A stretch of 64,000 nucleotides of DNA, from the NCBI RefSeq assembly GCF_018070025.1, contig NZ_JAGPYQ010000002.1:2108001-2172000 (forward strand), in the 5' to 3' direction. Made by a program: the position numbers and the translations under genes. Below the pieces are notes generated by a model. That model saw nothing but the letters and a program-made list of their open reading frames with translations, did not search any database and was not told the DNA's origin. The DNA comes from Streptomyces liliiviolaceus. Lineage in GTDB: Bacteria > Actinomycetota > Actinomycetes > Streptomycetales > Streptomycetaceae. Every line of letters begins with the position of its first letter. Within the stretch, counting starts at the first letter, position 1. Positions 1-64,000 of this stretch are shown piece after piece.

Positions 1-393
1 ACCGAGTCGGTCACCAGCCACACCTTCGACAGCGCGAGTTGCTCCAGCAACGTGGTCGGCGTCCTCGGTGTCACCAGCATCAAGGTCGACAACCTGCCCT
101 ACACCACGACCGTGACCTCGGGCGGCGCCCTCACCATCACCCCGGCCGCCGGTTCGTCCATCCAGACAACCGCCGTGCTGCGTACGCTGCTCGGCAGCAT
201 CACCTGCGTCTACCGGGCACCCAGCCTGTCGGGCACGGCGAACAACGCCGACAACAGCATCTCGTTCACGAACCAGCAGTTCACGAAGTTCTCAGGCTCG
301 TCGCTGTGCTTCAGCAACGGCTTCTTCACCGCCAAGTACGCCCCGGTCGCCGACACCACGCAGAGCGGCAGCCCGGCGGTCTTCGTCAACTGA
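1..393 (+). CDS. 3' end of a secreted protein of unknown function (5' truncated)
   Basis: The reading frame is open from base 1 and ends at a TGA, so the window starts inside the gene; about 130 residues remain. The composition is rich in Ser, Thr, Ala, Gly and Asn with three scattered Cys, typical of small exported streptomycete proteins with a beta-rich fold. The start and any signal peptide lie outside the window. I do not recognise the family. The gene is followed after 10 bp by a strong hairpin terminator shared with the converging chvE-like gene. A short antisense open frame over its end has no ribosome-binding site and is discounted. Confidence 0.7.
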   Translation, partial: TESVTSHTFDSASCSSNVVGVLGVTSIKVDNLPYTTTVTSGGALTITPAAGSSIQTTAVLRTLLGSITCVYRAPSLSGTANNADNSISFTNQQFTKFSGSSLCFSNGFFTAKYAPVADTTQSGSPAVFVN

Positions 394-403
394 CGCCGAC
401 CCC

Positions 404-457
404 CACGCACGGGTGCGGGGCAGGGAGACGACTCTCCCTGCCCCGCACCCGTGCGTG
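404..457. terminator. Bidirectional intrinsic terminator, 25-bp perfect stem
   Basis: Arms at 404-428 and 433-457 are perfectly complementary around the 4-nt loop CGAC. The hairpin sits between two converging stop codons (393 on +, 473 on -), so it can serve both. There is no U-tract, as is usual for streptomycete terminators. Confidence 0.85.
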
Positions 458-472
458 AACCGCTCGCGCGAC

Positions 473-1570
473 CTACTTCAGGTCGCTCTCCTTGATGTAG
501 CCCGAGTCCACCAGCACCTGCTGGTAGTTGGCCTTGTCCACGCCCACCGGCTCCAGGAGGTACGCGGGCACGACCTTCTTGCCGTTGTTGTACGTCCTGG
601 TGTCGTTGAGCGCCGGCTTCTTGCCGTGGACCACGGAGTTGACCATGTACGCGGTGACCAGCGCCAGCTCACGGGTGTCCTTGTAGACGGTCTGCGACTG
701 CTCGCCGTCCATCATCGACTTGATCGAGGGCACCTCGGCGTCCTGGCCCGTGACGAGGGGCAGCGGCTTGGCGGCGGTGCCGTAGCCGTGCGCCTTGAGC
801 GCCTTGATGATGCCGAGCGACATACCGTCGTACGGGGAGAGGACCGCGTCGATGTCCTGGTCGGAGTACTCCGCGTCGAGCAGCTTGTTCATGCGCTTCT
901 CCGCCGTGGGGCCGTCCCAGCGCAGGGTGGTGATCTCCTTGAGCTCGGTCTCCCCGGATCTGACGATCAGGTCGCCGCTCTGGATGTACGGCTCCAGGAC
1001 CTCCATGGCGGCCTCGTAGAAGTACTTGGTGTTGTTGTCGTCGGGGGATCCCGCGAAGAGCTCGACGGTGAACGGGCCCTTGCCGCTGCCGTTGACGAGC
1101 CCGAGGCCCTCCGAGATGTAGTCGGCCTGCAGGGTGCCGACCTTCACGTTGTCGAAGGTCGCGTAGTAGTCGACGTTCGGGCTGCCGAGGATCAGCCGGT
1201 CGTAGGAGATCACCGGCACGTTGGCCGAGTTCGCCTTCTCCAGGACGTCGGTGAACACCTTGCCGTCGACCGAGGCTATGACCAGCGCGTCGACGCCGCT
1301 TTCGATCATGGCCTCGACCTGTGCGACCTGGTTCTTCGGGTCGTTGTCGGCGTACTTGAGGGTGGTGGTGTAGCCGAACCCCTTGAGCTCGTCGACCATG
1401 TTCTGGCCGTCGTTGATCCACCGCTGGGACGTCTTCGTGGGCATGGCGATACCCACGGACGCGGCCTTTCCGTCGCTCCCACTGTCGGATCCCTCGCCAC
1501 AGCCGGCGAGAGAGAGGGACAGGACCGTCGAAAGGGCCGCAGCTACGGTGGTGCGGGCGCGCATGCTCAT
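473..1570 (-). CDS. chvE: ChvE/XylF-type sugar-binding lipoprotein of an ABC importer
   Basis: This 365-aa protein has a signal peptide ending in lipobox LAGC (Cys24), so it should be membrane-anchored outside the cell. The mature part is a Peripla_BP_4 domain closely resembling Agrobacterium ChvE, including VGIAMPTK near the start, [10 protein letters not shown] in the middle and the [10 protein letters not shown] stretch. ChvE-like proteins bind monosaccharides such as xylose, glucose, galactose or arabinose. The ATG at 1570 follows GTGAGGAACA and is preferred to the in-frame ATG two codons later. The gene is followed directly by a terminator, and no ATPase or permease lies nearby, so it is an orphan binding protein here. 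Substrate is inferred from family only. Confidence 0.88.
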
Positions 1571-2338
1571 TGTTCCTCACTGGATGAAAGGCAGTCGGCG
1601 GTACTCGGCGGCCGGCTGTGCACCTGAGGGCGTCCGATCCCGGCCGGACCGGCAGGTCCTGGTGGAGCCGTCCGCGGCGCACGGTTCCTGGCGGAGTCCG
1701 TGGTGCGTTCTTTTCGGTGCCGAGTTCGAGCCGAGGCTGCCCTGACGGGGGTTCGGGACGCCCTGCCTGAAGGCCCGCACTGCGTGTACGGACCGACGGA
1801 GGACGCCAAGTCTGATCGGTGCCCGGCCGCGTGGAGCCTTCCGGGGGTGGACTGGGTTCACCGGGTTGCGGTGAGGGGTGGAACGTCAGACCGGACGGTA
1901 TGTCTCTCGCGTTGGGGCTCTGCCGAACCCGCACACGAACAGGCCGGGATGACCGGCCCCCCACGTGCGCGGACTCGAACGTGGGGTGCGCGGGGCAGCG
2001 TATCCCGACGTGGGGTCACTGTGGCGCTCTTTCGTCACATTAGTTGCGCCGGCGCACGATCGATGCTGTCAAGGCGCATGACGCTTGGTGCGTTTTGCGG
2101 ACGATCCCGTTCCAACCGCCGCGCCGCAGCTACGCGTTGTCTGATCACTCGGACGCCGCGTGTCCGGATGGTGCCGCGAGAGCGCACGCGACCGCGGGGG
2201 CGTGCGCCCGAACCGGCAACGAACGCGGGCACCACAACTTGTTCGAATACCTTGGCCCGCCGTTCGACACGGAGCCGGACAGCCGGATCGATCGCGGACA
2301 TGCACGCCGGATCGTGCTCCTGGGCCGGCGGGACGGTC
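1571..2338. other. 768-bp region without a credible gene; short ACGTGGGG repeats
   Basis: This lies between the 5' end of the chvE-like gene and the 3' end of the amidohydrolase gene. Short open frames exist on both strands but none combines a ribosome-binding site, normal codon bias and a recognisable protein. Visible structure: the octamer ACGTGGGG occurs at 1979-1986 and 2008-2015 with an inverted copy at 1959-1966, giving an 8-bp inverted repeat across a 12-bp spacer; a perfect 12-bp palindrome TGCGCCGGCGCA lies at 2045-2056. These could be regulator sites for the chvE-like gene, though they are about 400 bp upstream of it. Confidence 0.5.
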
Positions 2339-5300
2339 TCAGAAGCCCGCGTCGCAGCACCCCTCACGTCGCATCAGCCGCCCCGCCTCCAGCCAGTCCA
2401 CCTCTTGCGCCGCACGGCGGACGGCGGGCGCGGACACGGGCTCGTACGCGGCCACGAGGTCGTCCGTCGTGTACGGGACCCCGCCCCGGAGCACGGCGAC
2501 CGTACGGACGAGGGTGTCGAAGTCGGTGAAGGGGTCGCCGTCGACCACGGTCAGGTCGGCGAGCCTGCCGGGCCGGACCGTGCCGAGGTCGCCTTCGAGG
2601 CCGAAGAGCCGGGCGGGCAGCACGGTCACCGTCCGCAGCGCCTCGGCCGGGGAGAGGCCGCCCCGGTGCAGGGCGCGCAGGCCGAGGTGGAGGGAGAGGC
2701 CGACCGGCACGAGCGGCTGGTCGGTGCCGAGGGCGACGAGTCCGCCCGCGGCAAGGATCCGCCGGTAGATGTCGGTCTCCGTGCGCAGGGTGGCGAGTTG
2801 GGCCGCGGTCGGCGGCACGGTCGCCCCCTGCTGGACGAGCGCGCTGTCCCAGGGCGGCATCACGGCCGTCACTCTGGGATCGTCCGCCAGTCCCGGGTCC
2901 GCGCCGAGCAGGGGCGCGGAGGTGAAGGGGGTGGCGATGAGGCCGAAGTCGACGCCCCGGGCGGTGTAGATCTCCAGCAGGTCCTGGTAGGCACGGCCCG
3001 TCGAGGTGGTCGCATGGCCGAACTCGTAGCGCTGGGTGGCCTGCAGATGGGTCGTCAGGTCCTGGCCCAGCTGCACGCCGGGCGAGAGCAGATGGCTGCC
3101 CGAGCGCACGCCGAGCCGTTCGTGTCCGAACCGCGCCGCCTCCTCCATCACCCAACTCGGCGCCCTGACATAGGTTTTGACGAAGTCCCAGTCGAGCGCG
3201 GCGCCCCGCTCCAGCGAGCGTCGCAGCCCGTCCCTCGTCCGGTGGGCGCGTCCCATGCTGTAGGCGACCCGGGAGCCGTCGAGGAGTTCGCCGGTGGTCA
3301 GCAGGCGCGGTCCGGCGAGCTGATGGGCCGTCACCGCCTCGCGGATGCGGGCCTGTTCGTACGCGAAGCCGCCGAGGGACACGGCGGTGGTGATGCCGTA
3401 GGTGAGCTGGCCGACCGTCTGGCGGCCTCCGTAGGTGGCCTGCCAGGGGTGGGTGTGGGTGTCCCAGAGTCCGGGGACGACGGTCTTGTCCGAGGCGTCG
3501 ACGCCGGTCGTCGCCGCACGTCTGCGGTGCGGTTCGACGGCGGTGACACGTCCGCCGCGTACGACGATGTCGACGTCCTCCCGTACGGAGTCGCCCGTGC
3601 CGTCCCAGAGCCGCCCGGCGTGCACCACGGTGTCGGCGGGTACGGGCCTGCGCCGGTCCAGGGGCACGCGGACGGTACGGGCCGGTCCGCCGCCGATGTC
3701 GATCAGCCGCAGTGCGGCTCCGGAGAGGTACAGCAGGGTCCGCGAGTCGCCGGACCAGGAGGGGTGGTCGGCCGGTTCGGTGGTGAGGGTGCGCAGGGCG
3801 CCGCGCGGGGTCCCGTCGGGGGTGACGGGCAGCAGGCAGAGCGCGGATTCGACGATGACCGCCATCCAGCGGCCGTCGGGCGACCAGACGGGGCCCGAGT
3901 CGTACCGGTCGGCGATCGACCCGTGCGGTGCCACCCCGTGCAGCCGGTCCTTCCCGGTCGTGGTGTCGACGACCCGGACGAGGTTGTAGCCCTCCCGGAA
4001 GCGGAGGTTGAGCCGGTTGCGGTCGCAGAACGCCACGTACCGGCCGTCGGGCGACCAGCTGGGCCGCCCGGGCAGCCCTCCCGCGCCGAGCGGGGTCGCG
4101 AGCACCTTCTCCGTGCCGCCTTCGAGGTCGCGGACGACGAGCCGTCCGGTCAGGTCCAGGCAGGCGAGGTGTGTCCCGTCGGGCGAGAGCGCGGGATGGA
4201 CCCGTCCGCCGGTCGCGAGGGCGCTCTCCTCGCCGGTGGCCGGATCCAGCCGGTACACACCGAGCAGGCCGTCCCGGTCGTCCGCGTACAGGAGCGTACG
4301 TCCGTCGCGCGACCACGAGGGCCCGAGCAGATACTCCGTGGCCGCCGCCCGGCGCAGCCGCTTCGGCGCCGCGCCGCCCGAACTGTTCGCCAGCCAGAGC
4401 GAGTTGAGCGCGGCGAAGGCGATGTGCCGCCCGTCGGGCGAGAGCGCGGGCAGATGGATCCCCCGCACCGGCCGGGCCCGCCCCTCCCCCAGGTCGTACT
4501 CCTTGACCTCGTACCGCGGCCGGTCCACGGGCAGCACCCCCTCGAAGGGGATGGTGTCCGGCCGCGTCGGGTTCTCCGGTCGTACGAGGGTGAAGTCGCC
4601 GTCGACGGTGAGCAGCAGCTCGCCCTCGGGCGTCCAGCGGGGCGGTACGGGTGCGAGGTCCCCGGCGAGGGCGACGGGCCGGCCGTCGACGACGAGTGCG
4701 CAGGAGCCGTTCGGGGCCGCGGTGGTGCGCAGATACGCCAGGCGGCGGCCGTCCGGCGAGAGGGCCGGGGTCAGGAGCTGGGCGGTCGTGGTGTCGGTGT
4801 GCTCCACGACGACCGGTCCCGTGCCGGAGGCGGGGACGGCGGCGACGGTCCGGGCGTCGAGTCCCACGCCGTTCGCGGTGGTGACGCCCTTCGCGCGCAC
4901 GAACAGGATGCGCTCCCCGTCCGGCGACCAGGTGGGGTCGAAGTCCTCCCAGGCCCCGTCCTGCACGGGTCCGTTCTGGCCGGGCAGTCCCGTCACCCGG
5001 TGGATGCCGCCGGTGCGCAGGTCCAGTACGTGGATGCGGTACGGGCTGCCGGTCACCGGGTCGCCGCCGCGCTCGGAGGCGAAGGCGATACGGGTGCCGT
5101 CGGGCGACCAGGCGGGGCCGCGGTCGTCGAAGGGCCCGTCGGTGCGCCTGCGTACGTCGGACCCGTCGGGCCGCATCGTCCAGAGGTGGAAGCCGCCGCC
5201 CCGGTAGGCGCAGAAGGCGACGAGGCCGCCGTCCGGCGCGTACACGGGCCGGTTCGGTTCGAGGCCCGCCGGGGTGAGCGGGACTGCTCCGCCTCCGGTG

Positions 5301-5530
5301 CGCGGGAGCGACCACAGGACGTTCTGGATCTCGGCGATCAGCCGGTCCCCGCCGGGCGCGAGGGTCGCCGCGCCGTTGGTGGCCCCGGTGAAGGACAGGG
5401 AGAGCCCGGTACGCGGCTGCGCGGCGGCGGGTGCGAGGCCGATGGCGGTGACGGCACCGGCGGCGCCCGCGGCCGCGAGGAGCCGGCGGCGGGAGAGGGA
5501 GAGGGCGGCGTCGCCCCGGTCTCGGTCCAT
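2339..5530 (-). CDS. Tat-exported amidohydrolase with N-terminal TolB/PD40 beta-propeller
   Basis: The 1063-aa protein opens with a twin-arginine signal (SRRRLLA, residues 13-19). Residues about 60-640 hold at least eight PD40 blades of the form SPDGxxIAF, as in TolB-like propellers. The C-terminal third is an amidohydrolase: a beta-strand leading to DTHTHPW near residue 692 (HxH metal ligands), a Lys in FVKTYV, later His in GSHLLSP and YEFGHAT, and a metal Asp in LGTDQPL. Family members hydrolyse C-N bonds in cyclic amides or dipeptides (prolidase/imidazolonepropionase-like), but the substrate cannot be told. It lies 79 bp downstream of the FAD monooxygenase on the same strand, so co-transcription is possible. 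Confidence 0.88.
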   Translation of the reverse strand: MDRDRGDAALSLSRRRLLAAAGAAGAVTAIGLAPAAAQPRTGLSLSFTGATNGAATLAPGGDRLIAEIQNVLWSLPRTGGGAVPLTPAGLEPNRPVYAPDGGLVAFCAYRGGGFHLWTMRPDGSDVRRRTDGPFDDRGPAWSPDGTRIAFASERGGDPVTGSPYRIHVLDLRTGGIHRVTGLPGQNGPVQDGAWEDFDPTWSPDGERILFVRAKGVTTANGVGLDARTVAAVPASGTGPVVVEHTDTTTAQLLTPALSPDGRRLAYLRTTAAPNGSCALVVDGRPVALAGDLAPVPPRWTPEGELLLTVDGDFTLVRPENPTRPDTIPFEGVLPVDRPRYEVKEYDLGEGRARPVRGIHLPALSPDGRHIAFAALNSLWLANSSGGAAPKRLRRAAATEYLLGPSWSRDGRTLLYADDRDGLLGVYRLDPATGEESALATGGRVHPALSPDGTHLACLDLTGRLVVRDLEGGTEKVLATPLGAGGLPGRPSWSPDGRYVAFCDRNRLNLRFREGYNLVRVVDTTTGKDRLHGVAPHGSIADRYDSGPVWSPDGRWMAVIVESALCLLPVTPDGTPRGALRTLTTEPADHPSWSGDSRTLLYLSGAALRLIDIGGGPARTVRVPLDRRRPVPADTVVHAGRLWDGTGDSVREDVDIVVRGGRVTAVEPHRRRAATTGVDASDKTVVPGLWDTHTHPWQATYGGRQTVGQLTYGITTAVSLGGFAYEQARIREAVTAHQLAGPRLLTTGELLDGSRVAYSMGRAHRTRDGLRRSLERGAALDWDFVKTYVRAPSWVMEEAARFGHERLGVRSGSHLLSPGVQLGQDLTTHLQATQRYEFGHATTSTGRAYQDLLEIYTARGVDFGLIATPFTSAPLLGADPGLADDPRVTAVMPPWDSALVQQGATVPPTAAQLATLRTETDIYRRILAAGGLVALGTDQPLVPVGLSLHLGLRALHRGGLSPAEALRTVTVLPARLFGLEGDLGTVRPGRLADLTVVDGDPFTDFDTLVRTVAVLRGGVPYTTDDLVAAYEPVSAPAVRRAAQEVDWLEAGRLMRREGCCDAGF

Positions 5531-5609
5531 GACTCAGCACGCTCGCGCATCATCCGGCCCGTGGGCAACACCGCCATTCCCGCCAATGAGGTGCTCTGTT
5601 GACGAGGTG

Positions 5610-6839
5610 TCAGCCCTTGGCGGCGGTGCCGTGCAGGGTGCGTGCCAGCTTCGGGCCCAGCCAGCGCTTGAGCCTGCGCAGGGATTCGAGCCGCCCGGCC
5701 GCCCGGTCGAGCCGGTAGTAGAGCTGCGGCGGCACGTACGGCAGCAGGGGCGAGTGCCGCTGGCCGAGGAGCGCGAACATCTGCGCCGGAGGCAGGTCGA
5801 TGTACCGCGGCAGGTTCTCGTACCACAGGGCGCTGTGGCGGGCCGCGCTCTGCACGGACAGCAGCTCGGCCTTGCGCACCTTCTCGTACGCGGCGAGGGC
5901 CGGGGCGAGTCCGGCCCGCCCGGGCTCGCTCGCGGGCCGCTTGCCCAGCGCGTCGGCCAGGGCGATGGCGTCCTCCAGGGCGAGGGTGGTGCCCGCGCCG
6001 ATGGAGTAGTGCGTGGTGTGGGCGGCGTCGCCGAGCAGGACGACGTTCCCGTGGGACCAGGAGCGGTTGGTGAGGGTGCGGAAGTTCAGCCACTGCGCGC
6101 TGCCGCCCGCGGTCGCCCGTCCGATGAGCCGGTGGCCGTCCAGCAGCTTGACGAAGAGCTCTTCGAGGCGGGCGAGCCCCTCGGCCTCGTCGGCCCGGTC
6201 GAGGCCGAGCCCCGTCCAGGTCTCGGGCGAGCACTCGACGACACAGGTGCTGCGGTCGTCGCCGAACCCGTAGGCGTAGCACCAGATCCAGCCGTGCGGG
6301 GTCCGGACGAAGGCGAAGGTGAACGCGTCGAAGACCTTCGTGGTGCCCAGCCAGATGTACCGGTTGCGGCCGAGCGCGGTCTCGGTGCCGAAGCGGTCGG
6401 CGTGGCGCTCGCGCACCCCGCTGCGCACGCCGTCGCAGGCGACGACCAGGTCGGCGTCGGGCAGCGCGGCCCCGTCGGCGACCTCGTCCTCGAACTCGAC
6501 GCGTACGCCCAGGGAGCGGGCCCGCTCGGCGAGGATGTCCAGCAGCCGGCCGCGTCCGATGCCGAACCCCTCGTCGCCGTGGTGGGTGGTCGTACGGTCG
6601 CCGACGTGCGCGACACCATCGCTCCAGCGGACCGAGTTCTCCCGCACGACCCGCGCCGACTCGGGGTCGCCCGCCTCCAGCTTGTCGAGCAGGCTCCCCC
6701 AGTACGTCACCCCCCATCCGTAGGTCGAACCGGCCGGGTTGCGTTCATGGACGGTGATCTCGTGGTCCGGGTCCTGACGCTTCATCAGGATCGAGAGGTA
6801 CAGGCCGGCGGGCCCACCGCCGACGCAGGCGATCTTCAC
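5610..6839 (-). CDS. FAD-dependent aromatic monooxygenase (anthraniloyl-CoA monooxygenase type)
   Basis: This 409-aa flavoprotein begins with the FAD-binding loop VGGGPAGLY (residues 6-14). It continues with ERNPAGSTYGWG, a DG motif in VVACDGVRSGVRE, and the second FAD motif LLGDAAHTTHYS near residue 270. The N-terminal pattern and the TYGWG stretch match the hydroxylase domain of 2-aminobenzoyl-CoA monooxygenase and salicylyl-CoA 5-hydroxylase. The reductase half found in bifunctional members is absent, so this is a stand-alone hydroxylase using NAD(P)H and oxygen. No CoA ligase gene is adjacent, so the substrate remains open. The ATG at 6839 is followed at once by the Rossmann motif, which fixes the start. 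Confidence 0.85.
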   Translation of the reverse strand: MKIACVGGGPAGLYLSILMKRQDPDHEITVHERNPAGSTYGWGVTYWGSLLDKLEAGDPESARVVRENSVRWSDGVAHVGDRTTTHHGDEGFGIGRGRLLDILAERARSLGVRVEFEDEVADGAALPDADLVVACDGVRSGVRERHADRFGTETALGRNRYIWLGTTKVFDAFTFAFVRTPHGWIWCYAYGFGDDRSTCVVECSPETWTGLGLDRADEAEGLARLEELFVKLLDGHRLIGRATAGGSAQWLNFRTLTNRSWSHGNVVLLGDAAHTTHYSIGAGTTLALEDAIALADALGKRPASEPGRAGLAPALAAYEKVRKAELLSVQSAARHSALWYENLPRYIDLPPAQMFALLGQRHSPLLPYVPPQLYYRLDRAAGRLESLRRLKRWLGPKLARTLHGTAAKG

Positions 6840-7018
6840 GCGCGCATCCCACCTTCATCAGTCGATTGTCACTCAAGGTCGTCGATCGACAGCAAAGAGT
6901 AGGGGTGCGGCGGGCGGCCCCGGGACGCACCGCGCCGCGTGTCGGACCGGCCCGGCTGTGATGGCAGGGTGAACCTGGGCATCCGGACAACAGCACCGGA
7001 CGCGCCTGGGAAGGGCTC

Positions 7019-7342
7019 ATGGACACCAACTTGTGGATTCTGGTCATCGCCGCCGCGGTCGTACTGGCGGCGGCACTCGCGGGGGCGGTCGTCCTGACCG
7101 TCCGCCTGGTCCGCACGCGGCGGAACCTGCGCCGCGCCGGACTGCCGACGGGTCCCCGCTGGGTCTTCTGGGGAGCGATCGCCTATGTCGTGCTGCCGAC
7201 CGACCTGATGCCCGACCCGGCCTATTTCGACGACATCGCCGTACTGCTGCTGGCGTTGCGGTCGATGCGCGCTTCGTCCGCCCCGCTGCGCCGGGACGGC
7301 CGCGAGTCTGCTTGGCTGGCTCCGTCAGACAAGGACCTCTAG
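7019..7342 (+). CDS. Small DUF1232 (YkvA-like) membrane protein
   Basis: A 107-aa protein with one N-terminal transmembrane helix (about residues 5-30), a basic stretch RTRRNLRRAG on the cytoplasmic side, and the DUF1232 signature YVVLPTDLMPD followed by FDDIAVLLLA (about residues 56-80), a second membrane-embedded segment. The family is of unknown function. A GAAGGG ribosome-binding site precedes the ATG. The metallo-hydrolase gene starts 13 bp after its stop, so the two are probably co-transcribed. It is divergent from the FAD monooxygenase, with about 180 bp between them. Confidence 0.82.
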   Translation: MDTNLWILVIAAAVVLAAALAGAVVLTVRLVRTRRNLRRAGLPTGPRWVFWGAIAYVVLPTDLMPDPAYFDDIAVLLLALRSMRASSAPLRRDGRESAWLAPSDKDL

Positions 7343-7355
7343 GGCCGGGACGATC

Positions 7356-8102
7356 ATGCAGGCAGACATCCGTCAAGTCGCCGACGGCATCCATCTCGTG
7401 CACGGCAGCAACACCAACTGGGTGATCCTCACCGAGGGGGACGCCGTCACCCTCGTGGACACCGGCTATCCCGGCGACCGCGAGAAGGTGCTCGCGTCCC
7501 TGGCGGCCGTGGGCAGTTCACCCGAGGCCGTCACGGCCGTCCTCGTGACGCACGCCCACAACGACCACCTCGGGTCGGCCGAGTACCTCAGCAGCACCTA
7601 CGGCACGCCCGTGTACACCCACGAGGCCGAAGTCCCGCACGCGCGCCGGGACTTCCTCCACCAGGTGACCGTCGGACAGGTCCTGAGGAACGCCTGGCGG
7701 CCCGGTGTGGTGCCGTGGGCCGTGCACGCGCTGCGGTCCGGCGGCACCGCCCATGTGCCGGTCGCGCAGCCGCGGGCGTTCCCGGGCGAGGGGGCGCTCG
7801 ATCTGCCCGGCCGTCCCGTGCCCGTGCACACCCCCGGGCACACGGCCGGCCACTGCGCCTTCCATCTGCCCGAGGCGGGCGTGGTGATATCGGGCGACGG
7901 GCTGGTCAACGGCCACCCCACCTCACGTCTGGAGGGACCGCAACTGCTGCCTGTCATGTTCCATCACGACCGGGGCGGGGCGCTGGCCTCCCTCGACGCG
8001 TTCGAGGCACTGCCGGGCGACATTCTGCTGCCCGGGCACGGTCCCGTGTACCGCGGCTCCGTACGGGAGGCGGCGGGGCGGGCGCGGGAACGGGCGGCGT
8101 GA
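7356..8102 (+). CDS. MBL-fold metallo-hydrolase
   Basis: The 248-aa protein has the metallo-beta-lactamase signature THAHNDHLG with metal ligands His66, His68, Asp70 and His71. Further ligands are visible in HTPGHTAGH (around residues 152-160), ISGDGL and LPGHGPVY. Length and layout match glyoxalase-II/lactonase-like hydrolases. There is no signal peptide, so it is cytosolic. It probably forms an operon with the preceding DUF1232 gene (13-bp gap). The substrate cannot be inferred; no quorum-signal or antibiotic gene is nearby. Confidence 0.87.
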   Translation: MQADIRQVADGIHLVHGSNTNWVILTEGDAVTLVDTGYPGDREKVLASLAAVGSSPEAVTAVLVTHAHNDHLGSAEYLSSTYGTPVYTHEAEVPHARRDFLHQVTVGQVLRNAWRPGVVPWAVHALRSGGTAHVPVAQPRAFPGEGALDLPGRPVPVHTPGHTAGHCAFHLPEAGVVISGDGLVNGHPTSRLEGPQLLPVMFHHDRGGALASLDAFEALPGDILLPGHGPVYRGSVREAAGRARERAA

Positions 8103-8136
8103 CGCGGTCCGGCTCAGCCCCGAAGTACCTTTCGGA

Positions 8137-8550
8137 TCAAGCCTGTTGAGCTCTGCTCTGTTCGGCCGCGCCCTGTTCGGTGGCGGGTGGGTCGTCGCCG
8201 CGTACCGTCGCCAGGTACGCGGCGATGGCGTCCCGGTTGCGGGCGAGGCAGTCGATGCGGCGGGTCATGCGGTCGAGTTCGCATTCGAGGGTGGCCAGCA
8301 TCTCCGGGGTCGGGTCGGGGAAATGGATGGTGCTGGGCCTGTCGAGGCAGGGCAGGATCTGCTTGATGATCCGGGTCGGCAGTCCGGCGTCGAGCAGGCC
8401 CCGGATCTGCTGCACCCGGTCCACGAGGCGTTCGTCGTAGGAGCGGTAGCCGTTCGTGCAGCGCTCGGGGGTGATCAGTCCCTGCTCCTCGTAGTAGCGC
8501 AGCAGCCGTGGGGGCGTGCCCGTGCGCTTCGACAGCTCTCCGATCCGCAT
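8137..8550 (-). CDS. MerR-family transcriptional regulator
   Basis: A 137-aa regulator starting MRIGELSKRTGTPPRLLRYY, the canonical MerR winged helix-turn-helix. A dimerisation helix follows around residues 75-115, and an Ala/Gln-rich tail without an effector domain completes it. Its two Cys residues (in PERCTN and LPCLDRP) are not arranged as a metal site; a third Cys lies in IDCLAR. The open frame extends upstream, but the family start is at 8550, behind GCGAGG. It is divergent from the MFS exporter, and a MerR-type promoter lies in the 64-bp gap, so it most likely controls the exporter in response to a small toxic compound. Confidence 0.88.
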   Translation of the reverse strand: MRIGELSKRTGTPPRLLRYYEEQGLITPERCTNGYRSYDERLVDRVQQIRGLLDAGLPTRIIKQILPCLDRPSTIHFPDPTPEMLATLECELDRMTRRIDCLARNRDAIAAYLATVRGDDPPATEQGAAEQSRAQQA

Positions 8551-8574
8551 GCGACCGACCTCGCGCTTCACCAC

Positions 8575-8605
8575 TTGACCTTCACACCGATGTGAGGGTT
8601 CGAGC
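8575..8605 (+). promoter_or_regulatory. MerR-type promoter and operator for the MFS exporter
   Basis: A -35-like TTGACC (8575-8580) is followed by a 19-bp spacer (8581-8599) and a weak -10 position TCGAGC (8600-8605). The imperfect dyad ACCTTCACAC/ATGTGAGGGT (8579-8600, 8 of 10 positions paired) fills the spacer. A 19-bp spacer occupied by a dyad is the hallmark of MerR-activated promoters. The start codon at 8615 would lie almost at the transcription start. Confidence 0.5.
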
Positions 8606-8614
8606 ATACGCGGC

Positions 8615-9838
8615 ATGACTACGCGGATCACTGGAACCCGTAACTCCGAACCGACCGCCCCTCCACCTGACGTCGCCCGTGCCGGCCTGCCCCTGGCCGC
8701 TCTTCTGGCCCTGGCCACCGCCGTGTTCGTCACCAGCCTCACCGAAACCCTGCCCGCGGGTGTGCTGCCCGCGATGAGCTCCGACCTCGGGGTCGGCGAG
8801 TCCGCGATGGGGCAGTCGGTGACCGTCTACGCGGCCGGGACCGCGCTCACCGCGATACCGCTGTCCGCGGCCACCGCCGGGTGGCGGCGCAAGCGCCTGC
8901 TGCTCACGGCGACGGCGGGCTTCGCCGTCGCCAACACGGTGACCGCCGTGTCCGCGAACTATCCCCTGACCATGGTGGCGCGGTTCCTCGCCGGGGTGGC
9001 CGCGGGGCTGGCCTGGGCGCTGCTCGCGGGGTACGCGCGGCGGCTGGTCCCCGTGCCGCTGCAAGGGCGGGCCGTCGCCGTGGTGATGACCGGGATTCCC
9101 GTCGCGCTGTCGCTGGGGGTGCCCGCGGGGACCTTTCTCGGGGAGACGCTCGGCTGGCGGGTGACGTTCTCGCTCATGACCGTGCTCGCCGTCGTCCTGC
9201 TCGGGTGGATCGGCGTGGCCGTGCCGGATCTGCCGGGGCGGCGCGGGGAGGGGCGGGTGCCGATGCTGGGGGCGTTGCGGGTTCCCGGGGTGTCACCGGT
9301 GCTGTTCGTCACGCTGGCCTTCGTGCTGGCCCACACGATTCTGTACACGTACATCGCCACGTTTCTCGACCGGCTGGGCATGGGTGGGTCGACCGATGTC
9401 GTGCTGCTGGTGTTCGGGGCGGCGTCACTGGTGAGCATCTGGTTCACGGGGGCGCGGATCGACCGGTGGTTGCGGGCTCTGACGCTGGCGAGCGTTCTGC
9501 TGGTCGCGGTGGCGGCTGGCCTGCTGGCCGTGCCGGCCGACAGCCCCGCCCTCGTCCACGCGGCGGCGGCGCTGTGGGGGCTCGGCTGGGGCGGCGCGCC
9601 CACGCTCCTGCAGACGGCGGTGGCGGATGCGGGCGGGGAGTCCGCGGATGCGGCGCAGGCGCTGCTGGTGACGCTGTGGAACGCGGCGATGGCCGGGGGC
9701 GGGGTGGTGGGGGGTGTCCTCCTGAACCGCTTCGGCGCGGGGGCGTTCCCTTGGAGCGCGGGGGTTCTGCTGGTGCCGGTGATTGTGACGGTGTGGATGG
9801 CCCGGGGCCATGGGTTCCCACCCCGGGGGACGAGGTAG
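8615..9838 (+). CDS. MFS drug/sugar-efflux transporter
   Basis: The 407-aa protein shows about 12 hydrophobic helices and the early motif TETLPAGVLPAMSSDLGV, seen in the AraJ/SotB/Cmx branch of DHA1 exporters. The cytoplasmic loop GWRRKR follows helix 2, and the family repeats at the middle (RRGEGRVP loop). It would expel small hydrophobic drugs or sugars using proton motive force. No Shine-Dalgarno sequence is visible before the ATG, consistent with a leaderless or near-leaderless message. Its partner regulator is the divergent MerR gene. The 3' end runs straight into the REP-like cluster. Confidence 0.87.
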   Translation: MTTRITGTRNSEPTAPPPDVARAGLPLAALLALATAVFVTSLTETLPAGVLPAMSSDLGVGESAMGQSVTVYAAGTALTAIPLSAATAGWRRKRLLLTATAGFAVANTVTAVSANYPLTMVARFLAGVAAGLAWALLAGYARRLVPVPLQGRAVAVVMTGIPVALSLGVPAGTFLGETLGWRVTFSLMTVLAVVLLGWIGVAVPDLPGRRGEGRVPMLGALRVPGVSPVLFVTLAFVLAHTILYTYIATFLDRLGMGGSTDVVLLVFGAASLVSIWFTGARIDRWLRALTLASVLLVAVAAGLLAVPADSPALVHAAAALWGLGWGGAPTLLQTAVADAGGESADAAQALLVTLWNAAMAGGGVVGGVLLNRFGAGAFPWSAGVLLVPVIVTVWMARGHGFPPRGTR

Positions 9839-9861
9839 CTCCGCTGCTGCGGCCCGGACAC

Positions 9862-10200
9862 GGCTGGCCGCGCAGTTCCCCGCGCCCCTGAGGGGGCGGG
9901 GGGACAGGCTCGTACCTGGCTGCAGGTCCGTCGTGGCTGAGCGCGCAGTTCCCCGCGCCCCTAAAAGCACGGGCCTGCGCGCACCCCATGTCTTTAGGGG
10001 CGCGAGGAACCGCGCGACCAACCACAACCGGCCCGCAGACACACACGAGCCCGATGGACCCCACCCCTCAGGGGCGCGAGGAACCGCGCGACCAACCACA
10101 ACCGGCCCGCAGACACACACAAGCCCGATGGACCCCACCCCTCAGGGGCGCGGGGAACTGCGCGACCAGCCACAACCGGCCCGCAGCCGCGCACGATCCA
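9862..10200. repeat. Cluster of five REP-like repeats with a 74-bp tandem
   Basis: The 386-bp gap between two converging genes is filled by the streptomycete element with core GCGCAGTTCCCCGCGCCCCT. Two copies face right (about 9867-9889 and 9940-9962). Three face left, starting at AGGGGCGCG 9996, 10070 and 10144, spaced exactly 74 bp; the two intervening units are nearly identical, including the tail CACAACCGGCCCGCAG. The right- and left-facing copies around 9943-10016 can form a hairpin through CGCGCCCCTAAAG/CTTTAGGGGCGCG. No gene is present; the stretch probably acts as a bidirectional terminator or supercoiling element. Confidence 0.85.
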
Positions 10201-10224
10201 GCCGCACCCCGCCCAAGGGGCCCG

Positions 10225-11208
10225 CTACCAGCGCGATTCGACCTGCGTCCTGATCCGGCGGTCGTACAGCGCCGAGATCGCCGACAGCGTCTCCGCCGGC
10301 AGCGGTCCAAGCTTCCCCGCCGCCGCGTTCGCCCGCGCCTGCTCAGGCGTGCGCGCGCCGGGGATGACCGACGTCACGCCCGGCTGCTGCACGATCCACG
10401 CCAGCGCGAGCTGCGCCGGAGTGACCCCCTCCGGAGCGAGCGCGGAGAACTCCGCCGCCGCCTCCACCCCGGTGGCGTAGTCGACGCCGGAGAACGTCTC
10501 GCCCTGGTCGAACGCCTCCCCGTGCCGGTTGAACGTCCGGTGGTCGTTCGCCGCGAACACCGTGTCCTTCGTGTACTTGCCGGACAGGAGCCCGGAGGCG
10601 AGCGGCACGCGGGCGATGATGCCGACCCCGGCCTCCCGCGCCGCCGGCAGCACCCGCTCCAGCGGCTTCATCCGGAACGGATTGAGGATGATCTGCACAC
10701 TCGCCACACCCGGCCGCGCGATCGCCGTCAGCGCCTCGTCGACGGTCTCCACGCTCACGCCGTACGCCGCGACGCGCTCCTCCTCGACCAGCGTGTCGAG
10801 CGCGTCGAACACCTCGTCCGACGAGTACACCGCGGTCGGCGGGCAGTGCAGCTGCACCAGGTCGATCCGGTCGACGCCGAGGTTGCGGCGCGAACGGTCG
10901 TTCCAGGCACGGAAGTTGTCGAGGACGTAGTTCTCCGGGACCTGGTCGAGCCGGCGGCCCATCTTCGTCGCGACCAGCACGTGCAGATCGGGCCGGCCGC
11001 TGAGGAACGCGGCGATGGTCTCCTCGCTGCGCCCGTCGCCGTACACGTCCGCCGTGTCGAAGAACGTCACCCCCGACTCCGCGGCGGTCTCCAGGACCGC
11101 CAGCGCGTCCTTGTCGTCCACGTCGCCCCAGTCGGCACCGAGTTGCCAGGTGCCGAGTCCGACGACCGATGCGTGCTGTCCTGACCTGCTGAATTCGCGC
11201 TCGTCCAT
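10225..11208 (-). CDS. Aldo/keto reductase
   Basis: A 327-aa NADPH-dependent oxidoreductase. The catalytic tetrad is visible: Asp and Tyr in FFDTADVYGDG, Lys in VATKMG and His in VQLHCPP. The C-terminal nucleotide-binding part carries VPLASGLLSGKY and VIPGARTPEQ, as in the AKR family that includes YhdN/Tas-like proteins. Length is normal. The ATG at 11208 gives the expected N-terminus, with strand 1 at VGLGTWQLG. It is the likely distal gene of an SDR-AKR pair (61-bp gap to the SDR stop). The end of the gene abuts the REP-like cluster. Confidence 0.9.
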   Translation of the reverse strand: MDEREFSRSGQHASVVGLGTWQLGADWGDVDDKDALAVLETAAESGVTFFDTADVYGDGRSEETIAAFLSGRPDLHVLVATKMGRRLDQVPENYVLDNFRAWNDRSRRNLGVDRIDLVQLHCPPTAVYSSDEVFDALDTLVEEERVAAYGVSVETVDEALTAIARPGVASVQIILNPFRMKPLERVLPAAREAGVGIIARVPLASGLLSGKYTKDTVFAANDHRTFNRHGEAFDQGETFSGVDYATGVEAAAEFSALAPEGVTPAQLALAWIVQQPGVTSVIPGARTPEQARANAAAGKLGPLPAETLSAISALYDRRIRTQVESRW

Positions 11209-11269
11209 GGGGTCAGTCTGGCACCCGTCCGGCGCCGCGCCGGACGCCGCCCCCGTGGGACGGGGCCGT

Positions 11270-12208
11270 TCAGGCGACGGCCGCGGGGAGGGCCACGCCG
11301 GTCAGCCGCTCGGACTCGGCCCACAGCCTGCGGTTGGTGCCGGTGTCGAGGGCGCGCCGGGTGACCCGGGTGGTGGCGGTCGGGCCGACCAGGCCGAACC
11401 TGCGGCCGGGCCCGTAGTAGCCGCCGGCCGTCGCCTCGGGGCTGGTGGCCGCGTACAGCAGCGGTTCGGTGCCCTCCTCGACCTGCTGCTTGGGCAGAAG
11501 GAGGCCGAGCCGGAGCATCACGGTGCGTTCGGGCTTGTCGCGGCCGAGGGTGGCGCCCGCCGTCTGGAGGTTGGTCACGGTGTAGCCGGGGTGGGCGGCC
11601 GTGCTGAGGAGGTTCCAGCCGCGCTCGGCGGCGAGGTCCGCCAGATGCCTGGCCAGCATCAGGTCGGCCAGCTTGGACTGGGCGTACGACCGGTTGGGGT
11701 TGTAGCGGCGGCGCTCCCACTGGAGGTCGTCGAAGTCGATGCGGCCGAAGTTCGCCATGCCGCTGCTCATGGTGGTCACGCGGGGCGCCGGCGCGGCGAG
11801 CAGCGCCGGCAGCAGGCGCACGGTGAGGGCGAACGGGCCGAGGTAGTTGCTGCCCAGCTGGAGCTCGAAGCCGTCCGCGGTGGTCAGCCGGGTGGGCGGG
11901 GCCATCACTCCCGCGTTGTTCACGAGCAGGTCGAGCGGGGTGCCGTCGGCGAGGATCCCGTCGGCGAACGTCTCGACGGAGGCCAGGTCGGCGAGGTCCA
12001 CGCGCCGCACCTCCAGCTGCGCGTGCGGATGCCGGGCAAGGATCTCGGCGCGGGCCTGCTCCCCCTTGGCGACGGTGCGCACGGCCATCACCACGCGCGC
12101 CCCGGCCGCCGCGAGCCGCCGTGCGGCCTCCTTGCCCGTGCCGCTGTTGGCACCGGTGACGACGGCGGACTGTCCCGTCCGATCAGGGACGACGTATGAC
12201 GTGGGCAC
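11270..12208 (-). CDS. Short-chain dehydrogenase/reductase (retinol-dehydrogenase type)
   Basis: The 312-aa enzyme has the SDR cofactor motif [12 protein letters not shown], then NNAG, the catalytic Ser region MSSG, and YAQSK (Tyr and Lys of the active site). The extended C-terminal segment matches the WW-oxidoreductase/retinol-dehydrogenase-like SDRs. The GTG at 12208 is the best start: AAGGAG lies 5 nt upstream. The in-frame ATG eight codons earlier has no ribosome-binding site. The promoter region holds three copies of a TetR-type operator, one sitting between -35 and -10 boxes, so it is very probably repressed by the divergent TetR gene and induced by its ligand. Confidence 0.9.
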
Positions 12209-12244
12209 GGGGACTCCTTGTGTGTGCGGCACTCCCAGGATTAG

Positions 12245-12312
12245 GAGACCGGCGGTCTGATGTGATTCAAGCTAGCAGACCACCAGTCTGATAACAACAG
12301 ACCGGGGGTCTG
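12245..12312. promoter_or_regulatory. Three phased TetR-type operators (CAGACC-3N-GGTCTG)
   Basis: Three 15-bp dyads share the form CAGACC-nnn-GGTCTG: 12245-12259 (GAGACC GGC GGTCTG), 12276-12290 (CAGACC ACC AGTCTG) and 12298-12312 (CAGACC GGG GGTCTG, perfect). Their centres are 31 and 22 bp apart, close to three and two helix turns, so all face the same side of the DNA. They lie between the divergent SDR and TetR genes. Confidence 0.8.
12269..12297 (-). promoter_or_regulatory. SDR promoter with operator in its spacer
   Basis: Reading leftward, TTGTTA (12297-12292) and TAGCTT (12274-12269) are separated by 17 bp. The second operator (12276-12290) fills that spacer, the classic arrangement for repression by a TetR dimer. 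Confidence 0.6.
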
Positions 12313-12341
12313 CTGTCCGGCGTCCACAGATCGCCGGTCGG

Positions 12342-12347
12342 TAGACT
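12342..12347 (+). promoter_or_regulatory. -10 box TAGACT, leaderless tetR-family gene
   Basis: TAGACT lies 6 nt before the ATG at 12354 and there is no Shine-Dalgarno sequence, so the message probably begins at the start codon. The nearest operator is centred about 49 bp upstream. Confidence 0.55.
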
Positions 12348-12353
12348 GCGGCC

Positions 12354-13043
12354 ATGCCAGACACCTTCCAACGCGCCCGCAGCGAGGAGCAGCGCGCCGT
12401 CCGCCGCAGGGCGATCCTCGACACCACGGCCGCGATGCTCGGTGAGATGCCGGTGGCGAAGGTGAGCCTGAACGAACTGAGCCGCCGGGTGGGGCTCGCG
12501 AAGTCGAACGTGCTGCGCTACTTCGAGTCCCGCGAGGCCGTCCTGCTGGAACTGCTCGCCACCGCCACGCAGGAACTGCTCGACCACCTCGACACCGCGC
12601 TGCCCGAGGCCGTCGACGCGGGCGCCCCCGTCTTCGAGCGCGCGGACCAGGTCGCCGCGACCCTCGCGGACGCCCTCGCCGCGCGCCCGGTGCTGTGCGA
12701 CCTGATCAGCGCTCAGGCCGCGGTCCTGGAGCGGAACGTGTCGACGCAGGTCGCCGCCGAGCACAAACGCTCCTCCATCGGCCACGCGTTCGCCCTGGCG
12801 CACCGGGTCCGTCTGCACGTGCCCGAACTGGACGAGCGGGACGCCGTACGGTTCACCGCCGGGGCGCTCATGATGGCCACGGCGGCCTGGCCGCACGCCC
12901 ATCCGTCGCCCGCCGTCCTCGCGGTCTACGAGTCCGAACCCGAACTGACGGTCCTGCGGATCGACTTCACCGCGGCCCTGCGCGAGTCGCTCGAAGTGCT
13001 GCTGTCCGGACTGCTGGCACGAGCCGCGCGAGCCGCACGCTGA
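12354..13043 (+). CDS. TetR-family repressor
   Basis: A 229-aa protein with a TetR helix-turn-helix at about residues 20-65 (ILDTTAAMLGEMP, then RRVGLAKSNVLRYFESREAV) and an all-helical ligand domain of TetR_C type ending in an Ala/Arg-rich tail. It starts with no ribosome-binding site but a -10 box 6 nt upstream, suggesting a leaderless transcript. The three dyads in the 145-bp gap to the SDR gene are its probable targets, giving autoregulation plus control of the SDR/AKR pair. The inducer is unknown; a substrate of the reductases is the natural guess. Confidence 0.9.
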   Translation: MPDTFQRARSEEQRAVRRRAILDTTAAMLGEMPVAKVSLNELSRRVGLAKSNVLRYFESREAVLLELLATATQELLDHLDTALPEAVDAGAPVFERADQVAATLADALAARPVLCDLISAQAAVLERNVSTQVAAEHKRSSIGHAFALAHRVRLHVPELDERDAVRFTAGALMMATAAWPHAHPSPAVLAVYESEPELTVLRIDFTAALRESLEVLLSGLLARAARAAR

Positions 13044-13047
13044 CTGA

Positions 13048-14451
<1,404 letters not shown>

Positions 14452-14460
14452 CCGGTGACC

Positions 14461-14494
14461 GGTTCCTGGTGCCGGGCGCCCGGCACCAGGAACC
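14461..14494 (+). terminator. Perfect 34-bp palindromic terminator
   Basis: The two 17-nt arms (14461-14477 and 14478-14494) are exact reverse complements, starting GGTTCCTGG and ending CCAGGAACC, 10 bp after the serine-hydrolase stop. There is no U-tract. Confidence 0.8.
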
Positions 14495-14573
14495 CGCGCA
14501 CACCCGTGGGGCGTTGTCCTGTCGACGCCCCACGGGGCGCGCACAGCGAACCGGCACCTGGACGGGCGGCACG

Positions 14574-15932
14574 ATGGACGAGTTGGTACCCGGCGGCAAT
14601 CTGCCCCTGCCCGGCGGCGCCCTGACCCTCGCGGTCCCCGGCCCGTTCGACGTGTCGGCGCTCGTCACCGACGGCGGCGGCAAGGTGCGCGGGGACGCCG
14701 ACTTCGTGTTCTACAACCAGCCGGCCGCCCCCGGCGCACGGCTGAGCGGGCAGACCCTCACGGTCGATCCGGCCGCGCTGCGGGCGGGGGCCGACCGCGT
14801 CACCGTGGTCGTCAGTCCCGCCGAGCCCGGCACCCCGCTGGGACGGCTGCCCACCCCGACCTTGCAGGTCACCGACTCCGGCGGCCGGGTCCTCGCCCGT
14901 TTCACGCCGTCGCGCCCGCAGCGGGAGACCGTGCTGCTGCTCGCGGAGATCTACCGCCGCGGAACCACCTGGAAGCTGCGCGCACTGGGCCAGGGGTACG
15001 CCGACGGGCTGGCCGGGATCGCACGGGACTTCGGCGTGGAGGTGGCCGAGGACATCGACACGGGTCCGGGCCAGGGGACAGGGGCCGCCGCCGCGCCCCG
15101 AACCACCGGAGCCGGGGCCGGAGCCGGAGCCGGAGCCGGAGCCGGGGCCGATCCCCACACCGACGGCTTCCTCCCGCTCGTGAACTCCGCCCGTGCCGCC
15201 GCCGGCTCCCCGGCCGTCGTCCTGGACGGGCGGCTGACCGCCGCGGCGCGGGCGCATGCCGCGGACATGGCGGCGCGCGGGCGTCTCGGGTCGGAGGGGG
15301 CCGACGGGCTGTCCGTGCACCAGCGCGTGACCGCCGCGGGCTACGCGTATCTGACGGTCGGCGAGCATCTCGTATCCGGGCCGCGTGACGCGGCGGAGTT
15401 CGTGGAGTACTGCCTCTCGGGCGAGCGGACCCGGCGGACGCTCCAGGACCCGGCCTTCACCGGGGCCGGAGTGGCCTGCGTGCCCGACAACCGGTCCGGG
15501 ACGCTCTACTGGACGGCGCTGTGGGCCGGCCCCCTGACCCCGGGCGGGCTGGCGCGGACCGCCGCCGAGGTCCTCGCGCTCACCAACGCCGAGCGGGCCG
15601 CCGCCGGTCTGCCCCCGCTCGCCGACGACCCGCTGCTCACCCGGGCGGCACAGGCGCACAGCGCGGACATGGTGGCACGCGCGTTCTACTCCCACACGGC
15701 ACCCGACGGCAGCGAGCCCTGGGACCGGGCCGCCGCCGCGGGCAGCCCCCGCCGCACCATCGGCGAGAACATCGCCTGCGGCCAGCGCTCCCCCGCCGAG
15801 GTCGTACGGGGCTGGATGGACAGCCCCGGCCATCGCGCCAACATCCTCAAGCCCGCCTTCACCCACCTGGGTGTCGGTTTCGCGGGCGGCGGCTCGGCGG
15901 GCACGTACTGGACACAGCTCTTCGGCGCCTGA
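14574..15932 (+). CDS. TerD-CAP fusion: TerD domain plus two SCP/CAP domains
   Basis: The 452-aa protein joins three parts. Residues 1-155 form a TerD domain (LVPGGNLPLP, FVFYNQP, VVVSPAEPG), normally a calcium-binding tellurite/stress protein. A Gly-Ala alternating linker (about 178-190) follows. Then come two CAP/SCP (PR-1 fold) domains: a degenerate one (about 198-320, SVHQRVTAAGY, VGEHLV) and an intact one (about 337-452) with HTAPDGSEPW, IGENIACG and PGHRANILKP, the CAP histidines and glutamate. Extracellular CAP proteins normally carry a signal peptide; none is visible here. The ATG at 14574 begins the TerD domain exactly, so the start is well supported although the RBS (GGGCGG) is poor. 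Confidence 0.85.
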   Translation: MDELVPGGNLPLPGGALTLAVPGPFDVSALVTDGGGKVRGDADFVFYNQPAAPGARLSGQTLTVDPAALRAGADRVTVVVSPAEPGTPLGRLPTPTLQVTDSGGRVLARFTPSRPQRETVLLLAEIYRRGTTWKLRALGQGYADGLAGIARDFGVEVAEDIDTGPGQGTGAAAAPRTTGAGAGAGAGAGAGADPHTDGFLPLVNSARAAAGSPAVVLDGRLTAAARAHAADMAARGRLGSEGADGLSVHQRVTAAGYAYLTVGEHLVSGPRDAAEFVEYCLSGERTRRTLQDPAFTGAGVACVPDNRSGTLYWTALWAGPLTPGGLARTAAEVLALTNAERAAAGLPPLADDPLLTRAAQAHSADMVARAFYSHTAPDGSEPWDRAAAAGSPRRTIGENIACGQRSPAEVVRGWMDSPGHRANILKPAFTHLGVGFAGGGSAGTYWTQLFGA

Positions 15933-16095
15933 CCCCACCGCGCGGCAGTCCCCGACCCTGAACACATCACCGCAGGTCAGCGGCGCACTAACGATGATGA
16001 CAACGGTCACCGATGCAGCCTTTGCCGATCTCCGCGAGGTGCGCTTCACTGCGGGTGTCGGACACCCGTCGGACACCGCAACGAGGGGGACTCTC

Positions 16096-17100
16096 ATGAG
16101 CGCGCACCACGGCCACGAGCACGGGTCGGGCGGGCACGCGGGGCACTCGCACGGGGTGACCGCGGACGCGGACCGCCGCTGGCTCGCGATCGCGCTGACC
16201 CTGATCGCGACGTTCATGGCGATCGAGGTCGTCATCGGCATCGTCGCCCAGTCGCTCGCCCTGATCTCCGACGCGGCGCACATGCTCACCGACGCCGTGT
16301 CCATCGTGCTGGCCCTGATCGCGATGCGGCTCGCCGAGCGTCCGGCCCGCGGCGGCTTCACGTACGGCCTGAAGCGGGCCGAGATCCTCTCCGCGCAGGC
16401 GAACGGACTGACGCTGCTGCTGCTCGGTGCCTGGCTGGCGTACGAGGCGGTGCGGCGGCTGTTCGATCCGCCCGCGGTCGAGGGCGGGCTGATGTTCTAC
16501 ACGGCGCTCGCGGGCATCGCGGTGAACGTGGCGGCGGCCTGGTGCATCTCGAAGGCCAACCGCACCTCGCTCAACGTCGAGGGCGCCTACCAGCACATAC
16601 TCAACGACCTGTTCGCGTTCATCGGCACCGCGATCGCCGGCCTCGTGGTCCTGCTGACCGGCTTCGTCCGCGCCGACGCCATCGCCACGCTGGTCGTGGT
16701 GGCCCTGATGTTCAAGGCCGGCTACGCGCTCGTACGGGAGTCGGGGCGGATCTTCCTGGAGGCGGCGCCCGCGCATCTCGACCCGGACGCCATCGGGGAC
16801 CGGCTGGCCGCGCACTCCTCGGTCGCCGAGGTGCACGACCTGCACGTGTGGACCATCACGTCGGGGACGCCCGCGCTGTCCGCGCACGTCCTGGTCGAAC
16901 CGGTCGCGGACTGCCACACCGTGCGCCGGGACCTGGAGAAGATCCTGCAGTGCGACTACGACGTCAGCCACACCACCCTCCAGGTCGACCACGCCCCGCA
17001 GGACCTCCTGGACGTCCGCACCGGCGGCGACCCCGCCGACGACACGCACTGCGAGGCCGCGCACGGTCCGGTGCACCGGGACGAACCGCATCTGCACTGA
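16096..17100 (+). CDS. Cation diffusion facilitator (zinc/cobalt exporter)
   Basis: A 334-aa CDF transporter. The N-terminus is His-rich (HHGHEHG, HAGHSHG), a metal-binding tail. Six helices follow, with site-A ligands in SDAAHMLTD (helix 2) and HILNDLF (helix 5). A cytoplasmic C-terminal domain includes HDLHVWTITSG, and a second His/Cys-containing tail ends EPHLH. It exports Zn, Co or Cd against protons at the membrane. GAGGGGGA lies 6 nt before the chosen ATG; in-frame ATGs about 100 bp upstream lack an RBS and add a non-conserved extension. No metal regulator is adjacent, and I found no clear Zur box. Confidence 0.9.
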   Translation: MSAHHGHEHGSGGHAGHSHGVTADADRRWLAIALTLIATFMAIEVVIGIVAQSLALISDAAHMLTDAVSIVLALIAMRLAERPARGGFTYGLKRAEILSAQANGLTLLLLGAWLAYEAVRRLFDPPAVEGGLMFYTALAGIAVNVAAAWCISKANRTSLNVEGAYQHILNDLFAFIGTAIAGLVVLLTGFVRADAIATLVVVALMFKAGYALVRESGRIFLEAAPAHLDPDAIGDRLAAHSSVAEVHDLHVWTITSGTPALSAHVLVEPVADCHTVRRDLEKILQCDYDVSHTTLQVDHAPQDLLDVRTGGDPADDTHCEAAHGPVHRDEPHLH

Positions 17101-17134
17101 CGATCCCCGTCCGCACCGAGGCCGGGACCGGTGA

Positions 17135-17149
17135 TTCGCCGAGGGCAGA
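17135..17149 (+). promoter_or_regulatory. PopR-box-like site upstream of popR
   Basis: TTCGCC-GAG-GGCAGA has the 6-3-6 layout of the PopR box described in S. lividans (TCTGCC-3N-GGCAGA as I recall it): right half perfect, left half 4 of 6. It lies about 50-60 bp upstream of the presumed popR transcription start, suiting an activator. Confidence 0.55.
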
Positions 17150-17183
17150 ACGCGGCGGGGTGCCCGAAACGGGCCGGACTTCC

Positions 17184-17189
17184 TAGGGT
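17184..17189 (+). promoter_or_regulatory. -10 box TAGGGT, leaderless popR
   Basis: TAGGGT ends 6 nt before the GTG at 17196. The GGAGG between them is too close (1 nt) to act as a Shine-Dalgarno, so a leaderless transcript is more likely. Confidence 0.5.
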
Positions 17190-17195
17190 GGAGGC

Positions 17196-17612
17196 GTGAG
17201 CAGCCACGCGTCGAACCGAGCCCGCGTCATTCCCCTGCGACCCGTCCCGGCCGAGCCGGCGGCGCCTTCGGAGCCGGCCGAACCGGCACCCAGGGAGCCC
17301 TTGTGGCGGGACGTCGTGGGTGAGGTCCTGCGGCGGGAGCGGCTCGCGCAGGAGCGGACGCTCAAGGAGGTCGCCGAGGCGGCCCGTATCTCGATGCCTT
17401 ACCTCTCCGAGCTGGAGCGCGGCCGCAAGGAGGCCTCGTCCGAGGTCCTCGCGGCCGCCGCGCACGCGCTCGGGCTCGGCCTCGCCGATCTGCTCGCCCT
17501 GTCGCACCGCCGCCTCGTGCGCCAGGAGCGGCCCCGCCCCCTCAGGTCGCGTACAGCGCCCCGGCGAACGGAGGCCACCTCCCGGTACGGCGAGGTCCGG
17601 CTCGCCGCCTGA
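17196..17612 (+). CDS. popR: PopR, activator of the clpP3-clpP4 operon (XRE/ClgR family)
   Basis: The 138-aa protein has a Pro/Glu-rich N-terminal arm and an XRE helix-turn-helix (about residues 44-98). That domain includes RTLKEVAEAARISMPYLSEL and ERGRKEASSEVL, almost diagnostic of the ClgR/PopR family of Clp regulators. The C-terminus is VRLAA. In S. lividans the two terminal alanines of PopR are reported to mark it for ClpP1/P2 degradation, so clpP3P4 is switched on only when ClpP1P2 fails; this tail fits. It converges with the clpP genes (25 bp between stops), as expected for this locus. The GTG start matches the -10 box placement. Confidence 0.88.
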   Translation: MSSHASNRARVIPLRPVPAEPAAPSEPAEPAPREPLWRDVVGEVLRRERLAQERTLKEVAEAARISMPYLSELERGRKEASSEVLAAAAHALGLGLADLLALSHRRLVRQERPRPLRSRTAPRRTEATSRYGEVRLAA

Positions 17613-17636
17613 CGCCCGGGAGGGGCTCGGTACTCC

Positions 17637-18266
17637 TCAGGCGGCGACCGCGGTCAGGCGCCGGCTCAGCACCTCGTCGGCGAGTCCGTACGCCACCGCC
17701 TCCTGCGCGGTGAAGACCTTGTCGCGGTCCATGTCGGCGCGCAGGGTCTCGACGGAGTGATGGGTGTGCAGGGACAGCACCTCCTCCACCTGGGAGCGGA
17801 TCCGGATCATCTCCTTGGCCTGGAGGCCCAGGTCGGAGACGGTGCCCCGCGCGCCGCCGCTCGCGGGCTGGCCGAGCAGCACCCGCGCGTGCTCCAGGAT
17901 GAAGCGCCGGCCGGGGTCCCCGCCCGCCAGGAGCACCGCCGCGGTCGAGGCGGCCTGGCCGACGCAGAACGTCGAGATGGGCGCGCTGACGAAGCTCATC
18001 GTGTCGTAGATCGCCATCAGCGAGGTGAACGAGCCGCCCGGTGAGTTGAGGTAGACGGCGATCTCCTGCTCGGGCGCCGCCGACTCCAGGTGGAGGAGCT
18101 GGGCGATGACGACGTTGGCCACGCCGTCGTCGATCTCGGTGCCGAGGAAGATGATCCGCTCGGCGAGCAGCTTGCTGTAGATGTCGTACGCGCGCTCGCC
18201 CTGCGGGGTGCGTTCGACGACGTTGGGGATCGTGTACGAGCTCATGCGCGTCGCGTGCTGGTGCAT
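17637..18266 (-). CDS. clpP4: ClpP-family subunit, second gene of the clpP3-clpP4 operon; catalytic His missing
   Basis: A 209-aa ClpP. The fold markers are present: [20 protein letters not shown] (oxyanion loop) and the nucleophile in GQAASTAA (Ser107). The catalytic His segment, MMHQP in the partner, reads ARVLLGQP here, so the His is replaced by Gly132; the Asp in ADMDRD is kept. The subunit should therefore be inactive alone and structural or regulatory in a mixed ring. It starts 1 bp after the stop of the upstream clpP, implying translational coupling; an alternative ATG seven codons in is possible. The tail ends AVAA, which could itself be a degron. The clpP4 name rests on gene order. 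Confidence 0.88.
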
Positions 18267-18267
18267 G

Positions 18268-18915
18268 TCAGAGTCCCATCCGTCGCTTCGAGGAGGCCGG
18301 CCGGACGTCGTCGAGCGATTCGACGACCCGGTCGACCATGCCGTACTCCCTTGCCTGTTCGGCCGTGAACCAGCGGTCGCGGTCGCCGTCGCGGGAGATG
18401 GTCTCCACGCTCTGGCCGGTGTGTTCGGCGGTGATGCGCTCGATGGTCTCCTTGGTGAACTGGAGGTTCTCGGCCTGGATGGCGATGTCCGCGGTGGTGC
18501 CGCCGATGCCCGCCGAGGGCTGGTGCATCATGATCCGCGCGTTCGGGAGCGAGTAGCGCTTGCCGGGGGTGCCCACGGTGAGCAGGAACTGCCCCATGCT
18601 CGCGGCGAATCCCATGGCGAGGGTCGACACGTCGTTCGGGATGAGCCGCATGGTGTCGTAGATCGCGAGGCCCGCGTGGACGGAGCCGCCCGGACTGTTG
18701 ACGTAGAGGCCGATGTCGGTGCGGGGGTCCTCGGCGGAGAGCAGGAGCAGCTGCGCGCAGACCCGGTTGGCGGAGACCTCGTCGACCTGGGTGCCGAGGA
18801 AGATGATGCGCTGGTTGAGGAGTTGGGCGGCGAGGTGGTCGTCGAACCGTGACGGAGGGGTGTCCCCCTCCTCGGCCCGCGGCCCTGGGTGGAATCCGGT
18901 GCTGCTGAGTGCCAT
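18268..18915 (-). CDS. clpP3: ClpP protease subunit, first gene of the clpP3-clpP4 operon
   Basis: A 215-aa serine protease subunit with an intact triad: Ser106 in GFAASMGQ, His131 in MMHQPSAG and Asp176 in [21 protein letters not shown] and [12 protein letters not shown] complete the ClpP signature. It would form tetradecameric chambers with its partner and dock Clp ATPases. The long upstream frame is not used: AGGAGGAG lies directly before the ATG at 18915. Two tandem PopR-box-like sites lie 80-110 bp upstream. The operon is normally silent and induced when ClpP1P2 activity is lost. The clpP3 name is by analogy with the S. lividans order. Confidence 0.92.
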
Positions 18916-18995
18916 CGCTCCTCCTGGTGGTGGCGCGGCCAGGTGCGCCGCGGTGCCTCCACCCTCGGTCCGCCGTCGGCGACGCGGAAGGAATC

Positions 18996-19025
18996 TCGGC
19001 TCTCGGCAGATTCGCCGACGGCAGA
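18996..19025 (-). promoter_or_regulatory. Two tandem PopR-box-like repeats upstream of clpP3
   Basis: Read on the minus strand, two abutting 15-bp units each start with a perfect TCTGCC half-site: TCTGCC-GTC-GGCGAA (19025-19011) and TCTGCC-GAG-AGCCGA (19010-18996). The right halves match GGCAGA at 4 of 6. The site upstream of popR shares ATTCGCCGA-(G/C)-GGCAGA with the distal unit. Confidence 0.65.
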
Positions 19026-19107
19026 GCGGACGAGGAGAGCGGACCGGCGGAGCGGACCGGGAGAGCGCACCGGGAGAGCGCATGGCGTCACACGGCAGGC
19101 GCGGGCG

Positions 19108-19971
19108 CTACTTGGTCACCACCAGCGAGAACTCGTACAGGTCGCCCCGGCACAGCGATTCGCCGTACTCGACGACGTGGCCCGTCCCGTCGAACGCCGT
19201 GCGGCGCACCAGCAGGGCGGCGGAGCCCTCCTTGACGCCGAGCAGGCGGGCCTGGCGGCCGGTGACGTTCACCGCGCGGATCTGCTGGGTGGCCCGTACG
19301 ACCCGCACGCCCTGGGTGTTCTGCAGGGCTTCGGAGAGTGAGCCCTTGAGCAGGGACTCGTCGAGGTCGGGGAAGCGCTCGGCGGAGAGGTAGACGGTCT
19401 CCAGACAGATGGGGAAGCCGTCACCGAGGCGCAGGCGTTCGATGCGGTGGAGGGTGGTGCCGGGGTCGACGCCCAGGGCCGTGGAGTGGTGCAGGTCGGC
19501 CTCCACCAGCTCCGCCGCGAGGAGTTCGGCGCTGGGCCGGTAGCCGCGTGAGCGCAGGTCCTCGGAGAACGAGGTGAGCGTCGACGTCTTGGTGACGTGG
19601 GGGTGGGAGACGAACGTTCCCACGCCCCGCACGCTGCGGATGAGGCCGTCCTCGCGGAGGGCCTGGAGCGCGCGCCGGGCGGTCGCCCGGCTGACGTCGT
19701 ACCGTTCGGCGAGCCGCCGTTCGGTGGGCAGCGCCTCGTCTGGGCGCATCCGGGCGATGTCGGCCTGGAGCCGCCGCCGCAGCGCCTCGTGCTTGAAGGA
19801 GTCCGCCTCGAAGGAATCCGTTCCGCCGGAGTCCGCCTCGAAGGAATCCGTTCCGCCGGAGTCCGCCTCGAAGGAATCCGTTTCGCCAGAGTCCGCTTCG
19901 ACGGAGTCCGTCTTGAGGGAGTCCGTCGCCGGGCCGTCGTCTGGGCGCCTGTCCTCGACCGTCACATTCAC
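19108..19971 (-). CDS. GntR-family (HutC/DasR-like) repressor with repetitive acidic N-terminus
   Basis: The 287-aa protein has an unusual N-terminal tail (about residues 17-58) made of SFEADSGGTD units. The GntR winged helix follows (about 60-130: LPTERRLAERYDVSRATARR and VRGVGTFVSHP), then a HutC/UTRA effector domain. The HutC branch includes DasR, which senses GlcN-6-P. The GTG start overlaps the stop of the GH89 gene by GTGA, so the two are translationally coupled. Operator-like dyads TGGT-N4-ACCA lie upstream of the GH89 gene and the divergent importer operon. It is probably the local repressor, released by a GlcNAc-related phosphosugar; this is inference. Confidence 0.87.
   Translation of the reverse strand: MNVTVEDRRPDDGPATDSLKTDSVEADSGETDSFEADSGGTDSFEADSGGTDSFEADSFKHEALRRRLQADIARMRPDEALPTERRLAERYDVSRATARRALQALREDGLIRSVRGVGTFVSHPHVTKTSTLTSFSEDLRSRGYRPSAELLAAELVEADLHHSTALGVDPGTTLHRIERLRLGDGFPICLETVYLSAERFPDLDESLLKGSLSEALQNTQGVRVVRATQQIRAVNVTGRQARLLGVKEGSAALLVRRTAFDGTGHVVEYGESLCRGDLYEFSLVVTK
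19801..19920. repeat. 30-bp in-frame tandem repeat inside the gntR gene
   Basis: Units at 19801-19830 and 19831-19860 are identical, 19861-19890 differs at two positions and 19891-19920 is degenerate. Each 30-bp unit encodes ten residues (SFEADSGGTD), so copy-number changes keep the frame. Confidence 0.92.
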
Positions 19972-22166
19972 TCCGCGGTTCGCACCTGTCCGCCATCTCC
20001 GCCTCCTCCTCGAAGGACGCGGTAGCGGGGCATCAGAGTACGCACCACGTCAAGGGTCGTTCCCGCGGTGTCCGCCTCCGGTGTCGTCGTCGCGCTCCGC
20101 CCGGCCACCCACCGCTCCTCCTGCGCGAGCAGGGAGGCCTCGAACTCCTCGGCGCGGTAAGGGTTTCCGGTCTCCAGCGCCCGCGCGATGTGCTCGTACC
20201 AGCTGCGCCAGCGCGGCAGGTGGAACGTGCCGACCAGGCCGGCCCAGTGGCGGCCGGAGTAGTCGTGCAGCTTGCTGTGGCGGTGTCCCCAGAGAGTGAG
20301 CAGGCGGCGCGCGTCGGTCTCGTACAGGTCGGCCTCGGCCGGGGTGGTGGCCCAGGCGCGGGCATCGGCCAGCCAGCCGTCCAGCCGGTGTTCGGGGCGG
20401 GTGGCCAGCAGCGTGTCCAGGTCCTCGATGGTGGTGAGCAGTGCGCGGGCGGCCCGGTGGAAACCTTCCGCGTCGCGGGCGAAGGCCGCGTCCGCCGCCC
20501 GCCACTGCCGTTCGCACGCCACATGGGTGAGCACCTGCGCGGTGACGTCGCACAGGTCCCGGCCGAGCGGTCCCGCACTGTCCTGCGCTGTCGTCTCGTC
20601 GGCCAGGAGCTCCCAGGCCTCGGCGAGCGCAGGTGGCACGTGGGGCGACGGCGGGTCGGCCAGGTGCACCGGCAGTTCGTGCCGCAGATCGCCTTCGAGC
20701 GTGGGCCGGCCGATGATCACCGAGCCGGGCGGCCCGGGCCCGTCGGACGCGTAGACGCTGTGGTGCAGCAGGTCCCAGGCCCGCAGCAGCCCGGGAGTCG
20801 TCCGCCCGTACCGGGCCCGCGTCCAGGTCTCAAGCCATGCCTGTACGTCGTCGACGGCGCCCTGCCAGGCGACGTCGGCCAGGAGCTCGTACAGGACCGG
20901 GTCGCCGCCGAAGGCCTCCATGCTCGCGCCGATCCCGGAGAGCGAGCCGCCGCGTGCGTCGGCGTGCGCGCGGGCGGGTCCTGTGGCGATCTCGTCCAGC
21001 TTTCCGTAGAGCCCGGGCCGGCCGCCGAGGCTGTGGAGCATGCACCACACCCAGGGCTTCTTGCGGTAGCCGTCGGTGCGCCGCCAGACCGGCCGGTGCT
21101 CGGCCCACAGGTCGAGGACGAGCATTCCGTCGTCGGGGATGGCGTCGAGGAAAGCCGCGGTGCGCTCCGGTGTCCAGTAGCGGGCGCGGTAGGAGAAGGG
21201 CCAGGCCTGGAGCACCCAGGTGGCCCGCTCGTCCACCGCCGTCATCACGCCGTGCACCGCCCGTGCGACCCGGGCGAGGTCGGCGGGGTCGGTCACCGGG
21301 GGTGTCGTCTCGATGAACGGGTCGGCGGCGTAGAGGTGGTCGGTGCCGAACAGGCGGTTCTGCTCGGTCAGCAGGGTGGTGCCGAACTCCTCGAAGAGCG
21401 GGTCGCGCGGGTCCAGCATGCCGACCTCGAAGTCCCACCAGGGCAGCGTCGTCGACCGGGCGCCCCGGCTCGCGATCAGTTCCTCGGGGACGTGCCCGGA
21501 GAAGCCCTGGAGGACCGGTCGCATGCCCAGGGCGCGTTCGCGGTCGAGGATGCGGCGGCCGAGGTCGAGGTGTCCGTCGATCCAGCTCTGCGGCAGCGGA
21601 CCGGACCAGCCGTCGAGGGAGGCGAGCCAGTTCCACGGCAGGTAGGCCGGTCCGCCGAGGAAGCTCCGGGCGGTGCTGTCGTCGAGGCCGGTGCTCATGA
21701 GGGCACGCTGCCAGGCCGCTTCCAGGCCGGTCATCGCCAGCGGGGTGGTCACGCCGTGCAGGGCCATCCAGTCGATGTGGCGTTCCCAGCGCGCCCAGTC
21801 CCAGTAGGCGGTGGTGTAGCCGAAGGTGCAGACGTTGAAGTGGTAGCGGTGCAGGTGGGGGGAGGTCGTGCGGGGTGTCGTGCCGGTGCGCGGCAGCCGG
21901 TCCGGCAGCCGGGGGACGGGCGCGTCCCAGGTGATCTGCGTGCCGCAGGCGCTCCGGAGATACCAGCGCAGCGCCGAGGCGACCGCGACCCCGCTGGACC
22001 CGCGCAGGACCACTCCCCCGGGCCCGGCGTCGATCTCGTACCAGTCGGGTCCGGCGCCTGCGGGCACCACTTCGGCGGTGAACTCCGCGGCCCGCTCCCC
22101 CAGGAGGCGCCGCAGCAGTCGCCGGGCGGCCGGGGTTCCCGTGCCCGCTTCCTCGGGAGGTGTCAT
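19968..22166 (-). CDS. Cytosolic alpha-N-acetylglucosaminidase (GH89)
   Basis: The 732-aa enzyme matches NAGLU/GH89. An N-terminal small domain (about 1-95) precedes YWDWARWERHIDWMALHG. The acid/base region is LDLWAEHRPVW followed by WVWCMLHSLGG (human NAGLU Glu316 region), and the nucleophile region is SMEAFGGDPVLYELLADVAW (Glu446 region). It removes terminal alpha-linked GlcNAc, as in heparan-type or mucin glycans. No signal peptide is visible, so it acts in the cytosol on imported oligosaccharide. The ATG at 22166 has AGGAG 11 nt upstream. It is operonic with the GntR gene (4-bp overlap) and divergent from the SIS/ABC operon. Confidence 0.88.
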   Translation of the reverse strand: MTPPEEAGTGTPAARRLLRRLLGERAAEFTAEVVPAGAGPDWYEIDAGPGGVVLRGSSGVAVASALRWYLRSACGTQITWDAPVPRLPDRLPRTGTTPRTTSPHLHRYHFNVCTFGYTTAYWDWARWERHIDWMALHGVTTPLAMTGLEAAWQRALMSTGLDDSTARSFLGGPAYLPWNWLASLDGWSGPLPQSWIDGHLDLGRRILDRERALGMRPVLQGFSGHVPEELIASRGARSTTLPWWDFEVGMLDPRDPLFEEFGTTLLTEQNRLFGTDHLYAADPFIETTPPVTDPADLARVARAVHGVMTAVDERATWVLQAWPFSYRARYWTPERTAAFLDAIPDDGMLVLDLWAEHRPVWRRTDGYRKKPWVWCMLHSLGGRPGLYGKLDEIATGPARAHADARGGSLSGIGASMEAFGGDPVLYELLADVAWQGAVDDVQAWLETWTRARYGRTTPGLLRAWDLLHHSVYASDGPGPPGSVIIGRPTLEGDLRHELPVHLADPPSPHVPPALAEAWELLADETTAQDSAGPLGRDLCDVTAQVLTHVACERQWRAADAAFARDAEGFHRAARALLTTIEDLDTLLATRPEHRLDGWLADARAWATTPAEADLYETDARRLLTLWGHRHSKLHDYSGRHWAGLVGTFHLPRWRSWYEHIARALETGNPYRAEEFEASLLAQEERWVAGRSATTTPEADTAGTTLDVVRTLMPRYRVLRGGGGDGGQVRTAE

Positions 22167-22189
22167 CGTCCGGACCACTCCTGTGAGTC

Positions 22190-22312
22190 GTGGTACGTAC
22201 CACAGAACTCTCGAAGCTAGCCGTGCCACTCGGGGCGGTCAAGGAAGTCGACCGGAAAGAAGGCCGGTCGGTCGCAGGGCTGGGCATGCCCGAACCCCTC
22301 TGGTACGGTCCA
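22190..22312. promoter_or_regulatory. Two GntR/HutC-type operators in the divergent region
   Basis: A perfect 14-bp palindrome GTGGTACGTACCAC lies at 22190-22203, about 24 bp before the GH89 start. A related TGGTACGGTCCA lies at 22301-22312, overlapping a -10-like TACGGT for the SIS operon. Both resemble the DasR-type dyad TGGTCTAGACCA. Confidence 0.6.
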
Positions 22313-22359
22313 CAGCCACATCAGCGGCTCCGTTCGACACCTCGGGTGGCCTCGACACG

Positions 22360-23094
22360 ATGAACGCCGACCTCGTCTATTTCGCCGCTCTTCAGGAGAA
22401 CCTCACCGCGCTGGCCACCGCCGAGCGGCCCGCGATCGAGCGTGCGGCCCGGGCCGTCGCGAGCAGCATCGCGGCCGGAGGTGTCGTCCACTACTTCGGC
22501 AGCGGCCACTCTCAACTCGTCGCCGTCGAACCGCTGCAGCGCGCCGGCGGACTCGCGCCGGTCAACGTCATCGCCGACCCCGCGCTCTCCCCCGTCGCCC
22601 CGCGCCACGCCGGCGCGGCCGAACGCGTCAGCGGCTACGCGGCGGCCGTCCTCCGTACGGCTGACATCAGGGCGGGTGAAGTGGTGGTCGTGATCTCCAA
22701 CTCCGGGATCAACGCCGTGCCCGTCGAATTCGCGCTGGGCGCACGGGAGTCGGGGGCGACCGTCGTCGCCGTCACCAGCCGGGCGCACTCCCTGGCGGCC
22801 GAGTCGCGGCACCCCGGCGGACAGCGGCTGCTCGACGTCGCCGACATCGTCATCGACACCCACGGCAGCCCCGGTGACACGGTGGTGCCCCTGGGCGACC
22901 TGGCCGTGGGAGCCCTGTCGACCGTGCTGGGGGCGGCTCTCGTCAACGCGCTGACCTGCCGGGCGGCCCAGCTGCTCGTCGAACACCACAAGCAGACACC
23001 GCCGTTGATCGTCAGCCAGAACACCGACGGCGACGCCGGGCGACGCAACGACGAGCTGCTGGAGCGGTACAAGGACCGCTGCCCGCGAGACTGA
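22360..23094 (+). CDS. SIS-domain sugar isomerase-like protein (UPF0309 family)
   Basis: A 244-aa SIS-domain protein: YFGSGHSQLVAVE forms the phosphosugar-binding loop, VVVISNSGINAVPVE the second loop, and TVVAVTS the central strand. UPF0309/MurQ-like proteins isomerise or cleave phosphorylated amino sugars, but the exact reaction is undefined. It heads the importer operon, 38 bp before the binding-protein gene, so it probably handles the imported sugar after phosphorylation. The ATG at 22360 gives the family N-terminus; the frame continues far upstream as antisense to GH89, which is discounted. The RBS (GGGTGG) is weak. Confidence 0.85.
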   Translation: MNADLVYFAALQENLTALATAERPAIERAARAVASSIAAGGVVHYFGSGHSQLVAVEPLQRAGGLAPVNVIADPALSPVAPRHAGAAERVSGYAAAVLRTADIRAGEVVVVISNSGINAVPVEFALGARESGATVVAVTSRAHSLAAESRHPGGQRLLDVADIVIDTHGSPGDTVVPLGDLAVGALSTVLGAALVNALTCRAAQLLVEHHKQTPPLIVSQNTDGDAGRRNDELLERYKDRCPRD

Positions 23095-23132
23095 CGTACC
23101 GATCCGACCGACGAGGCCATGCAAGGAGGCCG

Positions 23133-24479
23133 ATGATGGACAGCACACACCGGGTGCGGCGCCGCATCGCCGCGACGGTCTGCGCCGTCGCCCTCGTGCT
23201 GCCGCTCGCGGCGTGCGACGCGCTCACCCCGGGCAGCGCGACGGCGGTGCCGGGCCCCACCAGCGTGCCGTCGTCGACCGCCGTGCCGGCCGGGGACGTC
23301 ACGCTGCATCTCCAGTTCGCCGACGCCCCGTTGATGGTCGACGCGCTGATCGCCGCGTTCGAGAAGGACCACCCCGACATCACCGTGGAGCCGCAGTACA
23401 AGACGTTCTCGGACTACGTGCAGAACCTGAAGCTGACGATGACCTCCGACACCGCGCCCGACATCGCGCAGTACGCGGTCGGTATGACGGACCTCGCGGC
23501 GGACGGCCACATCCTCGATCTGGCGCCCTACCGGGAGGCGTACGGCTGGGACGAGGCCATTCCGCCGGTCAGCCTCGACCAGCTCACGGCGGGGCAGACC
23601 AGTGAGGCCACCGGCGGGCGGGCTCTGTTCGGGGTCCCGGCCGGACTGTCCATGACGGGCATCTACTACAACAAGGAACTCGCGGAGAAGGCCGGGATAG
23701 ACGCTCCCCCGAAGACGCTGGGCGAGTTCGAGAAGCAGCTCGCCTCGGCCGAGGACGCGGACCTCACCCCGCTCGGGGTGGGCGCGCTCGACTCGGGCGG
23801 ACTGCATCTGTGGGCCGCCCTGCTCAACCAGCTGATGCCCACGGACGAGTACTGGGACTGGGTCAACGGCCGGAAGGGCGCCACGATGGAGAACCCGGCG
23901 GCGGTCGAGGCCAGCGAACTCGTGATCGACTGGGGCCGCAAGGGGTACTACAACGAGTCCGCGAACGGCACCGCACAGGTCGACTCGACGGCCCAGTTCG
24001 CCAAGGGCGACAGCGTCTTCCTGATCAACGGAAACTGGGCGGCCGGGCAGCTCGCCACCGTCATGGGGGACAACGTCGGGTTCTTCCCGATGCCCGGCGA
24101 GCAGGCGGGCTCCCCCACGGTGGCCTCGGGGTTCAGCGTGTCGTACGCCGTGTCGGCCAAGACCGAACACCCTCAGGCGGCGGGCGCGTTCCTCGACTTC
24201 CTGACCTCTCCCGAGGCGGGCCAGATCATCAGCGACAACGGTTTCATGCCGCCGAATCCGGACGCGGTGAAGAAGCCGACGGGCGTGCTCGCGGACATCG
24301 CGGAGGGGCACCGGCGGGCCGTCGCCGACGACGGCATCACCACGTTCCCCGACTTCGCGGCGCCCGCGATGCTCGACAGGCTGCGCTCCGGCGTCCAGAA
24401 GCTCATCGCGGACCGCGTGACGCCCGCGGACTACCTCGACTCTCTTCAGGACGAGTGGGAGGACCATCATGGGGAGTAG
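23133..24479 (+). CDS. Sugar ABC transporter substrate-binding lipoprotein (family 1)
   Basis: A 448-aa extracellular solute-binding protein with signal peptide and lipobox LAAC (about residues 25-28). A Thr/Pro-rich spacer follows and then an SBP_bac_1 fold (YYNKELAEKAGI, FLINGNWAAGQL, GAFLDFLTSPEAGQI). It would capture an oligosaccharide outside the cell and pass it to the two permeases that follow, overlapping the next gene by 11 bp. AAGGAGG precedes the ATG. The ligand is inferred to be a GlcNAc-containing glycan from its GH89 and HutC neighbours, not from the protein itself. Confidence 0.9.
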   Translation: MMDSTHRVRRRIAATVCAVALVLPLAACDALTPGSATAVPGPTSVPSSTAVPAGDVTLHLQFADAPLMVDALIAAFEKDHPDITVEPQYKTFSDYVQNLKLTMTSDTAPDIAQYAVGMTDLAADGHILDLAPYREAYGWDEAIPPVSLDQLTAGQTSEATGGRALFGVPAGLSMTGIYYNKELAEKAGIDAPPKTLGEFEKQLASAEDADLTPLGVGALDSGGLHLWAALLNQLMPTDEYWDWVNGRKGATMENPAAVEASELVIDWGRKGYYNESANGTAQVDSTAQFAKGDSVFLINGNWAAGQLATVMGDNVGFFPMPGEQAGSPTVASGFSVSYAVSAKTEHPQAAGAFLDFLTSPEAGQIISDNGFMPPNPDAVKKPTGVLADIAEGHRRAVADDGITTFPDFAAPAMLDRLRSGVQKLIADRVTPADYLDSLQDEWEDHHGE

Positions 24480-25362
24480 GCCGCCCGTCCGGAACCGGGA
24501 GGCCCGCAGGCGGTGGCGCGGGTACGTGTACGTGCTGCCCGCGTTCGCCGTCTACGTCGCCTTCGCGGTGCTGCCCGCCCTGCACACGGCGTATCTGTCG
24601 CTGTTCGACTGGGACGGGGTCACGCTCGGCGAATGGGTCGGGCTCGGCAACTACGCGGAGATCTTCCAGGACTCGATCCTGCGCCGCTCGGTGTTCAACG
24701 CCCTGGTGCTGGTGGTGTTCTTCTCCTTCGTGCCGATCGTGCTCGGACTGCTGTCGGCGGGGCTGCTGGCCCGGTACCGGCGGCCCGGCATGGGCGCGTA
24801 CCGCTTCCTGTTCATGCTGCCGCAGGTCGTGCCGCTCGTCGCGGTCGGTGTGACCTGGCGGTGGCTGTACGGGGACGACGGGGTGGTCAACCAGGCGTTG
24901 CGCGCGGTGGGCCTCGACAGTGTGGCGCGGGCGTGGCTGGGCGACTTCGACTTCGCGCTGATCGCGGTGGGGCTCGTCGGCACCTGGGTGCTGAGCGGGC
25001 TGTGCATGATGCTCTTCCTCAGCGGGGTGCAGAAGGTGGACCCGAGCCTGTACGAGGCAGCCCGGATCGACGGGGCGGGCCCGGTCCGCGAGTTCCTGTC
25101 CGTGACGCTGCCGCATCTGCGCGGTGAGCTGGCCGTCGCCATGACCGTGACGACGGTGGCCGCGCTCGCCAGCTTCGACATCGTGTACGTGACGACGAAC
25201 GGCGGTCCGGGCGAGCAGACGACGGTCCCCGGGCTCCTCGTGTACCGGCTGGCGTTCTCCGAGGGCAAGGTGGGGCTCGCCGCCGCCCTGGCCGTCGTCC
25301 TGGGCGTCCTGATACTCGCGATCGTCTACCTCATCAACCGACTGTCGAGGGACCGGACATGA
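24469..25362 (+). CDS. Sugar ABC transporter permease (MalF/UgpA type)
   Basis: The 297-aa protein has six transmembrane helices and the permease EAA loop EAARIDGAGPVREFLSVTLP (about residues 196-215), which docks the ATPase. Its start lies inside the preceding gene (11-bp overlap) and its stop overlaps the next start by ATGA, so translation is coupled through the operon. It pairs with the downstream MalG-type permease. No ATPase gene follows, as in most streptomycete sugar importers, which share MsiK. Confidence 0.9.
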   Translation: MGSRPPVRNREARRRWRGYVYVLPAFAVYVAFAVLPALHTAYLSLFDWDGVTLGEWVGLGNYAEIFQDSILRRSVFNALVLVVFFSFVPIVLGLLSAGLLARYRRPGMGAYRFLFMLPQVVPLVAVGVTWRWLYGDDGVVNQALRAVGLDSVARAWLGDFDFALIAVGLVGTWVLSGLCMMLFLSGVQKVDPSLYEAARIDGAGPVREFLSVTLPHLRGELAVAMTVTTVAALASFDIVYVTTNGGPGEQTTVPGLLVYRLAFSEGKVGLAAALAVVLGVLILAIVYLINRLSRDRT

Positions 25363-26186
25363 AGACCGTCGCGCGCTCGGAACGCTGGTCCGGCTATGCG
25401 CTGCTGACCGTCATGGCGATCGTCGTCGTGATCCCGTTCCTCAGTGTCTTCCTCGCCTCGCTCCAGCCCGCGGGCACGCCGGTGGTGGGTCTGACCTGGC
25501 CGGAGCGGTGGAGCTGGGACAACTACGAGACGGCTTGGTCGGTGGCCGGGTTCTCCGACCTCATCCGGCACAGTCTGATCATCGCGGTCGGCGTCGTGCC
25601 CGCCTGTCTGGTCCTCGCCGCACTGGCGGGGTACGCGCTGGGCACGATGAGGCTTCCCGGCGGCAACGCGATGGCGGCGTTCTTCATCGCTGGCCTCACG
25701 ATCCCGGTCGAACTGATCGTGGTGCCCCTCTACTTCGACCTGCGCAATCTCGGGCTGACCAACTCGTACCTGGGTGTGATCCTGGTGGAGATCGCGCTGT
25801 TCATGCCGTTCAGCGTGTTCTGGATGCGTACGCACTTCCTGTCGACGCCCATGTCACTGGTGGAGGCGGCGCGGATGGACGGGGCGTCGTCGGCGACGAT
25901 CCTGGTCCGCATCCTGCTGCCGCTGGCCCGGCCGTCCCTGATGACGCTCGGGCTGCTGGTCTTCATGTGGTCGTGGAACCAGTTCCTGCTGGTGCTGGTC
26001 CTCATCCAGGACACCACGAAGCACACGGCCCCCGCGGGTCTCGGGTTCTTCGTCGGTCAGAACAGCACGGACATCCCCACGCTGGCGGCGGGGACGATCA
26101 TCGTGATGCTGCCGATCCTGATCCTCTTCGTCGTCTTCCAGCGCAGTTTCCTCGCGGGACTGCTGCAGGGGGCGATGAAGGGCTGA
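25359..26186 (+). CDS. Sugar ABC transporter permease (MalG/UgpE type)
   Basis: A 275-aa inner-membrane protein with six predicted helices and the EAA loop EAARMDGASSATILVRILLP (about residues 168-187). It ends with the positively charged QRSFLAGLLQGAMKG tail common in MalG-type permeases. The start overlaps the upstream stop by 4 bp. It is the last gene of the SIS-SBP-permease-permease operon. No hairpin with a long stem was found immediately after the stop. Confidence 0.9.
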   Translation: MKTVARSERWSGYALLTVMAIVVVIPFLSVFLASLQPAGTPVVGLTWPERWSWDNYETAWSVAGFSDLIRHSLIIAVGVVPACLVLAALAGYALGTMRLPGGNAMAAFFIAGLTIPVELIVVPLYFDLRNLGLTNSYLGVILVEIALFMPFSVFWMRTHFLSTPMSLVEAARMDGASSATILVRILLPLARPSLMTLGLLVFMWSWNQFLLVLVLIQDTTKHTAPAGLGFFVGQNSTDIPTLAAGTIIVMLPILILFVVFQRSFLAGLLQGAMKG

Positions 26187-26261
26187 GCGGTGGGGGCCGA
26201 GGGGTGAAGGGGCGAGCGGTGCGGCGGGGTTGTCGACGGGGTGCGGCGGCGGACCGGTCGG

Positions 26262-26462
26262 TCAGGCCGCCTGCGTGGAGTCGGCGTGCGCGTCGGCCCG
26301 GGGGGCGGCGGCCGCCCACTCCAGGACCAGTCGCTGGTAGTCCCGCCGCTGCTCACCGCTCAGTGTTCCGCCGGCCCGGAGCCACAGGGCCCGGATCTCT
26401 TCGTTGACCTCGGCGGCTGATCTTTGCGTGGCTCCCGGCGCACGACGGTGAGTGGTGGACAT
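26262..26462 (-). CDS. Small conserved streptomycete protein, 66 aa
   Basis: A 66-residue soluble protein, mostly helical, with the stretches SAAEVNEEIRALW and SGEQRRDYQRLVLEWAAA. I recognise the pattern as a small conserved streptomycete hypothetical but know no function. The start at 26462 is favoured over the ATG four codons upstream because a perfect-looking -10 hexamer TATGAT lies 7 nt before it, which the longer start would overlap. Head-to-tail with the ROK gene further right on the same strand but separated by 130 bp, so it is probably transcribed alone. Confidence 0.65.
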   Translation of the reverse strand: MSTTHRRAPGATQRSAAEVNEEIRALWLRAGGTLSGEQRRDYQRLVLEWAAAAPRADAHADSTQAA

Positions 26463-26469
26463 AGCGTGA

Positions 26470-26475
26470 ATCATA
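26470..26475 (-). promoter_or_regulatory. -10 box TATGAT, leaderless small gene
   Basis: TATGAT on the minus strand lies 7 nt before the ATG at 26462, with no Shine-Dalgarno sequence between them. Confidence 0.5.
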
Positions 26476-26592
26476 CGGGGCTGTGCGTGAAGACCATGTG
26501 AGTGGAGACTGTGATCCTTACCGCCTTCCGGCGGCTGTGACAAGCACCACGGTGTCAATTCCCCGTATCGGACGGCCGTACCGGTCGGACCG

Positions 26593-27759
26593 TCAGCCGG
26601 AGCCGGAGCCCAGGACCAGCGTCTGGATGGCCAGTACGGCGCCGCCGCGCGCCCAGTCGTGGAAGTCGGACACCTTCGTCTCCAGGTTGACCGGGTCGGC
26701 CTGCGGATGGCGGTTGGCCAGGACCGCCTGTTCGACCACCGGACCGGCCACGTCGACCAGGCCCACCCCCTCACCGGCGAGGAGGATCTTCTCGGGCATG
26801 GCGAAGTTGGCGATCTGCGCGACGAGGGTGCCCAGGGCGCGCGCCGCCTCGTCGACGACCCGGGCGGCCAGGGGTTCGCCCTCGGCGGCCAGCGCGAGGA
26901 CCTCGTCGTAGGAGACGTCGCGGCCGGTGGCGGCGCGGACCTGGTAGCGGATGCTCGGGATGGTCAGCAGGGAGATGGCGCTGCCGCGTTCGCCCTCGGG
27001 GGTGAGCGGGCCGTTCGGGTTCACCATCCAGAAGCGGCCGACCCCGCGTCCGTCCTCGGCGGTCACCACCCGCTTGCCGCCGCTGACCAGGCCGTAGCCG
27101 AGGCCCGCGCCGATGGTGAGGACCGCGAACCGGTCGAGGCCACGGCCGGCGCCGAACCAGCTCTCGGCCTCGACGAGCGCGTTCACGTCGTTCTCGACGA
27201 CCACGGGCAGTCCGGTGCGCTCCTGGAGGAGCCGCGCCAGTGGGACGTCGCGCCAGCCGAGGAAGGCGGACTCGTCGACGACGGAGCGGTCCGAGGCGCG
27301 CCCGCCCAGTCCGATGCCGATCCCGGCGAGGCCGGGGAACTCCCGGGCGAACTCCTTGGTGACCGCCTGGAGCACATCCACCACGTGCTGCGGATCGTGG
27401 CCGGTCAGGGGCAGGTCGTGGCGGGCGACGATCTCGCTCCTGAGGGTCGTGACGACCCCGTAGACCATGTCCTCGGTGATCTTGAAGCCGATGAAGGTGC
27501 GGGATTCGGCGACGATGTCGAGGGGCTGGGAAGGCCGGCCCTGGCGGACCTCGGCGTCGGGGAGCGCGTTGCCCTCGGGGACCTCGACCAACAGGCCCGA
27601 CTCGATGAGCGGTTTGGTGAGCCGGGTCAGGCTGCCCGCGGACAGGTCGAGCCGGCGGGCGATGTCGCTGCGCGACAGAGGGCCGTGGGTCAGGACCTCG
27701 ATCGCCACGGAGCGTTCACCGGGACTGAGCGGCAGCCAGCTGGCGGCGCGTGCGGTCAT
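26593..27759 (-). CDS. ROK-family transcriptional repressor
   Basis: The 388-aa protein has an N-terminal winged helix (about 12-65: PLSRSDIARRLDLSAGSLTR) and a ROK/NagC-like sugar domain (GIGIGLGG, VENDVNALVEAE, TIGAGLGYGLV). The DxGGT-type phosphate loop of ROK kinases is absent, so it should bind but not phosphorylate sugar. The usual zinc cluster (CxCGxxGC) is also missing; that region reads NPNGPLTPEGERG. GAGGGGG precedes the ATG at 27759; the longer frame is unused. It is divergent from a sugar-importer operon, and two matching 20-bp sites lie between them, so it likely represses both. Confidence 0.9.
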   Translation of the reverse strand: MTARAASWLPLSPGERSVAIEVLTHGPLSRSDIARRLDLSAGSLTRLTKPLIESGLLVEVPEGNALPDAEVRQGRPSQPLDIVAESRTFIGFKITEDMVYGVVTTLRSEIVARHDLPLTGHDPQHVVDVLQAVTKEFAREFPGLAGIGIGLGGRASDRSVVDESAFLGWRDVPLARLLQERTGLPVVVENDVNALVEAESWFGAGRGLDRFAVLTIGAGLGYGLVSGGKRVVTAEDGRGVGRFWMVNPNGPLTPEGERGSAISLLTIPSIRYQVRAATGRDVSYDEVLALAAEGEPLAARVVDEAARALGTLVAQIANFAMPEKILLAGEGVGLVDVAGPVVEQAVLANRHPQADPVNLETKVSDFHDWARGGAVLAIQTLVLGSGSG

Positions 27760-27777
27760 GACCGACCCCCTCGTCGT

Positions 27778-27892
27778 TTCTTTCGGTGCAGAAGTAATCA
27801 TGCCACCACGGAGCACGTAAGCCCATCCGATCCTGGAAGTAAAAGTTATGCGCAGACCTCTTGACGGCTGGATTCTTTCGGCCCAAAAGTAA
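27778..27892. promoter_or_regulatory. Pair of 20-bp ROK operator candidates and importer promoter
   Basis: The 20-mers at 27778-27797 and 27873-27892 share 17 of 20 positions (TTCTTTCGG-nn-CA-n-AAGTAA). The first is close to the ROK start; the second overlaps the expected -10 region of a promoter with -35 TTGACG at 27861-27866. A third partial copy (GAAGTAAAAG) lies near 27836-27845. The gap is visibly lower in GC than its surroundings. Confidence 0.6.
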
Positions 27893-27932
27893 GTGGGGCC
27901 CGAGGACGAGCCGCAGACGAGGGAGTCTCCCG

Positions 27933-28898
27933 ATGACCGTCGCCTCAAGCAGCCCACCGTCGCGTCTGTCACCGCGCGACGTCGAGGGGACAGCTCCGCA
28001 GCCGAGGAGCGGCAGGAAGCGAGAACACGGCGGTGGCGGTGACGGGGCCCTGGCGGCGCTGTTCATCGCTCCGGCCATGCTCGGTTTCCTGCTCTTCCTG
28101 TTCTGGCCCACCCTGCGCGGCATCTATCTGAGCTTCACCCGCTTCAACCTGCTGACCCCGGCCGAGTGGGTCGGCCTCGACAACTACCGGCGCATGGTCA
28201 ACGACCCCATCTTCTGGGACTCGCTGAAGGTCACCGTCGAGTACGTGTTCATCAACATCGGGGTCCAGACGGTCTCCGCGCTGGCCATCGCCGTCCTCCT
28301 GCAGCGTCTCACCCAGTCCGCGGTGCTGCGCGGGGTCGTACTCACCCCGTATCTGATGTCGAACGTCGTGGCGGGCATCGTCTGGCTGTGGATGCTCGAC
28401 ACCCAGCTCGGCATCGGCAACGAGATCATCGCGGGCCTGGGCCTCGACCGCATCCCGTTCCTGGCGGACGAGACGTGGGCGATCCCGACGATCGCGCTGA
28501 TCAACGTGTGGCGGCACGTCGGCTACACCGCCCTGCTGCTCTTCGCCGGACTCCAGGCCATCCCGAACGACATGTACGAGGCCGCGAAGGTCGACGGCGC
28601 GAGCGAGTGGCGGATGTTCTGGCGCATCACCATGCCGCTGCTGCGGCCGGTGCTGGCGGTGGTGCTGATCATGACCGTGATCGGCTCGTTCCAGGTCTTC
28701 GACACGGTGGCGGTGACGACCAACGGCGGCCCCGCCAACGCCACCAACGTCCTCCAGTTCTACATCTACGGCTCGGCGTTCGGCCGCTTCCAGTTCGGCT
28801 ACGCCTCCGCGATGTCCGTGGCGCTGCTGGCCGTGCTCAGCGCGATCACCATCCTCCAGTACCGGCTCACCCGGGCCGGCCAGACCGACCTCGGCTGA
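27933..28898 (+). CDS. Sugar ABC transporter permease (MalF/UgpA type)
   Basis: A 321-aa permease with a hydrophilic N-terminal arm, six helices and the EAA loop EAAKVDGASEWRMFWRITMP (about residues 217-236). The TTNGGPANAT periplasmic loop is typical of MalF-type sugar permeases. It is the first gene of the operon controlled by the divergent ROK repressor; GAGGGAG precedes the ATG at 27933. The second permease follows after 17 bp. Here permeases precede the binding protein, the reverse of the first importer cluster. Confidence 0.9.
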   Translation: MTVASSSPPSRLSPRDVEGTAPQPRSGRKREHGGGGDGALAALFIAPAMLGFLLFLFWPTLRGIYLSFTRFNLLTPAEWVGLDNYRRMVNDPIFWDSLKVTVEYVFINIGVQTVSALAIAVLLQRLTQSAVLRGVVLTPYLMSNVVAGIVWLWMLDTQLGIGNEIIAGLGLDRIPFLADETWAIPTIALINVWRHVGYTALLLFAGLQAIPNDMYEAAKVDGASEWRMFWRITMPLLRPVLAVVLIMTVIGSFQVFDTVAVTTNGGPANATNVLQFYIYGSAFGRFQFGYASAMSVALLAVLSAITILQYRLTRAGQTDLG

Positions 28899-28915
28899 CG
28901 AAGGGAGCGACCGAC

Positions 28916-29836
28916 ATGACCGCCGTGACGGCAACGACGACGAAGGTACGGCCACAGCGCCGAAGGCTCTCCCCGGGGAAGGTGCTGGCCTGGACGGTGA
29001 TGGCCGCTATGGTCCTCATCACCCTGCTGCCGTTCTACTGGATCCTGCGCACCGCGCTGTCCTCGAACGCGGCGCTCGCGGCCCACCCCGGTGACGTGCT
29101 GCCCGTGGACCCGACGACCGGAGGTTTCGAGCGGGCGCTGGGTCTGCAGTCCACCGAGGAGGCGATCGCCCAGGGCGGTTCGGGCGGTGGGCTGAAGTTC
29201 TGGCGCTATCTGCTCAACTCGGTGGTCGTGTCCACCCTGATCACCGTCTGCCAGATCCTCTTCTCCGCCATGGCCGCGTACGCCTTCGCCCGGCTGCGGT
29301 GGCGCGGGCGGGACAAGGTGTTCGGGCTGTTCCTGGCCGGGCTGATGGTGCCCACCATCTTCACGCTGCTGCCGAACTTCGTCCTCATCAAGCAACTCGG
29401 CCTGGTGGACAGCCTGCTGGGCATCTCCCTGCCGACGATGTTCATGACCCCGTTCGCGGTGTTCTTCATGCGCCAGTTCTTCATGAACGTGCCCCGGGAG
29501 GTCGAGGAGGCGGCCCTGCTCGACGGGGCCGGGAAGATCCGGATCTTCTTCCGCGTCATGCTGCCGATGGCGTCCTCGCCCATCCTCACCCTGGGCGTCC
29601 TGACGTACATCACCTCCTGGAACGACTACTTCTGGCCGCTGATGGTGTCCTACAGCGACAGCTCGCGCGTGCTCACCGTGGCCCTGGCCATCTTCCGGGC
29701 ACAGACACCGCAGACCGGTTACGACTGGTCCGGTCTGATGGCGGCGACCCTCATCGCCGCTCTCCCGATGCTCGTGCTCTTCGGCTTCTTCGCACGCCGC
29801 ATCGTCAGCACCATCAGCTTCACCGGCATCAAGTAA
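28916..29836 (+). CDS. Sugar ABC transporter permease (MalG/UgpE type)
   Basis: A 306-aa six-helix permease with the EAA loop EEAALLDGAGKIRIFFRVML (about residues 199-218). A large loop between helices 1 and 2 (about 48-95: LPVDPTTGGFERALG) is longer than usual and should face outside. AAGGGAG precedes the ATG. The binding-protein gene follows after 10 bp. No ATPase gene is in the operon. Confidence 0.9.
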   Translation: MTAVTATTTKVRPQRRRLSPGKVLAWTVMAAMVLITLLPFYWILRTALSSNAALAAHPGDVLPVDPTTGGFERALGLQSTEEAIAQGGSGGGLKFWRYLLNSVVVSTLITVCQILFSAMAAYAFARLRWRGRDKVFGLFLAGLMVPTIFTLLPNFVLIKQLGLVDSLLGISLPTMFMTPFAVFFMRQFFMNVPREVEEAALLDGAGKIRIFFRVMLPMASSPILTLGVLTYITSWNDYFWPLMVSYSDSSRVLTVALAIFRAQTPQTGYDWSGLMAATLIAALPMLVLFGFFARRIVSTISFTGIK

Positions 29837-29846
29837 GGGGACGGGC

Positions 29847-31196
29847 ATGCGAATTCGTACGCGTACGGTCGTGGCACTGACCGGGGCGCTGGCGCTGTCC
29901 CTGGTCACGGGCTGCGCACAGGGCGGAGCCGCCGGGGCGGGCGCGAACACGGTGACGTACTGGCTCTGGGACGCCAACCAGCTGCCCGCCTACCAGGCCT
30001 GCGCCAAGGACTTCGAGAAGCAGAACCCGGGCCTGGACGTGAAGATCACACAGATGGGCTGGGCCGACTACTGGACCAAGCTCACCGCGAGCTTCATCGC
30101 GGGCACCGAGCCCGACGTGTTCACCGACCACATCCAGAAGTTCGGTCAGTTCGCCGATCTGAACGTGCTCGAACCGCTGGACGACCTGGGTATCGACGAG
30201 TCCGCCTACCAGCCGGGGCTCGCCGCCAACTGGACCGGCCAGGACGGTCACCGCTACGGCGCCCCGAAGGACTGGGACACCGTCGCCCTCTTCTATAACA
30301 AGAAGCTGACCGAGAAGGCCGGGCTGGCCGCCGAGGAGATGGGCGACCTCTCCTGGAACCCCGAGGACGGCGGCACCTTCGAGAAGGCCATCGCGCATCT
30401 GACCGTCGACAAGAACGGCAGGCGCGGCGACGAGGAGGGCTTCGACAGGAAGAACGTCGAGGTGTACGGACTCGCCACCGGCGGCGCCGGCGACAGCGAC
30501 GGGCAGACCACCTGGAGCCCGTTCGCCGCCTCGGCGGGCTGGAAGTACACGGACAAGGCCCGCTGGGGCACCGAGTACCAGTACGACAGCAAGACCTTCC
30601 AGAAGGTGGTCGACTGGTACTTCGGCCTCGCGAAGAAGGGGTACCTCGCCCCGTTCACCGACTACACCGACGGCGCCAACCCGGCCAACGCCCAGGTCGC
30701 CTCCGGCAGGGCGGCGACCGCCTTCGACGGCGCCTGGATGATCTCCACGTACTACGGCACCAAGGGCCTCGACGTCGGGACGGCCGTCACCCCGGCCGGT
30801 CCGACGGGCAAGCGGGCCACCATGATGAACGGCCTCGCCGACTCCATCACCAAGAACGCCCACAACAAGGCGGGCGCGAAGAAGTGGGTTCGCTATCTGG
30901 CCTCCGACGAGTGCCAGCGGACCGTCGGCGGCTACGGCATCGTCTTCCCGGCGACCCCGGGCGGTACCGAGGCGGCCGTGGCCGCGTACGAGAAGAAGGA
31001 CATCGACGTGTCCGCGTTCACCGGGCCCGTCGCGGACAAGAAGGACTTCACCACCTTCTCGTTCCCCGTCACCGACTACGCGGCGGACGTGTACGCCCTG
31101 ATGCGTCCCGCGATGCAGGACGTCTTCGCCAACAACGCCCCGGTGAAGGGCCTGACCAAGACCAACGACCAGATCAACTTCATCCTCGGCCAGTGA
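29847..31196 (+). CDS. Sugar ABC transporter substrate-binding lipoprotein (family 1)
   Basis: A 449-aa solute-binding protein with a signal peptide and lipobox VTGC (about residues 20-23), then an SBP_bac_1 fold: TYWLWDANQLPAYQACAKDF, FYNKKLTEKAGL, TAFDGAWMISTYYGT. It supplies the two upstream permeases. The ligand is unknown; co-location with a Gfo/Idh/MocA dehydrogenase suggests a polyol, inositol or oxidised sugar. Spacing of 10 bp to the permease and 38 bp to the dehydrogenase supports one operon. Confidence 0.9.
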   Translation: MRIRTRTVVALTGALALSLVTGCAQGGAAGAGANTVTYWLWDANQLPAYQACAKDFEKQNPGLDVKITQMGWADYWTKLTASFIAGTEPDVFTDHIQKFGQFADLNVLEPLDDLGIDESAYQPGLAANWTGQDGHRYGAPKDWDTVALFYNKKLTEKAGLAAEEMGDLSWNPEDGGTFEKAIAHLTVDKNGRRGDEEGFDRKNVEVYGLATGGAGDSDGQTTWSPFAASAGWKYTDKARWGTEYQYDSKTFQKVVDWYFGLAKKGYLAPFTDYTDGANPANAQVASGRAATAFDGAWMISTYYGTKGLDVGTAVTPAGPTGKRATMMNGLADSITKNAHNKAGAKKWVRYLASDECQRTVGGYGIVFPATPGGTEAAVAAYEKKDIDVSAFTGPVADKKDFTTFSFPVTDYAADVYALMRPAMQDVFANNAPVKGLTKTNDQINFILGQ

Positions 31197-31234
31197 CCCG
31201 GGCCATGACTCGCACAGTGAAAGGCACACACTCC

Positions 31235-32437
31235 ATGACGTTCTCCCTCGGCATCGTCGGCGCCGGCCAGTTCTCCGGCCAGTTCGCGAAGCTGTTCCTC
31301 GCCCACCCGGGTGTCGGCGACGTGTACGTCACCGATCTGCTGCCGGAGCGCGCCGAGCAACTGGCCGCCGCCGAAGGACTGGCGGGCACGTTCCCCTCGT
31401 ACCAGGCGATGCTGGAGTCGGAGGCGGTGGACGCCGTCGCGATCTTCACCCAGCGCTGGACCCACGGCCCGCTGGTGATCCAGGGCCTGAACGCGGGCAA
31501 GCACGTCTACTCGGCGGTCCCGATGGCGATCACCCACGAGGAGATCGCCTCGATCATCGACACGGTACGGGCCACCGGGCTGACCTACATGATGGGTGAG
31601 ACCAGCCAGTACAACCCGGCTACCGTCCACGCCCGCAACCAGATCGCGGACGGCTCCTTCGGCCGGCTCTTCTACGCCGAGGGCGACTACGTGCACGACA
31701 TGGACCTCGGCTTCTACGAGGCCTATCAGTACAGCGGCGGCGAGAACTGGAAGGCGACCGCCAGCTATCCCCCGCTGCTCTACCCCACGCACTCGGTGGG
31801 CGGGGTCCTCGGGGCGTGGCAGACGCACGCGGTGAGCGTGTCCGCGATCGGGGTCAGGGACGACCGCGGGGACGGCGTCTTCGACGAGGAGATCAGCCAG
31901 TTCGGCAACGACTTCTCGAACGCCACCGCGCTGTTCGAGGTCGCGGGCGGCGGCTCGTTCCGTACCAACGAGTTCCGGCGGGTGGGCTATCCCTCGCACA
32001 TCCGGGAGTCGCGGTTCCGGTTCTTCGGCACGGACGCCAGCATGGAGCAGCTCGCCACGGTGGCCTTCTGGCAGGACAAGAAGGGGGTCAAGGACATCAG
32101 CGAACTCCTTGAGCCCAAGCCCACCATGTCCCCCGACGACCCCTCCCTCCAGCACATCGCGCCGGAGCTGCGAGCCGCCTTCACCTCGGGCTCTGCCCCG
32201 GTGCACGACCGCTCACGGCTGCCGAGGGAGTTCGACAACCTGCACAACGGTCACGAGGGCAGCCACCACTTCCTGGTGGACGACTTCGTGACCGCCGTCA
32301 ACACCCGCACCCTGCCGTCGGTGAACGCGTGGGTGGCGGCCCGCTACACCCTGCCGGGCATCGTCGCGCACGAGTCGGCGCGGCAGGGCGGGGCCCGGCT
32401 GGAGATCCCGGACTTCGGGGACGCGCCGGAGGTGTGA
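31235..32437 (+). CDS. Gfo/Idh/MocA-family NAD(P)-dependent dehydrogenase
   Basis: A 400-aa oxidoreductase with an N-terminal Rossmann motif GIVGAGQFSGQFAKL, HVYSAVPMA (in place of the usual EKP Lys motif) and a C-terminal alpha/beta substrate domain. The usual catalytic Lys of EKP is replaced in the SAVP motif, so it may be a divergent subgroup. The family oxidises sugars, inositols or amino sugars. It closes the importer operon and is followed 9 bp later by a strong terminator. The chosen ATG has AAAGG 11 nt upstream; an in-frame ATG ten codons earlier is possible. Confidence 0.87.
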   Translation: MTFSLGIVGAGQFSGQFAKLFLAHPGVGDVYVTDLLPERAEQLAAAEGLAGTFPSYQAMLESEAVDAVAIFTQRWTHGPLVIQGLNAGKHVYSAVPMAITHEEIASIIDTVRATGLTYMMGETSQYNPATVHARNQIADGSFGRLFYAEGDYVHDMDLGFYEAYQYSGGENWKATASYPPLLYPTHSVGGVLGAWQTHAVSVSAIGVRDDRGDGVFDEEISQFGNDFSNATALFEVAGGGSFRTNEFRRVGYPSHIRESRFRFFGTDASMEQLATVAFWQDKKGVKDISELLEPKPTMSPDDPSLQHIAPELRAAFTSGSAPVHDRSRLPREFDNLHNGHEGSHHFLVDDFVTAVNTRTLPSVNAWVAARYTLPGIVAHESARQGGARLEIPDFGDAPEV

Positions 32438-32445
32438 GCGGTCTT

Positions 32446-32491
32446 CACGTGGAGGGGGCCGGTGCCGGACGGCACCGGCCCCCTCCACGTG
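32446..32491. terminator. Bidirectional terminator, 21-bp perfect stem
   Basis: Arms 32446-32466 and 32471-32491 are exact complements around loop GGAC. It lies between the converging dehydrogenase and response-regulator genes, with no U-tract. Confidence 0.85.
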
Positions 32492-32507
32492 GTCCCGGTG
32501 TCCCGGT

Positions 32508-33191
32508 TCATTCGGACGAGGTCGGGGACCCACCGATCCCTGCGTCTCGGGCCCGGGCGACGGCCGCGGCTCGGTCGGAGACCTGGAGCTTGAACAGGAT
32601 GGCGGAGACGTGGTTGCGGACCGTCTTCTCCGACAGGACCAGCCGGCCGGCGATCTGGTGATTGCCGTGCCCGAGGGCGACCAGGTCCAGCACCTCCCTT
32701 TCGCGCTCGGTCAGTTCGGGGAAGACCTGGGCGGCGTACGCGCGATGGGCTCCGGTGAAGAAGGCGATGATGCGGTGGGCCACCGCCCGGCCGTAGACCG
32801 CGTCCCCGGCGGCGACGGTGAGTACGGCCCGGACGATGTCCGCGCTGTCGGCGTCCTTGAGGAGGTACCCCCGGGCTCCGGCCCGCAGCGCCCCGAAAAG
32901 GGCCTGGTCGTCCTCGTGCATCGTCAGCACCAGTACGCCGAGGGACGGGTGGCGGGCCAGCAGGGCACGCGTGGCCGCGGTGCCGTCCAGACCGGGCATG
33001 GCCAGGTCGGTCACCACGACGTCGGGTGATGTGCGCTCGACGGCCGCCAGCAGGTCGTCGCCGTTGCCGGCCTCGCCCACGACGTCCACGGTCCCGCTGG
33101 TGGCGAGCACGGCGGCCAGGCCGTAGCGGTACATGGGGTGGTCGTCGGCGATGACGACGCGGACGGCCCGGCGGCCGGCTCCGTCGTTCAT
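32508..33191 (-). CDS. NarL/LuxR-type response regulator
   Basis: A 227-aa protein with a receiver domain (acidic pair in IADDHP, phospho-acceptor Asp62 in VVTDLAMPG, Thr in LTMHED, Lys in LLKDADS). A LuxR-type helix-turn-helix follows (about 159-201: LTEREREVLDLVALG, then SEKTVRNHVSAIL). GGGGAGAGG precedes the ATG. No kinase lies beside it; the only NarL-type kinase in the window is at 41.4-42.2 kb. It converges on the importer terminator and is divergent from a membrane-protein gene. Confidence 0.92.
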   Translation of the reverse strand: MNDGAGRRAVRVVIADDHPMYRYGLAAVLATSGTVDVVGEAGNGDDLLAAVERTSPDVVVTDLAMPGLDGTAATRALLARHPSLGVLVLTMHEDDQALFGALRAGARGYLLKDADSADIVRAVLTVAAGDAVYGRAVAHRIIAFFTGAHRAYAAQVFPELTEREREVLDLVALGHGNHQIAGRLVLSEKTVRNHVSAILFKLQVSDRAAAVARARDAGIGGSPTSSE

Positions 33192-33361
33192 CGCCTCTCC
33201 CCGGTCCTGGTCGGTGCCCCTGTCCGCGGAACCCGTGTCCCGTTCCTGGCGGACCGTCCTCCCGGCACCGACGGGACCTGCGCATCAGGACGGCGGCGCG
33301 GCGGGCGGCGACCCTGTCGTGTACTCCGCGCCGAGCCCGGCGCCAGAATCGAGGGAGCACC

Positions 33362-34132
33362 TTGTCGATCTTCCCGCCTCAGTTCGCCGTAAGTCCTCGA
33401 ACGACAGCCACCCTGCAGTCCCTTCCTCCCCTGCTGACCGCCGTGCTCACATTGCTGCTGCACACGACCGACGCCGAGCAGATCGCCCAGGTCGGCGCCT
33501 GCGCGTTCGGACTCATCCTGGCCGGTCTGCCCGTGCTGCAGCGCTCCACCAACGCCGACTGCCGGCGGGCCGCCGGGCCACCCGGCGAGAGCACGCGGAT
33601 CGTCGGTCCGCGGCCGCGGATCGAGCCGAGCACCACCACCGTCGTACTGACCGTGGCACTCGGGGTCGCCGCGTTCTGGCTCCTCGACCTGGTCGCCACC
33701 TGGGTGGGTCTGGGCAGCCTGGGCTACTGGAGCGGCAAGCATCCCAGCGACCAGTCGGAGATCTACCGCTCGGTCGCCCTGCGCGGCTTCCCGATCCTGG
33801 GGTTCGGGGTCTTCGCCGTCGCCGTCGCCATGGCACACCGCCTGCACGACCGCGCGCGGCCGGCCCTGTTCCTCACGAGCGTCCTGTACACCGTCTCCCT
33901 GCTCGTCACCAACGCGGTAATGGTGAGCCACTGGGACAGCGAGCCACTGCCGGAGAACGTCTATCTGCCCGTCCTGCTCGGTGCGCTGGCGTGGCTCGTC
34001 TCCGATGTGGGGCGCCGGTACGCCGAGCGCACCCAGGTGCTCTTCGACCTCGTCCAGGCGATCAAGCTGCAGTTGCGCCGGGACGCGCAGGATCCGGGTA
34101 CCGGGGCGCCCGTGGCGGCGCGGCGGGGGTGA
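33362..34132 (+). CDS. Multi-pass membrane protein of unknown function
   Basis: A 256-aa protein with about six hydrophobic segments (near residues 18-36, 42-58, 95-118, 140-160, 168-188 and 203-220) and a basic cytoplasmic tail with a short amphipathic helix (LFDLVQAIKLQLRRD). The TTG start follows GAGGGAG with 4-nt spacing, a good ribosome-binding site. I recognise no family. Divergent from the response-regulator gene (170 bp) and convergent with the protease gene across a shared terminator. It might belong with either neighbour, but nothing in it decides this. Confidence 0.75.
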   Translation: MSIFPPQFAVSPRTTATLQSLPPLLTAVLTLLLHTTDAEQIAQVGACAFGLILAGLPVLQRSTNADCRRAAGPPGESTRIVGPRPRIEPSTTTVVLTVALGVAAFWLLDLVATWVGLGSLGYWSGKHPSDQSEIYRSVALRGFPILGFGVFAVAVAMAHRLHDRARPALFLTSVLYTVSLLVTNAVMVSHWDSEPLPENVYLPVLLGALAWLVSDVGRRYAERTQVLFDLVQAIKLQLRRDAQDPGTGAPVAARRG

Positions 34133-34149
34133 AGCCGTGCGGGGCACGG

Positions 34150-34190
34150 GGTTCGTGTCCCGCACGGATGAAGGGCGCGGGACACGAACC
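34150..34190. terminator. Hairpin terminator, 14-bp stem
   Basis: GGTTCGTGTCCCGC (34150-34163) pairs with 34177-34190 across a 13-nt loop. It lies between the converging membrane-protein and S8 protease genes and can serve both. Confidence 0.75.
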
Positions 34191-34200
34191 GCGTCGCACC

Positions 34201-35631
34201 TCATCGGTCCATCAGCAGCGTCATCGCCCTCTCGACGCTGACGAGCCCCGCACCTGTCGCGCCGGCACGGGCGGACCGACCACCGGTGTCCTCGTTGCTC
34301 CATCCCCGGTCGACCGGACGTGCGGTCGCCTTGAGCAGGCTCCGCACCTCGCGCGGTGACAGGTCGGGGTTCCGCTCCAGCAGCAGCGCGCAGACTCCAG
34401 CCACCTGCGGTGCGGCGGCGGACGTACCGCTCAGCAGCGCCCAGCCGTCACCGGGCGTCGTGCCGTCCGAGGCCTTCCTCGACTGCTCCTGGTCGATCGT
34501 GGAGCCACGGGGAGTGGGCAGCAGGATGTAGGTCGCGTCGGGGCGCATCCCCACGAGACCGCACACGTCGGGAACTTTGCGGTCCCGGTAGAAAGCGCTG
34601 GTGAACGCGCTGGCGTAGTTCGACGCCTCCAGTTGTTCGAACTCGTCCCGGTAGACGCCCCCGACGGCGATGGTGTCGGGATGCTGGGCCGGGAACGCGT
34701 AGTGGCCGTTGCCCGCGGCACACACCACGACGATGCCCTTCTTCACCGCGAGCGACACCGCCGCCGCCAGGAACGGATCGAGGGCCGACAGGTCCGCCTT
34801 GCGGTCGTACTCCAGGCTCATGTTGATGATCTGCGGCTGGGGTTTCTGCTGAGCCGCCTCGATGAACGCCCCGAGGAGATTGGTGTCCAGCGCCTTGACC
34901 ATGGTGAAGTCGATACCTGGTGCCAGCGCGAAGGCGTTGGCCGACTCGCTGGTGCCGTGTCCGTCCTCGTCGATCTCCCGATCGCTGGTGCCGGGCCCCA
35001 GGACGACGGTGCCCTTCAACGACCTCTCGACGAAATACGGATGCTCCTCCCATCCGGTGTCCACCATGGTCAGCCGGACGCCTGTGCCCAGGATGTGCCG
35101 GCCGTGCACCGTGCGTGCGCCCAGGTACTCGGCGACCTGGTCGGTGGTGAGATGCCAGTAGTCGAGCTTCGGCAGGGGGCCGGCGCCGCGCAGCGTGGTG
35201 GCCGGCTGCTCCAGTGCCACGCCTTCCAGGAACTGGGCCGCCGGCAGCCCCTCCGTCGAGATGAGACCGGGCAGATCGGCCCTGGCCGTGTCGATGTACG
35301 TGCGGGTCCTGCGCAGATTCACCGCGCCGGGCTGGATGACCTCGCGCTCCTCCGTGACCAGGATCGTATCGAAGTAGTCCTCGTAGGCGTCCGGCGGACC
35401 GACGATGTTGATGCTCACCGTGCTGCTGTCGTCGGTGGTGCCGAGGACGGTGAAGCCGGCCCTGGTGAGTTCCTGCTTCGCGCGCTGGACGACGCTGTCG
35501 TCCGAGACGAACTGCTCCGCGTTCTCCGTCGTGATCGTGCCGGCGTCGAAGAGGGAGACCCCGCCTCGCGAAAGGGGCGACGCGTGCGCGTACACCCTGC
35601 CGGGCAGACGGTTCTCGATGCTGTAGGCCAT
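34201..35631 (-). CDS. S8 (subtilisin-like) serine protease without signal peptide
   Basis: The 476-aa protein has a complete subtilase core: Asp in LTMVDTGW (~188), His in DGHGTSES (~223), oxyanion Asn in AAGNGHYAF (~309) and Ser in SGTSAAAPQVAG (~400). The first ~160 residues form a separate N-terminal domain of unknown fold (MAYSIENRLPGRVYAHA). No signal peptide is present, so it should work in the cytosol, unlike most streptomycete subtilases. It lies 20 bp after the radical-SAM methyltransferase gene on the same strand. In RiPP pathways such proteases often remove the leader, which is my inferred role. The ATG at 35631 has a weak GGGGG upstream; the frame beyond it is shadow. Confidence 0.85.
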   Translation of the reverse strand: MAYSIENRLPGRVYAHASPLSRGGVSLFDAGTITTENAEQFVSDDSVVQRAKQELTRAGFTVLGTTDDSSTVSINIVGPPDAYEDYFDTILVTEEREVIQPGAVNLRRTRTYIDTARADLPGLISTEGLPAAQFLEGVALEQPATTLRGAGPLPKLDYWHLTTDQVAEYLGARTVHGRHILGTGVRLTMVDTGWEEHPYFVERSLKGTVVLGPGTSDREIDEDGHGTSESANAFALAPGIDFTMVKALDTNLLGAFIEAAQQKPQPQIINMSLEYDRKADLSALDPFLAAAVSLAVKKGIVVVCAAGNGHYAFPAQHPDTIAVGGVYRDEFEQLEASNYASAFTSAFYRDRKVPDVCGLVGMRPDATYILLPTPRGSTIDQEQSRKASDGTTPGDGWALLSGTSAAAPQVAGVCALLLERNPDLSPREVRSLLKATARPVDRGWSNEDTGGRSARAGATGAGLVSVERAMTLLMDR

Positions 35632-35651
35632 GTGCGTGTACCCCCGATGAG

Positions 35652-37526
35652 TCAGGGCCGGGTGGCCGGGACGGCCAGAGCCACGTTCCTGGGGCCGTCC
35701 CTGAAGACGAGCCCGGCTTCCGCGAATTCGTTCAGGACGTGCTGCACCCCGTCCACCGGTCCGTGCAGTCCCAGCCGCTCGTGCACCGCGGCCGCCGTCA
35801 CGGGGCGGTCGCAGCAGGCGAGGTACAGGTCCGCCGTCGGGCCTTCGAGGACGTAGGTGCCCTCGTCCTCCTTCCTTCTGCCGTCGTGGATCTGGACGTA
35901 GTGCGGCGCCTGCCGGTACTCCAGTACGGGTGGCTCGGCGTCGCCCAGCCACGCGCCCTGCCAATCGGCGACGGCCTCGCGCAGGGACCTGTAGTCGTCG
36001 TCGGGGAGTGCTCCCTCCATCTCGCAGCGGAAGAAGTACGCGACGAGATCGAGGTCGATGTCCGCGGGATACACCCGTGCGTAGGCGGGCTCGGGACGCA
36101 GGTCGCGCAGGATCTCGTCCCGGTCTGTGAACAGGGGGCTGAACCGCTCCATGGTGAGACGGCCGGCGTCCCCCGGCGGTGTCAGATGCCAGAGGTCCCT
36201 CAAGGCGGCGGCCTGCTCGTCGCAGTCCCGCGGGCTCTCGCCGGGAAATCCCCAGAGGAGGTTCCACTGCACGTCCATCCCGTGATGGCGCGCCCAGCGC
36301 AGGAGATTCACGTTCTGCGCGGCCGTCACGCCTTTGCGCATGAGACTCAGCACACGGGAACTGAACGACTCGATTCCGGGCTGGATCTGTGAAACACCGG
36401 CGTCCGCGAGCAGTTTGATCTGGGCCCGGGAAAGATTGGCCTTGACTTCGTAGAAGATCTCGTAGTGTGCGCCGCTTTCGACCAGCGCGGGAAACAACGT
36501 CCGGAAGTAGCGCATGTCGAGGATGTTGTCGACCGCCTCGAATCGAAAACTGCCGTATCGACGGGTCTGGCAGGCGAATTCGTCGACAACTCGCTGGGCC
36601 GATTTGGAGCGGAAGTGCATGGTCTCCCCGTTGAGGCCGCAGAAAGTGCAGTGGTGTTTCATCCCCCACCAGCAGCCGCGGGCGGTCTCCAGAGGAAGGT
36701 GGACGGCGCGGGACGCCGCGCGGGGCTGCAGCCGAAGGTTCTCGGCGCGTCGGAAGTACTCGTCGTAGTCCGGCATCGGCAGGTCGTCGAGATTCTGGAC
36801 GAGCCGTGCCGACGGCCCCGTCACCACGCGCCCGGCCTTCCTGCGGGCCAGCCCGGGCACGCCGTCGAGGTCCCTGTCGCCGGCCAGCGCTTCCAGCAGC
36901 ATCGGGAAGGCCGCGTCCGCCTCCCCGATGACCGCCGCGTCGATGCTGTCGACCGCGCGTACCCACTCCTGCCCCATGGGAGCGTCGAAGTTGGCGCCGC
37001 CGAAGAGGGTGAACAGCTCCGGGTGCCGCTGCTTGAGCCGTCGGGCCAGCGCCATCGAGGCCGCGTTCTGCTGGAACGTCGAGGTGAAACCGACTACACG
37101 GAACCGGTCCCACGGGTACGCGTCGACGAGGGCGTCCAGATAGGCCGGGACTTCGTCGCACCTGATGCGCACGAGCCGTTCGCGCAACCGGTCCACGGGG
37201 GTACCGAGGGCCGGTGCGAGGTCTTCGGCGTACAGGTCGACGGACTCGTTCCGCGGATCGGGCGCAGCAGCGCCGAACGCCTCCAGGGAGAACAGCCAGT
37301 CCCCGACCAGGCGTCCGGAGTTGTCGGCGAGAGCGCGGTACATGTCCACGCCGAGGCCCGCGGCGAAATCCAGGTTGGCGTGGAGGGTGGTCGCGGGGAA
37401 CCCGTGCGTCCAGGCAAGGGCGCTCAGCAGCCCTGCCTGGAGGGAGGGGCGCCGGTCGTCCATGAAGGGCATGCACACCAGGACGACGGGCCATTCGCCA
37501 CGCCGCGGATCGCTCACACTCGACAT
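35652..37526 (-). CDS. B12-binding radical-SAM RiPP maturase (C-methyltransferase type)
   Basis: The 624-aa protein has an N-terminal cobalamin-binding Rossmann region (about 10-220, VVLVCMPFMD, VVGFTSTFQQNAAS, LFGGANFD). The radical-SAM domain follows, with cluster motif ARGCWWGMKHHCTFCGLNG, that is Cx7CxxC near residue 282, and a C-terminal domain. This motif and the CGLNG ending typify the RiPP maturation radical-SAM C-methyltransferase family (TIGR03975-like, as for proteusin methylases). It would methylate unactivated carbons of a ribosomal peptide. It starts 13 bp after a 107-aa protein and ends 20 bp before the S8 protease. The start at 37526 is uncertain; an in-frame ATG at 37574 would overlap the upstream gene. 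Confidence 0.87.
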   Translation of the reverse strand: MSSVSDPRRGEWPVVLVCMPFMDDRRPSLQAGLLSALAWTHGFPATTLHANLDFAAGLGVDMYRALADNSGRLVGDWLFSLEAFGAAAPDPRNESVDLYAEDLAPALGTPVDRLRERLVRIRCDEVPAYLDALVDAYPWDRFRVVGFTSTFQQNAASMALARRLKQRHPELFTLFGGANFDAPMGQEWVRAVDSIDAAVIGEADAAFPMLLEALAGDRDLDGVPGLARRKAGRVVTGPSARLVQNLDDLPMPDYDEYFRRAENLRLQPRAASRAVHLPLETARGCWWGMKHHCTFCGLNGETMHFRSKSAQRVVDEFACQTRRYGSFRFEAVDNILDMRYFRTLFPALVESGAHYEIFYEVKANLSRAQIKLLADAGVSQIQPGIESFSSRVLSLMRKGVTAAQNVNLLRWARHHGMDVQWNLLWGFPGESPRDCDEQAAALRDLWHLTPPGDAGRLTMERFSPLFTDRDEILRDLRPEPAYARVYPADIDLDLVAYFFRCEMEGALPDDDYRSLREAVADWQGAWLGDAEPPVLEYRQAPHYVQIHDGRRKEDEGTYVLEGPTADLYLACCDRPVTAAAVHERLGLHGPVDGVQHVLNEFAEAGLVFRDGPRNVALAVPATRP

Positions 37527-37539
37527 CTCGGAGCCCGGG

Positions 37540-37863
37540 CTACTTCCTGGTCGGCCCGGACTTCGGTGGCTCATTCGCCAACCGGTCGTTCCGCTCGCCC
37601 CGGTCTCCCCGGTCTGCCCCGTCGTCCTGCGCCGAGTAAAGTCGGTTCACTTTGAACGCGGCCCGGGACCTGCGTGAGTCACGCCCGCGCTTGAAGCGCG
37701 TACCCAGAAGCTGCGCCTCCATCCTGCCGGTGAGCTGATCACCGGCAGCCTCGAACACTAATTCCAAAGCCCTTTTGTCGGCCTCGGAGAGTTTGTCCCC
37801 CGCCCGCACCACCGCGTTCGCGAGACGCTCTATGTCCTGCCAATCAACTGTATTCCCGTCCAC
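37540..37863 (-). CDS. Small hydrophilic protein, candidate RiPP precursor
   Basis: A 107-aa protein from a GTG with GAAAGGGG at 4-5 nt. The first half is a predicted amphipathic helix (VDWQDIERLANAVVRAG and SEADKRALELVFEAAGDQL), the middle is basic (FKRGRDSRRSRAAFKVNRLY), and the tail is Asp/Arg/Asn-rich ending PPKSGPTRK. It has no Cys, no signal peptide and no known domain. An acidic helical leader followed by a variable tail, directly upstream of a radical-SAM maturase and a cytosolic protease, is the layout of a RiPP precursor, so that is my proposal. It could instead be a partner or recognition protein. A TTGACG lies 68 bp upstream, overlapping the SARP stop. Confidence 0.7.
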   Translation of the reverse strand: MDGNTVDWQDIERLANAVVRAGDKLSEADKRALELVFEAAGDQLTGRMEAQLLGTRFKRGRDSRRSRAAFKVNRLYSAQDDGADRGDRGERNDRLANEPPKSGPTRK

Positions 37864-37932
37864 GACGCCCCTTTCCGAACATTAATTGGCAACACTGAAC
37901 GCCGGGGAGTCTGGTGGCGGGACACCCTTCCG

Positions 37933-40860
37933 TCAAGGGGCCTTGTTTTGCGGCACCCCGGCCTCCACTTCGGCGGCGAGGCGAGCCCGCACCTGGGCGG
38001 CCTGCCGGTGTCCGAGTTCCTCCAGCAGCACCGCCGCCCTCCCCCACGCCGCGCCCGCCGCGCCCCGGTCGCCGGTGGCCAGGAGCACATCACCGAGGGA
38101 AGAGAGCGTGTCGGCCTCGTTGTACAGGTCGCCGATCTCCCGGTAGATGGTGAGCGCCCGTTCATACCTCTCGGCGGCCTGTTCGTACTGCTTGAGGTCG
38201 AGGTGGATGTGGCCGAGGCTGTCCAGGGTGTCGGCCTGGTCGAACCGGTCCCCCACTTCCTCCAGCAGGTCGAGCGCCGCCACGCAGTGGTCCAGCGCCT
38301 CCCGGTGACGGCCCAGCCGGGAGCAGAACCAGCCCACCGCGTTCAGCGCCCGCGCCCGACCGGTACGGTGACCGACCGCCTCGAAGGACTCCAGCGCTCT
38401 ACGGGCATGGTCGAGCCCTTCTTCGTACTGCCCTTCCTCGTCCTTGAGCCAGGAAAGCGTCCGATGCACGTGCGCCTGACCGAGGACGTCTCCGAGCGCC
38501 TCGTACAGGTCGAGTGCCTGCCGCATGTGGGTGGCGACGTCCTCATACCGGCTGAGCCTCATGTACGCATAGGCGACGCACCCATGGCTGACCGCTTTGC
38601 CGTGGGCACTCCCCTCACGATGCGCGGCCTCAAGGGCCCGTTCGTGTGCGGCGGCGGAGTCGTGCCAGTGTCCGGCCCGGTCGAAGTAGGGCTGCAGTGC
38701 CCAGGCCAGCTGCCAGACGTGGGTGTGGAACCGGCTGCGCCCGGCCTCCTGCTGCATCGCCAGCAGCACGGCGTGTTCCCGCAGGAACCAGGACAGCGCC
38801 TCGTCGTGGTCAGCGAAGTTCTCACCGGTGACCGATGGCAGCGGCGGGACGAGAGTGATGGGGTCGTCCCGGTACGGACTCACGTACAGGCTGGCCCGGT
38901 AGGCGCTGTGCACATAGTGGTCGAGCATGCGCTGCGTCGCGGTCAGCCGGTCGACGGGCAGGTCTCGTGTCAGGGCGAGTTCGCCGGCGTAGGCGCGCAG
39001 CAGGTCGTGCAGTTCGTAGCGGTCGCCCGACGGAGAGGCCAGAAGGTGACTTGCCGTCAGTTCGTCGAGCAGCGTCCGGGCTTCCGCGAGGGACAGGCCT
39101 GCCAGACTCGACGCGGCGGCCGCGCCGATGTCGGGGCCGGGGTGCAGTCCGAGCAGCCGGAACAGTCGGGCGGCCGGTTCGGAAAGACGCTCGTAGGACC
39201 AGGAGAACACCTTCCGGACGTTGGTGGCGGAGTCGCCGCCGTCGAGCAGGTCCAGTGCGCTGCCCGCGGCGTGCAGTTCCTTCGCCACCGCTTCGAGCGG
39301 CTGTTGGCGGCGGGTGGCGGCGTGGGCTCCCACGATGGCCAGGGCGAGCGGAAGACGCGCGCAGGAGGCGATGATGTCCCGCACCGCGTCGGGGTCGGCG
39401 GCGAGACGGTCCGTACCGATACGGCGGCCCAGTACGGCTTTCGCCTCGGCGTGGGACATCAGGCCGAGGCCGAGCGGCTGAGCCCCGTGGGTGATCATCA
39501 GTCCGGTGAGCAGATTGCGGCTGGTGACGACGCTGAAGCACTCCGGCGAGCCGGGCAGGAGGGGGCGTACCTGATCCGCGTCCTGTGCGTTGTCCAGGAC
39601 GACGAGCATGCGCCGGTTCGCCAGCAGGCTGCGGTAGAGGGCCGCTTGGCCGTCCGTGTCGACGGGGATGCGCCGGGCCGGCACCCCGAGCGCGTCCAGG
39701 AATCCGCGGATCGCCTCGGCCGGATGCATGGCAGTGCCGCTCGGGTCGAAGCCGCGCAGGTTGACGTAGAGCTGTCCGTCGGGGAAGCGCTCGCGGACCC
39801 GGTGGGCCCAGTGCACGGCCAGGGTGGTCTTGCCGACCCCTGCCGTGCCGCCGATCGCCGTGATGACGACGGTCCCGCCGTCGCCGCCCGGCCCCGCGCC
39901 CGCCCCCGGCAGGAAGGAGTCGAGCCGGTCGATCGCCTCCTCCCGGCCGACGAAACCGGCGACCGGATGTGGGAGTTGGGCGGGTACGACGGTCGTCGGC
40001 AGGCCGGTGTCGGCCGGGGCGCGCGGCGCGCGGCCCTGCGGCGCCTCGGTCGGTCCGCGATCGTCCGGGCCCGTGCCGAGCGCCGGATCGTCGGCCAGGA
40101 TCCTCGCGTGCAGGCGGCGCAGCCGCTGTCCCGGCTCGATGCCGAGTTCGTCGCGCAGCAGGCGGCGGGCGCGGTGGAAGGCGGCCAGCGCCTCCGCCTG
40201 CCGCCCTGCACGGTGCAGGGCCAGCATGAGCAGACCGTGGAAGCCCTCCCGCAGCGGGTGTTCGACGGTGAGCCGGTGTGTCTCGCCCACGAGGTCGAAG
40301 TCGTCGCCGAGGGACAGGTCGACCTCGATGCGCTCCTCCAGGACGCTGAGGCGCCGCTCCGCGAGCCGGTCGCGCTCGGCGTCGACCAGCGGTCCCGTCA
40401 TGCCCTCGCAGAGCCGGCCGTGCCACAGGCCCAGGGCCGCGTGCAGAGCCTCGGCGGTCCCGGCCCGGTCGCCCCTGGCGCGGGCCAGGTGCGCCCGTTC
40501 GATGAGGCCGTCAAAAGCCCGTACGTCCAGCTGTGCCGGTCCCGGTGTCAGCAGATAGCCGGCCTCGGTCCACGCGAGCAGTCCCGAGGGCGCGCGGGGC
40601 GGACGTTCGGGTTCCAGGACGCGACGCAGTCCGGAGACGTGCCGTTGCAGCAGGTTGGCCGCGCGCGCCGGTACGGCCCATCCCCACACGGCGTCGACGA
40701 GCTGGTCCCGGCCGATCGGGGTGTCGGCGTGCAGGAGCAGCACGGCGAGCACCACACGCTGCTGCATCTGTCCCAGGTCCAGCTCGGTCGTACCCCGCCA
40801 TGCCCGCAGCGGTCCGAGCAGTTGGAAACGCAGTCCGGTGAACGGCTCAGGCCCAGTCAT
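37933..40860 (-). CDS. SARP-type regulator with NB-ARC and TPR domains (AfsR-like)
   Basis: The 975-aa protein starts with an OmpR-like winged helix (about 8-100, RFQLLGPLRAW) and a BTAD domain (about 105-255, ending LRDELGIEPGQRLRRLH). An NB-ARC ATPase follows, with P-loop GTAGVGKTTLA (~340) and LVVLDNAQD Walker B, then a C-terminal array of about six TPRs (700-960, SLGHIHLDLKQYEQA). This is the AfsR layout: activators of secondary-metabolite genes binding direct repeats near -35. It lies upstream on the same strand as the small protein, maturase and protease, so it is the likely pathway regulator. GGTGGGAG precedes the ATG; the 5' extension of the frame is not part of the domain. Confidence 0.92.
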   Translation of the reverse strand: MTGPEPFTGLRFQLLGPLRAWRGTTELDLGQMQQRVVLAVLLLHADTPIGRDQLVDAVWGWAVPARAANLLQRHVSGLRRVLEPERPPRAPSGLLAWTEAGYLLTPGPAQLDVRAFDGLIERAHLARARGDRAGTAEALHAALGLWHGRLCEGMTGPLVDAERDRLAERRLSVLEERIEVDLSLGDDFDLVGETHRLTVEHPLREGFHGLLMLALHRAGRQAEALAAFHRARRLLRDELGIEPGQRLRRLHARILADDPALGTGPDDRGPTEAPQGRAPRAPADTGLPTTVVPAQLPHPVAGFVGREEAIDRLDSFLPGAGAGPGGDGGTVVITAIGGTAGVGKTTLAVHWAHRVRERFPDGQLYVNLRGFDPSGTAMHPAEAIRGFLDALGVPARRIPVDTDGQAALYRSLLANRRMLVVLDNAQDADQVRPLLPGSPECFSVVTSRNLLTGLMITHGAQPLGLGLMSHAEAKAVLGRRIGTDRLAADPDAVRDIIASCARLPLALAIVGAHAATRRQQPLEAVAKELHAAGSALDLLDGGDSATNVRKVFSWSYERLSEPAARLFRLLGLHPGPDIGAAAASSLAGLSLAEARTLLDELTASHLLASPSGDRYELHDLLRAYAGELALTRDLPVDRLTATQRMLDHYVHSAYRASLYVSPYRDDPITLVPPLPSVTGENFADHDEALSWFLREHAVLLAMQQEAGRSRFHTHVWQLAWALQPYFDRAGHWHDSAAAHERALEAAHREGSAHGKAVSHGCVAYAYMRLSRYEDVATHMRQALDLYEALGDVLGQAHVHRTLSWLKDEEGQYEEGLDHARRALESFEAVGHRTGRARALNAVGWFCSRLGRHREALDHCVAALDLLEEVGDRFDQADTLDSLGHIHLDLKQYEQAAERYERALTIYREIGDLYNEADTLSSLGDVLLATGDRGAAGAAWGRAAVLLEELGHRQAAQVRARLAAEVEAGVPQNKAP

Positions 40861-40949
40861 CACGGGCTCCCACCTCAAGCGGCACCTGCCGTCCACGCTA
40901 GCGCCAAACCGGTGTGAACACCGCTGCCCGGACTGCAACGGCTCCTGCA

Positions 40950-41095
40950 GCGGGGGCTGCAACCCCCGCCCGCAGCCTGGTGTCAGGGGCCGGGCGGGAG
41001 GTGACGCACCCCTCCCTCTCGGCTCCCCCAGCACAGACACCGACAGCAGCAGCGACGCCGAAGCCGACACCGACTCCGACATCGCGTCGGCTTCG
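40950..41095. promoter_or_regulatory. Structured divergent intergenic region
   Basis: Between the SARP gene and the small-protein/kinase operon (272 bp) lie a hairpin GCGGGGG-6N-CCCCCGC (40950-40969) and a 10-bp inverted repeat CGAAGCCGAC/GTCGGCTTCG (41059-41068, 41086-41095) 38 bp before the downstream start. The stretch between is rich in GACACCGAC-like short repeats. Possible operator or attenuator; function not determined. Confidence 0.35.
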
Positions 41096-41132
41096 ACACC
41101 GGCTTCAGCCATCCACGAGCACGGGGGCATCC

Positions 41133-41414
41133 ATGACCGACCTACTGACCGCGGCCCGGGCCGAGGCGCTGTTCAGCAGCGACCTGGCCACCGGATCCGA
41201 GCCGACGCGGACCGAGATCACCGAGGCGATCCGGCGGGCGATCCGCAGCAACGGCGGCAGCCTGGGCTGCGCGGGCGCGCTCGCGTGCGCCTACGGCGAG
41301 CGCCCGGAGACCGCCGTGCCCCGGATGCGCTGGGCCCTGCGCCAGGTGCGGGCCGCCCACCCGCGGACGGCCGGGTGGCGGGCCGGATACACGGTGAGGA
41401 CCCCCCACCCGTGA
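41133..41414 (+). CDS. Small conserved actinomycete protein, 93 aa
   Basis: A soluble 93-aa protein opening MTDLLTAARAEALFSSDL, with AITEAIRRAIRS-like helices and the stretch GERPETAVPRMRWAL. This matches a small family frequent in streptomycetes, of unknown function, with a short internal segment rich in Gly/Cys (GGSLGCAGALACAYG). GGGGGC precedes the ATG. The upstream frame is Thr/Pro repetitive and not counted. Its TGA overlaps the GTG of the histidine kinase (GTGA), so the two are translated together; it may modulate that kinase. Confidence 0.75.
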   Translation: MTDLLTAARAEALFSSDLATGSEPTRTEITEAIRRAIRSNGGSLGCAGALACAYGERPETAVPRMRWALRQVRAAHPRTAGWRAGYTVRTPHP

Positions 41415-42205
41415 GGACCAGGCCGCGGGCCGTCGTGGCCGTGCCGGTCTGCCTGGCCCTTCAGCTCGCCGCCGTCGGCTGCTTCTCGGCACGGGCCGAC
41501 GTGGCTCTGGCCCTCTACGGCATCGGGGCACTGTGTGCGGCGCTCACCGCCATGGTCCCCGCCCTGCTGCGCCGCGGCCCGTCCGACGTACACGTCCGGC
41601 AGGCCGTCGCCGTGGAGCGCACCCGGATCCGGCACGACCTCCATGACGGGCTCGGTCCCCTGCTGTCGGGGATAGCGCTGTGCGCCCGGGCCCTGTCGGA
41701 CCGGCTGGAGGGGCGCGGTCTGGACATCGAGCGCACTCTGGTGCACCGGATCCGTACGGAGGTGTCCAACGCCGTGGTGGAGGTCCGCCGTCTGGTCGAC
41801 GCGCTGCCTCCCGCCGCGGTCGCCTCGCTGGGGCTCGTCGGGGCGTTGCGCGACCACGCCCGGTTCGTTCCGCCGCCGACGGACGTCGAGATCGTGACGT
41901 GTGCGCTGCCCGCGCTGCCGTCGGCCGTGGAGAGCGCGGTGTACCGGATCGTCACGGAGGCGATGACCAACGTCGTGCGGCACGCCGACGCCCGGCACGC
42001 GCGGGTCACCCTGGCCGCGGGGCCCCGCTCGCTGCTGGTCACGATCGCCGACGACGGACGCGGTATCGCCTGCGCGACGGCCGGGGTGGGGCTGACGTCG
42101 ATACGGCAGCGCGCCGAGGCCGCGGGCGGAACCCTCTCCGTGCGTACGGTCCGGGGCAGCGGCACCGAGGTGCGCGTACACCTCCCGCTGCCCCGGGCGG
42201 CCTGA
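41411..42205 (+). CDS. Orphan NarL-type sensor histidine kinase
   Basis: A 264-aa kinase with two or three N-terminal membrane helices (about 6-55). The HisKA_3 box RTRIRHDLHDGLGPLLSG follows (His ~75), then a HATPase domain with the N-box TEAMTNVVRHADA and G-boxes DDGRGIACA and GVGLTSIRQRAEAAGG. It lacks an extended sensor domain. The GTG start overlaps the upstream stop, fixing the N-terminus. No response regulator is adjacent; the nearest NarL-type one is at 32.5-33.2 kb on the other side of the RiPP-like block. Phosphotransfer between them is a hypothesis. Confidence 0.87.
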   Translation: MRTRPRAVVAVPVCLALQLAAVGCFSARADVALALYGIGALCAALTAMVPALLRRGPSDVHVRQAVAVERTRIRHDLHDGLGPLLSGIALCARALSDRLEGRGLDIERTLVHRIRTEVSNAVVEVRRLVDALPPAAVASLGLVGALRDHARFVPPPTDVEIVTCALPALPSAVESAVYRIVTEAMTNVVRHADARHARVTLAAGPRSLLVTIADDGRGIACATAGVGLTSIRQRAEAAGGTLSVRTVRGSGTEVRVHLPLPRAA

Positions 42206-42361
42206 ACAGGTTCCCCCTCCACTCCACCGCCCGAGCGCGTCCCACGGCTGCCGGGACGGCGTCCCGGCCCGGACAGGACGCCTGCCTCTGCTGCGGACGG
42301 GCCGGGCGCCGCACCGTGGGAGATGTCCACAACCGGCCAGTATCCGACAAGGAGTCATCGC

Positions 42362-42781
42362 ATGGCCTCTGGAACCTTCCAGTCCCTTCCGGTCCCGACC
42401 ACGGCACTCGACGGCCGCATCAGCGCCATCGTCCTGGACCCCGGCGGCAACCCCGCCGATGTCGTCAACAAGGGCACGCCGGTCACCGTACGGGTCGAGT
42501 GGAACCTCACCGGTTTCCTCGTGCCGCTGCTGGCGGGCACCTGGAACCTGCACGTCAGCGTGGACGAGATCGGCGGCCCGCACGACTTCAACGAGCCGTC
42601 GACGCCGGTGCCCGTCCCGCTCAACGGCAATCCCGACTACCGGCAGGAGATCGTCCTGTCGTCGCTGCAGGCCGGGCGCACCTACTCGCTCGTCGCCTCG
42701 CTGGCCTACCGCAATCCCGCCGGGTCGCCCGCACCGCTGGGCGGCTACGTGAACGTCGGCACCGTGAACGTCCTGCTCTGA
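42362..42781 (+). CDS. Hypothetical beta-rich protein, 139 aa
   Basis: A 139-aa protein without signal peptide, Cys or membrane segment. Alternating hydrophobic strands (VTVRVEWNLTGF, GTWNLHVSVDEIGG, TYSLVASLAY) suggest an immunoglobulin-like sandwich. AAGGAG lies at good distance before the ATG at 42362; an earlier in-frame ATG has none. I do not recognise the family. It stands alone between the kinase operon and a strong hairpin terminator. Confidence 0.72.
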   Translation: MASGTFQSLPVPTTALDGRISAIVLDPGGNPADVVNKGTPVTVRVEWNLTGFLVPLLAGTWNLHVSVDEIGGPHDFNEPSTPVPVPLNGNPDYRQEIVLSSLQAGRTYSLVASLAYRNPAGSPAPLGGYVNVGTVNVLL

Positions 42782-42813
42782 CCGATCGACCATTTCCGCA
42801 GGGGGGAGTCCGC

Positions 42814-42845
42814 GTCCCGCCCCACCGAAACCGGTGGGGCGGGAC
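42814..42845. terminator. Hairpin terminator, 14-bp stem
   Basis: GTCCCGCCCCACCG (42814-42827) pairs perfectly with 42832-42845 around loop AAAC. It lies between converging genes. Confidence 0.82.
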
Positions 42846-42906
42846 TCGGGCGTTCACCCGCCGCGCGCGGTCGGTGCGTGCGGCCGGTGCGTGCGGCCGG
42901 TGCGGC

Positions 42907-43602
42907 TCAGGTGCCCGGCTTGCGGCCGTACACGTAGACGTCGTCGTTCTTCTTCAGGAGCGACCAGTACTTCTTGGCCGTCGTCTTCGTCATGTTGACG
43001 CAGCCGTGCGAGCCGGGCGGGTTCCACATGCTCACGCCGACCGAGTGGAAGGCCTGGCCGCCGTCGAAGAACTGGCTGTAGGGCATGGGCACGTCGTAGA
43101 TGGACGAGACGTGGTCGATGTGCCGCCAGTAGATCTTCTTCAGGCCGGTACGGGTCTCGTAGCCGTCGCGGCCCGTGCGCACCGGCACCGGTCCGTACAC
43201 GAGCTTCTTGCCGTCCTGGATCCAGCTGAGCTGGAGCGTCAGGTTCACGCAGGCGATACGGCCCTTGTTGACCGGGCATTTGCCGTCTTTGTTCGGGTTC
43301 GTCCCGACGGCCTTCTGCTTGGTCATCAGATCCATCACGCCCCAGGTGATGGAACCGGCGTAGCCGATGTTCGGGGTGATGCCGTGCTGGGTCTGGAAGG
43401 CCTTGATCGCCTTGCAGTCGGCGGTGGACTGCTTGCCGTCGACCGGCCGGCCGAGGAACTTCTCCACTTTCTTCTGGTACGGGCCGCTCGACGTGGTGCA
43501 ACTGGCCGCCTGCGCGGGCGCCGCGCCCAGTGCGACGGTCAGCGGCACCACCATCCCGGTGATCCCCAGTGCGACGGTTACCCGTCTGCGAATGTCCCCC
43601 AT
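42907..43602 (-). CDS. Secreted L,D-transpeptidase (YkuD) with peptidoglycan-binding domain
   Basis: A 231-aa secreted protein with a signal peptide cleaved near APAQA-AS, a peptidoglycan-binding helical domain (about 45-95, including FLGRPVDGKQSTADCKAIKAF) and a YkuD catalytic domain. The active site is GSHGCVNM (His, Cys), with HSVGVSMWNPP upstream of it. It makes or trims 3-3 peptidoglycan cross-links or anchors proteins. GAGGAAAGG precedes the ATG at 43602. No lipobox is seen, so it is released or wall-bound. Confidence 0.9.
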   Translation of the reverse strand: MGDIRRRVTVALGITGMVVPLTVALGAAPAQAASCTTSSGPYQKKVEKFLGRPVDGKQSTADCKAIKAFQTQHGITPNIGYAGSITWGVMDLMTKQKAVGTNPNKDGKCPVNKGRIACVNLTLQLSWIQDGKKLVYGPVPVRTGRDGYETRTGLKKIYWRHIDHVSSIYDVPMPYSQFFDGGQAFHSVGVSMWNPPGSHGCVNMTKTTAKKYWSLLKKNDDVYVYGRKPGT

Positions 43603-43903
43603 GGCCAGGCCTTTCCTCTTCGGTTCCGCTTCGGTTCCACTTGGGTGCTTCTTCGATCCGGTCGATCTCTGCCAGCTAGACACACACCGCGGGACATCGG
43701 TTGTGGTGCCTGACCAGCTGGAACGAAACGGTGACATGATCTTGAACCGGGTCATTCGGCACACGGGACGACGGTACGGAACCGTACGGGACGCCACGCG
43801 AGCGGCTTCCCCCGCTCCGGGGCGGGGCCGGTTCCCCGGGACGGGGCCAGTTCCCCGCGATTGGCCCCTGCTTCCCGCTCACCTGCCCGCCTACGCTGCC
43901 GCC
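43603..43903. other. 301-bp divergent region with a 19-bp tandem repeat
   Basis: Non-coding gap between the L,D-transpeptidase and decarboxylase genes. Two abutting 19-bp copies (43823-43841 and 43842-43860) share CGGGGCC-GTTCCCC-GA at 17 of 19 positions. A -10 box for the right-hand gene ends the region. No gene-like frame is present. Confidence 0.6.
43892..43897 (+). promoter_or_regulatory. -10 box TACGCT, leaderless decarboxylase gene
   Basis: TACGCT lies 6 nt before the ATG at 43904 and no Shine-Dalgarno sequence is visible. Confidence 0.5.
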
Positions 43904-45304
43904 ATGCATCCCGCACTCGCCGGCGATCTCTCCCGGCTCCCCGAACTCCTCCAGTCCGCCCGTGACTTCGCCGCCCGCGAGGTGTCAGGGATCGACGCCC
44001 GGCCCGTGGTCCAGCAGGGCAAGGCGCCGGATCCGCGGCCGCTTCCGGCCGAGGGCGCGGGTGCGGAGGGCGCCCTCGCCCGGTTCGCCGCGTCGTGGGC
44101 GCCCGGCTTCGCCGCCACCTCGGGACCCCGCTATCTCGGCTTCGTGACCGGCGGCGCGACCCCGGCCGCGGTCGCCGGGGACTGGCTGACCGGCGCCTAC
44201 GACCAGAACGCCGCCGGCGGCGACGATTCCTCGGCGGCCGCGCTGGAGCGGGAGACGCTGGGCTGGCTGCGGGAGCTGTTCGGGCTCGGCCCGGCGCACA
44301 GCGGCTCCTTCGTGACGGGCGCGACCATGTCGAACACCGTCGGCCTCGCCCTGGCGCGCGAGTGGCTGGGCGACCGCAAGGGAGTGCGCGTGTCCGAGGC
44401 GGGCGTCGCCGCGCTCGGCCCGGTCGACGTGCTCTCCGGCAGCCCGCACTCCAGCATCCCGAAAGCCCTGTCCGTCCTGGGCATCGGCCGCGACCGGCTG
44501 CGTACGGTGCCGGTGCTGACCGGGGGCCGGGAGGCCGTCGACGTGGCGCGGCTGGCGGAGGCACTGGAGGCGCTGGACGGGCGCCCGGCCGTGGTGGTGG
44601 CCAACGCGGGCACGGTGAACACGGTCGACTTCGACGATCTGCGGGCGATCGCGGCGCTCAAGGAGCGGTACGACTTCTGGCTGCATGTGGACGCCGCCTT
44701 CGGCGGGTTCGCCGCGCTGTCCCCCGAGCACGCGCACCTGACCGACGGCATCGACGCCGCCGACTCGGTCTGCGTCGATCTGCACAAGTGGCTCAACGTC
44801 CCGTACGACGCCGCTGTGCAGTTCACCCGGCACCGGGAGCTTCAGGTGCGGGTCTTCCACAACGCGTCGCCGTACCTCGGACTGCCCACCGGGGAGCCCG
44901 ACTTCGTCCATCTCACACCGGAGAACTCGCGTCGGCTGCGCGCGCTTCCGGCCTGGTTCTCGCTCACCGCGTACGGCCGTGAGGGGCATCGCGAGATCGT
45001 CGAGCGGAACGTGGCCGAGGCCCGGCGGCTCGGCGAGGGGATCGCGCGCGTACCGGGGCTGCGCCTGCTCGCGCCGGTCCGGCTGAACGTCGTCTGCTTC
45101 ACCCTCGCCGGGTCCGCCACCGAGGAGCGGGTGCACGCGCTGGGCCGGGCGGTCGCCGGGTCCGGGGAGGCGTTCCTGACGCCGACCTTCCTGGACGGGA
45201 CCCATGCGCTGCGGGCCGCGTTCAGCAACTGGCGGACGACCGGGGCCGACACGGACCGGGTGCTCGCGGCCGTGACGCGGGCCGCCGGGGAGCTGGAGCG
45301 GTAG
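43904..45304 (+). CDS. PLP-dependent group II decarboxylase/aminotransferase-like enzyme
   Basis: The 466-aa enzyme has the fold-type I PLP layout: SGSFVTGATMSNTVGLALA for phosphate contact, FWLHVDAAFGG (the Asp that holds the pyridine nitrogen) and VDLHKWLNVPYD with the Schiff-base Lys. This matches aromatic-amino-acid/aspartate-type group II decarboxylases such as Streptomyces PLP decarboxylases of about 460 aa. Substrate is unknown. The ATG at 43904 lacks an RBS but sits 6 nt after a -10 box; the long upstream frame is antisense to the transpeptidase. It is a single-gene unit by spacing. Confidence 0.88.
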   Translation: MHPALAGDLSRLPELLQSARDFAAREVSGIDARPVVQQGKAPDPRPLPAEGAGAEGALARFAASWAPGFAATSGPRYLGFVTGGATPAAVAGDWLTGAYDQNAAGGDDSSAAALERETLGWLRELFGLGPAHSGSFVTGATMSNTVGLALAREWLGDRKGVRVSEAGVAALGPVDVLSGSPHSSIPKALSVLGIGRDRLRTVPVLTGGREAVDVARLAEALEALDGRPAVVVANAGTVNTVDFDDLRAIAALKERYDFWLHVDAAFGGFAALSPEHAHLTDGIDAADSVCVDLHKWLNVPYDAAVQFTRHRELQVRVFHNASPYLGLPTGEPDFVHLTPENSRRLRALPAWFSLTAYGREGHREIVERNVAEARRLGEGIARVPGLRLLAPVRLNVVCFTLAGSATEERVHALGRAVAGSGEAFLTPTFLDGTHALRAAFSNWRTTGADTDRVLAAVTRAAGELER

Positions 45305-45403
45305 TCCCGGCAGGTAGCCGAGGGCGCGCCCGGGCCCTTCCACCCTGCGGTCCGCTGTGCTTGTCTGGGGGCCGTTTTCGGTGGCTGGGGCGGGAGTTGC
45401 CGT

Positions 45404-46381
45404 ATGAGCAGGCCGTGGATCGGTGGAGTACTGGCGGGATTACTGCTGCTCAGCGCGTGCGGGGATCCTTCGTCGGAGCCCGAGACCGCGTCCACGCCCT
45501 CGTCCCCGAGAACAGCCTCGACCACGCATCAGCGCCCGGCCGCCACGCCCGGGGCGAGCGCCGGAGGCGACACCGGAGGGGCCGACGCCCGAGGGACCGA
45601 CACCGCAGGAGCCGACACCCAAGGAGCCCCCGCCGAGCGCCCCACCGTCCTCTATCTCGGCGACTCCCTCGCCATGGAGAACCAGAAGGTCCTCGGCGGA
45701 CTCCTGCGGGACGAGAAGAAGGCGCGCTACACCAGCGCCCCCTACTCCGGCACCACGCTGTGCGACTACCTGGAGGGCAGCGGCGAGGACTCCCTCGTCC
45801 CGCCGAAGGACAAGGCCGCCGCCCTGGTGCGCCGGCTGCGGCCGGACTTCGTGGTGCTCCAGTTCTGGGGGAACGCCTGGGGCTACACGCCCTGCATGGA
45901 CGGCATCACGTACGACAAGGAGCGGGACGAGTACTTCGCGCGCTACACCGCCGACGCCGGGCGGCTGACGGACCAGATCGCGGAGGCCGCGAGCGGGGCG
46001 AGGATCGTCTGGGTGCTCCAGGGACCCGACCCGATCACTCCCGACCGGGTCCGGCGTGTCAACGCGGTGTACGAGCGGCAGGCGCGGGCCTCCGGCGGTC
46101 TGCTCGCGGACGCCGGAAAGACGGTGAGCGCGGCCTCGGCCCGCTACACCTGGACCCAGTACCTGCCGTGCACCGCGTACGAGCGTGAGCACGGCGCGTA
46201 CTGCACGCAGCCGGGCAGTGGCCGCACCGCACTGCACCGCGACGACGACTACCTGCACTTCTGCCTGGCACCCACCACGTCGACGCCCAAGCCCTGTCCG
46301 GTCCGCTCCCCCGGCATCCTGCGCATCACCCGGGCGATCAGCCAGGCGATCGGCCGGGCCGTGGCCGCGCCGGCGGACTGA
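45404..46381 (+). CDS. SGNH/GDSL-family hydrolase lipoprotein
   Basis: A 325-aa protein with a signal peptide and lipobox LSAC (about residues 16-19). A Thr/Ala-rich linker of about 60 residues follows, then an SGNH domain: YLGDSLAMEN (nucleophile Ser block), LQFWGNAWG (Asn block) and a C-terminal DDDYLHFC (Asp/His block). Such proteins deacetylate or hydrolyse esters on surface glycans. Cys pairs (TLCDY, TPCMDG; LPCTAY, AYCTQP) suggest disulphides, fitting an exported protein. GGGAG precedes the ATG. The last codons end close to the TetR gene on the opposite strand. Confidence 0.88.
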   Translation: MSRPWIGGVLAGLLLLSACGDPSSEPETASTPSSPRTASTTHQRPAATPGASAGGDTGGADARGTDTAGADTQGAPAERPTVLYLGDSLAMENQKVLGGLLRDEKKARYTSAPYSGTTLCDYLEGSGEDSLVPPKDKAAALVRRLRPDFVVLQFWGNAWGYTPCMDGITYDKERDEYFARYTADAGRLTDQIAEAASGARIVWVLQGPDPITPDRVRRVNAVYERQARASGGLLADAGKTVSAASARYTWTQYLPCTAYEREHGAYCTQPGSGRTALHRDDDYLHFCLAPTTSTPKPCPVRSPGILRITRAISQAIGRAVAAPAD

Positions 46382-46411
46382 GAACCAAGCCACCGGACTC
46401 AGGCACCGGAC

Positions 46412-47092
46412 TCAGCGTCCGCCGGTCCCCAGCTCCGTCTCCACCAGCCGGTACATGTGCCGGCGCGCGTCCTCCGTGCTCAGCGGCGGCGCCTGCCGCA
46501 GCCGCTGGAGGGCGAGGCCGTCGGAGAGGGCGGCGAAGCGGACGGTGAACCCGGCGGGGTCGGCGCAGACGAACTCGCCGTCGGCGACGCCCCGTTCGAC
46601 CAGTGCGCGGATCTGCCCGTGCCAGTCCTCGTACCGTTTGGCCTGGCCGCCCGCGAAGGCCTGTTCGGGGTCCTGGTCGCGGTCGCCGGCGCTCCAGTAG
46701 TCGAACCACATCCGCCAGTGCCGGTCGGTGTCCTCGGTGAACAGCGCGTCGATCAGCAGCCGCAGCGCCTCGGCTGCGCCGGACGCCTCCTCTGCGGCCT
46801 CGTTCAGCGCCGCGTAGTAGCGCTCGATGTTCAGCACCATGGCCTCGGAGAGGATCTCCTGGACCGAGCCGAAGTGGTACGTGACCGTGCCCACCGACAC
46901 CCCGGCCGCGGCGGCGACGTCCCGTACGCCCACGGACGCGTAGCCCCGCTCGGCGATGAGCGGGACGGCCGCCTCCACGATGAGCCGGCGGCGAACCTCG
47001 GTGGGCTGCCGTGTGCGGTCGGCCGCGGCGACCGCACGGCGGGGCGTCTTCGCGGCCTTCACGCGGACGTCCTCGGGGTGGTGCGGTGCCAT
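46412..47092 (-). CDS. TetR-family regulator (BetI-like)
   Basis: A 226-aa regulator with a helix-turn-helix at about residues 35-80 (AAVPLIAERGYASVGVRDVA, then VGTVTYHFGSVQEI) and a BetI-like TetR_C domain containing HWRMWFDYWS. It overlaps the 3' end of the CocE-type hydrolase gene by 34 bp on the same strand, so the two are co-transcribed and it may regulate that hydrolase. No palindromic site is visible nearby except in the complex repeat region upstream of the hydrolase. Confidence 0.9.
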   Translation of the reverse strand: MAPHHPEDVRVKAAKTPRRAVAAADRTRQPTEVRRRLIVEAAVPLIAERGYASVGVRDVAAAAGVSVGTVTYHFGSVQEILSEAMVLNIERYYAALNEAAEEASGAAEALRLLIDALFTEDTDRHWRMWFDYWSAGDRDQDPEQAFAGGQAKRYEDWHGQIRALVERGVADGEFVCADPAGFTVRFAALSDGLALQRLRQAPPLSTEDARRHMYRLVETELGTGGR

Positions 47093-49074
47093 GCGCGCTT
47101 GACCACTGTCTCTCCGTCCGCCCGTGCTTCCATCCGGCTGTCCATGATGAACTCCGTGGCCGTGGCCCGCAGCTCCGTACGCGTGATGATCTCAGCGTCC
47201 CAGTCGTCGCCGCGCCGCAGCCGGATCGCCCACTCGGAGACCGCCCGCGCGGACAGGGGGTCGTCGGAGCGGATCGTGTACGTCTCGCGGGCGCTCTCGT
47301 CGTAGCGCAGCCCGTCCGGGTAGACCCGTGAGCCGCCGTAGTTGGGGTCGACCTCCAGGGTCCACTCCCCCTCGGCCACGTCATGCGTGACCAGCCGCTC
47401 CGGCCCCGGGTCGGCCGCCCGCTCGTGCTCGACGGCCAGCGGTACGGCCTGCTCGGGTTCCTCGAAGCGGATGGGCGCGCGGCCCTCGTCGGACGCGGGG
47501 TCCCGCACGGGCAGGAGTACGGCGCTCTCGGCGGGCAGCACGGTCAGCTCGCCGCGTTCGCCGTGCGGCCACACCCACGGCCAGTACGCGTCGGAGACGG
47601 CGACCCTGACGCGATGCCCCGGCGGAAAGGCATAGCCCACGCCATTGAGCTCGAACTCCACGGTCTCGTACGTCCCCGGGGTCCACTCCACGGCCCGGTC
47701 GCGCCCGTGTCTGCTGAGCAGGTTGAGGACACCGCGGGTGACGAGCGTGGACGAGCCGTCGGGGGCCACGTCGCAGATCCGGGCGACGACATGGGCGCGG
47801 GGTGTGGCGCTGTCGAGACGGAGCCGGACGCGCGGCCGGCCGAGGATCTCCACCCGTTCGTCCAGCGGCTCCGAGTCGAAGCACACGGAACGGCCGTCCT
47901 CCTCCCGCTGGTCGGGCGGCAGATCGCTCGCGTTGCCGAACGGGAAGAACCGGCCGGCGTCGAGACCGGTGTGCTGGGGGGAGCGTACGAGGACGGGGGT
48001 GGTGCCCCGCCCCAGGGGGCGCGCGTCCCAACTGACTGACGGGGAGGGCCAGTTGTCCTCCCCCACCCATCGTCCAGGCATCACGTCGTACGAAGTGGCG
48101 GGCGGGACCGGGTCGTTGAGCCAGGCGCGCAGCAGTGGCTCGCGCATGATGCCGGTGTCCTCGCCCTTCAGGTGCTGGTCCCACCAGCGCAGGGTCTCCT
48201 GGAGGAAGCCGATCGCCGGGCCGGGCGGCAGGCCGCGGTCCGGGTACTGGTGCGACCAGGGCCCGACGAGTCCGCGTACGCGGTCGTCGGGCAGGTGCTC
48301 CACGAGCCGCAGCACGGTGTCCCGGTACGGGTCGTTCCAGCCGCCGACGGCGAGGACCGCCGCGTCGATCGCCGTGTAGTCCTCGCAGACGCTGCCGTGC
48401 CGCCAGTAGTCGTCGCGCTGCTGGTGGGCCAGCCAGGTGTGCAGGAAGGGTTCGAGGTTTTCGAGGCGGTCGCGCCACATCGGCAGCCAGCGGTCCGCGC
48501 CCACGCTGGTGGGGTCCGGCGGGCGCGAGGCGAACGCGAGCATCGTGCCCGCCCAGGCGAGCATGTCCACTCCGAGGACGGCGCCGCCCGTGTAGTGCAC
48601 GTCGTTGTCGTAGCGGTCGTCCGTCGAGCAGACGGTGACGATCGCCTTGAGGGGTTCGGGGGCGAGGGCGGCGATCTGGAGGGCGTTGAAGCCGCCCCAG
48701 GAGATGCCGAACATGCCTACTTTGCCGGTGCACCAGGGCTGCTCGGCCAGCCAGTTGACGACGTCCACGCCGTCCGCGAGTTCCTGGGCGTCGTACTCGT
48801 CGCCGGGGGTGCCCTCGCTGTCGCCGTGGCCGCGGATGTCGACGCGGACGGAGGCGTAGCCGTGGCCCGCGTACCAGGGGTGGCGTTGGGCGTCCCTGGG
48901 GGCCGTCCAGTCGGTCTTGCGGTAGGGGAGGTATTCGAGGAGGGCGGGGACGGGGGCCGTGTCGGCGTCCGTGGGGCGCCAGATGCGGGCGTGCAGGTGG
49001 GTGTGCGGGTCGCGGGTGGGGATCCAGACGTCCTCGACGGTGACCTGCCGGTCGAAGTGCTCTCGGTAGTGCAA
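47059..49074 (-). CDS. CocE/NonD-family hydrolase (X-Pro dipeptidyl-peptidase/acyl esterase fold)
   Basis: A 671-aa enzyme with an alpha/beta-hydrolase domain: nucleophile elbow GISWGGF, RGHGDSEG near the oxyanion region, catalytic Asp in GWNDPYRDT and His in GPWSHQYP. A C-terminal galactose-binding-like beta domain (about 360-560) completes the CocE/PepX_C layout. It hydrolyses esters or X-Pro peptides; a cocaine-esterase-like role is only one option. No signal peptide. The TTG start at 49074 is supported by AAGGAG 5 nt upstream. The repeat element lies immediately upstream, and the TetR gene overlaps its end. Confidence 0.88.
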   Translation of the reverse strand: MHYREHFDRQVTVEDVWIPTRDPHTHLHARIWRPTDADTAPVPALLEYLPYRKTDWTAPRDAQRHPWYAGHGYASVRVDIRGHGDSEGTPGDEYDAQELADGVDVVNWLAEQPWCTGKVGMFGISWGGFNALQIAALAPEPLKAIVTVCSTDDRYDNDVHYTGGAVLGVDMLAWAGTMLAFASRPPDPTSVGADRWLPMWRDRLENLEPFLHTWLAHQQRDDYWRHGSVCEDYTAIDAAVLAVGGWNDPYRDTVLRLVEHLPDDRVRGLVGPWSHQYPDRGLPPGPAIGFLQETLRWWDQHLKGEDTGIMREPLLRAWLNDPVPPATSYDVMPGRWVGEDNWPSPSVSWDARPLGRGTTPVLVRSPQHTGLDAGRFFPFGNASDLPPDQREEDGRSVCFDSEPLDERVEILGRPRVRLRLDSATPRAHVVARICDVAPDGSSTLVTRGVLNLLSRHGRDRAVEWTPGTYETVEFELNGVGYAFPPGHRVRVAVSDAYWPWVWPHGERGELTVLPAESAVLLPVRDPASDEGRAPIRFEEPEQAVPLAVEHERAADPGPERLVTHDVAEGEWTLEVDPNYGGSRVYPDGLRYDESARETYTIRSDDPLSARAVSEWAIRLRRGDDWDAEIITRTELRATATEFIMDSRMEARADGETVVKRAWHRTTPRTSA

Positions 49075-49120
49075 CTTGGCTCCTTGTTCGGGTGGGGTGG
49101 GGGTTGAGCTGGGGTGTTCT

Positions 49121-49313
49121 CGCCCCCGCCGCCCCTACCCGTTCCCGTCAACGACTCGGGGGCCAGCCCCCGAACCCCCGGTCCTCAAACGCCGGACGGG
49201 CTGAAAACGATTCAGCCCGTCCGGCGTTTGAGGACGAGCGCGAAGCGCGATACGGGGGGCAAGGGGGCGCAGCCCCCATACGGGAACGGGAACGGGTAGG
49301 GGCGGCGGGGGCG
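49121..49313. repeat. Nested inverted-repeat element of streptomycete type
   Basis: The outer arms 49121-49148 and 49286-49313 are perfect 28-bp complements, with an extra GAACGG in the right half. The inner core is a perfect 25-bp hairpin, GTCCTCAAACGCCGG... at 49181-49205 against 49211-49235, loop AACGA; this core is the common streptomycete intergenic palindrome. Two smaller hairpins lie between (TCGGGGGC/GCCCCCGA at about 49157-49174 and GGGGGC/GCCCCC at about 49263-49278). The whole 193 bp could fold as a four-way clover or cruciform. It holds no gene. Confidence 0.88.
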
Positions 49314-49324
49314 AGGAAAGTCCG

Positions 49325-51115
49325 TTACCCCACCGCCCGCCACCGCCGCACGCGATGCCCCCCGGCAGAGGTGACCCACAGGTCACCGCCCTCCGCCGCA
49401 TCCACCCACTCCGGCACATCCCCCGTCACGAACCGCGCCTCCGGATCGGGCTCCAGCACAGCAGCCATCAGCTGCCGCGTGTACGGGTGCCCCGGCGAGG
49501 AGAAGACCGAGTCCGTCGGCCCCTCCTCCACCACCACCCCCCGCCACAGCACGACCACCCGATCCGCGATCCCCCGTACGACGGCGAGGTCGTGGCTGAT
49601 GAACAGGCACGCAAGCGACCGCTCCCGCCGCAGATCGTCGAGCAGGCGCAGCACGTCGGCCTGCACGGACACGTCCAGCGCCGTCGTGATCTCGTCCGCG
49701 ATCAACACGTCCGGCTCGCCCGCCAGCGCCCGCGCGATGCCGATCCGCTGCCGCTGCCCGCCGGAGAGCTGCGCGGGCAGGCGTTCGGCGAGGGCGGGGT
49801 CGAGGCGGACGTCGGAGATGAGCTGCCGGGCGCGTACGACGGTCTCGGCACGCGAGTCCGTCGTGCCGAAGAAACGCAGGGGCCGCCGCACCGCGTCCCC
49901 GACGGACCGGCGCGGGTTGAGGGAGGTGTCGGCGTTCTGGAAGACGAGCTGGACCCGCCGCCGCAACGCCGACGGCCGCTTCCCGGCGGGCCGGGCGAGG
50001 TCACCGGAATCCGAGCCGGAGCCGAAGCCGGAGCGGAAGCCGGAGTCAGAGCCGGGACCGGAACCGCCACCTGAGCCGTGCGTCATCGTGCCGCCGGACG
50101 GCGTACGCAGCCCCGCCAGCGCCCAGGCGAGCGTGGACTTCCCGCTCCCCGACTCGCCGACCAGCGCGAGGACTTCGCCACGCCGGACGTCGAAGGAGAC
50201 CCCGTCCACGGCACGACTGGACCCGTAGTCGATCGTGATGTCCCGGGCGGTCACGGCCACGGGAGCCTCCTCGGGGATCACCGCCCGAGGCCGCACCTCC
50301 CGCTCACCGCCCTCGCCCACCCGCGCGAGCCCTTCGTCGTCGAGGCGCGGCACGCTCGCCAGCAGGCGCTTGGTGTACGGGTCCTGGGGCAGCGCGAAGA
50401 GCCGGCCCGTCGCAGCCGCCTCCACGATCCGGCCGGACCGCAGGACCACCACCTCGTCGGCCATGTGCGCGACGACGCCGAGGTCATGGCTCACCAGCAC
50501 GGCGGACAGGCCGAGTTCGTCGCGCAGGGTGCCGATCAGGTCGAGGACTCCGCGCTGGGTGACGACGTCGAGTCCGGTGGTCGGCTCGTCGAGGACGAGG
50601 ACCTTGGGGCGGGCCGCGATCGCCATGGCGATGGCGACGCGCTGCTGCTGGCCGCCGGAGAGTTCGTGCGGGTAGCGGCGGGCGAGTTCGGCGGGGCGGG
50701 GCAGCCGGACCTGTTCGAGGAGGTCCACCACGGGTACGTCACCGCCGGCCTCCGCGATCTGGCGTCCGATGCGCATGGAGGGGGTCAGGGCGTGGCCCGC
50801 GTTCTGCGCGACCATGGCGACCGTGCCGCCCCGCAGCCGCCGCAACTCCCGTGCGGGCAGGGCGAACACGTCGGCCCCGTCGACCCGTACCGAGCCGCCC
50901 GTGACCCGCGAGCCGTGCCGCAGATGTCCGAGCAGCGTGGCCGCGACGGTCGACTTGCCGCTTCCCGACTCGCCGACCAGGGCGAGGGTCCGGCCCGGCA
51001 GCACCTCCAGGGACACCTCGCTCACGACCGGCACGTCACGGCCGCCCGAACGGTAGGCCACGGACAGCGAGTTCACGGACACCGGGGATGTCGTCGAAAC
51101 GACGGCGGCGGTCAT
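49325..51115 (-). CDS. Oligopeptide ABC transporter, fused dual ATPase
   Basis: The 596-aa protein joins two nucleotide-binding domains, equivalent to DppD plus DppF. NBD1 has Walker A GESGSGKST (~50), signature LSGGQQQRVAIA and Walker B VLVLDEPTTGLD. NBD2 has a second GESGSGKST (~320), LSGGQRQRIGIA and VLIADEITTALD, with the oligopeptide C-terminal motif FSSPGHPYTRQL. NBD2 also carries a Ser/Gly repetitive insert (about residues 345-370) between Walker A and the Q-loop. It powers the two permeases encoded upstream; its ATG overlaps the DppC-like stop by one base. Confidence 0.92.
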   Translation of the reverse strand: MTAAVVSTTSPVSVNSLSVAYRSGGRDVPVVSEVSLEVLPGRTLALVGESGSGKSTVAATLLGHLRHGSRVTGGSVRVDGADVFALPARELRRLRGGTVAMVAQNAGHALTPSMRIGRQIAEAGGDVPVVDLLEQVRLPRPAELARRYPHELSGGQQQRVAIAMAIAARPKVLVLDEPTTGLDVVTQRGVLDLIGTLRDELGLSAVLVSHDLGVVAHMADEVVVLRSGRIVEAAATGRLFALPQDPYTKRLLASVPRLDDEGLARVGEGGEREVRPRAVIPEEAPVAVTARDITIDYGSSRAVDGVSFDVRRGEVLALVGESGSGKSTLAWALAGLRTPSGGTMTHGSGGGSGPGSDSGFRSGFGSGSDSGDLARPAGKRPSALRRRVQLVFQNADTSLNPRRSVGDAVRRPLRFFGTTDSRAETVVRARQLISDVRLDPALAERLPAQLSGGQRQRIGIARALAGEPDVLIADEITTALDVSVQADVLRLLDDLRRERSLACLFISHDLAVVRGIADRVVVLWRGVVVEEGPTDSVFSSPGHPYTRQLMAAVLEPDPEARFVTGDVPEWVDAAEGGDLWVTSAGGHRVRRWRAVG

Positions 51116-52014
51116 CAGGACCCCTCCCTGATCCGGTCGACGCCCCATGCCTTGGAGAGGCCGTCGGCCGCGAGGTTGAGCCCCACCACGAGTGTGGCCA
51201 GGGCGATGATCGGTGCGAGGCTCGCCATCGGGACGACGGTGATGGCGGTGCGGTTCTCGGCCACCATCAGGCCCCAGTCGGGCGTCGGCGGGTCGGCGCC
51301 GAAGCCGAGGAAGGACAGCGACGAGATCAGCAGCACGACCCAGGAGGCCCGCATGGCGAACTCGACGCACACCACGTCGGTGATGTTCGGCAGGATCTCG
51401 CGGCGCAGGATCGCCCAGGTGCTCTCGCCCCGGGCCCGCGCGGCGGTCACGTAGTCGGCGGGTGCGACCGCGAGGGCGGCGCCCCGGACGACGCGTACGA
51501 CCTGGGGCACGTACACGACCGCGATGGCGAGGACGATGACCGAGGGGCCCGTGCCCAGTGCGGTGACGACGACCAGCAGGGCCAGTACCGACGGGATGGA
51601 GAGCACCGCGTCGAGGACCCGGCCCAGCACGTCGTCGAACCAGCCGCCCCGCAGGGCCGCGGCGCAGCCGACGACCGTGCCGATCAGGAGGGTGACGAGG
51701 GTCGCGGCGACGGAGACACCGATCGCGTACCGGCCGCCGTACAGGACGCGGGCCAGGACGTCACGGCCGTACTGGTCCGTGCCCGCCCAGTGGCTCCCGC
51801 TGGGGCCGAGCAGCGCCTGGTCGGCGTTGTTGGCGATCGGGTCGTACGAGGTGAGGACCGGTGCCAGCAGGGCGATCAGGACGTGTACGGCGACGATCGC
51901 GAGGCCGATGGCGGCTGCCCGTGAGGAGCGCACGGTGCGCCAGGCGCGGGCCGCCGCGGACGGTGGTGCGGCGGGGGCCGCGGGTGCGTCCGCCGGGGTG
52001 TCGAGGGTGGTCAT
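51115..52014 (-). CDS. Oligopeptide ABC transporter permease (DppC type)
   Basis: A 299-aa six-helix permease with an Ala/Pro-rich N-terminal arm and the BPD_transp_1 segment HWAGTDQYGRDVLARVLYGG. The EAA-like loop APADYVTAARARGESTW precedes a conserved Gly. The ATG at 52014 overlaps the stop of the DppB-type gene, and its own stop touches the ATPase ATG, showing tight coupling. It forms the channel with the DppB-like partner. Confidence 0.92.
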   Translation of the reverse strand: MTTLDTPADAPAAPAAPPSAAARAWRTVRSSRAAAIGLAIVAVHVLIALLAPVLTSYDPIANNADQALLGPSGSHWAGTDQYGRDVLARVLYGGRYAIGVSVAATLVTLLIGTVVGCAAALRGGWFDDVLGRVLDAVLSIPSVLALLVVVTALGTGPSVIVLAIAVVYVPQVVRVVRGAALAVAPADYVTAARARGESTWAILRREILPNITDVVCVEFAMRASWVVLLISSLSFLGFGADPPTPDWGLMVAENRTAITVVPMASLAPIIALATLVVGLNLAADGLSKAWGVDRIREGS

Positions 52015-52967
52015 CGGGTCCTCCCGCGCGTACGGAGCTTGGGGTTGAGGGCCATGGCGCCGAGGTCGGCGGCCAGGTTGCAGACGACGTACACGACCGC
52101 GCTGATCAGGGCGATGGCCTGGATGACGGGCAGGTCCCGGTTCTGGACGGAGGAGAGCATCAGCTTTCCGATGCCGGGGTAGTTGAAGACGTTCTCGACG
52201 ACGGCGACGCCGCCCGCGAGCCAGGCCACGTTCAGGGCGATGACGTGCAGGGTCGGCAGCAGGGCGCTCGGCAGTGCGTGCCGGGTGACGACCCGCCAGC
52301 TCGACAGCCCCTTGAGGCGGGCGGTGGTGACGTACTCGCTCGCCATGACGTCGATGACCGAGGTGCGGGCCATCCGGACGATGTACGCGGCCATGACGAC
52401 CGCGAGGGCGAGGGCGGGCAGCCAGACGGCGGGCATGAGCTGGCCGACGGTGGCCTCGGGGCCGTACAGGACGACCGCGGGGAACCACGGGAGGGCGACC
52501 GAGAAGCAGAGGACGAGCACGGTGGCGACGACGAACTCGGGGACGCTCATCCCGACCAGGCTGACCGTGGAGATGAGGTGGTCGGGCCAGCGGTCGCGGT
52601 ACAGGCCGGCGAGGATGCCGAGGACGATCGAGCCGGTGACGGCGAACAGGACGGTCACCAGGGCGATGAGCGCGGAGTTGCCGAGGTACATGCCGACTTC
52701 GCCGCCGACCGCCTTGCCGGAGACGAGGGAGAGTCCGAAGTCGCCGTGCAGGGCGCCGCCGATCCAGTCGGCGTACCGCTCCCAGGCGGGTTGGTCGAGT
52801 TTCAGTTTCTCGCGGAGGGCGGCGACCGCGTCGGGGGTGGCGTCCTTGCCGAGGACCTGGGTGGCCACGTCGCCGGGCAGGGCCTGGACGGCGAGGAAGA
52901 CCAGGACGGAGGAGAGGACGAGGGTGCCGAGGGCGGCGAGGACGCGGCGGGCGATGAACGAGAGCAT
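52011..52967 (-). CDS. Oligopeptide ABC transporter permease (DppB type)
   Basis: A 318-aa permease with six helices. The N-terminus MLSFIARRVLAALGTLVLS and the early ALPGDVA are typical of DppB proteins. The EAA loop is VMASEYVTTARLKGLSSWRV, and ENVFNYPGIGKL appears near the C-terminus. It starts 2 bp after the stop of the binding-protein gene. The longer upstream frame is antiphase to that gene and ignored. Confidence 0.92.
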   Translation of the reverse strand: MLSFIARRVLAALGTLVLSSVLVFLAVQALPGDVATQVLGKDATPDAVAALREKLKLDQPAWERYADWIGGALHGDFGLSLVSGKAVGGEVGMYLGNSALIALVTVLFAVTGSIVLGILAGLYRDRWPDHLISTVSLVGMSVPEFVVATVLVLCFSVALPWFPAVVLYGPEATVGQLMPAVWLPALALAVVMAAYIVRMARTSVIDVMASEYVTTARLKGLSSWRVVTRHALPSALLPTLHVIALNVAWLAGGVAVVENVFNYPGIGKLMLSSVQNRDLPVIQAIALISAVVYVVCNLAADLGAMALNPKLRTRGRTR

Positions 52968-52969
52968 GG

Positions 52970-54553
52970 TCAGGCTCCCTTCAGGCCGATGCCGAGGTAG
53001 TCGAACTCGAAGCCGTGCTCGGCGTATCCGCGTACCTTCCGCGAGATGCCGACGAGCCGGTCGGCGAACATCGGGGTCATCGCCCCGCCCTTTTCGACGA
53101 CGAAGGTCTGCGCCTCGCCGTACAGTTCGCGCCGCCGTTCGTCGTCGGTCTCCTGCCTGGCCCGGTCGAGCAGCGCGTCGAACGCCTTGTCCGACCAGGC
53201 GGTCTCGTTGTAGGAGGAGCCGCCGCGGAAGACCTGCGTGAACAGCTGGTCGACGGGTCTGCCGGTGTACCAGTAGGTGGCCATGAGCGGCTTCTTCATC
53301 CAGATCTGCGTGTAATACGAGTCCGCCGAGGCAGTCTTCACCCGCACGCGGATCCCGGCGCGCTTGGCCGAGTCCTGGTAGGCGAGGGCCATGGGCGTGA
53401 AGACCGGGTCGTACGAGGAGGTGTAGAGGTCGACCGTCAGGCCCTCGTGGCCCGCCTTCTTCAGCAGGTGGCGGGCCTGTTCCGGGTCGTGCTCCGGGTG
53501 TGCGGCGACATGGGCCGGGTCGCTCGGCGGTACGGGGTTGTCCCAGCCGGGTGTGCCCGCGCCCTGGAGGGCGACCTTCACCACGTGCTCGGGGTCGTAG
53601 GCCAGTTTCATCGCCTGCCGGACGCGTACGTCGGTGAAGGGCTTCTCCGTGGTGAGCATCGGCAGCACGTACCACTGCGCGTTCTCGACGCGGGCGATCG
53701 TCGCGCGGTCGGAGGCGGCGACGACGCGGGCGGTCGCGAAGTCGAGGTTGGTCTGCGAGAGGAGGTCGACCTGGCCCGCGAGCAGGGCGTTCGAGCGGGC
53801 CGACATGTCGGCGACGGAGTAGAAGTCGATGGCGTCCAGGACCGGGCGGCCCGCCCAGTGGTCCGTGAACGCGGTGATGCGGCCGGGGCCCGCGGGCGCG
53901 AAGGACTCCAGTTTGAAGGGGCCCGTGCCGATGCCGGTGCGGCCGATGCCGCGGGCGCTGCCGTCGGGGACGACGTAACAGTTGTAGTGCGTGAGCAGGC
54001 TCGGGAACTCCGCGTTGGGGGTCTTCAGCGGTACGACGAGCGTGTGGGCGTCGGGGGTGCGCAGCTTCGCCGGGTCGATGAGCGGGGCGAGGACGGCTGC
54101 CTGCGGGGACGCCGTCGCCTTGTCGAGGATGTGGCGCAGGGTGTACGCGGCGTCGGCGGAGGTGAGTTCGCGGCCGTCGTGGAAGGTGACGCCCTTGCGG
54201 AGTCGGAAGGTCCAGGTGCGGGCCTTGGCGTCCGGTTCCCAGGACTCGGCGAGGTCGGGGGCGAGTTCGCCGTTCGCGCCGATGCGGACGAGCCGGTTGT
54301 AGAGGGCGCCGAGGTATTCGTACGCGGACAGGGCGCTCGCCGGGTCCAGGGTCTCGGCCTCGGAGGCGGGCGGCCGGGCGATGCGGAGCGTGCCGCCGCG
54401 GTCGGGGGTGCCCGCCTTCGCGCCTTCGGGCAGAGCGGGGGCGGCCGAGGCGCCCGTGCAGCCGGTGAGCAGCCAGGACGCACCGAGCGACGCGCTGCCC
54501 GCGGCTGCCGCGGCAAGGACGGAGCGCCGTCCGGGGTGATGGGTGTCGGGCAT
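52970..54553 (-). CDS. Oligopeptide ABC transporter substrate-binding lipoprotein (family 5)
   Basis: A 527-aa SBP_bac_5 protein with an Arg-Arg-containing signal peptide (GRRSVLAAAA) and lipobox LTGC (about residues 29-32), so possibly Tat-exported and lipidated. The family core is clear: LAESWEPDAKARTWTFRLRK, GVTFHDGRELTSADAAYT and VRQAMKLAYDPEHV. It binds short peptides or nickel-type ligands and feeds the dual-permease importer below it. First gene of the four-gene operon; GAGAGGGACGG precedes the ATG. A near-palindromic site lies in its 5' region. Confidence 0.92.
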   Translation of the reverse strand: MPDTHHPGRRSVLAAAAAGSASLGASWLLTGCTGASAAPALPEGAKAGTPDRGGTLRIARPPASEAETLDPASALSAYEYLGALYNRLVRIGANGELAPDLAESWEPDAKARTWTFRLRKGVTFHDGRELTSADAAYTLRHILDKATASPQAAVLAPLIDPAKLRTPDAHTLVVPLKTPNAEFPSLLTHYNCYVVPDGSARGIGRTGIGTGPFKLESFAPAGPGRITAFTDHWAGRPVLDAIDFYSVADMSARSNALLAGQVDLLSQTNLDFATARVVAASDRATIARVENAQWYVLPMLTTEKPFTDVRVRQAMKLAYDPEHVVKVALQGAGTPGWDNPVPPSDPAHVAAHPEHDPEQARHLLKKAGHEGLTVDLYTSSYDPVFTPMALAYQDSAKRAGIRVRVKTASADSYYTQIWMKKPLMATYWYTGRPVDQLFTQVFRGGSSYNETAWSDKAFDALLDRARQETDDERRRELYGEAQTFVVEKGGAMTPMFADRLVGISRKVRGYAEHGFEFDYLGIGLKGA

Positions 54554-54585
54554 GGGCCGACCGTCCCTCTCGCTATGCGTTCGCT

Positions 54586-54605
54586 ATTCGTTCAGCGGAA
54601 CGATT
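54586..54605. promoter_or_regulatory. Palindromic operator candidate upstream of the peptide importer
   Basis: ATTCGTTC-AGCG-GAACGATT is a 20-bp dyad with 7 of 8 arm positions matched, 33 bp before the binding-protein start. A further half-site GAACGAT lies at 54619-54625. The cognate regulator is not known. Confidence 0.45.
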
Positions 54606-54777
54606 GAGTGAAGTGCGTGAACGATAACCAGCCGCCAGTGGTCCGCCAACCCTCGGAGCGCGGAAATTTACGTCGGAAACCGAGCCGTTACGTGGCTGGA
54701 GGCGGCCGGAGGAAGCCGGACCCCGACGGGGACAGGTGATCGCGGGGCGGAGGGTGTAGGTGATCGAGGGATGGGGA

Positions 54778-54790
54778 GAAAGCGCTTGCC
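54778..54790. promoter_or_regulatory. LacI-type operator candidate upstream of the ABC exporter
   Basis: GAAAGCGCTTGCC contains the perfect 8-bp palindrome AAGCGCTT (54780-54787), the core of LacI-family operators. It lies about 38 bp before the exporter start. Confidence 0.35.
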
Positions 54791-54825
54791 CCGTGTTCAC
54801 CACTCCCTGAGGAGGGACGGCCGGC

Positions 54826-56604
54826 ATGGCCTCGTGGGAGAAACCGCTCGACCACCGCTACCGCGGCGAGCACCCGATCCGCACCCTCGTCTATCTGTTC
54901 CGGGCCGACCGGTGGAAGCTCGCCGCCGCCTTCGTCGTCTTCACCGTCAAGCACAGCCCGGTCTGGCTGCTGCCCCTGATCACCGCGACCATCATCGACA
55001 CGGTCGTCCGGCACGGACCGATAGCCGACCTCTGGCTCAGCGCCGGAGTCATCCTGGCGATCCTGATCGTCAACATGCCGCTGCACCTGCTGTACGTGCG
55101 GCTGCTCTACGGCAGCGTGCGCCGCATGGGCACGGCCCTGCGCTCCGCGCTCTGCACGCGGATGCAGCACCTCTCCATCGGCTACCACTCACGCGTCAGC
55201 GCCGGTGTGCTCCAGGCGAAGGTCGTCCGTGACGTGGAGACGGTCGAGCAGATGGTCCAGCAGACCGCCGAGACGGGGCTCGGCGCGGTCACCGTGCTCA
55301 CCGGCGGGCTGATCATCATCGCCGTGCGCACACCCGAGTTCGTCCCCGTGTTCCTGTGCGTGGTGCCGGTCGCGGCGCTGCTCGTGGCGCGGCTGCGGAG
55401 CCGGTTGCGCGTCCACAACGAGGACTTCCGGCACGAGGTCGAGCATCTGTCCTCGCGGGTCACGGAGATGACGCGGCTCATCTCGGTCACGCGGGCGCAC
55501 GGTCTGGAGGGCAAGGCCCTGCGGCGCATGGACGGCACCCTGCACAAGGTGCTGACCTCGGGGCTGCGGCTCGACCTCCTCAACGGCCGCTTCGCCTCAC
55601 TGGCCTGGGTGTTCCTGAACATGATCGGGGTCGTCTTCCTCACCGCGGCCGCGCTGGTCGCGTACTACGGCGTGTGGGCCGTCTCCCCCGGTGACGTCGT
55701 CATGCTCAGCGCGTTCCTCACCACCCTCACCAACTCCACGACCACCCTGGCCGGGCTGACCCCGGTCATCACCAAGGGCCTGGAGTCCGTACGGTCCGTC
55801 GGTGAGGTGCTCCAGGCCCCCGAACTGGAGGACAACGAGGGTAGGGCGCGGCTCTCATCGGTGCGCGGGGCGGTCGAGTTCGAGGGCGTGGGCTACGCGT
55901 ACGAGGACGCGGACCGGCCCGCCGTACGGGACTTCAGCCTCTCCGTCGCGCCGGGCGAGACGATCGCCCTCGTCGGCGCTTCGGGTGCGGGCAAGTCCAC
56001 GGTGCTCAGTCTCGTCATCGGGTTCATCCGGCCGACCTCGGGCCGGGTGCTGCTCGACGGGGCCGACATGAACACCCTGGACCTGCGGACCTACCGGCGT
56101 TTCGTGTCGGTGGTGCCACAGGAGTCGATCCTGTTCGACGGCACCGTGCGGGAGAACGTCGCGTACGGCATGGACGACGCGGACGCCGACGAGGCGACCG
56201 TGCGCGCGGCGCTGCGGGACGCCAACGCGCTGGAGTTCGTGGACCGGCTGCCGCGGGGGCTCGACACGGTGGTGGGCGAGCACGGGGCGCGCCTTTCGGG
56301 CGGTCAGCGGCAGCGCCTCGCCATCGCGCGGGCCCTCATCCGCAATCCACGCGTCCTGATCCTCGACGAGGCGACGTCCGCGCTGGACACCCAGTCCGAG
56401 GCGCTGGTCCAGCAGGCCCTGGCCCGTCTGGTGCACGGGCGCACGACCTTCGTGGTGGCGCACCGCCTGTCGACGATCCGGGGCGCGGACCGGATCGTGG
56501 TGATGGGGGACGGCACGGTCCGGGAGATCGGGTCGCACGAGGAACTGATGTCCCGGGCGGGCGCGTACACGGCACTGCACGACGGCAGCGGCCTGCCGGC
56601 CTGA
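54826..56604 (+). CDS. ABC exporter, fused membrane and ATPase domains (half-transporter)
   Basis: The 592-aa protein has a six-helix ABC_membrane domain (about 20-320) followed by an NBD: Walker A GASGAGKST (~385), signature LSGGQRQRLAIARAL, Walker B RVLILDEATSALD and the H-loop in VVAHRLST. Type I exporters of this size act as homodimers or heterodimers for lipids, drugs or peptides. No partner half-transporter is adjacent. GAGGAGGG lies 11 nt before the ATG. Divergent from the peptide importer; the region between contains the LacI-type site. The substrate is unknown. Confidence 0.92.
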   Translation: MASWEKPLDHRYRGEHPIRTLVYLFRADRWKLAAAFVVFTVKHSPVWLLPLITATIIDTVVRHGPIADLWLSAGVILAILIVNMPLHLLYVRLLYGSVRRMGTALRSALCTRMQHLSIGYHSRVSAGVLQAKVVRDVETVEQMVQQTAETGLGAVTVLTGGLIIIAVRTPEFVPVFLCVVPVAALLVARLRSRLRVHNEDFRHEVEHLSSRVTEMTRLISVTRAHGLEGKALRRMDGTLHKVLTSGLRLDLLNGRFASLAWVFLNMIGVVFLTAAALVAYYGVWAVSPGDVVMLSAFLTTLTNSTTTLAGLTPVITKGLESVRSVGEVLQAPELEDNEGRARLSSVRGAVEFEGVGYAYEDADRPAVRDFSLSVAPGETIALVGASGAGKSTVLSLVIGFIRPTSGRVLLDGADMNTLDLRTYRRFVSVVPQESILFDGTVRENVAYGMDDADADEATVRAALRDANALEFVDRLPRGLDTVVGEHGARLSGGQRQRLAIARALIRNPRVLILDEATSALDTQSEALVQQALARLVHGRTTFVVAHRLSTIRGADRIVVMGDGTVREIGSHEELMSRAGAYTALHDGSGLPA

Positions 56605-56753
56605 AGGCGGGGTGGGGCGGCGGCCGGCCTGCGGGGGCGGCCGGGTCCGCCTCCTCGGTCCGGGGCCGCGGAGGCCGTGCGCGCCCGGGGCAGGTGGCGG
56701 CCGTGCGCGCCCAGGGGTGGGCGGCGGCCGTCGCGCGGTACGTGCCGGAGGTG

Positions 56754-57115
56754 TCGGACGGCGGCCGTCTCGCCGGACAGGTCGGGAGACCTCCGCCGCG
56801 CCGCGCCTGCCCGGACGGCCGCCACCGCACCGCGCTCACCGGACGGCGAGCGCCACGCCGCGTCAGCCGGACGGCTGCCAGCGCACCGCGCCTACCGGAC
56901 GGCCACGATCGAGGCCGGACGTCGTGCCGAAAGCGGCCGTCGTGCCGCATGTACCGGACGGCGACCGCCGGCGTCGCGTCTGCCGGACGGACGGCCGGAC
57001 ACCAACCTGGCTGGACGTCCCGAAAGCGGCCGTCGCGGTGCTCCTGCCGGACCGCCGCCGGTGTGCCGCACACGCCGGACCGCCGCCGGCGCGGCGCCGG
57101 CCATCGGACGGCGGC
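56754..57115. repeat. Degenerate 28-29-bp tandem repeat with CCGGACGGC core in a 587-bp spacer
   Basis: The gap 56605-57191 has no credible gene. From about 56754 the core CCGGACGGC (or close variant) recurs at 56811, 56839, 56867, 56895, 56915, 56954, 56983, 57048, 57075 and 57104. Spacings cluster at 27-29 bp with exceptions of 20 and 39. CCCGAAAGCGGCCGTCG-like stretches recur near 56927 and 57020. The first 150 bp of the gap (56605-56750) is very GC-rich with no clear structure. A 28-bp unit is not a multiple of 3, so the repeat is not coding. Confidence 0.75.
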
Positions 57116-57191
57116 CGTCGTGCGGTGGCGGGCGCCTCGCCCCCCGGCGGGCGCCCCACCCCTGGCGGACGCCGTCCCTCCGGCGTACGCC

Positions 57192-57674
57192 TCACTCCCC
57201 GGCGTACGCCTTCTCCAGGGCCGCGAGGTCGAGCTTGTGCATCTTCAGCATCGCCGTCATGGCGCGGCCCGCCTTCTGCTGGTCCGAGTCGCTGATCATC
57301 TCGGTCAGCCTGGTCGGCACGACCTGCCAGGAGAGGCCGAACCTGTCCTTCACCCAGCCGCAGGGGCCCTGCTCGCCGCCGCCCTCGATGAGCGCGTTCG
57401 AGTAGAAGTCGACCTCGGTCTGGTCCGCGCAGTCGATCGTGAAGGAGATGGCCTCGGTGAACTTGAACTCCGGTCCGCCGTTCAGCCCGACGAACCTCTG
57501 GCCGTTGGCCACGAACTCGACGGTGACGACGGAGCCGGCCGGGCCGGGCCCGGCCTCCGTGGCACGGACCGTCTTCCCGAGCTCGGAGTTCTTGAAGAGC
57601 GACACGTAGAAGTTCGCGGCCTCCTCGGCCTGGCCGTCGAACCACAGACACGTGGTGAATCCGTCGGTGCTCAT
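57192..57674 (-). CDS. VOC-family protein (PhnB/glyoxalase-like)
   Basis: A 160-aa VOC-fold protein, MSTDGFTTCLWFDGQAEEAANFY being split over the first beta-alpha unit. The signature stretches WFDGQAEEAANFY, FVGLNGGPEFKF and FGLSWQVVPTRL are typical of PhnB-like 3-demethylubiquinone methyltransferase-annotated proteins, which do not methylate. It has two paired beta-alpha-beta modules and may bind a metal or small ligand. AGGAGG precedes the ATG. No partner gene is adjacent; the divergent epoxide hydrolase starts 141 bp away. Confidence 0.88.
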   Translation of the reverse strand: MSTDGFTTCLWFDGQAEEAANFYVSLFKNSELGKTVRATEAGPGPAGSVVTVEFVANGQRFVGLNGGPEFKFTEAISFTIDCADQTEVDFYSNALIEGGGEQGPCGWVKDRFGLSWQVVPTRLTEMISDSDQQKAGRAMTAMLKMHKLDLAALEKAYAGE

Positions 57675-57801
57675 GAGTGCCTCCTGGAGCGGAGCGGGAA
57701 CGCTGTCGTCCTTACCGACCGATCCTCGGCGGAAAACTCATCGGTGGCGCGCCGACTTTCCAGCCGCTTTTTATGCACAGGACCGATGTGCGCGACCGAA
57801 C

Positions 57802-57807
57802 TAGCAT
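57802..57807 (+). promoter_or_regulatory. -10 box TAGCAT, leaderless epoxide-hydrolase gene
   Basis: TAGCAT lies 8 nt before the ATG at 57816 with no Shine-Dalgarno sequence. This argues against the in-frame ATG ten codons upstream, which lies before the box. Confidence 0.5.
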
Positions 57808-57815
57808 GGGCCGCC

Positions 57816-59042
57816 ATGATCTTCCCGCACGACGACAGCGTTCAGCCCGGCAGCGGGCTCCGTCCCTTCCGTATCGACATCCCCCAGGCCGACCTCGACG
57901 ATCTGCACGCGCGCCTGGACCTCACGCGGTGGCCGGACGAGCTGCCGGGGGTGGACTGGGCCTACGGGGTGCCGCGGACCTATCTCAAGGAGCTCGCGGA
58001 GTACTGGCGGCACTCCTACGACTGGCGCGCGGCGGAGGCCCGGCTCAACGAGTGGCCGCAGTTCACGACGGTCGTCGACGGGGCCGACCTGCACTTCGCG
58101 CACATCCGCTCGCCGGAGCCCGACGCGACCCCGCTGATCGTCACCCACGGCTGGCCCGGCTCGATCGCGGAGTTCCTGGACGTCGTGGGCCCGTTGACCG
58201 ATCCGCGCGCCCACGCCGGTGATCCCTCCGACGCCTTCCACGTGGTGGTGCCGAGCATCCCCGGGTTCGGCCTGTCGGGGCCCACGCGCGACACCGGCTG
58301 GGAGTACCGCCGTATCGCCGCCGCGTTCGCCGTGCTGATGGACCGACTCGGCTACCGGCGGTTCGGAGCGCAGGGCGGCGACTGGGGCGCGGCGATCTCC
58401 CACGAGCTGGGCCGCACCCACCCGGAGCGGGTGATCGGCGTCCATCTGAACCTGCTGCCCGGCGCCCAGGCCACCTCCGAGCCGACCGCCGAGGAGCTGG
58501 CGGCGCTGCACCCCGGGGAACGCGAACGCGCCCTCGCCTCCTGGCGGCGCCACCAGGAGTGGACGCGCGAACGGCAGGGTTACGCCGACCTCCAGTCGAC
58601 CCGGCCGCAGACGCTCGCCTACGGGCTCACGGACTCACCCGTCGGCCAACTCGCCTGGATCGTCGAGAAGTTCAAGGAGTGGACGGACTCGGACACGCGT
58701 CCCGAGGACGCGGTCGACCGGGACCAGCTGCTCACGAACGTGATGCTGTACTGGCTCACGGGCACGGCGGGATCGTCCGCGCGGATCTACTACGAGCGCG
58801 CGCACGCCGACGGCGGGAACGCGCCCGCGCAGCCGTCGACCGCACCGACCGCGCTCGCCGTCTTCCCCCGGGACAACTTCATCCCGCTGCGGCACCGCGC
58901 GGAGCGCACGGACACCATCGTGCGCTGGACGGAGTACGACCGGGGCGGCCACTTCGCCGCGATGGAGCAGCCGGACCTGCTCGTCGGGGACGTACGGGCG
59001 TTCTTCCGTCAGGTACGGGGCGACGGCGGCAGCGCGAGGTGA
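57816..59042 (+). CDS. Epoxide hydrolase (EHN family, alpha/beta-hydrolase)
   Basis: The 408-aa enzyme has an N-terminal EHN domain (about 12-115, RPFRIDIPQADLDDLHARLD, WRHSYDWRAAE) and a hydrolase core. HGWPGS forms the oxyanion loop, GAQGGDWGAAIS carries the nucleophile Asp, IYYERA supplies a lid Tyr, and the general base His lies in DRGGHFAAMEQP. It opens epoxides to diols in the cytosol (juvenile-hormone/microsomal type). A terminator-like hairpin follows the stop. The context gives no pathway; a detoxification or secondary-metabolite role is open. Confidence 0.9.
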   Translation: MIFPHDDSVQPGSGLRPFRIDIPQADLDDLHARLDLTRWPDELPGVDWAYGVPRTYLKELAEYWRHSYDWRAAEARLNEWPQFTTVVDGADLHFAHIRSPEPDATPLIVTHGWPGSIAEFLDVVGPLTDPRAHAGDPSDAFHVVVPSIPGFGLSGPTRDTGWEYRRIAAAFAVLMDRLGYRRFGAQGGDWGAAISHELGRTHPERVIGVHLNLLPGAQATSEPTAEELAALHPGERERALASWRRHQEWTRERQGYADLQSTRPQTLAYGLTDSPVGQLAWIVEKFKEWTDSDTRPEDAVDRDQLLTNVMLYWLTGTAGSSARIYYERAHADGGNAPAQPSTAPTALAVFPRDNFIPLRHRAERTDTIVRWTEYDRGGHFAAMEQPDLLVGDVRAFFRQVRGDGGSAR

Positions 59043-59043
59043 T

Positions 59044-59077
59044 GGGGGCCGGGCGGACCTGCCTGCCCGCGGCCCCC
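59044..59077 (+). terminator. Hairpin terminator candidate
   Basis: GGGGGCC (59044-59050) pairs with GGCCCCC (59071-59077), and the inner GGGC can pair with GCCC through a 2-nt bulge. It starts 1 nt after the epoxide-hydrolase stop. Confidence 0.55.
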
Positions 59078-59250
59078 GACCGACCCGGCGGCAACAACGA
59101 CAGCGGCGGCGACAGCAGATGTGAACGGCATCGGAATTCCCGTACAACCCTTGGGCCCCATGCGATGTCAAACAGGGCGCCGGACAAGGAACGGGCCCTT
59201 TCCGGACACCCCCGCGCTGCCCAGCCGTTCTTCCTGACAGGAGCCGACTC

Positions 59251-60717
59251 ATGCGCAAGAACCGTTCCACAGCACTCGCCGCGGCATCATTTCTTCTGCT
59301 GGCGGGACTGGGCATCGCATCCGCGCCCTCCGCGTACGCGGGCACTCCCGGCGGTACGCGGGCCTCCGACCGCAACAGCGACTTCAACGGCGACGGCTAC
59401 GAGGACGTGCTGGTGGGCGCCCCCGGCGCGACCGTCAGCGGCAAGAAGGGCGCGGGACTCGTGACCGTGCAGTACGGCTCGTCGCGGGGCATCGGCACGA
59501 CCGGCGCCGCCCTCTTCAGCCAGTCCACCGCGGGCGTCGCGGGAGCGGCGGAGACGGGCGACGGCTTCGGCAAGGCGGTCGGCACCGGCGACCTGGACGG
59601 GGACGGGTACGACGACGCGATCGTCGGCATCCCCGGCGAGGACCTCGGCACGGTCGCGGACGCGGGCGGTGCCGTGATCCTGTGGGGCTCGAAGGCGGGC
59701 CTGACCGGGGCGGCCAGCGACTGGCTGGAGACCCAGGAGCCCGTCACCGGCGAGCAGTTCGGTGCGGGCCTAGCCGCGGGGCACTTCACGAACGAGACGC
59801 CGGGCGACCTGCTGGCCGTCATGGACCACAACGGCCTGGAGCTGTTCGCCTACGACTCCGCCGCGCCCGGTTCGCTGGAGCGGCGCTCGTCCGCGCCTCT
59901 CTCCGCCCGGGCCCAGGAGCGGAACATCCTGCCCAAGTCGCTGACCACGGGCGACTACGACAAGAACGGGTTCGCGGACCTCGTCGTCTCGGGCGTGACG
60001 GTCGGCGACGAACCGGGACACGGCTGGTCGACGTACCTCTCCGGGCAGGCGGACGGGCTGACGTACGAGCGGGATGTGCGCGGCGGCCCGGTCACCGCGT
60101 CCGGTGACATCGACAACGACGGCTACGACGACCTGGTGACCGGCGAGCCGAACTCCCCCGACGACGGCGGCGAGACCATGACCGGCGGTCTGGTGGGCGT
60201 GCGCTACGGCGGCGAGAACGGGCCGGCGGACGAGGTCCAGTGGTGGACGCAGGACTCCCCCGGCGTTCCCGGCACGGCCGAGCGGGGCGACGGCTGGGGC
60301 ACGGACCTGTCCGTGGCGGACACGGACGGCGACGGGTACGCGGACGTGGCGATCGGCGCCGCGGGCGAGGACATCGGCACGGTCGCCGACGCGGGCGCGG
60401 TGTGGGTGCTGCGCGGGACGTCCGCCGGTCTGACCGCGACGGGCGCCAAGTCGTGGGACCAGGACTCGGCCGATGTGTCCGGTGTGCCCGAGAAGGGCGA
60501 CAAGTGGGGCGGCCAGGTCCGTCTCACCGACCCGAACGCGGACGGCCGCTTCGGGCTGCTGGCCTCGGCGCCGGGCGAGAACGCGGGCGACGGCTTCGTC
60601 TGGGTGCTGTCGGCCGGGGCGGGCGGCATCACGGCCGCGGGGTCGTGGACGTACGGGGCCGACACGCTCGGCGCACCCTCCCTGGGCGCCGCGTTCGGCG
60701 CCGCGATCGACGAGTAG
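59251..60717 (+). CDS. Secreted FG-GAP repeat (integrin-alpha-like) protein
   Basis: A 488-aa exported protein with a signal peptide cleaved near PSAYA-GT. It contains about six FG-GAP/VCBS blades, each with a calcium-binding DxDGDGYxD loop (DFNGDGYEDVLVG, DLDGDGYDDAIVG, DYDKNGFADLVVS, DIDNDGYDDLVTG, DTDGDGYADVAIG). A seven-bladed propeller is likely. Several blades share the GEDxGTVADAG insert. Such proteins are adhesion or carbohydrate-contact surface proteins in streptomycetes. GACAGGAG precedes the ATG. It converges closely (15-bp gap) with the DUF6777 gene, leaving no room for a separate terminator. Confidence 0.9.
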   Translation: MRKNRSTALAAASFLLLAGLGIASAPSAYAGTPGGTRASDRNSDFNGDGYEDVLVGAPGATVSGKKGAGLVTVQYGSSRGIGTTGAALFSQSTAGVAGAAETGDGFGKAVGTGDLDGDGYDDAIVGIPGEDLGTVADAGGAVILWGSKAGLTGAASDWLETQEPVTGEQFGAGLAAGHFTNETPGDLLAVMDHNGLELFAYDSAAPGSLERRSSAPLSARAQERNILPKSLTTGDYDKNGFADLVVSGVTVGDEPGHGWSTYLSGQADGLTYERDVRGGPVTASGDIDNDGYDDLVTGEPNSPDDGGETMTGGLVGVRYGGENGPADEVQWWTQDSPGVPGTAERGDGWGTDLSVADTDGDGYADVAIGAAGEDIGTVADAGAVWVLRGTSAGLTATGAKSWDQDSADVSGVPEKGDKWGGQVRLTDPNADGRFGLLASAPGENAGDGFVWVLSAGAGGITAAGSWTYGADTLGAPSLGAAFGAAIDE

Positions 60718-60732
60718 CCCGCGGCAGGCTCC

Positions 60733-62055
60733 TCACAGTCCCGGAGAGGTCGCGGCCGACTCCGGGACGCCGTGACTCGCGGCCGACTCCGTCGTCGTAC
60801 CGGACGCGTCGTCGGGCGCGGGCTCGGAGGAGTCCGGCGCCGGCGGTGCGGACGACGGCGACCCGGACTCCTCGGAGGGCGACGACGGCGTGGCCGGGGA
60901 AGAGGAGGTCGAGGGGCAGGGGCTCGCCGAACCGCCCGGCGGCACGGTCGCGCCGTCCCCCACGGACACGCAGGGCGACGGGGAGTCCGACGAGGGCGGC
61001 GGGGAACTCATCGACGGGGACGGCTGGTGCGCCGGAGGATCGGTCCTGCGGTCCTTGCCGCCGGTGTCGCCCTGGTGCCGGGTGAACCAGTCGCCGCTGT
61101 CCGCGTCGAAGATCACGAAGATGTCGACGACCTGGGTCGAGGGCGAGACGACCACGACGTCCGAGGGCCGGTACGACGGCCAGGAGTCCCCGGTCGTCCT
61201 CGGTGTGGTCTTCAGCGCGACCGGCGGCAGCAGCGGGTTGCCGCAGGCGCAGCGCACCCGGGGAACACCGCGGTCGTCGACGAGGACAGCGGTGCCGGCC
61301 TGCAGGACCGCCTGATAGCTCGTGGCTCCTCCGTCGCGGTAGCCGTGGTTGGTGACGCGGGTGTCCATCCGCAGCTGTACGGGGGTGAGCGAGCGCAGAT
61401 ACGCGGGCACCGCGGAGGTCTTGAGGTCGAGCACCTTGGCGAACGCCTGCTTCTTGTCGGGCGCCCGGTCCAGCGCCGAGATCTGCTTCTCGACGTCGCA
61501 GCTGCCCCTGTCACGGGTTCCGCCGTAGAGGCCGGGCGCCGAACCGTCCACGCCCCGTGTCACATTGGCCGACCCGGAGGTGTCTGTGGGCGAGGGCGTC
61601 ACGGGTGCGGTGGAACCGTCCCGTGCCGTGGAGCCGGTGAACGGGTCGGGCCCCGACTTGCCCGCCGCCTGGAGGAAGACCTCGCCGTCCGAGGACTTGG
61701 CGGTGGTCGTGCCGTCGGGCCGGGTGAGGACCACGGCCAGGACCACGGCGACGACGACCGCGGCGGCGATGAGGGCGACCCGCGGGACCGACTTCCACCA
61801 GGGCCGTTCGGGGCCCTGGCCCGCGCCCGGCCCGGACGGACCGGAGGACCCGCCGTCACCCGGTCCGCCTCCCGATCCGCCGCCCTGTCCGCCGCCGCCC
61901 GCACCGGCTCCGCCCCACTCGCCCGGTCCTCCGGTCGACGAGCCCGTGGGAACGCGTCCGTCCGGAGGGGGTACGGGGTTCGGCCGGGTCGGCCCCGACA
62001 GAGGGCCGGAGGGGGGTCCTGTGGGGCGGCCTGAGGACGGCGGTTCGACGCTCAC
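60733..62055 (-). CDS. DUF6777-like single-pass membrane protein
   Basis: A 440-aa protein with a disordered Gly/Pro/Ser-rich cytoplasmic N-terminus (about 1-85), one transmembrane helix (about 92-115, VALIAAAVVVAVVLAVVL) and an extracellular domain (about 120-350). A Ser/Pro/Thr-rich tail follows. The extracellular part contains FLQAAGKSGPDPFTGS and three or more Cys (SCDVEK, RCACGNP), matching the DUF6777 family; function unknown. The GTG start at 62055 follows GAGGAG at 3 nt. Longer in-frame translations upstream lack a ribosome-binding site. Confidence 0.82.
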   Translation of the reverse strand: MSVEPPSSGRPTGPPSGPLSGPTRPNPVPPPDGRVPTGSSTGGPGEWGGAGAGGGGQGGGSGGGPGDGGSSGPSGPGAGQGPERPWWKSVPRVALIAAAVVVAVVLAVVLTRPDGTTTAKSSDGEVFLQAAGKSGPDPFTGSTARDGSTAPVTPSPTDTSGSANVTRGVDGSAPGLYGGTRDRGSCDVEKQISALDRAPDKKQAFAKVLDLKTSAVPAYLRSLTPVQLRMDTRVTNHGYRDGGATSYQAVLQAGTAVLVDDRGVPRVRCACGNPLLPPVALKTTPRTTGDSWPSYRPSDVVVVSPSTQVVDIFVIFDADSGDWFTRHQGDTGGKDRRTDPPAHQPSPSMSSPPPSSDSPSPCVSVGDGATVPPGGSASPCPSTSSSPATPSSPSEESGSPSSAPPAPDSSEPAPDDASGTTTESAASHGVPESAATSPGL

Positions 62056-62231
62056 GAGCTCCTCTTCCCGGCGTAGCGACACAGCGGCATCACGACACTG
62101 CCACTTCGATCCACTTTGCTGCGTTTCACGGGCTTTGATTCCACGATCAGCCCATTGTGTGCTCCGGTCCCGTACCGCCCGCAAGCCGACGCGGTCGGCC
62201 CTCCCGGCAGGCGCGCCGCCACAGGCCTGCC

Positions 62232-62237
62232 TAGCGT
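62232..62237 (+). promoter_or_regulatory. -10 box TAGCGT, leaderless streptophobe gene
   Basis: TAGCGT lies 6 nt before the GTG at 62244 and no Shine-Dalgarno sequence is visible. Confidence 0.5.
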
Positions 62238-62243
62238 GGCAGC

Positions 62244-63521
62244 GTGAGCCTCTCTACAGCCCCTGACCAGGCGGTGTCCCGGCACGGCTGGGTCCAGGCC
62301 CTGGCCACGGTCCTCGCCGGACTGATCGCCATGCTCGTGATCGCCGCGCTCGGACTGTGGGCGGCGGGGGCCGCCGACCTGCCGGACGGCGCGTTCCCGC
62401 GGGTCGTCGCCGCGACGGTGGTGACGGCGGTCGGCGGTTCGGTGAAGTTCGCCGGGAACGCCGGAGCGATCGCCGGGACCCGGGCGGGTCTGACGGTGCT
62501 CCCGCTCTCGGTGACGCTGACCGGAGCCCTGGTCGTCGCCGCCGGTTTCCTGCGGCCGTTGCGCCACCGGGCCGTCGCGGGCCTGCCCGAACTGGCGGGC
62601 TGGGCCGGCCGCATCGCGGTCCTGTGGCTGCTCGCCCTGACCGCGCTGGCGCTGTCGGCCCGCCGGACCTTCGCGGTCTCCCTCGGTGACGGCGCGCTCT
62701 CCGACCTCGGCGATCTGTTCGGCGCCTCGTCACCGCGGGTCGGGTTCGAGACCGATGTGCCGGTGACGCTGCCCTTCGGCCTTCTGTGGCTGGCCGGCGT
62801 CCTCGTCCTCGCGCTGCTCGTCTCGCCCAGGGCGCCGCTCCCGCCCCGGCTGCTGCGCTTCCAGGAGTCGGTACGGCCGGCCGCGTACGCCATGGTCGTG
62901 CTGCTGCTCGCGTACGTGGTCCTGGGCGTGGTCGTCGCGCTGGTGGTGGCGGTGACGCGGGGGCATGCCGCCCAGACGCTCGCGGTGGTGCTCCTGGGGC
63001 TGCCGAACCTCGTCTGGCCCGTCTTCACGATCGGTCTGGGGGCGACCTGGGACGGCAGGGTCGAGGGACCGTTCGGGCTGCCGATGCCGCAGGTGCTGGA
63101 TCGTGTGCTGCGTACGCCGGACCTCTCGACCCTGAATCTGCGCACACTCTCCGAGCAGGACGGCAGGGTGTGGTGGCTGGTGGTCGTCGACGCGGTGCTC
63201 CTGCTGGCCGTCGCCTTCCTGATGGCCTCACGCTCGCCTGCCCGGATGCGGGCCTGGCGGCACGGCCTGCACATGGCCGTCGCCCTCGCGCTCACGGTGC
63301 TCACCGTCTGCCTGCTCGGCCGGATCGACGCGCACTACGGGCTGTCGCTGTTCGGCATCGGAGACCTCGGCGGCGGACTGTCCGGCGAACTCTTCCTGCG
63401 GCCACGGCTGTGGGGCGCGCTCGGTCTCGCCCTGCTCTGGGGCCTGGTCGCCGGCTTCCTGGGCGCACTGCTCGCCTCCCGCACGCGTCATCACGGCGAG
63501 TTGGAGAATCCCAAGGACTGA
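62244..63521 (+). CDS. Streptophobe-family multi-pass membrane protein
   Basis: A 425-aa integral membrane protein with about ten hydrophobic segments and a large polar loop near residues 135-170 (LGDLFGASSPRVGFETD). A second loop (about 265-300, GRVEGPFGLPMPQVLDRVLR) faces the same side. The layout and NLRTLSEQDGRVWW stretch match the streptophobe family, restricted to streptomycetes, of unknown function. Divergent from the DUF6777 gene (188 bp); the two are often found together in this genus as far as I recall, which I cannot check here. Leaderless promoter by spacing. Confidence 0.82.
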   Translation: MSLSTAPDQAVSRHGWVQALATVLAGLIAMLVIAALGLWAAGAADLPDGAFPRVVAATVVTAVGGSVKFAGNAGAIAGTRAGLTVLPLSVTLTGALVVAAGFLRPLRHRAVAGLPELAGWAGRIAVLWLLALTALALSARRTFAVSLGDGALSDLGDLFGASSPRVGFETDVPVTLPFGLLWLAGVLVLALLVSPRAPLPPRLLRFQESVRPAAYAMVVLLLAYVVLGVVVALVVAVTRGHAAQTLAVVLLGLPNLVWPVFTIGLGATWDGRVEGPFGLPMPQVLDRVLRTPDLSTLNLRTLSEQDGRVWWLVVVDAVLLLAVAFLMASRSPARMRAWRHGLHMAVALALTVLTVCLLGRIDAHYGLSLFGIGDLGGGLSGELFLRPRLWGALGLALLWGLVAGFLGALLASRTRHHGELENPKD

Positions 63522-63537
63522 GGACCGCGGGCCGTAC

Positions 63538-63543
63538 TACCGT
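63538..63543 (+). promoter_or_regulatory. -10 box TACCGT, leaderless methyltransferase gene
   Basis: TACCGT lies 8 nt before the ATG at 63552; no Shine-Dalgarno sequence is visible. Confidence 0.45.
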
Positions 63544-63551
63544 ACGCATCC

Positions 63552-64000
63552 ATGATCGAGCCGGACTTCCTTCACACCACCCGGGCGGCCTACGACACGT
63601 GGGCCGCCCGTTACGCCGAGCTTTTCGCCAACGGGTTGGAGGACTTCCCGCTGGACCGGGCGATGCTCGGCGCATTCGCCGCCTTCGTGCGCGCGGACGG
63701 CGGCGGACCGGTGGCCGACCTGGGCTGCGGCCCGGGTCATGTGACCTCCCTGCTGGACTCGCTCGGCCTGGATGTGTCCGGCATCGACCTGTCCCCGGAG
63801 ATGATCGCCATCGCCCGGGCGGCCCGTCCGGACCTGCGGTTCGAGGTGGGCTCGATGACCGCGCTGGATCGTGCGGACGGCGAGCTGGCCGGTGTGCTGG
63901 CCCGTTACTCGATCATCCACACCCCGCCGGAGCAACTGCCTCTGGTGCTCACGGAGTTCCAGCGCGTGCTGGCGCCCGGCGGTCACTTGCTGCTCGCGTT
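63552..64000 (+). CDS. SAM-dependent methyltransferase (3' truncated by window end)
   Basis: About 149 residues are visible of a class I methyltransferase: motif I VADLGCGPGHVTSLL (~54), motif II GIDLSPEMIAIAR (~78), an acidic SMTALD loop and a motif IV-like region LARYSIIHTPPEQL. The frame is open to the last base, so the gene runs past the window. The product is likely a small-molecule methyltransferase of the UbiE/Methyltransf_25 type; the substrate is unknown. Its promoter starts just downstream of the streptophobe stop, giving independent transcription. Confidence 0.88.
   Translation, partial: MIEPDFLHTTRAAYDTWAARYAELFANGLEDFPLDRAMLGAFAAFVRADGGGPVADLGCGPGHVTSLLDSLGLDVSGIDLSPEMIAIARAARPDLRFEVGSMTALDRADGELAGVLARYSIIHTPPEQLPLVLTEFQRVLAPGGHLLLA

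Follow-up and report, generated by a model that had tools for sequence, protein, structure and literature searches.

What might be made by a small protein of no recognised family, a B12-binding radical SAM enzyme and an S8 peptidase whose genes lie head to tail in a streptomycete? The question is posed by three minus-strand genes in the window, i.e., the whole stretch of 64,000 nucleotides of Streptomyces liliiviolaceus DNA analysed here, which belongs to a genome of 11.1 Mb (G000). They are a small gene (37540..37863), a maturase gene (35652..37526) and an S8 peptidase gene (34201..35631), with gaps of 13 bp and 20 bp between them. Re-reading of the open reading frames returned the very positions and gaps given in an earlier note on this DNA, which had proposed a three-gene RiPP-like locus with the small protein as precursor. 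The trio is real, but the unit is larger, and the trio forms the core of an island of nine genes (32.5-42.8 kb). In the present study, we put at roughly three chances in four the reading that the small protein serves, with a new leader, as the precursor of a RiPP-type biosynthetic island, because of the co-occurrence of the genes, the structure of the island, the rapid change of the small gene and the similarity of its leader to proteins elsewhere. We recognised no description of this locus in the literature searched, largely without subscription papers.

The island begins with a LuxR-type response regulator carrying Response_reg and GerE domains (32508..33191, minus strand) and a membrane protein with hydrophobic windows (33443..34132, plus strand, alternative start 33362). 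The S8 peptidase, the maturase and the small protein follow, and then an AfsR-like SARP regulator with BTAD, NB-ARC and TPR regions, which scores below the AfsR equivalog cut-off (37933..40863, minus strand). The remaining genes, all on the plus strand, encode a 93-aa protein present in all six island loci (41133..41414), a histidine kinase with HisKA_3 and HATPase_c domains (41411..42205) and a 139-aa protein missing from the S. tauricus island (42362..42781). The membrane, 93-aa and 139-aa proteins gave no significant family match. The island is flanked by an oxidoreductase gene and a 231-aa gene, and strong matches to the oxidoreductase occur in 89 of 295 genus genomes. In 11 of the 13 regions fetched from other Streptomyces it lies 27-56 bp (tblastn ends) from the 231-aa gene; these regions, from 87 genomes beyond G000 and G122, were selected, not at random, from the top matches on long contigs. 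In the other two (L134 and L135) the 231-aa gene was not found near the oxidoreductase. The same two flanks stand 10,048 to 10,971 bp apart in the six island genomes, and the nine genes are therefore treated as one unit.

The six island genomes are those of the window, GESEQ-35 (L014), S. tauricus (L015), S. geranii (L016), DI166 (L017) and the source of P0004 (L099, identical protein). In all of them the genes run SARP, small gene, maturase, S8, the small gene of L014 having been missed by the gene caller and located separately. A candidate precursor gene is thus kept beside a tailoring enzyme in 6/6 loci, with a broken frame in the DI166 record. The genome-neighbourhood check proposed in the earlier note, co-occurrence with maturase and S8 protease, accordingly came out positive in 6/6 genomes with readable context, and the homologues without partners that it had named as counter-evidence were not seen in these contexts, which cover three of the nine database relatives (P0004, P0006 and P0008) as well as GESEQ-35 and DI166, and leave out P0001-P0003, P0005, P0007 and P0009. 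Ahead of the small gene, on the minus strand, stands a promoter-like site, TTGACG-17 bp-CAGACT (37908..37936), which shares 4 bp with the end of the SARP gene; its hexamers and spacing are identical in 6/6 island loci, the pattern having been drawn up after the sequence data had already been inspected.

The maturase (624 aa) was correctly recognised at the outset. It joins a B12-binding domain to a radical SAM barrel with the cluster cysteines, which places it among cobalamin-dependent radical SAM enzymes; it matches TIGR03975 at 628 bits (cut-off 281.85) over profile positions 1-606 of 606, and its motif, ARGCWWG-MKHH-CTFCGLNG, is of the form Cx7Cx2C. One paper cites TIGR03975 as typically engaged in RiPP maturation (PMC12350317), and a metagenome study set TIGR03975 clusters aside, on manual inspection, as likely RiPP false positives (PMC9426513). 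By itself, TIGR03975 marks RiPP clusters poorly. Close maturases, at 68% identity or above, were found in 2 of 296 genomes, and in 4 of 394 in another search. Among 16 distant TIGR03975-type loci (34-47% identical) no relative of the window's S8 peptidase was seen, and 13 had an ORF of 28-51 aa in the maturase neighbourhood, a count made at a low calling threshold and without a chance control, and with the ORF several genes off in L079, L080, L104 and L107.

Leader-binding (RRE) domains have the topology of a winged helix. Neither Pfam nor NCBIfam matched a leader-binding domain in the maturase, a PqqD-type HMM match included; in the structure model, its C-terminal residues ~534-624 form three strands, three helices and a hairpin, a topology compatible with a winged helix. 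For comparison, the polytheonamide (Poy) pathway is of the proteusin kind: its leader is nitrile-hydratase-like, it employs many further enzymes, and its C-methyltransferase PoyC is presumably a TIGR03975 member. The window's island differs in having a single maturase beside an S8 protease, and a leader unrelated to that of Poy. What PoyC shares with the maturase is the enzyme type, B12 radical-SAM, and the Cx7Cx2C motif, reported for this Val/Ile C-beta-methylase (PMC11285071).

The S8 peptidase (476 aa) matches PF00082 at 83.3 bits (cut-off 21.8) and belongs to peptidase family S8 by its Asp, His, Asn and Ser motifs, kept in 6/6 island copies. Its N-terminus, MAYSIENRLPGRVYAHASP, has no evident hydrophobic stretch as judged by eye, in keeping with the absence of a signal peptide claimed before. 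It scores below the cut-offs for QhpE (44 bits against 165), for the cyanobactin proteases PatA/PatG (41.2 against 421.05) and for a type VII secretion mycosin, its best NCBIfam match (82.6 against 278.75). Proteases of the S8/subtilisin family do serve RiPP maturation, with NisP, ElxP (which is cytoplasmic) and PatA/PatG as examples from lanthipeptide and cyanobactin pathways (PMC10885120); those systems differ from the island in their maturases. At E 1e-60 or better, 15 of 392 genomes have a relative of the S8 peptidase, two of them island genomes, and no maturase lay near these relatives in any of nine fetched regions, which represent 8 of the 13 other genomes and leave out G063, G207, G254, G314, G343 and one G049 place. 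Since such relatives occur without a maturase in other Streptomyces, the S8 gene was rejected as a cluster marker, and the protease was probably recruited from a wider family to what would be its task here, removal of a leader.

The small gene starts with GTG and encodes 107 aa. Its codon score is weak (12.3), and we take it for a real gene because relatives exist and because dN/dS is 0.32-0.76 in five pairs. Nine relatives were found among 5.8 billion proteins (E 0.01 or better), and the five that carry a species label are all Streptomyces; among 392 genus genomes the protein is present in two, its own and G122. A profile scan of genome contigs with the small-protein alignment gave no match, yet L014-L017 of the same collection hold relatives, which marks a limit of that search. 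That the protein matches no known precursor family was borne out: there was no Pfam or NCBIfam family at E up to 1 and only a single weak PHROGs match, of unknown function (E 0.35). NCBIfam and Pfam include NHLP and Nif11 leader models, and neither leader was matched at E up to 1, which gives no ground for placing the protein among proteusin or Nif11-type precursors.

A putative division can be drawn along the chain into a helical leader (~1-45), a candidate core (~46-76) and a variable tail (~77-107). The structure model is poor (pLDDT 53) and not confident past residue 45, and has two helices, 8-24 and 27-44, of fair confidence. Behind the helical region a conserved segment, about residues 46-76, ends in FKVxxLY; this may be the modified segment, with limits that are approximate. 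The earlier note had suggested looking for methylated peptides in the C-terminal part; that the polar tail is the product we consider unlikely. The tails vary, with GDQ repeats in GESEQ-35 and CPxC in the geranii type, and P0002 and P0003 stop 9 and 8 residues past FKVSGLY where the window copy continues for 31, so most of the window's tail appears dispensable. The tail was therefore rejected as a candidate and is probably not the product. The description of the small protein as Cys-free applies to the window copy but not to the family, in which the GESEQ-35 protein has one Cys and P0008 and P0009 have the CPxC motif within the tail.

Could the small protein be not a precursor peptide but a protein that is modified as such? 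The maturase would then act on the folded chain, the S8 peptidase would remove the leader only, and the 107-aa product would remain a protein. Its length, about 100 aa beside the ORFs of 28-51 aa near related maturases, and the similarity of close relatives across residues 1-80 speak for this, and there is a precedent in QhpC/QhpD/QhpE, which resembles the window trio in uniting a small substrate protein, a radical SAM enzyme and a subtilisin-like protease, and in which QhpC remains a subunit. There the radical SAM enzyme QhpD acts first and the subtilisin-like protease QhpE then cuts the leader in the cytoplasm (PMC7876137), a pairing that equally serves as precedent for the precursor reading. 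QhpD differs in forming thioether bonds from Cys, whereas the window's small protein has no Cys and its maturase is of the B12 type. Against a folded product, just nine residues (M1, W8, L33, V36, F37, A40, L44, G60 and K71) are invariant in the alignment of 11 sequences, the model is not confident beyond the helices, and no partner subunit was recognised within the island, and on balance a folded product seems unlikely to us.

The precursor reading draws on how the small gene changes. It has the highest dN of the 11 genes compared in 5/5 pairs (0.32, 0.58, 0.59, 0.68 and 0.78, the DI166 comparison covering a 62-codon piece only), against 0.07-0.22 for the maturase, 0.14-0.36 for S8, 0.13-0.33 for the membrane protein and 0.006-0.09 for two flanking genes. 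Its dS is high too (0.77-2.1), so alignment error, saturation and the age of the alleles account for part of this dN. By dN/dS the small gene ranks first in only 2/5 pairs, its value being exceeded by that of the membrane protein in two pairs, the 93-aa gene in one and S8 in one. Between island copies (four pairs) the proposed leader is 62/27/42/31% identical and the proposed core 73/41/34/26%, the leader third being conserved no better than the middle third.

A further line of evidence comes from outside the genus. Locus L102 lies in a different genus of the family; P0010, a protein labelled Kitasatospora, shares 93% identity with its small protein. Like the window locus it has TIGR03975-type enzymes, here two, 45-46% identical to the window's, around a small protein of 103 aa with a similar helical leader; unlike it, L102 encodes a P450 and a methyltransferase, lacks any relative of the window's S8 peptidase, and has a small protein that ends in GVTGTVMF. 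The profile of the window family aligned with the L102 small protein or its family at E 0.004-0.0065 over 36-39 columns (hhalign), and this protein ranked first among 185 non-family small ORFs. In a comparison of the small-protein profile with the N-termini (first 50 residues) of 753 further proteins encoded in the fetched loci, the L102 P450 (E 0.00022) and the L102 small protein (E 0.0026) ranked first and second, followed by an unrelated N-terminus (E 0.004, 19 columns aligned); this control was run after the L102 pair had been noticed, its members are partly homologous to each other and the E values are modest. Taken singly the hhalign values are weak, and together they support, short of proof, a leader shared by the small protein and the L102 proteins. 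The L102-type small protein was sought across the class and found in 0/197 genomes, a set whose lack of a positive control makes the result uninformative.

These data also bear on the idea that the small protein acts as helper or regulator while the substrate of the maturase is encoded elsewhere. The length of the protein relative to the 28-51 aa ORFs would suit a helper, as would leader and core regions that change alike. The highest dN, on the other hand, is not expected of a helper, nor does such a role agree with leader-like similarity to the L102 proteins. No other conserved precursor was seen either: of nine short ORFs (18 aa or more), mostly in island gaps, seven match some other island and none all five (at most 4/5), and a missed short precursor in these gaps was rejected on this ground. 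We consider a helper quite improbable. That the genes are chance neighbours, held together merely by close kinship of the strains, is very improbable indeed, for although synteny in the six loci extends well past the island, the whole block is missing in 11/13 regions from other Streptomyces and a single conserved promoter-like site precedes a row of three coding frames.

Returning to the precursor reading, we infer the substrate, methylation, cleavage, export and bioactivity as follows. The small gene would be expressed from its own promoter, and the two-helix leader (~residues 1-45) would be held by the maturase, probably through its C-terminal winged-helix-like domain. With methylcobalamin and SAM, the maturase would then place methyl groups on unactivated carbons within ~residues 46-76, the segment ending FKVxxLY, before the cytosolic S8 peptidase removed the leader and probably the tail as well. 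The SARP, the kinase and the response regulator would govern expression, and the membrane protein might provide export or self-protection, i.e., immunity. As to the proposal of the earlier note, then, co-occurrence in 6/6 genomes, the lack of a known family and an N-terminus resembling L102 proteins favour the small protein as precursor, while that status and the role of the protease are still argued from sequence.

The S. tauricus island adds a twist to this picture. Compared with the window, its flanks, kinase, response regulator and the N-terminal part of its SARP are 92-97% identical (95-99% is also given for the flanking genes), whereas the C-terminal part of the SARP, the maturase, S8 and the membrane protein are 72-78% and the small gene 53% identical, the segment limits having been fixed after a first identity profile was seen. 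The block from the SARP sensor half through the membrane protein looks like a divergent allele that was exchanged. One might see in it an exchangeable peptide-specificity cassette, likened to pherotype (quorum-sensing) or bacteriocin-immunity cassettes, in which the NB-ARC/TPR half of the SARP would sense the methylated peptide and the membrane protein would give tolerance; strains would then exchange these two, together with precursor, maturase and protease, as a single unit. We hold this reading to be unlikely.

Should the precursor reading be right, the B12 radical-SAM peptides would gain a precursor family whose leader is its own, and the biosynthetic set, with just one maturase and one cytosolic protease, would be unusually small and suited to reconstitution. 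The leader match to L102 would give a handle on further clusters overlooked by models of known precursors. Furthermore, the natural alleles, together with the clean empty-site comparison, would give a basis for studying the selection behind such rapid change in these Streptomyces.

Among the other copies of the island, the small gene of GESEQ-35 (L014:9623-9985) encodes a protein with a six-fold GDQ repeat in its tail, the 9-bp coding units of which are near-identical, and that of DI166 (L017:9672-9964) has a broken frame in the deposited record, reflecting either a draft error or decay. The 139-aa protein at window 42362-42781, which is without a family, forms part of the island and is absent from S. 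tauricus.

At the distant locus L102, in another genus of the family, a cytochrome P450 (9106-10449) adjoins two maturases (6259-8187 and 10984-12888); its first 45 residues are similar to the proposed leader of the small protein, and it is apparently a leader-enzyme fusion. These maturases share a near-identical central segment but diverge outside it, a pattern that suggests gene conversion.

Adjoining other TIGR03975-type enzymes of the window's own genus (L084, L085, L086 and L087), we found short peptides with a common N-terminal motif, K-x-x-(I/V)-x-(N/S)-D-P, recognized by eye. These peptides would constitute a second precursor family, probably distinct from that of the small protein.
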